A program made the position numbers and the translations under genes. Source: a virus. From it: a DNA stretch of 30,292 nucleotides. The notes below the pieces were generated by a model. The model made no database searches, was not told the origin of the DNA, and worked only from the letters and a program-made list of their open reading frames with translations. Positions 1 through 30,292 of this stretch are shown piece by piece (position 1 is the first letter of the stretch; the number at the start of each line of letters is the position of its first letter). The DNA is taken from positions 1 to 30,292 of the IMG/VR virus record IMGVR_UViG_3300042307_000412. One strand, 5' to 3'.

Positions 1-126
1 TTGTAGGTAATGTACTTAGATTTCTATAACCTAAAACGTCAGACGCTTCAGATTGATTAAAGTAGAATACTGCGCCTGCTGAAATTCCAGCAGTACCTTG
101 AGCTCCTGTTGAGCCTTGAGCACCTT
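1..126. repeat. Terminal direct repeat, left copy (circular overlap)
   Basis: Bases 1-126 are identical to 30156-30281. After that the right copy has nine extra bases (caccttgtg, one Gly-Ala-Gln triplet on the minus strand) and then matches again to its end (caccttct). An exact repeat of both edges inside one reading frame indicates a circular or circularly permuted genome whose assembly closed in repetitive sequence. Confidence 0.85.
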
Positions 127-685
127 CTGCTCCTTGTGCTCCAGATCCTGTTGCACCTTGAGCGCCTGTTAAACCAAGATCTCCTTGTGCACCTGTTGAA
201 CCGATTGTTCCTTGAGCTCCTTCAATTCCTTGCGCTCCTTCAGTACCTTGTGCACCTTGAGCGCCTGTTAAACCAAGATCTCCTTGTGCACCTGTTGCTC
301 CTATTGTTCCTTGTGCTCCTTCAATTCCTTGTGCACCTTGAGCTCCTGTTGCACCAATTGTTCCTTGTGCTCCTGTTGCTCCTTGAGCACCCGTTGGTCC
401 TGGAGGTACTGTTAATCCTGTTACTGTTGCTAATGTAAAATCTACATTGCCACCCATAGTCATTTGTATATTGTCTAATACAAATCCATTACCGCTATCA
501 TCAGTTACTGAAATGTATTCACCTTGTACAATCATGGCATCTTGACCTAAGCCTAATGCTGATGTATTTCCAGCTCCATCTGTAACATCAGTTACTTGAG
601 CACCTGATTGTAAAGGTAAGCTATCAGCAGTCTTTAGAAGACCTTCATACGTGGTCGCAACTGTTTGTCCTTTTAATCCTGACAT
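1..685 (-). CDS. Collagen-like tail fibre, N-terminal part (continues at right end)
   Basis: This is the 5' part of a fibre gene cut by the window ends. It starts at the ATG at 685-683 behind an A/T-only leader. The rest is at 28540-30155; joined there the frame stays open and gives about 766 residues. Residues 1-90 form a probable particle-anchoring domain with the motif [14 protein letters not shown], resembling the anchor of the second fibre at 1061-2839. Residues 96-201 are Gly-X-Y repeats rich in GAQ, with one phase break near residues 180-182 (GSG). Such repeats form trimeric collagen-like stalks, so the protein probably makes a trimeric fibre that contacts the host surface. It is the last gene of the fibre operon. 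The structural role is fairly secure; the receptor-binding role is inference. Confidence 0.85.
152..297. repeat. 47-bp direct repeat inside the collagen stalk
   Basis: A 47-base sequence is perfectly repeated at 152-198 and 251-297, offset by 99 bases (33 codons). It encodes the stretch around [15 protein letters not shown]. The flanks are also similar, so a 33-residue block of the stalk has been duplicated. Such repeats change stalk length by recombination or slippage. Confidence 0.8.
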
Positions 686-716
686 ATTATTTTATTTATA
701 TTTTTTAATGTTTCAA

Positions 717-1025
717 TTACAATTCTGTGATCGTAACTGTAAAACCTTCTACTTCTAACATTTGTTTTACAACTTCATTAGCTGCAAAAAGTAGATCGGT
801 TCCCATAACAGTTCTATCATAAGGAACTTGATAAGGAATGTTAACATTTATTGGTTGCAATGGTGCAGCTTTAGCCACGTAAGCAGCTTCTGAAGCCCAC
901 AATTCTGTTCCAATATAAAGTTGTGAACCGTCTATTGATAAACCTGCGTTAGTTCTAGCGTATGCCGAAGTAATTTGTATTTCGCTGTTTAAGATGATAT
1001 TCTCACCTGTAATTAATAATGCCAT
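717..1025 (-). CDS. Small structural-region protein, unknown function
   Basis: A 102-residue protein starting at the ATG at 1025-1023. It lies between the two collagen-like fibre genes in the same orientation, with short A/T-rich gaps of 31 and 35 bases, so it is probably co-transcribed with them. I recognise no family. The sequence is mostly beta-prone, with polar and aromatic residues and no signal peptide or membrane segment, ending in FTVTITEL. Its position suggests a fibre accessory protein, a connector between fibre and tail, or a fibre assembly factor; none of these is shown by the sequence. Confidence 0.75.
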   Translation of the reverse strand: MALLITGENIILNSEIQITSAYARTNAGLSIDGSQLYIGTELWASEAAYVAKAAPLQPINVNIPYQVPYDRTVMGTDLLFAANEVVKQMLEVEGFTVTITEL

Positions 1026-1060
1026 ATTGTATGTGTTTTATTTATATTTTTAATTTTATA

Positions 1061-2839
1061 TTATGCTGTTCTAATCTTTAATACACCTGCAGTATGATAA
1101 ACACCACCTAAAGGTATACCACCAGCCGCAGCCGCAGTATCATCAGCATAGTTTAAAGTAGCATAGTCTAACATTTGTAATTTCTTAATAGTTACAGTGT
1201 CAGCTGTTGATGCAACTACTCCAGCTCCTAATGCAACAGCATTATTTGCATTTGCTTGCGTATTATAACCAATTGCTATTACACCTGTATTACTTGCTCT
1301 TTCTATTTGAGAAGCAGCACCACCTAATACAATACTATTAGTCGCTGCAGCTGCTGTAGTACATCCAAAATTACCAGGTACTATCATTAATCCTCCAACT
1401 GCTCTTTGTTCATTTACATTTACCGCACATGAAGTGAACGACATTGAATTACTTGCACCGGCTACGATTGTTGCATAGTTACCAATTGCTAAACTATTAT
1501 TAGCAGCAACTGTAGCAGTTCTACCCATTGCAATTGATCTAGAACCAGCACTATTACATGTTGCACCTGTATTTCCTATAACAATTGATTCTGATCCAGC
1601 ACATGAAATACTATGACCAACTACAACTGATGAACCAGTAGCTGTATTTGAACTAAAAGTACCAATTGTTAATCCAGCTGTTGAATTAACAGTACATGCT
1701 CTACCTATTGCCAATGAATAACCACCTTGTGAATTTGTATCTCTACCAAAAGCAATAGCTCCTGCATTTCCTTGAGAATTAGCATTTAAACCAATTGCCA
1801 TAGATTCATCTAAACCACCTGTTAAAGCGTTTGTACCAATTGCAATACCTTGACCACTACCATTATCTGCACCATTACCAATAGTTACTTGACCACCTTT
1901 TTTAGAGATTGCATTTCTACCAATTACAATATTCCATTCTCCGCCTGTCATACCAGCGTTAGAACCAATAATAATGTTTCTACCATTAGTTGCATTAGCC
2001 GTATTATCATACGCACCGTTACCAATTACAATATCTTGAATACTTGTAGCTGTTGTAGCCACACTAACTAAAGAGTTATCATTTTTCATTGAGTTTACTC
2101 CAGTTCCTGCTACTAAACCAGCTGGCGCCGCAGAACCTTGTGCACCTGTTGGTCCAACTGCTCCTTGCGCTCCATTAGTTCCTGCACTACCTTGTGCACC
2201 TGTTGCTCCTTGAGCTCCAGTACCAGTAGCACCTTGGGCACCTTCTGCACCTTGAGCTCCGTTTGTTCCAGCAGAACCTTGAGCTCCATTAGTTCCAGCA
2301 CTACCTTGAGCACCAATTGCACCTTGAGCACCAATTGCACCTTGTGCTCCATTAGTTCCAGCACTACCTTGAGCACCAGTTGCACCTTGCGCTCCTGTAA
2401 TACCCACCGCTCCTTGAGCTCCATTAGTACCAGCAGCACCTTGTGCTCCATTAGCACCTTGTGCTCCATTAGCGCCTTGAGCTCCATTACTACCAGTAGC
2501 ACCTTGAGCACCTTTAACACCTGCAGCACCTTGTGCTCCATTAGCACCTTGAGCACCTGTTGCTCCTTGAGCTCCTTGTGCACCAATACCACCGCCACCA
2601 CCAAGCCAGTTACCATTAGAGTCGATTACTTCTCCGTAACCAGCGATGTTTAATTGTACTGTTGTTGTTTGATTAGCTGTGATGTTTACTTCGTCTAAAC
2701 TTACTTCGATCGGCATGTGTACGCCTTGACCATCTGTAAGTGGTTTTAGAGTAGCTGTTACTCCTTCAGAACCTTTATCACCAATACCAACTACTGACGG
2801 AAACGTCTCATAGATGTATTTGTTAGTTAAATCTGCCAT
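1061..2839 (-). CDS. Collagen stalk plus YadA-like head fibre protein
   Basis: A 592-residue fibre. Residues 1-80 form an anchor containing [19 protein letters not shown], like the anchor of the other fibre. Residues 86-236 are Gly-X-Y repeats ([12 protein letters not shown]) with a phase break near residue 207 (GTG). Residues about 270-545 carry many copies of a 13-16-residue motif of the type NSIAIG or NIVIGRNA, the pattern of the left-handed beta-roll head in YadA-type trimeric adhesins. The last 50 residues are separate ([15 protein letters not shown] end). Both collagen and YadA-head folds are trimeric, so a trimeric fibre with an adhesive head is likely. It starts at the ATG at 2839-2837. 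The receptor is unknown. Confidence 0.88.
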
Positions 2840-2865
2840 ATTTTATATTTATTTTCTTTTTAATT

Positions 2866-3441
2866 TTATACAGTTGCACATAAATCCCATTCGAAATTCT
2901 GGTTTTGCCATTCACCATCCATTGGCCAAACTGGACAATCAATAATTGGTTGACAATTCCAAGTAAATGTAGAGTATTTCCAAATATCTGTGGAGTTCCA
3001 TCTAGCACATTCGCTCTCATCTCTTGTTAAGTATACAATATTTCTTGAAGGATCATTATCTGAAATATAAGTAATGGTTACTGTTTCGGGTTGTGTATTC
3101 TCTAAATACATTTGACCTTCTTCTAGTAAATAACCAAATGCTGGATCCAAAGTTGGAGCATCAATAGCCCAAAGTTTGTAATCGTAATTACCACTTGGGG
3201 ACAGTCTGGTCACACCATTTTCTGGATCTATTAATATCTGTTGTTGTACTAGTTCGATGCTGAACTGGGTGTATCTGGTGTTTTGCTTGACGATATTTGG
3301 CATAACGTATGACCATACATTACTAAAACCATTCTTAAAACCAAACAAGAAGTTATTAGACGCATAAGGAATATCAGCACTTAACGTATTAACGTAAATG
3401 ACGATGTCTGTGTTATCAGTAAGATTGCGTAAATTTATCAT
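2866..3441 (-). CDS. Structural protein, first gene of the fibre operon
   Basis: A 191-residue protein with an ATG at 3441-3439, 16 bases downstream of a late-type promoter and beyond a terminator, so it opens the operon that ends with the collagen fibres. The sequence is aromatic and beta-rich, with a C-terminal segment rich in Trp and Cys (NCQPIIDCPVWPMDGEWQ). I know similar proteins only as hypothetical virion proteins of Bacteroidota phages. A tail or capsid surface protein, or an adaptor for the fibres, fits the context. There is no membrane segment or signal peptide, and no enzyme motif. Confidence 0.78.
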   Translation of the reverse strand: MINLRNLTDNTDIVIYVNTLSADIPYASNNFLFGFKNGFSNVWSYVMPNIVKQNTRYTQFSIELVQQQILIDPENGVTRLSPSGNYDYKLWAIDAPTLDPAFGYLLEEGQMYLENTQPETVTITYISDNDPSRNIVYLTRDESECARWNSTDIWKYSTFTWNCQPIIDCPVWPMDGEWQNQNFEWDLCATV

Positions 3442-3456
3442 TACTTTCGTTCTTCT

Positions 3457-3488
3457 TTATTTTAAATATAAGTTATGTCACCTTTGAC
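3457..3488 (-). promoter_or_regulatory. Late-type promoter for fibre operon (L1)
   Basis: On the minus strand the site reads TCAAA (3487-3483), 12 bases, TATATTTAA (3470-3462), followed by AATAAAG. The same arrangement occurs at four other operon starts. Here the upstream element lies inside a perfect dyad, TGTCAAAGGTGACA, which could also be an operator. It follows directly on the terminator at 3498-3526. Confidence 0.65.
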
Positions 3489-3497
3489 ACAACGCAT

Positions 3498-3526
3498 AAA
3501 AAAAGCCTCTAATTTCTTAGAGGCTT
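3498..3526 (-). terminator. Rho-independent terminator after tail tube gene
   Basis: A perfect 10-bp stem, AAGCCTCTAA with TTAGAGGCTT, closes a 4-base loop and is followed on the minus strand by seven T residues. It lies 25 bases past the stop of the gene at 3551-4084 and just before promoter L1. Confidence 0.85.
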
Positions 3527-3550
3527 CTTTTAAAAAGAGTGAGATTAAAA

Positions 3551-4084
3551 TTAAGCAGCAACTACTGTTAAACCACCACCAACTACGTCAGCTAGATCAG
3601 ATCCAGTAACGATTGGATAAGCAGCAACTGGTTCTTGTGCTGTGAAAGATAACGTGTATCCATTCATGTCAGCAACTGCAGTACCTGTAGCAGCGTTTGA
3701 AGCACTCATTACAGCACCTCTTGTAAGACCCATAACCCAAGTTACGTCTTGTTGATCTACGAATGCAATTCTAAGATCTCTATTTTGAGCCAATAAAAGA
3801 ATTTGATTTCTCTTATCTGCATCCATTTTCTGAAGCACTACTGTTAATACACCTTCGTAGTAAACAGTACCCGCAGTATTTGAAACGTTGATAGCTTCGT
3901 TGAAGAAAGCTGTATCTTTTGCTAACTGAAATTCGTAGAACGAACCAGTACCAGCGATAGCAGTGATCTCACCAGCAACTACAGTTGTTGATGTGATTTC
4001 ACCACCTAAAAAATACGCAGTCTTTAAACCACCCATCGCGTTCATACAATCTAGCGGAAGTGCGCTATTAATTAAACATGCCAT
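3551..4084 (-). CDS. Probable major tail tube protein
   Basis: A 177-residue protein starting at the ATG at 4084-4082. It lies directly downstream of the major capsid gene and before a terminator, as expected for a protein made in large amounts. The sequence is beta-rich and ends in small residues (VVGGGLTVVAA); its size matches tail tube subunits, and the N-terminus (MACLINSALPLDCMNAMGG) resembles annotated tube proteins of Bacteroidota phages as I recall them. A head decoration protein is the main alternative, given its place beside the capsid gene. The leader contains a strong UUCG hairpin. Confidence 0.7.
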   Translation of the reverse strand: MACLINSALPLDCMNAMGGLKTAYFLGGEITSTTVVAGEITAIAGTGSFYEFQLAKDTAFFNEAINVSNTAGTVYYEGVLTVVLQKMDADKRNQILLLAQNRDLRIAFVDQQDVTWVMGLTRGAVMSASNAATGTAVADMNGYTLSFTAQEPVAAYPIVTGSDLADVVGGGLTVVAA

Positions 4085-4114
4085 GTTATTTTATTTATAT
4101 TTTTAATTTTTATA

Positions 4115-4140
4115 ATAGGAGAGTCCGAAGACTCTCCTTA
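4115..4140 (-). promoter_or_regulatory. UUCG-capped hairpin between capsid and tube genes
   Basis: On the minus strand AGGAGAGTC and GACTCTCCT form a perfect 9-bp stem capped by TTCG (arms 4130-4138 and 4117-4125). No T tract follows, so a terminator is unlikely. A hairpin of this very stable class could protect or process the mRNA between two highly expressed genes. A second UUCG hairpin lies at 27530-27549. Confidence 0.6.
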
Positions 4141-4152
4141 TTGGTGGTTTTA

Positions 4153-5091
4153 TTATGCTACAGTTGATACCATCTGAGAAGCGTAAGCTGCAGTACCAAG
4201 TTTGAACTTTGCTAAAAACTGCACCTGATCGTCTGCCGGCGAATAATAGAATCTAAACGCATCTTGATCGTTTGTGATACCTGTACCCATGAACAAATAT
4301 TTCTTAGGTGAGATAATAACTGCTGAATCTCCAGCTGGATCAACGATACCAGGAGCAGCAAATACTTTGATGTTAGTTCCTGGGAAGATGAAGCTAGATT
4401 CTGCTTGACCTGCAACATTGTTGATGTTAGGGTATTGCAATAAAATGCTATTTCCTGTAGCGATCAAACCTTGAGTCAACTTAGAGTAAGTTGAGTAAGA
4501 CATGTAAGCTACTAAATCATCTTCTTGCTTAACAGCAACTGGCAACAAGTCAATCAATGCCCACATATTCGCAACAGCTGTACCTGAAGTCCAAGCAGTT
4601 GAGTATGCAGTACCGTCAACAGCACCTTCAGCAACTGAAGTTTGGAATAACAATCCATCTAAAGATGAACCATCACCAGCCCATAGAGTTGACTCTACGT
4701 ATTTGTTGATTTCTCTTACTTTCAAATTAGCGATTGCTTCTTCAAATGGTACAGTTTCGTGGTAAGCAGAAGCTGACATTTGGCTTGACAACCAATAATC
4801 GTAAAGTGAATCTGGACAAAGAATTTCTTTTAACATTTTCGCTTGAACTACGATTGGTAATTGAGTGAAAATAGTTGTGTTTGTACCAACTTGAGCTGAA
4901 CCGAATCCGCAAGTAGCATCTAAGATGTCTACACCTGCGTCTAAGATGTTAAGGTTGGTTGTACCAGCTGTTAAGCCAGCTTTAACTACTAAGTTATTAA
5001 CCGTTTGTGGCTTCAATAACGCTTTAGTAATTAGGTCGATTTGTGATGTTTGATCTACGTAAGTAGTTAAACCTGATAAATTGAATGACAT
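4153..5091 (-). CDS. Major capsid protein (HK97 fold likely)
   Basis: A 312-residue protein starting at the ATG at 5091-5089. Length, position after protease and scaffold genes, and composition fit a major capsid protein. Recognisable features are an acidic, mostly helical middle (KVREINKYVESTLWAGDGSS, about residues 122-142), which fits the spine helix region, a segment typical of the peripheral domain (AYMSYSTYSKLTQGL), and a C-terminal segment (SPKKYLFMGTGITNDQDAF) like the P-domain strand that follows in many capsid proteins. I see no cleavable delta domain at the N-terminus, consistent with the separate scaffold gene upstream. The HK97 fold is inferred from context and general pattern, not from an alignment. 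Confidence 0.85.
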   Translation of the reverse strand: MSFNLSGLTTYVDQTSQIDLITKALLKPQTVNNLVVKAGLTAGTTNLNILDAGVDILDATCGFGSAQVGTNTTIFTQLPIVVQAKMLKEILCPDSLYDYWLSSQMSASAYHETVPFEEAIANLKVREINKYVESTLWAGDGSSLDGLLFQTSVAEGAVDGTAYSTAWTSGTAVANMWALIDLLPVAVKQEDDLVAYMSYSTYSKLTQGLIATGNSILLQYPNINNVAGQAESSFIFPGTNIKVFAAPGIVDPAGDSAVIISPKKYLFMGTGITNDQDAFRFYYSPADDQVQFLAKFKLGTAAYASQMVSTVA

Positions 5092-5125
5092 AATTTATGT
5101 GTTTTTATTTTTAATTTTTAATTGA

Positions 5126-5725
5126 TTACTTTTTCATTGCACTTTTGATGGCTTCAACTTTAGCGTCAAATGCATCAAATGTTTTTGGAGCGTCAACAAT
5201 CTTAGGGATTGATGTAGCTGCGGGTGCTTTACTGAATTTTTCCATTTTGGTCTTCATAGCTCCCATTTCTTCTTTAACGACAGCAACCTCTTTAGCAACC
5301 TCTTCAACTGCTTCGAAAATGGCTTTCATTTTCTCACCAACTTTTTCAATTACTTTTTCTACGATTGCTTCTTCCATCGCTACAGATACCTTAGGATCTT
5401 CCATAGGCATTTCTTCGCCAGATACTTCAACTACAGTTTCTTCAGCAATTGGTGCTTCTTCAGTAGTTTCGCCTTCTTCAGCAGAAACCTCAATGATCAT
5501 ACCTGCGTTGTCAACTTCGATTTTAGTTCCGTCTTCAAGTGTGTGGTAGCCAGCAGGTGCAGGAGTTTTCGTTGTACCGTCCTCGGCGATAACAAATAAT
5601 GGAAAGCCAGGTTCTAAACGCTCGTATTCCACTGCTGTTACACCATCGATAAGCTTTGCAGCTTCCAACTTAATCTCCATCCCTAGCACTTCACGTACTT
5701 GGTTTAGTTTTAAAGTGTATTTCAT
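5126..5725 (-). CDS. Capsid scaffolding protein
   Basis: A 199-residue acidic protein immediately upstream of the major capsid gene, starting at the ATG at 5725-5723. Residues about 85-115 are almost wholly Glu, Val, Thr and Pro; residues about 115-165 form a charged helical segment likely to be a coiled coil (EKVIEKVGEKMKAIFEAVEE), and the end is basic (KVEAIKSAMKK). This pattern, an acidic and helical middle with a basic tail next to the capsid gene, is that of phage scaffolding proteins, which guide procapsid assembly and are then removed by the protease. It is the first gene behind late promoter L2. Confidence 0.75.
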   Translation of the reverse strand: MKYTLKLNQVREVLGMEIKLEAAKLIDGVTAVEYERLEPGFPLFVIAEDGTTKTPAPAGYHTLEDGTKIEVDNAGMIIEVSAEEGETTEEAPIAEETVVEVSGEEMPMEDPKVSVAMEEAIVEKVIEKVGEKMKAIFEAVEEVAKEVAVVKEEMGAMKTKMEKFSKAPAATSIPKIVDAPKTFDAFDAKVEAIKSAMKK

Positions 5726-5744
5726 AATGTGTGTTTATTTTAAT

Positions 5745-5756
5745 TGGGCACTTGCC
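5745..5756 (-). promoter_or_regulatory. Short 5'-leader hairpin of scaffold mRNA
   Basis: GGGCAAGTGCCC on the minus strand forms a 4-bp GC stem within a few bases of the expected transcript start from promoter L2. A hairpin at the 5' end could protect the scaffold-capsid message. The stem is short, so this is tentative. Confidence 0.35.
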
Positions 5757-5758
5757 CT

Positions 5759-5791
5759 TTATCTTAAATATACAGATTTCACACCTGACAT
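5759..5791 (-). promoter_or_regulatory. Late-type promoter for scaffold-capsid operon (L2)
   Basis: The minus strand reads TGTCA (5790-5786), then TATATTTAA (5772-5764), then GATAAAG. It is the least regular of the five late-type sites: TCAGG replaces TCAAA and spacing is one base shorter. It follows the terminator at 5799-5835. Confidence 0.55.
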
Positions 5792-5798
5792 AACTCAC

Positions 5799-5835
5799 AT
5801 AAAAAAAGGGTGAAACCCCAATGGAATCACCCTTT
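5799..5835 (-). terminator. Rho-independent terminator after protease gene
   Basis: A 9-bp stem, AAAGGGTGA with TCACCCTTT (5827-5835 and 5805-5813), is followed by a run of T residues on the minus strand. It lies about 55 bases after the stop of the gene at 5892-7202 and just before promoter L2, so it separates the tail operon from the capsid operon. Confidence 0.8.
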
Positions 5836-5891
5836 ATACCTAAAAATAATTATGAAAGATAGTCTAAAATCTTACTTTTTATTTATCTAGA

Positions 5892-7202
5892 TTATTTAAG
5901 AATATTCTTAATCTTTTCATATTGTTTTTTGGCCTCGAGCTCCTCAAGGTCCATTAATATTCCTTCGATACTAAAACCTCTTAGTTCACCAGATTTAATG
6001 CGAGCCCAAGTAGCTTTATCGTCTACCTTCATGGTACACATCCAGGTGCCAACTGGCACGTTATAACCGTAGATCGTATTTGCCTTATCATCTTCTGATT
6101 CAACAATCCAGGACTCATATATGTATGCACCAGCAGAGTTTTCTTCATGATCTGTATTTACATCATTAGTTCTGGCTTCTTTAAAGTACTTCATGCAAAT
6201 TTCTTTGATAGTTTCAGCTGAAAATCTTACAAAATACTTTTCACCATCTTCGTCAATTCTTGGAATGCTTACATTGGGGATCATACAAGGACCTACTAAA
6301 ATCATTTGATCTTCAGAAGCAAACTTAAAAGCAGCTTTACTAAAATTCAATCTAGGTATTGGTCTTGTTGGACCATCTTCACCAGGTGCTCTAGTTATAA
6401 TTTGTGGAGATCCATCAAATGGTTTATAAACTAAGTAAGCTTGCCACATGTGTTTGCAATAACAACCGCCACGATATTCAAAAATATCATATTGACTACT
6501 GCCTTTTTCTGCAAATTGACTATTAACACCATTATCTGACATTGAATCGATTTCTGCTTTAGTATACAATCTACTAATGTACATCATAGCTTTACAGAAA
6601 CCTCTCTCTGCACCTCCACCACCTATATTAGGATTTTTAGCATATTTGTATCTAAATTCAAATTCACCATTTTGTAATTTGCTAGTATCAGTTGCTATTT
6701 CAGCTCTAATTGCATCAGCTTCGGCTTTTGTTTGAGCTGTTGCAAATGTTTCTAATTTACAAGATTCAAAATCAATACCTAATTCAATAGCTTTTCTAAG
6801 TACTTGCATTTCAAATTCTGAAATTTCAGATAGATCTAGATCTTCCATTAAAATAGATTTGGTAATTGGCTTTTCAGCTTTACCATTCTTTTTCTTAATA
6901 TAAGGTGCTACATAAGGTTCTAAACCTGCAGTGTCAACTTCAAATCCTTCTTCCCAATATGAGTAGCAAATTGCAATTGCTTGATCTTCTGGTTTACCTT
7001 CATTTCTTAAAACTGGTATGCAACGACCAATAAATTCATCTTGTGATTCGCCACCTCTTGGTTTAACGAATCCATATTGCTTACCAAAATATCTAAAATC
7101 TAGTTCAATTGCAGGTTCTTCTACAAGTGATACACGTTTTACGCCACTTTGTTCATCTTCAGTTAAGATTCCTAAGTCGACTAATTTCTTTTTATTTTCC
7201 AT
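5892..7202 (-). CDS. Composite XkdF-type prohead protease
   Basis: A 436-residue protein starting at the ATG at 7202-7200. The N-terminus (GVKRVSLVEEPAIELDFRYF) and residues about 300-430 look like one XkdF-type domain, the putative prohead protease of PBSX-like phages. Likely catalytic residues are His352 (NTDHEENSAG) and Ser411 (LRGFSIEG). Between these parts lie two extra segments: residues about 48-85 (CIPVLRNEGKPEDQAIAIC), and residues about 180-265, whose FCKAMMYISRLYTKAEID and GGCYCKHMW elements resemble the Cys/His-rich end of Mu gpF-like minor head proteins. At 436 residues it is longer than I would expect for XkdF alone. It lies just upstream of the scaffold and capsid genes, as a protease should, but is transcribed with tape measure and holin. 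The fusion reading is inference. Confidence 0.75.
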   Translation of the reverse strand: MENKKKLVDLGILTEDEQSGVKRVSLVEEPAIELDFRYFGKQYGFVKPRGGESQDEFIGRCIPVLRNEGKPEDQAIAICYSYWEEGFEVDTAGLEPYVAPYIKKKNGKAEKPITKSILMEDLDLSEISEFEMQVLRKAIELGIDFESCKLETFATAQTKAEADAIRAEIATDTSKLQNGEFEFRYKYAKNPNIGGGGAERGFCKAMMYISRLYTKAEIDSMSDNGVNSQFAEKGSSQYDIFEYRGGCYCKHMWQAYLVYKPFDGSPQIITRAPGEDGPTRPIPRLNFSKAAFKFASEDQMILVGPCMIPNVSIPRIDEDGEKYFVRFSAETIKEICMKYFKEARTNDVNTDHEENSAGAYIYESWIVESEDDKANTIYGYNVPVGTWMCTMKVDDKATWARIKSGELRGFSIEGILMDLEELEAKKQYEKIKNILK

Positions 7203-7214
7203 ATAGTATTTATT

Positions 7215-7703
7215 TTATTTTAAATCGTCTAAGTCAAAGTCTTTTAATTCACTCTTAACATCTTTGGCTCTGCCTACAAGTTTTTTGAATGCATGCCATA
7301 ATCCATATTTTCTAACAGCTCTATAGTTCTCGTCTGCGCTAAAGACTTCGATTGATGAAAGCACCAATGCAACTACTTTGGTTAATAAAAATTCAACTGC
7401 AAAGAATTGTTGTAAGATGTCACCTAAAATATACTTATCGATCATAAAAAATAAGACGATTGTACCTTCGTAAAGAAACATCTTAGAGATTATTTGACTT
7501 AATTTTCTAGATGAGATCTTTTCTTTAAGCTTTTTTGCTTTCCAAATTCCAATAATAGTATCAGCAAGAATAAGTACTCCCACTGTGATTAATATCCCTT
7601 GGATTGGTGCTAAAAAGGCGATAAGAGCCAATGTGATCTTTGTCATGTGATTGTCTAGTGCTTTTTGTAAGCATTCTGCTTGTTCTTGTAAGTGTTGTAT
7701 CAT
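7215..7703 (-). CDS. Phage holin (holin_4-like)
   Basis: A 162-residue membrane protein starting at the ATG at 7703-7701, overlapping the tape measure stop by one base (TAATG). Hydrophobic segments lie at about residues 21-50 (ITLALIAFLAPIQGILITVG, probably two helices), 81-103 (MFLYEGTIVLFFMIDKYILG) and 110-125, with a basic stretch (WKAKKLKEKISSRK) between. The segment SSIEVFSADENYRAV resembles the Glu-Asn region of holin_4 proteins. Holins form the inner-membrane lesion that triggers lysis. No endolysin gene lies beside it. An alternative role as a membrane anchor for tail assembly cannot be excluded. Confidence 0.75.
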   Translation of the reverse strand: MIQHLQEQAECLQKALDNHMTKITLALIAFLAPIQGILITVGVLILADTIIGIWKAKKLKEKISSRKLSQIISKMFLYEGTIVLFFMIDKYILGDILQQFFAVEFLLTKVVALVLSSIEVFSADENYRAVRKYGLWHAFKKLVGRAKDVKSELKDFDLDDLK

Positions 7704-10105
7704 TAGATTCGTGCGATATCATTAATACGTCGGTCTGCTTCTTGTTGTGATGTCATATCACTAGCTACTACGTATGTTTTAATTATAGGTGTTCCACCAT
7801 TATTAGGTATCTCATTTCCTCCACCTGCTTGGTTAAGTGTTGATAGTAATCCACCGAACATTTCAGTAGATCTTGCATTTATTACTGATTCTCCCGCTGA
7901 TAACATTGCTGGAATTGAGTCTGATGTTCCAGATCCTGGTCCTACAACAAGACCACCCATTGCAAATTTGCTACCACCGCCACCACCAGTACCTCCTCCA
8001 CCTCCACCTACTGGTGATGGTGCTGTAACTTTTGGTTTAGGTACACCAATTCCTGCAATTTTAGCAATACTTGCCAAACCTGAAGCAACTGCCACACCCG
8101 CGGCAATCGGTGCCAATACTGGACCAACAACTGGAATACCAACAACTGATGCAAACGCTGATGTTGCTGATTGATATGTAGTAATTCCTGTTTCAGCAAT
8201 CTTCAATGCTTTAAAGGCAATGGTATTTTCACCAAATAAACTTGCAGCTTGTCCTAAAACTCCAGCTGTAGCTCCTAATTGTGCATTTAAAGTAGCAGTG
8301 TTAATTGCTTGTTTTGCTTCAGCTGCTTGTCTTTCGATATCAACACTTGCTGCAGCGTACTCTTCTTCAGTTAATTTTAATGCATTTAGTTGTTCAATCT
8401 TAGCCTCTTTGTCTATATCAACTTGAGCCAATTCTTTTTGATAACCTTCTTCCATTAAAGAGAATTTGAAATCAGCTGTTGCTTGCGCTTGACCTTCTTC
8501 AATTGCTTTAACTTTTTCAGCATTAATTAAGGCAGCATTTTCAATAAGTGCTGTCTTTTGTGCTTCTGTTAATTGTCTACTATTGATCTCTTGAACCTGT
8601 TGTGCCAGTGCTATTTCTAGCTCTTTCAGCGAACGTTCTGTCTCATTCTCTATAGACATTAAGGTTAACTCATTTCTAAGTCCTAGCAGCTCTGCATTGT
8701 ACGCCTTTTCTTTTTCTGCTCTTACCTTTGCTTGCTCATCAAGTAAGGCTTGAGTATCTTGTGCTTGTTTAGCGTCTAAAGCTTTTTGCTCTTCAATTAA
8801 AGTAGCTTTAAGTGCCTTTTCTTCTTTAGTAAGTGTCTTCTTCTTATTAAGAGTATCAAGTTGAATCTGAATCTCTTTGTCAGCTGCTGCTTGTGTAAGT
8901 TTTAGAGCTTCTTGTGCTCTTTGATCTTGGTCTTTGATACTATCAAGATAAAATGCATCTTGCAATTCCTTGATCTTATCTAAAGCTTTCTTTTGTTCTT
9001 CTAAAGTTTTCTCTCTAAGTTCTTTGGCTTTATCAGCAGCTTCTTTAGCTTTATCGTTGGCTTTATCAGTAGCTTCTTTTTCTTTGTCAGCTTTGTTCTT
9101 GTTAAAATCTGCTTGATCAATTAGGGCTTGGTTATTTAGATCTTTGATTTCTTCTTGTAACTCATTGAGTTTCTTCTTCTTATCATCATCTAACTCACCA
9201 TCCATTTTCTGTAACATCATTAAGGCGTTAACAGCTTTTTGTCTAGAGTCTACTTCTGCTTGGTTGATTTTCTTCTTTTGCTCAAGTAACTGTTCTTCAG
9301 TTGCACCTTGCGCAGCCATTAAATCTAATCTACGTTTTTGTGCAGCGATGTTTTTGTTAGCAGCAGAACTTGCATCGTCTAAAGACTCTATCATTTTCTC
9401 AGAGTTATCTCTAGTCTTTGCAGTCGCAGCGTCATCGATCAAACCAAAACTAAGAACAGAAGCTAAGTCTCTTGCTTTGTCAATAGTCCATTGAATAGCT
9501 TCACCTAAGAAATCAAATTGACCAATGATTTTCTTGATAGGTCCAATCGCAGCTAAGATACCAACTACTAATAAACCTAATGCAGTAACAATTAATCCAA
9601 TTGGATTCATACTTAACGTAATGTTAAGTGCTTTGTTAACACCATTTAAGAGTGCAGTACCAACCATGCTGGCTTTTTCCAAGATGATCTTACGTTCTAA
9701 TGCAGAGTTTAGTAAACCTTCTTTGATGGCTCTAATTCCCATTACAACTGCTAAGGCTTGTTGTGCTTTGGCTTCTACTTTTGCAAGATCTGCACTTTCT
9801 TTACCAAATAAAGCAGATGCTTGAGAAGCTACAGCGAATGCACCTCCTAAACCTTCTGCTAAACCGACAATACCTTGCAGTCTTTTTTCAGCACCACGAC
9901 CTTCTAAGGACTTATCTAAATCCTCTTTAGCAGATCTTGCTTTAATTAATTGTTGTTCAACAGCTTTAAACTCATCTGTACCAAACTTGGCACTCTTCAG
10001 GGTTTCTTCTAACTGTTGTATCGATGAATCTAACTCATCAATGGAGCTGACTGCTTGGTCAACTCCATTAACTTTGAGTGTAAATGCTATAGTTTTATCT
10101 GCCAC
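7703..10105 (-). CDS. Tail tape measure protein
   Basis: An 800-residue protein. The first codon appears to be GTG at 10105-10103, read MADKTIAFTLKVNG; late promoter L3 lies just upstream. Residues 1-60 have a beta strand followed by a coiled coil. Two hydrophobic segments stand out: about 165-190 (GLIVTALGLLVVGILAAIG) and about 650-690 (VVGIPVVGPVLAPIAAGVAV). Between them is a very long Lys/Glu/Ala coiled coil (residues about 240-600). A Gly-rich linker (about 700-715) is followed by a segment with GESVINARSTEMFGG, typical of tape measure C-termini. The tape measure sets tail length and is ejected with the DNA. By the usual ratio of about 1.5 angstrom per residue the tail would be near 120 nm, consistent with a siphophage; that length is an estimate. 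Confidence 0.9.
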   Translation of the reverse strand: MADKTIAFTLKVNGVDQAVSSIDELDSSIQQLEETLKSAKFGTDEFKAVEQQLIKARSAKEDLDKSLEGRGAEKRLQGIVGLAEGLGGAFAVASQASALFGKESADLAKVEAKAQQALAVVMGIRAIKEGLLNSALERKIILEKASMVGTALLNGVNKALNITLSMNPIGLIVTALGLLVVGILAAIGPIKKIIGQFDFLGEAIQWTIDKARDLASVLSFGLIDDAATAKTRDNSEKMIESLDDASSAANKNIAAQKRRLDLMAAQGATEEQLLEQKKKINQAEVDSRQKAVNALMMLQKMDGELDDDKKKKLNELQEEIKDLNNQALIDQADFNKNKADKEKEATDKANDKAKEAADKAKELREKTLEEQKKALDKIKELQDAFYLDSIKDQDQRAQEALKLTQAAADKEIQIQLDTLNKKKTLTKEEKALKATLIEEQKALDAKQAQDTQALLDEQAKVRAEKEKAYNAELLGLRNELTLMSIENETERSLKELEIALAQQVQEINSRQLTEAQKTALIENAALINAEKVKAIEEGQAQATADFKFSLMEEGYQKELAQVDIDKEAKIEQLNALKLTEEEYAAASVDIERQAAEAKQAINTATLNAQLGATAGVLGQAASLFGENTIAFKALKIAETGITTYQSATSAFASVVGIPVVGPVLAPIAAGVAVASGLASIAKIAGIGVPKPKVTAPSPVGGGGGGTGGGGGSKFAMGGLVVGPGSGTSDSIPAMLSAGESVINARSTEMFGGLLSTLNQAGGGNEIPNNGGTPIIKTYVVASDMTSQQEADRRINDIARI

Positions 10106-10121
10106 GTTCTTATTGTGTTTT

Positions 10122-10156
10122 TATATTCTTAAATATACTCATGTTGATTTTTGAAT
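10122..10156 (-). promoter_or_regulatory. Late-type promoter for tape measure operon (L3)
   Basis: The minus strand reads TCAAA (10154-10150), 12 bases, TATATTTAA (10137-10129), then GAATATAAAA. The upstream element almost touches the stop codon of the preceding gene at 10156. No terminator precedes it, so the tape measure may also be read from upstream. Confidence 0.65.
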
Positions 10157-13100
10157 TAGACAATTGTATAACCATCTAAAGGTCGTTGTACTCCAGCACT
10201 AACTACAGCAGGCGAAACAAATGCTGTATCAACTGTTTGTGTTGTTAAATTAATTTTATTAACAGCATAAGTACTATCGGCTTGAAAACGAACTGCATAC
10301 ATTGTTGAATCATCTTCGAGGTATATTCTTTCCGTTGCTCTATCCACTGATACTGTAAATGTACTGTCATAAACTAAAGATGTATTTAATCTTACAATAT
10401 ATTTACTAGTGTTACCTGGACTAGTACCTAAGCGAATAAAAGTCATACCAGACAAATAAATTCTATTTAAACTATCAATTGCTATACCTCTAGGAACAGT
10501 GCTTTGTACACCTGCGTATAAATTAACACTAGCTACAGGAAGACCTCCAACTGGTGAGAATTTGTAAAGAACAGGACTACCAGCTGCAGTAGAAACATAC
10601 ATATTTCCAGCAGAATCAAAAACTGGAACAATACCTTGTTCTAATCCTAATGTACCTATATTAAATTGTGCTGTAATTAATCCATTAGTATCCATTTGGA
10701 CAACACCCTCACAAGTTACTCCATTGTATACAGGTTTAGTACCACCACTACCTATTTTCCAAACATATAGTGATCCGTTATGACTTGTTAAACCCATAGC
10801 AGAAGGACTAGTAAATCCAGTACCTCGTGATGTCATATTTACATAGTTACCGCTATTATCAACAGCTGCAATTCTATTTACAGTATTACCTTTACTAGTT
10901 GTAAATCTACCAGCGAAATAGTAATTACTTCCTATTTTAGTTGCTGAAACTATTTCATTATTTGCTATATTTGTATTATTAAATGAAGCATCAATAGTAC
11001 CATCAAAATTGTATCTTTGCATAGTATTAACTGAAATAATTTTATCACTAATATTATCAACATATATGTTATTTGGTACAAGATTACTAATATCTATTAA
11101 TTCAGCACCAGTATCGCTATTTAAAGCTGAAATACCATTTTGATTACCAAATAATACTCTAAAAGCAGGTATACATGCAGGACATGAACCACTATCAAAA
11201 ACTGAAACAAAACCCATATCATCTACTTCATATACAGTTCCTTCTGGATCTCTGTAATAACCTGCAGTTGCTGGTAATGTACCAGAAATATTACTAAAGA
11301 TTTGAGTTGATGTAGCTAAACTTGTGTTAAGACTGTATACATTTACTATAGTTCCTGTTTCACATATTAATGCACAAGGATCACTTTCTAAAGTTCCAAG
11401 ATATTCTGTTGCAATTGTGTAATAAACTACACTATCACAAGGTCCTAAATCGATTATAGTAATATCTCCTGATGAAACTGTTACTGATCCTGTTACTGCG
11501 CAAATTGTAACTATTTCACCAGCTGGTACGAATACACCAACAGGTAATTCTTCTCCACATAGTGTAGCATCTACTGATCCACCTTCTGGCGATTCTAATT
11601 GATAAGTGTTACATCCTTCTGGTGTAGCACAAGGACCAAGTTCAGTTATAGTTACACCTGTACCTGCAATTACAATAACAGAATCTGCGCATGCACATTG
11701 TTGTGTACCTGATAATGGTGCAAGATCTCTGTACATAACTGTTTGTGTTGCGCAATCAATATATTGAATAGCACCACCGCTTTCGCCTGTAATAATATCA
11801 TAGTTTATACATTCACATGGTGTACTTCCAGCACATTCTGCACATGATTCGAACACAAAATCAATAGGAAAACCACTAGTTGCTACGTCGATGATTTCCC
11901 AACATTGATCAACAAAAGAACTAGAAGATACTACTGTGCCAATTGCTAATGGCGTAGGATAACTAAAGTTTTGTACTAGTTCTTCGTTACAATTTTGAGC
12001 AACATAGTAATAATCGCATGTACAGCTTTCACAATTGCTATAAGCTGTAACGTTTCCACTTGCATCTACTATTAAGACATCAGTACCATATTTGTAATAA
12101 CCTGCACCTGCTCTTGTTGTACCTATATTATTAGCATACAATATAGTTGCAGTTGCTGGTGTTTCAGGATCTTCTAACCATAATGTAATTGGTGTACCAT
12201 CACAACAAACTCCACATAAAGTTTCTGCAAATGTAAACTCATAAGGATTGTAAACTGGTGTTTCACCACAATCACATACTGGTATAAAAGATGGTTGTGC
12301 TGTTATTGAAACAGTACCAGATGCAACTTCAACAGATCCTGTTACGGCACAAATACTAGTACGTACTCCTGCAGGTACAAATGTACCAACTGGAAGATCA
12401 TCTCCACATGGTGTAAAAGTTACACCTCCACCAGCAGCTGAGAATAAACTATAAGATGTACATCCATCGTCACTACAACCTGTAGAAGTTTCGCATAGAC
12501 TAACAAATTGTACTTCGCCTTCTGAAACAAAAATAGATTGAGTTGGACTAGTTCCTACTGATAATTTATACCATCCATCTGCAGCGGGTACAGTTAATAA
12601 TGAATCTGAATACCAATTAAGATTTGCAAAAAAGTCTGCGTTAACTCCATAGATTGTTGTAGTACCAGAATCGCAGCAACATGTATTACATAATGCTTCT
12701 CCAACACAAACTGTAAATGGAAAGCTTTCAACTAGACAATCACAGTCATTAACTGCAGTGCCAATAACAGATCCACTTGGTCCAACTTGTAAAATTAAAT
12801 CACCATCTGAGTAGAAACCAGGTTCTGCAGGAATAGATCCATAAAAATCAGTGTAGATAAATGTTGCATCTACGAATGCAACTCTATCGATGTAATATGT
12901 GGCATTTGTATATGTACAGCAATAAGCTTCACATTTACTACGACCATAACATAATTCAATTGGATTATTACCAACTTCTACACCGATTGGTAAAGTTAAA
13001 CCAATGTTATTTCCTAATTTAACTAGTTCTACTCTACAATTTGTATTTGAACCAGAAATATAGTCAGTTATTTTATTGACAAAATACCATGCATCTTTTA

Positions 13101-15171
13101 CATAAACATAGTCATTGAATTTAAGATTAATAATATCAGTCCAATCTAAAACAAAGTTTGCTTCAACAATTCTTGAGAATGGATCAAATGATACATCGTA
13201 CCAAGTTTTCCAATAAACACTGAATTGATCGAAATTAGTTCTAGCTTTTGATAATCCACTAGTCTCAGTATCGTAAAGAGGTGGTTCATTTTCCCATGCT
13301 AAATCAAAAGTAGACGTAGTAACTGGCCAACTACTATATTCACTCATAAGTGGATAAACAGTTTGACCAATTGGTCCACCAAAATCTGATTGTAACCACC
13401 ATTGATTTGAATCTGGTACAGGTTTTACACCATTATAGTAAACTAATCTAAGTTTAGGTTGAATTGGTTGTCTCTCTGTATTTGTATCTTTTGCTAAATG
13501 CGGAAATGGCATTTGATATAAAGGATTACTAGGATCAACATTACCCATTGGAAAAATAGGTGTTGGTGCAAACTGATCTTGTATAGTTCTAACACCTCTG
13601 ATTAATTCATTGTTAGAATCTCTATTTAATTGACCATAAGTTTGTTTGTAATCTAACTGATAGTTGTAATTTAAAAAGTCTGCATCTTCTTGATCCTTAT
13701 AGACTTGTAGTCTTTCTTGACCATAAAATAAAGGTGTGATCTTCATGTCTTTAGATCCATCTAATTTACTAGTCCAATCAAGTGATTGACCTTGTAAAAT
13801 CCAATCTTTCCATGGAGTAATCTCAAAATGATTTGAAATATCTTTTGAAGGAACAAAGACTAAACGAAATCTATTAATAATAGATCTCATAAAATCAATC
13901 TTACGAATATTAGAAGGCATGATTGTACTTACATTCACATTTTCAGGTGCATCGAATAAAGACCAGTTTTGATCAAACATAATAATAGGCACATCAGCAT
14001 CAGGTGGATTAAGACTAGTATATTGAATTCTCATTCTTACTCTTTGACCTGCTGCTAAACTTACTGAGAAAAATCCAGTAGCATAAGTAGGTGTACCGCT
14101 TGAAACAATTGTAGGTGTACCTGTACTTGCTAATAAAGATCCAGTATCTGCATCTACTAATTGTGGAAATGCACCAACTGATCTAAGAACTGGTATTAAA
14201 GGTCCAGTAAAAGCTAATTGATATTGAAATACGTATGGATCACCACTTGTTGAAGCTGCCGTAAATACACTTGTAACAGGATCATATTGATTGGCATTAT
14301 CGTATAATTGTGTGTCAAAAAATACATCATAAGTACCTCCTGAGTTATTTACTTGAGACGCTGAACCTGCCGCAGCAAATGTTTGATCTGCTAAGATCTC
14401 TTCGCGAGCTTCATCTTCTGAAATTATGTATAAATTTGTAAATTCAGCTGAATTTAAAAATGTAGAGCTATATGTGTAATCAGTTTCTCCAAATATCTTA
14501 TCCCACAATGCTTTAGCTCTAATACTAGGCTTCATCATTCCTTGTGTGATCACATTTGCGGTAGGTGGAGGACTTGAAATAGGTCCAAATGTACCTTTAT
14601 TGCCAACAACACCAGTATATCTAGAGAATGTACCATGATTTGGTACACCATTGTCATAAGTATAACCCCATTCAACTAATGGGTAGACAATATCTCCACC
14701 AAATAAACCACCACCCCATGAATTTGTGATATTTGTGTAGGTTTGGTTGTGATTATAACTGTTTAAGTTAACTTCACTTAGGAAACCACCACCAATTTGA
14801 GATCCAAAATCAGATGTTTCACCATAATAGTTGATCTCATATTCTACATTATTGGTTTCTTCGTTAACAAAGATAGATGAAAGTCTAATATTACCTGATG
14901 AGAAGAAGATACCATTGTCATTTATGTAAGCTGGCGCTTTAACAGATGCATCAAAGTCAGTTGAGTTAACATTGAAGACCGCTTTAAAGTAAGGACCATT
15001 CTTAGATGTGTGTGGTACTCTAAATGTTCTACTAAATATAGAGTTAGCTGAAAGTGGATCAACAATATTAGAAACAGCCAATGTTAATTTGATTGGCTGT
15101 TCTGTAAATAAGTCTAATAAGACATATTGATTGTTGGTTTGGTTCTTTGCGTATAATTGAACGTCTGCCAT
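10156..15171 (-). CDS. Giant tail-tip protein with Cys-rich repeats and propeller
   Basis: A 1671-residue protein starting at the ATG at 15171-15169, two bases after the upstream stop. Residues 1 to about 740 look like a tail-tip or baseplate hub domain (MADVQLYAKNQTNNQYVLLD start, many aromatic beta segments). Residues about 740-1325 are Cys-rich modules: one kind has CC or CxxCCC pairs followed by WYSDSLL-like segments; another has CGxxLPVGxFVPAG and ICAVTGSV and occurs near residues 905-957 and 1185-1235, with a weaker copy near 1125-1175. Residues about 1330-1671 show delta-60-like repeats (DGTIDASFN, LVYDSTFTV, QTVDTAFVS), which suggests a beta-propeller. Between tape measure and chaperone genes this is probably the tip protein that contacts the cell. 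No enzyme motif is visible. Confidence 0.8.
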   Translation of the reverse strand: MADVQLYAKNQTNNQYVLLDLFTEQPIKLTLAVSNIVDPLSANSIFSRTFRVPHTSKNGPYFKAVFNVNSTDFDASVKAPAYINDNGIFFSSGNIRLSSIFVNEETNNVEYEINYYGETSDFGSQIGGGFLSEVNLNSYNHNQTYTNITNSWGGGLFGGDIVYPLVEWGYTYDNGVPNHGTFSRYTGVVGNKGTFGPISSPPPTANVITQGMMKPSIRAKALWDKIFGETDYTYSSTFLNSAEFTNLYIISEDEAREEILADQTFAAAGSASQVNNSGGTYDVFFDTQLYDNANQYDPVTSVFTAASTSGDPYVFQYQLAFTGPLIPVLRSVGAFPQLVDADTGSLLASTGTPTIVSSGTPTYATGFFSVSLAAGQRVRMRIQYTSLNPPDADVPIIMFDQNWSLFDAPENVNVSTIMPSNIRKIDFMRSIINRFRLVFVPSKDISNHFEITPWKDWILQGQSLDWTSKLDGSKDMKITPLFYGQERLQVYKDQEDADFLNYNYQLDYKQTYGQLNRDSNNELIRGVRTIQDQFAPTPIFPMGNVDPSNPLYQMPFPHLAKDTNTERQPIQPKLRLVYYNGVKPVPDSNQWWLQSDFGGPIGQTVYPLMSEYSSWPVTTSTFDLAWENEPPLYDTETSGLSKARTNFDQFSVYWKTWYDVSFDPFSRIVEANFVLDWTDIINLKFNDYVYVKDAWYFVNKITDYISGSNTNCRVELVKLGNNIGLTLPIGVEVGNNPIELCYGRSKCEAYCCTYTNATYYIDRVAFVDATFIYTDFYGSIPAEPGFYSDGDLILQVGPSGSVIGTAVNDCDCLVESFPFTVCVGEALCNTCCCDSGTTTIYGVNADFFANLNWYSDSLLTVPAADGWYKLSVGTSPTQSIFVSEGEVQFVSLCETSTGCSDDGCTSYSLFSAAGGGVTFTPCGDDLPVGTFVPAGVRTSICAVTGSVEVASGTVSITAQPSFIPVCDCGETPVYNPYEFTFAETLCGVCCDGTPITLWLEDPETPATATILYANNIGTTRAGAGYYKYGTDVLIVDASGNVTAYSNCESCTCDYYYVAQNCNEELVQNFSYPTPLAIGTVVSSSSFVDQCWEIIDVATSGFPIDFVFESCAECAGSTPCECINYDIITGESGGAIQYIDCATQTVMYRDLAPLSGTQQCACADSVIVIAGTGVTITELGPCATPEGCNTYQLESPEGGSVDATLCGEELPVGVFVPAGEIVTICAVTGSVTVSSGDITIIDLGPCDSVVYYTIATEYLGTLESDPCALICETGTIVNVYSLNTSLATSTQIFSNISGTLPATAGYYRDPEGTVYEVDDMGFVSVFDSGSCPACIPAFRVLFGNQNGISALNSDTGAELIDISNLVPNNIYVDNISDKIISVNTMQRYNFDGTIDASFNNTNIANNEIVSATKIGSNYYFAGRFTTSKGNTVNRIAAVDNSGNYVNMTSRGTGFTSPSAMGLTSHNGSLYVWKIGSGGTKPVYNGVTCEGVVQMDTNGLITAQFNIGTLGLEQGIVPVFDSAGNMYVSTAAGSPVLYKFSPVGGLPVASVNLYAGVQSTVPRGIAIDSLNRIYLSGMTFIRLGTSPGNTSKYIVRLNTSLVYDSTFTVSVDRATERIYLEDDSTMYAVRFQADSTYAVNKINLTTQTVDTAFVSPAVVSAGVQRPLDGYTIV

Positions 15172-15173
15172 GA

Positions 15174-16685
15174 TTATGTGTTTTGTAGTTTTTGTTGTAA
15201 AGCCACTTCGATATCAAATGTTCCTTGAACTAGTTTAAGTTGTCTAACATTTTTAGTAGCGTATGAATTTTGTTTAACATTAACTGTGTATGCAAATTCA
15301 TTACCAAATCCTGGCGTAAATGGTGAATCATTACCATCATGAATGTAAGCTACAACTTGTGGTGACTTAATCAAACTCTCTAACAAATCTGCTTGCTCTT
15401 GATCTAACCAGTCAGTCATAATCTTGTAAGTAGTTTTAGCTTGTTTGTTATAGATTTTATCACCACCAGCAATACCTAAATTATTAATAGGATATGTTAC
15501 ACCTGTTTGAACTGGTTTAAGAGATGACCATTGCATTTGCTCTTGTGCGTAAGTTGCTTGTGTAGTTTCGATTGTCTTCTCAGTAAACATTGTAAAGTTT
15601 AAGTAGTCTCTACCACCTAAAGCATTTAACCATGACAATCTTACTCTTGGATATAAAGCTGGTTCACATTCTTCAATTAGATTAATAGTGATCTTTTCTG
15701 TAATAGGATCTCCTAAAATACAAACACCAATTCCAGCATCATAGCCTTGAATTTCTATTCTTCCACCAACTGGTGCTGTAAACGTACCATCGCTGACAGC
15801 CCATGCTAAATCATGAGGACTTGCTAATACGTGGATCAAATCATATTTGGCTTCTAATTGTGCCAAGATTAAATCAGTACATAAAGCTCTAGCATCATAA
15901 CCAGTAGCAGTAGTACATGGCTTATCATCTGTTCTGACTAGCGCACCCGCTGCGTTGTACCACTTGAATCTAAATCCATATATGATTCTTCGTGGGAACG
16001 TTACATAAGGTGACCAGTTAATCCAGGATAAAACCATTTTATCAGTAGGATATAAGTCTTGTTCTAATTTATTAAACATTAAAGGATAAGCTAAACCATC
16101 ATAAAGAGTAGTAGCTAAACCATGATCATAAATTTTACCAGTTGCAGGATCTTGTCCATAAGCACCTGAAATTGTATTATAGTTACTCATAGCCCATTGT
16201 TGTTGTCTGTATTCGACACTTGAAGGCCAAACATGCACTGGAATACTAAGACCAGCGACAGCAGTAGCTGAACGTAAAATAAAAGCTGGTGTTCCTGGTA
16301 CATTTGTTACTCCATTGTAAATTTGAGTTATACCACCTGAAGTATATTCTTCACCCGCGTAGATCTCAAAATGTGCACTCATAGTGCCATTATCTGCATA
16401 GATGTGGTTTAAACCTTGCCAATCAATTGTAGTTTCACCTTGTAAGATTGGATTGTTTGGCTCATTTACTAACAAGTAACCTTGAGTAAGTGTTGATAGA
16501 TCGATCATTCCTGCTCCCGCCGGGTTTGCACGCTGTTTGATTCTAATAATCTTAACACCATCTTTATATATGTCAAAAACATACTTAAAGTCGATCTCAT
16601 TTATCTTATTACTAGTTACAGACCAAATGATTGGATTGTAAGCGCCTTGTAAATAAGAAGGAGCATAGTTGATAGTAGTAATCAT
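15174..16685 (-). CDS. Tail protein, probable distal-tail or hub component
   Basis: A 503-residue protein starting at the ATG at 16685-16683; the start overlaps the stop of the chaperone gene by four bases (ATGA), which suggests coupled translation. The sequence is beta-rich and aromatic (YAPSYLQGAYNPIIWSV start) with no membrane segment. It is followed after two bases by the giant tip gene. Similar proteins in Bacteroidota phages are, as far as I know, named only tail or hypothetical proteins. The position after the chaperone and before the tip protein argues for a distal-tail or adaptor role. I cannot assign a fold from the sequence alone. Confidence 0.75.
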   Translation of the reverse strand: MITTINYAPSYLQGAYNPIIWSVTSNKINEIDFKYVFDIYKDGVKIIRIKQRANPAGAGMIDLSTLTQGYLLVNEPNNPILQGETTIDWQGLNHIYADNGTMSAHFEIYAGEEYTSGGITQIYNGVTNVPGTPAFILRSATAVAGLSIPVHVWPSSVEYRQQQWAMSNYNTISGAYGQDPATGKIYDHGLATTLYDGLAYPLMFNKLEQDLYPTDKMVLSWINWSPYVTFPRRIIYGFRFKWYNAAGALVRTDDKPCTTATGYDARALCTDLILAQLEAKYDLIHVLASPHDLAWAVSDGTFTAPVGGRIEIQGYDAGIGVCILGDPITEKITINLIEECEPALYPRVRLSWLNALGGRDYLNFTMFTEKTIETTQATYAQEQMQWSSLKPVQTGVTYPINNLGIAGGDKIYNKQAKTTYKIMTDWLDQEQADLLESLIKSPQVVAYIHDGNDSPFTPGFGNEFAYTVNVKQNSYATKNVRQLKLVQGTFDIEVALQQKLQNT

Positions 16686-17503
16686 TTTATTTTATTATTT
16701 TTGTTTAGCTTTAATTTGAGCCATAAGTTTGTCATGCTCCATCTTTTCTTTTCGGGCTTTGTCTTTACTAAAGGCGAGGAAGTTGAATGCATCGATTGCG
16801 CCAAGTTTTGTAATCTCGTCAATTTTGAGGACATCTCCGCCGGCAAGGAAGATGAAGGTTGCATACCAATTTCTAGCAGCTCTAATGTGATTTGCTTCGA
16901 CAGTTCCACCATTTCGATCTCTTCCTTCGTCATCTCCTCCGTCGTCGTCAAAGAGTCCACTATAGTTTCGATAGAGAAGTTTCTGATGAGCAAAAAAAAA
17001 CTCATAGCACCGAACACATAAGCTACTGGCATATTTAAGAATTCTTTGGCTCTTTCGTCTACTGTGTTTGCATCATATTCCTTTACAATAATCCAATCTT
17101 CTGTGATATCGACAGCAGGTCTATATAGAATTGCCATCATCTTGTGTAGTAACTGTTCTTTACGTGGATCATTTTTAAGCACGTCCATGTCAGCCAATTC
17201 ACCGATACTTAGTTTCTTTATGTCTGTAAAGCCATAAGCTTTCCCATTCACTGCAATGTGTTTATGGAAAGGTAGATTATCATGCAAGTTTAAAGGTCCT
17301 GCAAGTAACTCATTCCATAAAGCAGCGAATTGTGTTTGCTCTAATTTCTTTAACTCGTCAATTGGGCATTTTGACAACGCAGCAACAATTTCCAACTGTG
17401 TAGTTGTAGTTTGTACTGCTAAGTTTGTGTAGATGTCGTAGTATTGTTGGATCGTAATGTCACCAATCTTATACTCTGCACCATTTATTTTGAACTCAAT
17501 CAT
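16682..17503 (-). CDS. Tail assembly chaperone, zero-frame product (gpG-like)
   Basis: A 273-residue protein starting at the ATG at 17503-17501, which overlaps the upstream stop (ATGA). Residues 1-167 look like a conserved chaperone domain (MIEFKINGAEYKIGDITIQQ start). At codons 168-171 the frame crosses nine T residues (AGT TTT TTT TTG). Beyond this the zero frame goes on for about 100 residues (SIETIVDSLTTTEEMTKEEI), ending in a basic stretch. This second half uses G-ending codons such as ACG, CTG and GCG, which are unusual in this AT-rich genome and suggest constraint from the overlapping frame. In lambda the equivalent protein gpG coats the tape measure during tail assembly. The two large tail-tip genes separate it from the tape measure gene. 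Confidence 0.8.
   Translation of the reverse strand: MIEFKINGAEYKIGDITIQQYYDIYTNLAVQTTTTQLEIVAALSKCPIDELKKLEQTQFAALWNELLAGPLNLHDNLPFHKHIAVNGKAYGFTDIKKLSIGELADMDVLKNDPRKEQLLHKMMAILYRPAVDITEDWIIVKEYDANTVDERAKEFLNMPVAYVFGAMSFFLLIRNFSIETIVDSLTTTEEMTKEEIEMVELSKQITLELLEIGMQPSSSLPAEMSSKLTRLQNLAQSMHSTSSPLVKTKPEKKRWSMTNLWLKLKLNKNNKIK
16695..17503 (-). CDS. Tail assembly chaperone, -1 frameshift product (gpGT-like)
   Basis: If ribosomes slip back one base on the T run at 17000-16992, translation continues in an open -1 frame for 99 codons to a TAA at 16697-16695, giving about 269 residues. The -1 extension contains NWYATFIFLAGGDVLKIDE and AIDAFNFLAFSKDKARKEK, which is more conserved-looking than the zero-frame tail and resembles the C-terminal part of chaperones of Bacteroidota phages as I remember them. 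G and GT forms made by such slippage are known across long-tailed phages. Here the two forms would be nearly the same length, which is unusual. The frameshift is inferred from the slippery site and the long open frame; an error in the nine-T run would be the main alternative. Confidence 0.7.
16992..17000 (-). other. Slippery site for -1 ribosomal frameshift
   Basis: Nine consecutive T residues on the minus strand, in frame AGT TTT TTT TTG, contain the canonical heptamer T TTT TTT that permits paired -1 slippage in the P and A sites. Both frames stay open for about 100 codons downstream. Confidence 0.7.
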
Positions 17504-17931
17504 ATTTTTGTAATGTCGTTTATGTATTTTTCAATAAATTCTTCAAATCCTACGTTTAGATTTTCTTCAATTAGATCCATGTATCGCTGTTGTACTGCGC
17601 TAAGACTAATCCAATATTGTGGTCTAATACCAAATCTACCTTTTACGTATCGAGTAGCTGCGGGCATCTCAAATATAGATTTGTTATAAGAAGATTCATC
17701 ACGTTCTTGACCAGTACCATATATTGTGTAAATACCATAATTTAAAAAATCAAATGTAATCGAAGTTGTTTGCTTGTTTACATTTACTCTTAATGAATTT
17801 TTTAAATCAGATCTTCGACTAGAAAAAGGACTACGAGGATACTGTGGAACTTGACGTTTTAAATCACGTTCCATTTTCTCTTTTACTAATTCAAGAGTTT
17901 CAATAATTTTAGAATTAGCGTACTTATTCAT
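17500..17931 (-). CDS. Neck or tail-completion protein (HK97 gp10-like)
   Basis: A 143-residue protein starting at the ATG at 17931-17929, with a one-base overlap to the upstream stop (TAATG) and a four-base overlap to the next start. The N-terminus is a charged helix (IIETLELVKEKMERDLKRQV) followed by a motif common in gp10-like proteins, an R-rich segment before LKNSLRVNV, then beta strands around GIYTIYGTGQ. These proteins sit at the junction between head and tail. The gene order connector, gp10-like, terminator-like, chaperone is common in siphophages, although here gp10-like comes after the terminator-like gene. The assignment rests on pattern and place. Confidence 0.65.
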   Translation of the reverse strand: MNKYANSKIIETLELVKEKMERDLKRQVPQYPRSPFSSRRSDLKNSLRVNVNKQTTSITFDFLNYGIYTIYGTGQERDESSYNKSIFEMPAATRYVKGRFGIRPQYWISLSAVQQRYMDLIEENLNVGFEEFIEKYINDITKI

Positions 17932-18404
17932 TATGCAAAGATGATTGGATTGTTACATTGATCAAATGGTGACTTAGCTTCAATTGAAATTTGTGCAGTC
18001 CAACCAACAACAGAATTGTTAAAGCCTTCAAAGAAAGGAGTAGCTACAATTGGCAATTGCATATTATAATCCACGTTCTTCCATGTTGTCATTGTGTAAG
18101 CAGCTAAGATGTCTCGTAAGATTTCCATTGTTGATGAGTGTGTTCTTTCTTCGATATCAAGTTTGTCTTTTGCAAGATCGATAACTACTAAGTCAAAATC
18201 AAATTGTGTAGATCTACCGTCAAGCGTTGCTGGCTGAGGTATAATTTGAACGTATGGATATTTAGCCGATACGGGTTGATCATTGGTTGGTATCTCAATC
18301 ATCGATGCTGGACCTACTCTAAAGGTCTCAATTGCTGGATGTTGAGAGCAAATCGTTCTCATTTGTTGAACGACATCGCGGTACGTTTGTGCAATAACTG
18401 CCAT
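17931..18404 (-). CDS. Probable tail terminator protein
   Basis: A 157-residue protein starting at the ATG at 18404-18402, first gene behind late promoter L4. Features seen are an N-terminal helix (IAQTYRDVVQQMRTICSQ), a beta strand ending in KYPYVQIIPQ, and a segment of the form FDFDLVVIDLAKDK, which fits the strand-helix pattern of tail terminator or minor tail proteins of the gpU type. The next gene, overlapping by one base, is gp10-like. A head-closure protein is the alternative. No catalytic motif is visible. Confidence 0.6.
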   Translation of the reverse strand: MAVIAQTYRDVVQQMRTICSQHPAIETFRVGPASMIEIPTNDQPVSAKYPYVQIIPQPATLDGRSTQFDFDLVVIDLAKDKLDIEERTHSSTMEILRDILAAYTMTTWKNVDYNMQLPIVATPFFEGFNNSVVGWTAQISIEAKSPFDQCNNPIIFA

Positions 18405-18414
18405 TGTGTATGTA

Positions 18415-18448
18415 TTTTATTTTAAATATGTGAAATTGACATTTTGAA
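18415..18448 (-). promoter_or_regulatory. Late-type promoter for tail operon (L4)
   Basis: The minus strand reads TCAAA (18447-18443), 12 bases, CATATTTAA (18430-18422), then AATAAAAT. It fills most of the 47-base gap between the large terminase stop and the tail terminator gene. I see no terminator in this gap. Confidence 0.65.
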
Positions 18449-18451
18449 TTA

Positions 18452-19675
18452 CTAATCTGGTAGATATTTGTTAACACCCTTTCTAGTAAAAGCATAAGTG
18501 CCTATGTTTTCTTTGCTTAAAGCGTATCTAATAGCATCCATTGCGTGGTTATTTTGATCTTCAGGTTTGTCTGAGTTTCTTTTCCAGCAATAAAGTGCAT
18601 ACTCATCTAAGATATTAGTAGAGTTTTGATCTACAAAGACATCAAACTGTTTGATTTTATCAATACCATTACGAATACTATCAGCGCCTTTGTAGGCACC
18701 TTGTATTTTCCAACCTTTGCGTTTGAGTTCTTCAATAGATTTAGGTTCTGCAGAGTCTGCAATTATGTTGGCGTTCTTAGGTATACCTAATTTGAGCATA
18801 CGATCATGTATGTCCTCGTTAGTCAGGTTAGTCTCGTATATAAATTCCTTAAGATACAGTTTGCCATTGTGTTTGCGTACGCGTACGAGCGCTGCAGGAT
18901 CTGAGGCAAAACCAAAGTCTAAGCCCCAAGTTTCATCGATACCTTCAGGTGCTTCGCCTAATTGCCAATCAGTAAAGATACGACCAACAATACCTTCAGA
19001 CCATTGACCTAATACGTGGTGATTGTAGTATTCGACATCAATGTCTTTCATAGATTCCCACTCGATGATCTTTTTAGGATCTAAGTGTTCGACATTAATA
19101 TGATAAGTGGTGTGTATAAATTCATGATCATGTTGCCATTTAGGGTTAGGTTTGCCATCAACATACCACCTCGAGTGTATCCAATGTCTCTTAGTTGTTG
19201 GGTTAAAGAGGATAAGGATCTTACGATCAATTCCTTTGGTTCTAAATGAGTCATTAAGTTTAATAAACTCTTCTTCGGAAGGTAATTCTGTAGCTTCATC
19301 GATTAATAAGTGTGTTACTTTAGCAAGACCTTTACCTTTTGCTGTTTGAGTACCGTCTGCTAGTTTCATGGCATGGGTTAAGATCATGTTGCCATTTAGT
19401 TTGTTGGTAATCTCATCACCATCAATCTTAATGTATTGTTTGATGTTCCAATCTTCAGCCATATCAAGTATGTCTCTGTAGATTGAAGATTTAATGGACT
19501 TTTGAGTATAACGGGCAATAACACCTCTAAAGTAGTCATCGCCCATTAATTTAATTAGGAAATAAGCTGCCGCTTGAGTACTTTTACCTGATGCGCGCCC
19601 GCCTGAGATGAGAAAATAGGTCTTCTCACTATGAAAAAGTGGTCCATAAGGTTTAAGTATCTTAAATTCCTTCAA
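18452..19675 (-). CDS. terL: Terminase large subunit
   Basis: A 407-residue protein of the PBSX XtmB type. The N-terminal ATPase has Walker A at residues 24-33 (SGGRASGKST) and Walker B at 123-127 (LLIDE); the motif ILFNPTTKRHW follows at 154-165. The C-terminal RNase H-like nuclease has likely metal-binding aspartates D253 (WGLDFGFASDP), D307 (IIADSAEPKSIEE) and D380 (NNHAMDAIRYAL). It packages DNA into proheads and cuts it. The frame is closed upstream by a TAA three codons before a TTG at 19675-19673, and no ATG comes before the Walker A motif, so TTG is the likely start. It overlaps the preceding gene by 14 bases. Confidence 0.95.
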   Translation of the reverse strand: MKEFKILKPYGPLFHSEKTYFLISGGRASGKSTQAAAYFLIKLMGDDYFRGVIARYTQKSIKSSIYRDILDMAEDWNIKQYIKIDGDEITNKLNGNMILTHAMKLADGTQTAKGKGLAKVTHLLIDEATELPSEEEFIKLNDSFRTKGIDRKILILFNPTTKRHWIHSRWYVDGKPNPKWQHDHEFIHTTYHINVEHLDPKKIIEWESMKDIDVEYYNHHVLGQWSEGIVGRIFTDWQLGEAPEGIDETWGLDFGFASDPAALVRVRKHNGKLYLKEFIYETNLTNEDIHDRMLKLGIPKNANIIADSAEPKSIEELKRKGWKIQGAYKGADSIRNGIDKIKQFDVFVDQNSTNILDEYALYCWKRNSDKPEDQNNHAMDAIRYALSKENIGTYAFTRKGVNKYLPD

Positions 19676-19871
19676 TTGTTCTTAGTTCTTTTTTAAGTCT
19701 AGAAATGACTGTGTTTAAACAAGCACCACATGATGTGACTGCTCGCTTCTCACCAGTGACAGCATTGTAAACTGAGTACATTTCAACTCTTTCTGCTGGT
19801 GTGTATGCCTTTGGTTTCTCCATGATTGGCTTAAGTAGCATCAATCTGAGTGTAATTTCGTCTCTTGTCAT
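19662..19871 (-). CDS. Small CxxC protein next to terminase
   Basis: A 69-residue protein starting at the ATG at 19871-19869, one base into the upstream stop (TAATG) and overlapping the terminase start by 14 bases. The sequence holds a CGAC motif (TSCGACLNTVISRLKKEL) before a basic helix, and an N-terminal basic helix rich in Leu and Met. One or two Cys pairs are too few to claim a zinc finger, but the motif could bind metal or form a disulphide. The tight overlaps suggest translation coupled to the terminase. I know similar short proteins beside terminase genes only as hypothetical. Confidence 0.7.
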   Translation of the reverse strand: MTRDEITLRLMLLKPIMEKPKAYTPAERVEMYSVYNAVTGEKRAVTSCGACLNTVISRLKKELRTIEGI

Positions 19872-20071
19872 TAGTAGTTAATTATCTTTTCTATGATTAG
19901 TGTGATTGCGCCTGATGCAAACATAGCAGGTATAGACAACCAACCATATCCCATAGATAGCGCGACCAATAACACGGTCCACTGACTTGCACAAAAGCTA
20001 CAATTAAGTGGTTTTCGGTTTACGTTTACGCTTAACAGTATCGATAGAATCTGTAAGATCTTCAGATACAT
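19871..20071 (-). CDS. Small membrane protein with CxxC motif
   Basis: The coding potential here is a hydrophobic protein with LNCSFCASQW followed by two likely membrane helices (TVLLVALSMGYGWLSIPAMF, then SGAITLIIEKIINY). The open frame reaches back to an ATG at 20143, but that part overlaps the gene at 20004-20408 in another frame. The ATG at 20071 (MYLKILQILSILLSV) gives 66 residues and only 68 bases of overlap, so I prefer it. The Cys-x-x-Cys-x-x-x-Trp pattern recalls DUF1360-type small membrane proteins. Its role is unknown; a lysis-related or superinfection function is possible but not shown. Confidence 0.55.
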   Translation of the reverse strand: MYLKILQILSILLSVNVNRKPLNCSFCASQWTVLLVALSMGYGWLSIPAMFASGAITLIIEKIINY

Positions 20072-20408
20072 TTGGTTGTTCAGTAGGCTCGTCCATACGA
20101 GACTCGATAGCAACGACAGCATTAATAGTTTCTCCATCTTCAATTCTTGATTTTAAGGTTTCTTCTTCTACAATAGTAGCTTCAACATCTACGATGTTTT
20201 TTTCTTCTTCTAAGTGTGCATACAAGTGTTCAACACCATTAAGGATCTCAACCTTTACATCAGTACCGATGTTTAGTTTAGCTTGCCAAAATGCAATGTT
20301 TCTTTTAAATTTGTCTGCTGCTGAAACGTAAACTTTATCTAAGCCTTCAAAGCGCCATTCGATTCTGTTTTCGTCTACTTTTGTGTTGTTAATAATTTTG
20401 AATCCCAT
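20004..20408 (-). CDS. Hypothetical acidic protein
   Basis: A 134-residue protein starting at the ATG at 20408-20406. Residues 1-70 look folded (WRFEGLDKVYVSAADKF; FWQAKLNIGTDVKVEIL). The rest is acidic and probably disordered, with many Glu, Thr and Val, then a basic tail (VKRKRKPKTT). The last 68 bases overlap the next gene in a different frame. I do not recognise a family. It lies between the sigma-like gene and small genes leading to the large terminase. Confidence 0.7.
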   Translation of the reverse strand: MGFKIINNTKVDENRIEWRFEGLDKVYVSAADKFKRNIAFWQAKLNIGTDVKVEILNGVEHLYAHLEEEKNIVDVEATIVEEETLKSRIEDGETINAVVAIESRMDEPTEQPNVSEDLTDSIDTVKRKRKPKTT

Positions 20409-20431
20409 GATTATGTGTTTATTTTTATAGT

Positions 20432-20902
20432 TTATATATTCTTTTTTAAATAACGTCGAACTCTATTAATTGTCAATGAGATAGAGGTTCTAGGTATACC
20501 AGTTTCTCTGCTTAAACTAGAGTAGCTGTGATTACCTGCGGCAAAGAGTTTAAACAATTCTTTGTCATACCAATTAAGCTGATCTAATAACTTGTTGACC
20601 TTTTTTATATCAAGGTGTTCTTCTTCTGTTTCAGGTTTGTCGTGGAATTGAAGCTCTTCGTGTTGTTTGACAAATTGTTTGTAAAATGGACCAGTCTGAG
20701 ATCTGTGCTGAGTCATCATAATTCGGACACAATAAAACCTTGCGCCACCTGAATCGACTATATCTTGGATGTTTGCTTTAAGACTCATTTCTTCAATAGC
20801 ATAATGTAGTAAGTCATAACTAAGATCAGAGTTGCCTGTGATCTTGTGTGCAGCTTCTACGAGTGCTTTGTAGTCATGTTCTAAGAATTGGTTAAACGTC
20901 AA
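20432..20902 (-). CDS. Sigma-factor-like protein
   Basis: A 156-residue protein with the layout of a small sigma factor. Residues about 10-65 could be a region 2-like helical bundle (DLLHYAIEEM; FYCVRIMMTQHRS), and residues about 105-156 contain a clear helix-turn-helix of the region 4 type (WYDKELFKLFAAGNHSYSSL, then SRETGIPRTSISLTINRVRR). Such proteins would redirect host RNA polymerase. The frame has no upstream ATG, and TTG at 20902-20900 is the best start; it lies about 25 bases after the terminator at 20925-20958. The protein is a plausible reader of the late-type promoters. It could also be a simple DNA-binding regulator. Confidence 0.7.
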   Translation of the reverse strand: MTFNQFLEHDYKALVEAAHKITGNSDLSYDLLHYAIEEMSLKANIQDIVDSGGARFYCVRIMMTQHRSQTGPFYKQFVKQHEELQFHDKPETEEEHLDIKKVNKLLDQLNWYDKELFKLFAAGNHSYSSLSRETGIPRTSISLTINRVRRYLKKNI

Positions 20903-20924
20903 GAGAGTTACGATATTTTTAAAT

Positions 20925-20958
20925 AAAAAAAGGGCTAAGATATTTATCTCGCCCTTTT
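20925..20958 (-). terminator. Rho-independent terminator before sigma-like gene
   Basis: On the minus strand AAAGGGC pairs with GCCCTTT around a loop of about 15 bases (GAGATAAATATCTTA, itself able to pair further) and is followed by seven T residues. It lies after the stop of the gene at 20977-21279. Any transcript from late promoter L5 must read through it to reach the sigma-like gene and terminase, so termination is probably partial. Confidence 0.75.
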
Positions 20959-20976
20959 TACAATGAATTGATCCGC

Positions 20977-21279
20977 TTACTCTTCTTCTCTTGCGGGAAT
21001 TATAATCCTTAGTGGTGACTCTATTGTCATTTCAGTCTCTGTTTTCTTAGCGATAACAAAAGGACTAAGTTTGATTAAGAAATCTAATGCACCTTTAGGA
21101 TCTGTTTCAGCAGTACGTGATAACCAATCTTGAATGTTAGTCAGATTGTTATTGAGTAATTCTGTGTAAGCTACTTTAATTGCTTCAGTGGTTCTATTTG
21201 GAGTTCCAGTTGGTCTGCCATTTGGATTAGCAGATTCACCTTTAGTCCATTTAGGATTGCCTCTTTTCGGTGTTTCCAT
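20977..21279 (-). CDS. DUF5681-like protein, possible small terminase
   Basis: A 100-residue protein starting at the ATG at 21279-21277. The N-terminus (KRGNPKWTKGESANPNGRPT) is the Gly-Asn-Pro rich motif of DUF5681, seen in many phage and mobile-element proteins placed near terminase genes. The rest is a helical segment (TTEAIKVAYTELLNNNLTNI) and a beta-prone end. DNA-binding small terminase is the most likely role from place and type, since no other small terminase candidate exists in the packaging block. It is followed by a terminator, which is odd for a gene expected to be made with the large subunit. Confidence 0.65.
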   Translation of the reverse strand: METPKRGNPKWTKGESANPNGRPTGTPNRTTEAIKVAYTELLNNNLTNIQDWLSRTAETDPKGALDFLIKLSPFVIAKKTETEMTIESPLRIIIPAREEE

Positions 21280-21376
21280 TTTTGCTTAGGTATATTTGTA
21301 ATAGTTTTACATTGTGGGTTGTTTTGGGATACTCCCTTGACAACTTAACAGTTTTCTTTATAGTTTTATTATCCAT
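21251..21376 (-). CDS. Possible 41-residue ORF before DUF5681 gene
   Basis: An open frame from the ATG at 21376-21374 (MDNKTIKKTVKLSREYPKTT) to a TAA at 21251, overlapping the next gene start by 29 bases. It fills nearly all of the 126-base gap between the connector and the DUF5681-like gene. The sequence is basic, soluble-looking and not low-complexity. It could be a real small gene or chance; nothing is recognised. Confidence 0.4.
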   Translation of the reverse strand: MDNKTIKKTVKLSREYPKTTHNVKLLQIYLSKNGNTEKRQS

Positions 21377-21405
21377 AGGTTTTGAGTCTATTAGAAGCGC
21401 TCTAA

Positions 21406-22050
21406 TTAGTTAGTAGCCCAATCACCACAGCCCCAGCAAGTTGAGCCATCGTTGTTTTGGCCAGAGCCATATCCAGATGGTCGCGTTCCAGTTCCATAAG
21501 GATAGTTGCGATACTTACGCCAATTAAAAAACTGAGAGTTAGTTTGCAAACCACCAAAGTATGGAGTCTTTTTGTCTGGAGCTTGTCCGTCGATAGATCT
21601 TGCAGATGCATACGCTGGATACTGAGACAAATTATTAGCCAAATAAGTTTGCATTTGGTCCACATAAGACTCAGCAACTTCTCTTACTTGGGTTTGTAAG
21701 AACTTAAGCTCATCTAAACCAATTGAACCTGCGTTCTCTTGTGTAGGACTTAAGATCGATTTGTTAAAGATCTTGTACTTTAAGAATGGAAGTGCGTGAT
21801 ACATTCCGTAATTACATAAGATTGAACCAATGTAGTTATCGAGTAACCATCTGTTAGGTGATGAGATTGTGCCTGCTGTAATTTGGTCTTTTAACTGATT
21901 GTAAAAAGTTTGACCTAAATAGTTAAGCATGTAAATATCTTGTGCCTGTAAAATGTACGGGCTTAAATCTTCAGGGCTCACTGACTCATGAATTGAAGTA
22001 TATGATTTGATTTTCTCTTCTGAGATGAAGAGCACATTATATGCTGACAT
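21406..22050 (-). CDS. Head-tail connector protein (DUF6712-like)
   Basis: A 214-residue protein starting at the ATG at 22050-22048, directly after the portal gene in the same operon. The helical first part (MSAYNVLFISEEKIKSYTSI; LSPYILQAQDIYMLNYLGQT) is like DUF6712 connectors, which sit under the portal and resemble gp6 of HK97. The C-terminal 60 residues are Gly/Tyr/Asn-rich (GGLQTNSQFFNWRKYRNYPY, then GWATN-like end) and contain CWGCG. The gene place between portal and terminase module agrees. I name the family from memory of its pattern. Confidence 0.75.
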   Translation of the reverse strand: MSAYNVLFISEEKIKSYTSIHESVSPEDLSPYILQAQDIYMLNYLGQTFYNQLKDQITAGTISSPNRWLLDNYIGSILCNYGMYHALPFLKYKIFNKSILSPTQENAGSIGLDELKFLQTQVREVAESYVDQMQTYLANNLSQYPAYASARSIDGQAPDKKTPYFGGLQTNSQFFNWRKYRNYPYGTGTRPSGYGSGQNNDGSTCWGCGDWATN

Positions 22051-22069
22051 AGTTGTTAATATTTTTAGT

Positions 22070-23221
22070 TTACTCTACTGCGATTGTATTTTCAGTTGCT
22101 TCAAAAATCTTATTAGGTTCTATGTACAACTCAACATCTTTTCTACCCATTTCATACATGATCTTGTCAAATACTTTAAGCATTTGCTTTTGAATTGGTT
22201 TAATAACTGTTGATGTAAAGTGGGCATACGCTGTCTCTATCTCGTCTTTGTTACTTCCAAGTCCTGTGCCGCCTTCGTGGTAAAGTCCTAGTAATAAAGG
22301 TGATGTAATTCTGTGTGCTGATAAGATTCTTGATGTGATTCTAGATTCTAAGGCCACATAGTATTGGTCGTTAGCTGATTGAATTGGCGTTATGGTTGGC
22401 TCGTGATCTTTATCTTGAGAAAAAGCGATGAACGCCTTTCCAGCATTCTCTGAACCTCTAAAGGCCATTGTAATTTCATCGTAGATTTCTTCTCTACTTT
22501 CGGGATCTGGGATGCCATTATTAAGTCCAATGAAGAGCGAAGGATTCATGCCATTTGCTAGGTTTGAAATATGGAACTTTGAAACTTCGATGTCAATCTG
22601 AATATCGTTTTGTCCACCTACGTATGATGGCAATGGATAGAACAAATTCCCAGGTTCGTAATCCATAAAATAAAATATTTGAGATGGATGTGTTTCAGAT
22701 TTCTTAGGATCATAAGCTGCGTACTCAATTGGTCTTTGCTTTTTCCATAAAGCCCAATCTGATGAGTAGTAGTAGTATTCTGGTCCATCGCATTCAACAA
22801 CGTGTACACCAGATCTTACTTTGGTAAAGTCAGCATGGTAAAACTCAGCGACTTCGGTACCTTCGTTATTCCAAATAACATTCAATGCAAATCCACCAAA
22901 CGTAATGTAATCTAAGGCAACCTTTTCAAACACATCATTCCAAGATTCTTTGGCATTGGCTCTCTTTAGCAAGTAGTTCATCTCAGGATTAATAGTCTTA
23001 AGGCCTTGACCTAATACACCATCTACTTTAGATTGGATTGCTGTGCGGTTCATTGCTGACTTCATAAATAGACTAGCAACAAATTGAGGGTATAAGTTAT
23101 CGCTCCCGTATTCGATCCATTTACGACCAGCTCTTTCAATAAAAAGAGGTAATTGTACTTCAATACGGTCCACATTAAATGAAAAGTGGTTAGCGTTTGT
23201 TGATTTTGGTTTGTTTTCCAT
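22070..23221 (-). CDS. Portal protein
   Basis: A 383-residue protein starting at the ATG at 23221-23219, first gene behind late promoter L5. It has the pattern of phage portals: an N-terminal extension, an alpha-beta segment (SAMNRTAIQSKVDGVLGQGL; RANAKESWNDVFEKVALDYI; TFGGFALNVIWNNEGTEVAE), a beta-rich middle with PGNLFYPLPSYVGG, and a C-terminal helical stem with IGLNNGIPDPESREEI and SRILSAHRITSPLLLGL. The portal is the dodecameric channel at one capsid vertex through which terminase drives DNA. At 383 residues it is at the short end of portal lengths. Confidence 0.88.
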   Translation of the reverse strand: MENKPKSTNANHFSFNVDRIEVQLPLFIERAGRKWIEYGSDNLYPQFVASLFMKSAMNRTAIQSKVDGVLGQGLKTINPEMNYLLKRANAKESWNDVFEKVALDYITFGGFALNVIWNNEGTEVAEFYHADFTKVRSGVHVVECDGPEYYYYSSDWALWKKQRPIEYAAYDPKKSETHPSQIFYFMDYEPGNLFYPLPSYVGGQNDIQIDIEVSKFHISNLANGMNPSLFIGLNNGIPDPESREEIYDEITMAFRGSENAGKAFIAFSQDKDHEPTITPIQSANDQYYVALESRITSRILSAHRITSPLLLGLYHEGGTGLGSNKDEIETAYAHFTSTVIKPIQKQMLKVFDKIMYEMGRKDVELYIEPNKIFEATENTIAVE

Positions 23222-23239
23222 ATACTAATGGGTATTATC

Positions 23240-23272
23240 TTTTACTTAAATATAAAAATGTTGAGATTTGAC
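23240..23272 (-). promoter_or_regulatory. Late-type promoter for portal-terminase operon (L5)
   Basis: The minus strand reads TCAAA (23271-23267), 12 bases, TATATTTAA (23254-23246), then GTAAAAG. It begins in the stop region of the upstream gene (23275) and sits about 20 bases before the portal ATG. Confidence 0.65.
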
Positions 23273-23274
23273 AA

Positions 23275-23535
23275 TTAATCTTCAATGGTTATGTCATAGC
23301 GCTCAGCTGCATCAAGAATTGCTTGGACCATTTCATAGCATTCGCGTTCTTTGTAGCCTCTGTAAAATATATGAAGCACCTCTTCGAACTCATAGTCATC
23401 TTCATCTTTGTGTAGAGCTGAGTTCATTTCGTCAACCCACTCTTGTGTATGAAGCATGATGGCATCTTGCGCAATTCGTTTGGCATGTTGACTCATTGTA
23501 AAGTAGTCATTCATTGCGATCTCGACGCCTCTCAT
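23275..23535 (-). CDS. Hypothetical small acidic protein
   Basis: An 86-residue protein starting at the ATG at 23535-23533, four bases after the stop of the upstream gene. It is acidic and helical (MSQHAKRIAQDAIMLHTQEW; HKDEDDYEFEEVLHIFYRGY), with no membrane segment. I recognise no family. It is the last gene of the early or middle block, just before the late promoter of the portal operon; it could be an anti-host factor or regulator, but nothing in the sequence shows this. Confidence 0.65.
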   Translation of the reverse strand: MRGVEIAMNDYFTMSQHAKRIAQDAIMLHTQEWVDEMNSALHKDEDDYEFEEVLHIFYRGYKERECYEMVQAILDAAERYDITIED

Positions 23536-23538
23536 AGT

Positions 23539-24030
23539 TTAGTTGAGTTCTCTTTTCTGATCGTAGTCTAATATACCTAAACAACAACCGTACACTTTGC
23601 CATTACGACCAGCGACTAGATATTTATCGAAGGTCTTTGTGTTTTCGTCTTCAAATTTGTGACCAGCGGTTCGACCTAACAAATACCAGTAGGCTTTGAT
23701 TGCTGCTTCGTCTGTGATCTCTATTTCACACCATGGGTTTTTATACATCCAATTAGGTGTTATGTACCAAGTTTGATCATCGACTTCTACGCCTTTAATT
23801 AAACCATTAAAGGGTTCGAGTAATTTATCAAGTCCTATGTTAGATAATCGGCGGTCATTTACATTCTTATTTTGGTTTAATAGCATTCTCAGATCCATTG
23901 AGTAGAACCGATAAGAACTGCCTTTGCCAAAATATTTGTTGATTCTACTGAGCAATTCTACAAATACCAATTGATGGTCATTTAAGTCTAGTAATGTGAA
24001 TATGGTTGGTACTTCGAATTTAGTCTTCAT
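23539..24030 (-). CDS. Hypothetical protein between HNH gene and portal operon
   Basis: A 163-residue protein starting at the ATG at 24030-24028. Helical N-terminal half (FTLLDLNDHQLVFVELLSRI; LDKLLEPFNGLIKG), then a beta-rich segment with WYITPNWMYKNPW, and an end with three Cys and Gly residues near GRNGKVYGCCLGI. The first half could hold a winged helix of the replication-initiator kind, but the match is too weak to name. It sits in the block with the replication protein and the probable origin. Confidence 0.65.
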   Translation of the reverse strand: MKTKFEVPTIFTLLDLNDHQLVFVELLSRINKYFGKGSSYRFYSMDLRMLLNQNKNVNDRRLSNIGLDKLLEPFNGLIKGVEVDDQTWYITPNWMYKNPWCEIEITDEAAIKAYWYLLGRTAGHKFEDENTKTFDKYLVAGRNGKVYGCCLGILDYDQKRELN

Positions 24031-24078
24031 TTTAGTTTATCTTTAAGTATCTATCAGATTTTGATTTCGTCATGTTTT

Positions 24079-24507
24079 TTACAATATTGGTCTAGTTTGA
24101 TACTTAGACCATGCTATGTTACTGACATGATTATTCTTAACATCTTTGTCAATGTGAATTACGATTTGATGGTTGTTGGGATTTTCCAAGAAATTCTCAG
24201 CCACTAATCTGTGTATGTACTCACCAGTTGGAAGACATGGATACCTTTTGCCATTCTTGCCACCTTTTTCATAATAAGGCATATATTTAATTGTGACTTG
24301 ACCAGGATTCTTGATCTTACTAAAGATATGATTAGACTCTTCGTGAGTGACTACAGTTGTCTCCACTTTAACATTGCCATGATCTGATATAAACCATCGA
24401 CTAGTTTGATAAAGTGCATTAGGACTGTCGGGAATCCAAACGTTTGTTTTTCTGTAGTAAGGATTCGTCTTGAATAGTTTCCAAGTTTCTGTGTGTGTTG
24501 TGTTCAT
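24079..24507 (-). CDS. HNH endonuclease (NUMOD4-HNH type)
   Basis: A 142-residue protein starting at the ATG at 24507-24505. The second half carries the HNH signature EYIHRLVAENFLENPNNHQI followed by VIHIDKDVKNNHVSNIAWS, which fits the HNH_3 pattern in which the H, N and second N coordinate one metal ion. The N-terminal half (WIPDSPNALYQTSRWFISDHG) resembles the NUMOD4 DNA-binding motif. Free-standing enzymes of this class nick or cut DNA and often act as homing endonucleases in phage genomes. It is followed by the 163-residue gene. A 58-residue open frame overlaps its start. Confidence 0.8.
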   Translation of the reverse strand: MNTTHTETWKLFKTNPYYRKTNVWIPDSPNALYQTSRWFISDHGNVKVETTVVTHEESNHIFSKIKNPGQVTIKYMPYYEKGGKNGKRYPCLPTGEYIHRLVAENFLENPNNHQIVIHIDKDVKNNHVSNIAWSKYQTRPIL

Positions 24508-24595
24508 TTTCTGTTTGTTTATTTAAATTTGCAAATATGTCTGCCTCTTTGGTCAGACCTTTTACTGCGTGGTGTTTTTTGTATTTCTTTTTCAT
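24419..24595 (-). CDS. Possible 58-residue ORF overlapping the HNH gene
   Basis: An open frame from the ATG at 24595-24593 to a TAA at 24419 (MKKKYKKHHAVKGLTKEADI start). Its second half overlaps the HNH gene in another frame. The N-terminal half reads like a small basic protein, and the leader is A/T-rich. It may be a real small gene, a remnant of a gene interrupted when the HNH gene arrived, or chance. The evidence is limited to the open frame. Confidence 0.35.
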   Translation of the reverse strand: MKKKYKKHHAVKGLTKEADIFANLNKQTENEHNTHRNLETIQDESLLQKNKRLDSRQS

Positions 24596-24861
24596 ATTGT
24601 TATCAAGTGACGAGACAAAGCTAGTGCAAAACCCTTGGGTGGTTTATTGGTGATCCATCTTTTTTATTCTACTTTCTGGGGTTCTTGCACTGCTTTGTCC
24701 TTTTCTTATTATTTCTTATTAAAAAAGAAGAAGAAGAAGAAGAAAAGAGCTCTGGTGCTTCAAAATTAACATTTTTTGTGTGGACAAAGCTCGGACAAAG
24801 CTGCGCTTTACTTTGTCCTGGGATGCTTTGCTTTGTCCATTTAGTCATTGCTTTGTCCATT
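24596..24861. other. Iteron-rich gap, candidate replication origin
   Basis: This 266-base gap lies after the primase-helicase stop. It has GACAAAGC or GCTTTGTC elements at 24614-24621, 24692-24700, 24782-24790, 24793-24801, 24811-24818, 24830-24838 and 24850-24858; another lies in the helicase gene at 24967-24975. Most are the nine-base GGACAAAGC. It also contains a 21-base imperfect inverted repeat and a GAA run (24727-24744). Repeats of this kind beside a replication gene are the pattern of an origin bound by the initiator. I saw no other such cluster in the window. A frame at 24669-24860 crosses the repeats but is probably not a gene. Confidence 0.5.
24614..24699. repeat. Imperfect inverted repeat with 21-22-base arms
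   Basis: The left arm is at 24614-24634 (gacaaagctagtgcaaaacc plus c) and the right arm at 24678-24699. The reverse complement of the right arm matches the left with one substitution and a short indel. The outer ends are the GACAAAGC element, so the dyad contains two of the iterons. It could fold as a hairpin or be a protein-binding dyad. Confidence 0.6.
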
Positions 24862-27117
24862 TTATCCTAATATTTCCATCATTTGCTTCTCTAAATCTTC
24901 CATTTCTCCGACTAATTTTAGATTTTTATCGATCTTCCAGTACGACATTTTACGAGTTTGACGTGGGCTTTGTCCAATTTTCATAGTCAAACTATCAGTA
25001 ATTACCTTTCTTGGTTGAGGTTCACCTAACCTAAAATCTTTAATTAAACAGTCTTTGATCTCGTAAGTACTCATAGTTTCTTCGTGAGATTTTAAGGCAT
25101 ATTGTAGACTCTTAGTATCAAAGTAACAAAATTCCTCATCCTCATTATCGTCAAACCATTCGATAAATATGTCCTTAATTTTTCTGTATCTTGGACTACT
25201 ACTAGCATCTTTAGCAGTTTCTTTTTCAATAGTCCAATACTCTGCAGGATTAAACCATAAACGTTCTTTGCTATAATACCTTGATGGTTTAAATTCATTA
25301 TCCAAATACCATAAGAAATGACCTACTTCGTCTTCTAATTTACGTAAGAAATCAACATGTTTTTCAGGCTTTGCAATCTTTCGTACCCAAAAACGAGTCG
25401 CTTCGCCATCCATTTTAAGTGGTGTAATGTCATTAGTAAATAGCATTACTTTGCCATAATAATTGACTTCATTTGCATTTTCGTATAGGATCTTACATGG
25501 AATTGTACCACCAGTACTTGTTACCATGTCTTTGATCTTATCAACAATAGCTTGAGGATTAGAATTCCTACTAACACCGCGCGAACTGGACTCTTCTACG
25601 ATAATATCTTGGCAATCCTTAACATAACTATTCTCATCCCTTTCGAGCGCACTAGAATTAATCTTTTTACTGTTAGCAAAACACATTTGTTGGTGGTTAC
25701 CAATGGTAGATTTTCCAGCGTCTTCATCACCTAATAAACATAGTGCGGGTAGCGGTTGAGTTGGTCTGTGTCTTTTAACCCAATAATATTCCAATCCCAA
25801 TTCAAATTGATCACCAAAAATATGTTTAAGAAGTATCTTAGTCATTGGCCATTCACCTTTTTCAATTTGACAACTAGGTAACTTAAACTGATTGTACTTA
25901 TTGTTTTCAATTGGACCATCGTTAAAATAATCGGGTTTGTATCCAAAACCTGCAAACTTTCTAGGAATCATACTTACTGTAATTTCTTTACTTGGAAACC
26001 TTGCTTTAAAACCACCGATGTTGTACTTTTCCATTTTGCCATCAGGATAAATCAAATAAATGTCAGATCCAATCCATGCATAATGATTAATGTTATTTTC
26101 ATAAGGTACACTAATACGTTCACGTTTTACTTCTACATCATCTAAAAAACTTAGATCTATTTCAGGCGTGGTGTCTGTAATTACTTTTGGTTCGTTGATA
26201 GTTCTTGGAGTAATCTTAGCATACTTACTAGCATTATCTACTGCTGCATCTCTGCGTCCAGGTTCATCATAACTACTAAACTCTATAGATAACTTATGTT
26301 TGATATAATCTGCGCTCAGACCATTCTCTAAACATCTACATGCTAGTTGATAAAACCATGGTTGACGAGAATCTATTCCATACTCTGACATTCTTGATAA
26401 AGCATCTTTGTATCTGGTTTCTTCTGTACCATCACCTTCACCTGAATAAGTAACTGTAACGGGTTGATACTTTTTAATTAAAGTCCAATCTTCACCATTT
26501 GCTTCTAACCATGCATCTAATTCTGAGTTTTTGATTCTGCCATTAACAACTACTAGAGTTTGTTTTTTCTCTGTCTTAGTGTTGATTTCATTAGGAGCAC
26601 GTGTTAAACGATTAATGTTTTTACACTGTGTATCTAATTTTAAATCAAACTTAAGTAATATACGTTTGATACATTCATACTTGGCTTCGAATTCATCTTT
26701 GCTAATTGGATCTTCTAAAGCAATTGGAGTATGTAAAGATTTACCACCACTATAAATAATTGCACTATATGGTAGTTTTGATAATTTTAATCTTTCACCT
26801 TGTTCTTGCACTGTGCATTCATCAAACTCAATCGCAAAGTTTCTAATGCTAGTTACATTCTCTTGAGTTATTCTTGGTTTGTTTCTACTGTGTTTTTCAG
26901 AATCAGTAGGATTATTATCCAATGTTGGATGAATAGGATTAATACAATAAAATTGAAAGTCAAAATTATAATCTTCAATAGTACCATTCCATTTGACTAC
27001 TCTATTTTTACGATACTTAAAATCATTCGTAGACTTATCAAAAGGTGCATTTTGAAAACCTATACCCTCTCCGATATCGAAAAGAGTACTATAAAATTTA
27101 TTGACTTTTTCTTTCAT
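24862..27117 (-). CDS. Replicative primase-helicase (AEP primase + SF3 helicase)
   Basis: A 751-residue protein starting at the ATG at 27117-27115, five bases after the previous stop; a TTG at 27156 would add 13 residues but overlap the upstream gene. Residues 94-176 carry archaeo-eukaryotic primase-like features: FAIEFDE (94-100), SGGKSLH (123-129) and RLTRAPN (170-176). After a helical primase C-terminal region comes a superfamily 3-type ATPase of the DUF5906 kind with Walker A GDEDAGKST (463-471), Walker B DIIVEES (504-510) and VMLFTNDITPLKMD followed by a conserved Arg (about 557-576). The protein would unwind and prime phage DNA. No polymerase is present, so the host enzyme must extend. 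The iteron-rich gap directly downstream may be its target. Confidence 0.88.
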   Translation of the reverse strand: MKEKVNKFYSTLFDIGEGIGFQNAPFDKSTNDFKYRKNRVVKWNGTIEDYNFDFQFYCINPIHPTLDNNPTDSEKHSRNKPRITQENVTSIRNFAIEFDECTVQEQGERLKLSKLPYSAIIYSGGKSLHTPIALEDPISKDEFEAKYECIKRILLKFDLKLDTQCKNINRLTRAPNEINTKTEKKQTLVVVNGRIKNSELDAWLEANGEDWTLIKKYQPVTVTYSGEGDGTEETRYKDALSRMSEYGIDSRQPWFYQLACRCLENGLSADYIKHKLSIEFSSYDEPGRRDAAVDNASKYAKITPRTINEPKVITDTTPEIDLSFLDDVEVKRERISVPYENNINHYAWIGSDIYLIYPDGKMEKYNIGGFKARFPSKEITVSMIPRKFAGFGYKPDYFNDGPIENNKYNQFKLPSCQIEKGEWPMTKILLKHIFGDQFELGLEYYWVKRHRPTQPLPALCLLGDEDAGKSTIGNHQQMCFANSKKINSSALERDENSYVKDCQDIIVEESSSRGVSRNSNPQAIVDKIKDMVTSTGGTIPCKILYENANEVNYYGKVMLFTNDITPLKMDGEATRFWVRKIAKPEKHVDFLRKLEDEVGHFLWYLDNEFKPSRYYSKERLWFNPAEYWTIEKETAKDASSSPRYRKIKDIFIEWFDDNEDEEFCYFDTKSLQYALKSHEETMSTYEIKDCLIKDFRLGEPQPRKVITDSLTMKIGQSPRQTRKMSYWKIDKNLKLVGEMEDLEKQMMEILG

Positions 27118-27122
27118 TTTAA

Positions 27123-27506
27123 TTAAAATAATTTTTTGGTTTCTGTTACGGTCCAAAGACCTTGTCTTTCACCTTTTTCTACTTCTTTTAATTCAACAAG
27201 CCTGTTAATAACTTTGTAAATTGTAGGAGTTGCTACTTCTAATTCTTTTTGTAATCTACCAGTTGTGATACCACCATAAGGCGAAAACTTATTGATAAAT
27301 GCCAATGCTACTTTTTCTTGTGATGTAAGATCTGGCAATTTCATAATAGACCATGTTGAATATTTAAATTCTGATGGTTCTAAAAACTGTTTACCAAGAT
27401 ACTCTAATGTTTCTGTGTCAATAGATTCTTTGGTCTTTACATTCATTTGTGTACCTGCATAATCAGGTAAGTCGGTGTGGAATACCACTTGTTCTGTGTT
27501 TTTCAT
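27123..27506 (-). CDS. Winged-helix DNA-binding protein
   Basis: A 127-residue protein starting at the ATG at 27506-27504. The C-terminal half has a winged helix: LTSQEKVALAFINKFSPYGG, then GRLQKELEVATPTIYKVINR and a wing with LKEVEKGERQGLW. The N-terminal 50 residues are of unknown type. It could regulate the early promoters or help the primase-helicase load; the gene pair is tightly spaced (five bases). A UUCG hairpin lies in front of the gene. Confidence 0.7.
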   Translation of the reverse strand: MKNTEQVVFHTDLPDYAGTQMNVKTKESIDTETLEYLGKQFLEPSEFKYSTWSIMKLPDLTSQEKVALAFINKFSPYGGITTGRLQKELEVATPTIYKVINRLVELKEVEKGERQGLWTVTETKKLF

Positions 27507-27529
27507 AATTATTTATTTGGTTTTTAAAT

Positions 27530-27549
27530 AGAGGGACCGAAGTCCCTCT
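27530..27549 (-). promoter_or_regulatory. UUCG-capped hairpin in early operon
   Basis: AGAGGGAC and GTCCCTCT form a perfect 8-bp stem capped by TTCG on the minus strand. It lies 10 bases after the stop of the gene at 27560-27799 and before the winged-helix gene, and is followed by ATTTAAAAACC rather than a T run. It may stabilise the upstream message or set a processing point. Confidence 0.55.
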
Positions 27550-27559
27550 TGTTTAGGTT

Positions 27560-27799
27560 TTACTTTGCAAATGCTTTGTGAAGTACTTCTGCTAGATTGT
27601 CAATTGCGTCTGCGATTGCTTTGTTAGAGATAGCTACTTCTTCAGTTGCTAATGCTAATGATGATAGAGAATCTGCAACTGACCATCCAGTTACGTCTGC
27701 TCTTTGATTTGCCATAGCATTTTCTGCTTGCTCTGTTGACATTGCATCGATACTTTTTGCTAGTTCGATGATTGCTTCTGTTGTGATTTGTGTGTTCAT
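27560..27799 (-). CDS. Small early helical protein
   Basis: A 79-residue protein starting at the ATG at 27799-27797, the first gene downstream of promoter P1. It is Ala-rich and almost wholly helical (MNTQITTEAIIELAKSIDAM; SLSSLALATEEVAISNKAIA; DAIDNLAEVLHKAFAK) with no membrane segment or named motif. Early phage genes of this size often block or redirect host functions, but the sequence does not show which. The function is unknown. Confidence 0.65.
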   Translation of the reverse strand: MNTQITTEAIIELAKSIDAMSTEQAENAMANQRADVTGWSVADSLSSLALATEEVAISNKAIADAIDNLAEVLHKAFAK

Positions 27800-27822
27800 A
27801 TATTTGTTTTTAATTTATAGTA

Positions 27823-27852
27823 GTTATACACACACTTAAAACTTTGTTTCAA
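27823..27852 (-). promoter_or_regulatory. Early promoter P1
   Basis: The minus strand reads TTGAAA (27852-27847), 18 bases, TATAAC (27828-27823). The expected start is near 27816, about 17 bases before the ATG of the 79-residue gene. It belongs to a set of five sites with the same spacing. Confidence 0.75.
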
Positions 27853-27910
27853 ACTTTATATAACTTTATTTATCTTATATATTAAGGTACTTTAAAGATC
27901 TCGCCGTAAA

Positions 27911-27941
27911 ACCAAAAAAACTTTGGTTATAACCAAAGTTT
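27911..27941 (-). terminator. Perfect-palindrome terminator overlapping a stop codon
   Basis: A perfect 24-base palindrome at 27918-27941 is followed on the minus strand by a T-rich tract ending in GGTTTT. The stop codon of the 48-residue gene (TAA at 27929-27927) lies in the middle of the palindrome, so terminator and gene end are superimposed. It separates this small unit from promoter P1. Confidence 0.75.
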
Positions 27942-28073
27942 CTCTGTAGGGATGTCATCGATTGCTTGTTCTAATTGAAGAGCAATACCTTCGATTTTTG
28001 ACTGACTGACTAGGATTAGTAGTTCTTGTAACTGTTTAGGTGTTACGTTTAGTGTAATTTCTATTGTTTCCAT
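27927..28073 (-). CDS. 48-residue early protein
   Basis: An open frame from the ATG at 28073-28071 to a TAA at 27929-27927 (METIEITLNVTPKQLQELLI start; IDDIPTEKLWL end). It has its own promoter P2 ten to twenty bases upstream and its own terminator, so it is a complete monocistronic unit. The sequence is acidic with a beta strand followed by helices; the Leu/Ile-rich middle could dimerise. No family is recognised. A small host-takeover or regulatory peptide is possible. Confidence 0.65.
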   Translation of the reverse strand: METIEITLNVTPKQLQELLILVSQSKIEGIALQLEQAIDDIPTEKLWL

Positions 28074-28090
28074 ATTCTTTGTATTTAGAA

Positions 28091-28120
28091 GTTATACAAA
28101 AAATGTATACAATGTTTCAA
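28091..28120 (-). promoter_or_regulatory. Early promoter P2 with operator-like dyad
   Basis: The minus strand reads TTGAAA (28120-28115), 18 bases, TATAAC (28096-28091). Inside the spacer and -10 region lies a dyad, TATACA-N5-TGTATA (28093-28098 and 28104-28109). The expected start is near 28084, about 11 bases before the ATG of the 48-residue gene. The dyad would let a regulator block this promoter only. Confidence 0.75.
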
Positions 28121-28175
28121 CTTTTTTTATAAAGATGTTATATAATCAAAGTACACCGTCGCGCAGGAGTTATAT

Positions 28176-28205
28176 TTTATACGGGCTTTTTACCACTTGT
28201 TTCAC
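28176..28205 (-). promoter_or_regulatory. Early promoter P3
   Basis: The minus strand reads GTGAAA (28205-28200), 18 bases, TATAAA (28181-28176). It directly follows the T tract of the terminator at 28208-28242. Transcription from it would run about 95 bases before reaching the ATG of the 48-residue gene, through GC-rich ACTCCTGCGCGACGG. Confidence 0.7.
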
Positions 28206-28207
28206 AT

Positions 28208-28242
28208 AAAAAAAGCCCAGATGACTCAAACATCTGGGCTTT
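28208..28242 (-). terminator. Rho-independent terminator of the micro-ORF unit
   Basis: A perfect 12-bp stem, AAAGCCCAGATG with CATCTGGGCTTT (28231-28242 and 28212-28223), is followed by seven T residues on the minus strand. It ends the short transcript from promoter P4. Confidence 0.88.
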
Positions 28243-28275
28243 AAACTACTTTCTTCGATTACAAACCTTAAATTT

Positions 28276-28347
28276 TTATAACGATAAAACAACAACAAGC
28301 GCTCCTTGTACGCCATTTAAATTGTTAATACTAATTGTTTGGTTCAT
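28276..28347 (-). CDS. Possible 23-residue leaderless micro-ORF
   Basis: An ATG at 28347-28345 opens a 23-codon frame (MNQTISINNLNGVQGALVVV start) ending in a TAA at 28278-28276. The ATG lies exactly where transcription from promoter P4 should begin, so the message would be leaderless. A strong terminator follows 34 bases later. The end of the peptide is hydrophobic. It may be a translated micropeptide, or the transcript may work as a small RNA. Confidence 0.4.
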   Translation of the reverse strand: MNQTISINNLNGVQGALVVVLSL

Positions 28348-28351
28348 GGTA

Positions 28352-28381
28352 CTTATATCGTTCCCCGTTCCATTGTTTCAC
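28352..28381 (-). promoter_or_regulatory. Early promoter P4
   Basis: The minus strand reads GTGAAA (28381-28376), 18 bases, TATAAG (28357-28352). The expected start is at about 28345, on the ATG of the micro-ORF. Its upstream element lies in one copy of the 12-base repeat TGTAAAGTGAAA. Confidence 0.7.
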
Positions 28382-28410
28382 TTTACATATTGCGAAGCTT
28401 TCACTTTACA
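28376..28410 (-). repeat. Two 12-base direct repeats at promoter P4
   Basis: TGTAAAGTGAAA on the minus strand occurs at 28399-28410 and 28376-28387, start to start 23 bases, which is close to two helical turns. The second copy covers the -35 element of P4. The pair could bind one regulator on one face of the DNA. Confidence 0.6.
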
Positions 28411-28411
28411 C

Positions 28412-28503
28412 ATAAAAAAACCCTAAATCGAGAAATGGCTTAAACGAGATAGGGTTTTAAAAAACAAAAATAGATTTATTAAATGAACAAATAATAAACT
28501 TAT
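28412..28503 (-). ncRNA. Candidate small RNA between P5 and a terminator
   Basis: Promoter P5 should start a transcript near 28503, and the terminator at 28413-28458 should end it about 90 bases later. There is no ATG in between. It could be a short phage RNA. The alternative is that the terminator simply closes the fibre operon and P5 reads through it. Confidence 0.35.
28413..28458 (-). terminator. Terminator after fibre gene
   Basis: AAAACCCTA and TAGGGTTTT flank an inner CTCG/CGA part, with mismatched positions between, and are followed by seven T residues on the minus strand. It lies about 80 bases after the stop of the collagen fibre gene and would end the fibre operon as well as any P5 transcript. 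The A tract on its other side allows some bidirectional use. Confidence 0.75.
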
Positions 28504-28509
28504 ATGCTA

Positions 28510-28539
28510 TTTATACTACTTTTGTAGAGTTTGTTTCAA
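28510..28539 (-). promoter_or_regulatory. Early promoter P5
   Basis: The minus strand reads TTGAAA (28539-28534), 18 bases, TATAAA (28515-28510). Its first base touches the stop codon of the fibre gene (28542-28540). It is the first promoter of the control region. Confidence 0.7.
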
Positions 28540-30292
28540 TTAATTTTGTTTTTTAGCGTATCCACCAACTAAAGTAGTAGAACTTCCAGCGTTATCGACG
28601 TATCCAATAAAATGTATGTAAACTGGTACTGTCCAATCTAGTGGTTTAGCTAAATTATCTGGATAAACAAAGCCTCCTTGAAGATTATCAAATTCAAGGA
28701 AATTATCAACTGCACCGCTTGCAGTACCAAATCCAGTTCCATTTGCTGTATTAATAACTAAATTTTTCTCTAAAACAAAACCAGCTAATGATGTTGAATT
28801 TGTACCACCTAATGTATACCAAACTCCAGAATATATTGCAGGAGAATTACTTATTGCAGCTGAAGTGTATACAGTTCCTGCTCCTCCATAATTCGATGAG
28901 TACAGTGCCCATATTTTTACAATATCACCAGAAATAAAACTATTTGCTGGAATAGTGATTGATGTAATAATAGTATTTGTACCACTAGGTCCATTTAAAG
29001 TAGTTCTTGTTGCAGAATATCCACTTACTACAGATCCTGTTGCTCCTTGCGCACCTGTTGGTCCATTTGCACCAGTAGCACCTTGTGCACCCGTTGGTCC
29101 ACCTGCAGGTCCCGCTACACCTTGAGCACCATCAGCACCTTTAGATCCATTTGGTTGATAGAAACTATAACCATAACTAAATGCTGTATTTGTTGCATTT
29201 GATAAAGTAGCTCCAATTGTAATATATTGGTCAACTGTCCAATCAATATTTAATGCCAATAATGGTGCTTGAAGAGTAGTAGAACTAGATTGCCAATCAA
29301 TGCCTGAACCACTAGATGCAAGTATATTTGTAGCAGTTGCTGAATTAACAAAAAATTGTCTACTGAAAGAAATTAAAGTAGAAGTTGTACCCATGATAGG
29401 TAAAGTACCTGAAACACCGCATATATTAGTACCACCTAAGCCTACTGAAGTTCCTATATAAGCTTTAAATGTAGTACTACCTGAAACTGTTTTAGTTGAT
29501 CCAAGTCTCATATTTAAATTATAGATATTACCTGGAGTTACTGAATTTGCTGGAATTAAAATGGAGTCTACTACTGTTTCTACTGTAGTAAATCCTGTTA
29601 CTGGTGTACTAGGTACTAAATTAGTAATTGATAAACCAGCAGGCATACCAGTAGTTCCTTGTGCACCTGTAGCACCTTGAGCTCCCGTAATACCTTGAGC
29701 ACCTTGTGCTCCAGTTTCACCTTTGTTTCCAACAACACCAACTGAAGTTACAACAAAAGAGTAGTAACCATTTTCTGTAGAAAAAACTACTGAACGAGGT
29801 GTAGTATCTAAGTTGTTTAAATATAATTTAACAATCATTCTATCAGTTGGATCAATACTAGTTGTAGGTAATACAACATCAATATTAACTTCATTTGGTA
29901 ATCCTGATTCCCAATCAATTGTATGTAAACCTGAAGTAATAACTGGTCCGTATGGTACACCAGCACTATTAGCTAATTGTAAAGTCACATAAGTGTCAAC
30001 ATCAGCAACTGCTGCTGGTAAAGTATAAAATACATTGAATCTTTGAACTCCAGCAGGAATAACAGGGAAACCAATCTCTTGCGACATAAATTGCTGTACT
30101 AATGCACCTGTTTGACTACTTGTTAAATTTGTAGTAACTGTTTGTGTAGTAGCTGTTGTAGGTAATGTACTTAGATTTCTATAACCTAAAACGTCAGACG
30201 CTTCAGATTGATTAAAGTAGAATACTGCGCCTGCTGAAATTCCAGCAGTACCTTGAGCTCCTGTTGAGCCTTGAGCACCTTGTGCACCTTCT
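28540..30292 (-). CDS. Collagen-like tail fibre, C-terminal part (continues at left end)
   Basis: This is the 3' part of the fibre gene that begins at 685. An ATG at 30087 (MSQEIGFPVIPAGVQRF) could look like a start, but the frame is open past it to the edge and is the same sequence as at position 1, so it is internal. After the first stalk a globular domain follows ([20 protein letters not shown] region), then two more short collagen blocks near [19 protein letters not shown] and GADGAQGVAGPAGGPTG, each followed by a beta-rich domain. The alternating stalk and globular pattern suits a segmented trimeric fibre. The stop is at 28542-28540, next to promoter P5. Domain functions are unknown. Confidence 0.85.
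   Translation of the reverse strand, partial: EGAQGAQGSTGAQGTAGISAGAVFYFNQSEASDVLGYRNLSTLPTTATTQTVTTNLTSSQTGALVQQFMSQEIGFPVIPAGVQRFNVFYTLPAAVADVDTYVTLQLANSAGVPYGPVITSGLHTIDWESGLPNEVNIDVVLPTTSIDPTDRMIVKLYLNNLDTTPRSVVFSTENGYYSFVVTSVGVVGNKGETGAQGAQGITGAQGATGAQGTTGMPAGLSITNLVPSTPVTGFTTVETVVDSILIPANSVTPGNIYNLNMRLGSTKTVSGSTTFKAYIGTSVGLGGTNICGVSGTLPIMGTTSTLISFSRQFFVNSATATNILASSGSGIDWQSSSTTLQAPLLALNIDWTVDQYITIGATLSNATNTAFSYGYSFYQPNGSKGADGAQGVAGPAGGPTGAQGATGANGPTGAQGATGSVVSGYSATRTTLNGPSGTNTIITSITIPANSFISGDIVKIWALYSSNYGGAGTVYTSAAISNSPAIYSGVWYTLGGTNSTSLAGFVLEKNLVINTANGTGFGTASGAVDNFLEFDNLQGGFVYPDNLAKPLDWTVPVYIHFIGYVDNAGSSTTLVGGYAKKQN
30156..30281. repeat. Terminal direct repeat, right copy (circular overlap)
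   Basis: Identical to 1-126 over 126 bases. Beyond 30281 it carries nine extra bases encoding one Gly-Ala-Gln triplet relative to the left copy, then agrees again with 121-128. Confidence 0.85.

Follow-up and report, generated by a model that had tools for sequence, protein, structure and literature searches.

Organisation of the early control region

The early control region of the window (the whole stretch of DNA analysed here, a single IMG/VR record of 30,292 bases in which nearly every gene lies on the minus strand) contains five minus-strand sites of one two-block design, TGAAACA followed by TATAA, with exactly 16 bases between the blocks. All five were confirmed where the preliminary description had placed them, and the 18-base spacing given there is the same distance measured from a TTGAAA-type hexamer. 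Following the direction of transcription, we number these putative early promoters from P5 down to P1. P5 (28510–28539, TTGAAACA-N16-TATAAA) begins right at the stop codon of a collagen-like gene and is conserved in L013 and L015, two relatives whose sigma-like proteins are 90% and 87% identical to that of the window. P4 (28352–28381, GTGAAACA-N16-TATAAG) has the version TGAAACT in L013, and P3 (28176–28205, GTGAAACA-N16-TATAAA) directly abuts the U-run of a predicted terminator. P2 (28091–28120) and P1 (27823–27852) both read TTGAAACA-N16-TATAAC, P1 being conserved in L013.

P3 and P2 would serve a 48-codon open reading frame (27927–28073, minus strand) that ends in a palindromic terminator (27941–27914) and is absent from L013. 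Behind P1 lie a 79-codon early open reading frame (27560–27799), a hairpin (27549–27530), a winged-helix-like open reading frame (27506–27123) and the primase gene (27156–24862), all on the minus strand. Ahead of P4, two direct repeats of TGTAAAGTGAAA with a period of 23 occupy 28376–28410 on the minus strand; the second copy overlaps the −35 element of P4, making the pair an operator candidate. A similar TGTAAAGTGAAA pair ahead of an early promoter is kept in the window's clade, and is present in the control region of G018 (locus L134; sigma-like protein 73% identical) at about 2046–2090.

Two further features border this region. TAATTGAAACA occurs at either side of the collagen-like gene (685–716 and 28530–28545), and the gene itself is missing from this position in L015 and G018, where the first promoter directly follows the stop codon of the homologue of open reading frame 717–1025; in the window, and in the same order in L006, the collagen-like gene stands between that frame and the first promoter. 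The gene resembles a cassette that was added at the position of the first early promoter. At 24640–24870, in the stretch that separates primase from HNH, repeats of the GGACAAAGC type are clustered in either orientation and could be replication-origin iterons or regulator sites.

A profile search with the sigma-like protein retrieved relatives at 65 loci in IMG/VR, and the gene set common to the family comprises portal, capsid, terminase, scaffold and tape-measure genes. The same route found no relative of the sigma-like protein in GTDB genomes, nor was a relative of the capsid protein found there; among 50,697 cultured-phage records there was no match to the sigma-like protein, and cultured phages likewise lacked a relative of the capsid. 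The window belongs to a family of ~30 kb uncultivated tailed phages for which no cultured member was found in the records searched, and the host can therefore be approached only through translation signals. Shine-Dalgarno sequences are missing from the genes, whose leaders are A-rich and carry A at −3; the same has been reported for Bacteroidota (PMC6847099, PMC9723704), the probable host phylum.

The predicted early promoter class across the family

Within the window, TGAAACA and TATAA separated by 14–20 bases occur six times, compared with 0.24 expected from dinucleotide-preserving shuffles. The sixth match (20605–20633, gap 17; GAAAC-N18-TATAA in the spelling of the family class) falls within the sigma gene, where it seems to be a coincidence of coding sequence: it encodes ETEEEHLDI, and is kept in close relatives probably only because an acidic linker is encoded there. 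No other exact match lies between genes in the window, so the observation that such sites stand in front of genes nowhere else was correct.

To count motif spacings, family records were oriented by the sigma gene, and class counts were dereplicated by leaving out duplicates and the window's own clade. The consensus of the early class is (T)GAAAC-N17/18-TATAA, with a sharp peak in the spacing of GAAAC and TATAA at N17 in the close and middle clades and at N18 in the distant ones. Outside the window's clade we counted 42 sense sites (18 N17 and 24 N18) and 6 antisense sites, with a shuffled-genome mean of 4.6. Antisense sites such as those in G046, G036, G021, G025 and G012, some with one mismatch, lie just upstream of genes on their own strand. 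The spacing peak, the excess of sense sites and the placement of the antisense sites together form a promoter signature. An even scatter of the motif through related genomes had been named as the outcome that would speak against promoters; we found instead that the motif favours one strand and seldom occurs outside the early block.

L013 and L015 keep the promoter design although the bases separating the two blocks have largely changed. There are five early promoters in L015, the last with one extra base between the blocks, and three in L013, one with A changed to T at position 7; three tandem sites are also present in G018 and L137. The reading of the five sites as tandem promoters of one design upstream of early genes is thus supported by the same placement in relatives. 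In the majority of distant genomes the early promoters are placed after g21406 and ahead of the sigma gene, and G005 has one just upstream of a DUF5681–sigma pair. In the window and G018 the early block is shifted upstream of portal, and the promoter preceding the sigma gene is of the late class, with no early one directly before it. The five sites are real and belong to a predicted promoter class found across the family, not one peculiar to the window phage.

A pattern scan of viral contigs returned only known records, and neither the early class nor the late class described below was in excess in five cultured Bacteroidota phages used as controls. A peak of GAAAC-N15-TATAA (10/0) was rejected as a promoter spacing, being made up mostly of coding matches, several of them at the end of the sigma gene. 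The early genes of L118 (G025), L058 (G028), L092 (G023) and L054 run opposite in direction to the late genes, and in G025 the early-class site that was found turns together with its genes.

A probable late promoter class and a predicted phage sigma factor

A second motif, T(G/T)TCA-N15-ATA(T/C)TTA, was read from the gaps before structural genes and then recovered by an unbiased two-block count. The ATATTTA form occurs in the close and middle clades, and TGTCA-N15-ATACTTA in many distant ones. Outside the window's clade, after dereplication, there are 77 sense and 2 antisense sites at N15, compared with 4 in shuffles, and at any other spacing no more than 7 per strand. In relatives the motif precedes portal (29/41), scaffold (21/24), g2866 (21/26), g17931 (23/36) and tape measure (6/25); a match is found at 7 of 39 DUF5681 starts and at none of the seven interior late genes tested (capsid, terminase and others).

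The corresponding minus-strand sites in the window read TGTCA-N15-ATATTTA before portal (23247–23273) and before gene 2866–3441 (3463–3489), and ATTCA-N15-ATATTTA before gene 17931–18404 (18423–18449) and before the tape-measure-like gene 7703–10105 (10130–10156). A promoter-like site before the scaffold-like gene (5765–5790, TGTCA-N14-ATATTTA) is one base shorter than the N15 form of most relatives. We take these sites to be late promoters, and the early class to be the other half of a two-class system. The late class had been overlooked at first reading because its sequence looks different from that of the early class.

The protein encoded at 20432–20902 (minus strand, 156 aa) is a predicted ECF-type sigma factor, as judged by profile match and predicted structure. 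The NCBIfam sigma70-ECF model matches the window protein over its full length and matches all 46 of 46 aligned family members (best E 6.8e-11), but the window protein scores below the curated cut-offs, at 34.2 versus 42.9 bits for this model and 19.2 versus 25.7 for another sigma model. The AlphaFold model has a mean pLDDT of 85 and two domains. Its best Foldseek matches are ECF sigmas with a probability of 1.00 but E-values near 0.005, and on superposition the C-terminal part lies on region 4 of sigmaE and the N-terminal part on RpoE, with modest Z scores of 8–9. The protein is small with only regions 2 and 4, as in ECF (group 4) sigmas, and several viral look-alikes are annotated as sigma factors of uncultured phages. 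Co-variation between sigma residue changes and promoter changes across the family is confounded by phylogeny, so that conservation alone cannot decide which class the sigma reads.

Short terminated units and predicted structured RNAs

The preliminary description proposed at least three very short units, each with its own terminator. This holds as a sequence prediction, since terminators were found at 28242–28212 (strong), at 28458–28414 (a bulged stem, RNA fold z of −4.2) and at 27941–27914 (a 24-nt palindrome with a U-run).

From P5, a predicted noncoding RNA of about 90 nt (RNA A, 28414–28503, minus strand) would comprise a 5' hairpin, a U-rich stretch and the terminator hairpin 28458–28414 with the loop GUUUAAGCCAU. 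Its fold z is −4.2 in the window and −5.4 and −5.4 in relatives; the terminator stem of L015 differs from the others, and the loop is kept. From P4, a predicted noncoding RNA of about 138 nt (RNA B, 28208–28345, minus strand; fold z −2.8 in the window) would contain a hairpin at 28314–28298 and end at terminator 28242–28212 and its U-run. The hairpin has five pairs and AAGGA in its loop, and is not the minimum-energy fold in every case. By eye, its stem is kept by paired changes: GGCGU/GCGCU in the window, GGUGG/CCAUC in L013, GGUCG/CGAUC in L015 and GGCUG/CAGUC in G018. The remaining units of the window are P3 and P2 with the 48-codon frame, and P1 with the 79-codon frame and the replication genes. 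Across the terminators, loops are better conserved in sequence than stems.

In the family, an intrinsic terminator follows within 260 nt at 18 of 59 early sites; the corresponding figures are 1 of 76 for late sites and 1.8% for random positions. The early fraction is a lower bound, as the terminator detector misses bulged stems and missed that of window P5. It is common for the next early promoter to begin directly at a terminator's U-run, as at P3 and in L015, L137 and G036.

Relatives have structured RNAs in the corresponding position. In the distant genomes the first unit after g21406 is often a long end-paired hairpin followed by a terminator. A further unit in G016, G017, G038, G042, G046, L063 and perhaps G029 has two mutually complementary hairpin loops, whose sequences differ from genome to genome. 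MAFFT alignments of the RNAs misplaced helices, and covariation was therefore read by hand and tested by loop permutation: only the true pairing among 5040 re-pairings reached the observed kissing-loop score. The loops were picked from folds, so this evidence is strong but not blind. Rfam 15 gave no match at the gathering score in the window or in the loci of nine relatives. Taken together, early promoters are predicted often to drive very short structured RNAs.

Proposed recognition of the two classes

The early class departs from the sigma70 consensus (TTGACA, 17 nt, TATAAT): the −10 element is TATAAT-like, whereas GAAAC forms the −35 core and the distant clades exceed the consensus spacing; TTGACA..TATAAT pairs are not enriched in family records. 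The primary sigma of Bacteroidota (Flavobacterium) reads a −7 box of TAnnTTTG (PMC9723704). That the five sites do not fit TTTG/TAnnTTTG was borne out, as none has this box with TTG at −33, and it is absent from both classes. TTTG..TAnnTTTG pairs peaked in the family only at N22, mostly in one stretch of portal gene coding sequence, and were rejected as consensus promoters. We lean towards recognition of the early class by a host sigma factor, which we leave unnamed, and the best reading pairs the early class with host polymerase and the late class with the phage sigma.

The simplest order would then run from the early class to the sigma to the late class. Host RNA polymerase with a host sigma would read the early class first; the early block, which in relatives includes the ECF-type sigma gene, would supply a sigma that directs host core polymerase to the late class, and this class would in turn serve the genes for portal, scaffold and tape measure as well as two further structural genes. 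Part of the early class precedes short predicted noncoding units ending at intrinsic terminators (RNAs A and B in the window), and the rest small early open reading frames and replication genes. With short units in tandem, many copies of RNA would be made at the same time, the terminators insulating each unit, and the RNAs may act in trans or as attenuated leaders. We consider it likely that the five sites are early promoters of such a two-class phage cascade, part of them giving short terminated RNAs. Several points count against this account: the sigma gene of the window and of G018 follows a late promoter, the early class lacks the TAnnTTTG box of the likely host phylum, changes in sigma and motif are confounded by phylogeny, and the window's sigma scores below the curated cut-offs.

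The poor fit of the early class to the Bacteroidota primary sigma speaks for an alternative that we consider unlikely, in which the early class is the target of the phage ECF sigma, which would amplify its own expression, while a different factor would serve the late class. ECF −35 elements resemble GAAAC followed by T-rich sequence, as found in the distant clades, and many genomes have early sites upstream of the sigma gene, as for autoregulated ECF sigmas. Such a sigma, however, would be required for its own first expression and would leave the late class needing a second unknown factor, and the −10 element TATAA(T) is typical of primary sigmas and canonical outside Bacteroidota. The strict two-block geometry of the late class is also that of a dedicated sigma, as in phage 7-11 (PMC8948821). 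That the sites are no promoters at all has little in its favour. TATAA is common in this AT-rich DNA (1619 on one strand of the family records and 1552 on the other), but the shuffles rule out chance matches, given the excesses in the window and its relatives, and leave this explanation a negligible probability. Binding sites for a phage repressor or replication protein would agree with the clustering in the control region and with the further direct repeat in the P4 flank; we regard them as very improbable, as the blocks keep a fixed spacing around a variable middle, are always oriented with the downstream gene and have terminators downstream.

What the short units do is a separate matter from the cascade. 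In the lambda 6S leader at pR' and in HK022 put, transcription from a phage promoter stops at a terminator upstream of an operon, which leaves a short structured RNA. The arrangement of promoter, structured RNA and terminator directly before early genes fits this pattern, and the terminator loops are conserved. The units of the window phage could be attenuated leaders of early operons, with a phage factor allowing read-through, instead of free small RNAs; they differ from lambda 6S and put in that several stand in tandem, with a separate promoter for each. We hold this to be rather doubtful: no antiterminator gene was recognised, and a new promoter often directly follows the terminator, which makes read-through unnecessary. 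The data fit early noncoding RNAs and attenuated leaders equally well, with no target identified, and do not single out the shutdown-or-switch module first suggested. More specifically, early promoters outside the known Bacteroidota specificity might express new structured small-RNA families, of kissing-loop and AAGGA-loop types, acting in trans on early host or phage gene expression, an idea that we put forward tentatively.

Relation to known phage transcription programmes

Salmonella phage 7-11 has early promoters of sigma70 consensus read by host holoenzyme, a sigma factor (gp47) and two-block late promoters GTAAtg-(16)-aCTA upstream of late genes (PMC8948821, PMC4331800). Escherichia phage phiEco32 sigma gp36 redirects host polymerase to middle and late promoters, as summarised in PMC8948821. 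The window phage resembles both in having a phage sigma and a distinct promoter class upstream of late genes; here we infer the pairing of sigma and class, the redirection of host polymerase to later promoters and the early use of host holoenzyme. Phage 7-11 differs in its promoter sequences, its much larger genome, its enteric host and its sigma70-consensus early promoters, and the passages covered describe no tandem noncoding units for it. The single-element TAATGTATA promoters (PMC4331800) and the host-transcription inhibitor gp79 of phiEco32 were not recognised in the window phage. Flavobacterium primary-sigma promoters share the probable host phylum, but their TAnnTTTG box (PMC9723704) is in neither phage class. 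The proposed cascade is of a kind already known from 7-11 and phiEco32, and it is the sequence specificity, genome type and tandem noncoding units that differ.

The analysis gives a sequence-level transcription programme, of early class, phage sigma and late class, for a phage family without a cultured member found. It predicts start sites that are open to existing metatranscriptomes, adds candidates for new structured RNAs in phages that probably infect Bacteroidota, and raises the puzzle of which polymerase form reads an early promoter unlike the host consensus.

Nonlabens phage P12024L (L128) encodes gp35, annotated with sigma region 2, for which no alignment to the window phage's sigma family was obtained. 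In this phage a CGTTAATA-type repeat lies just before the start codons of gp01, gp05, gp08, gp42, gp45 and gp46, and may be a promoter class of its own.
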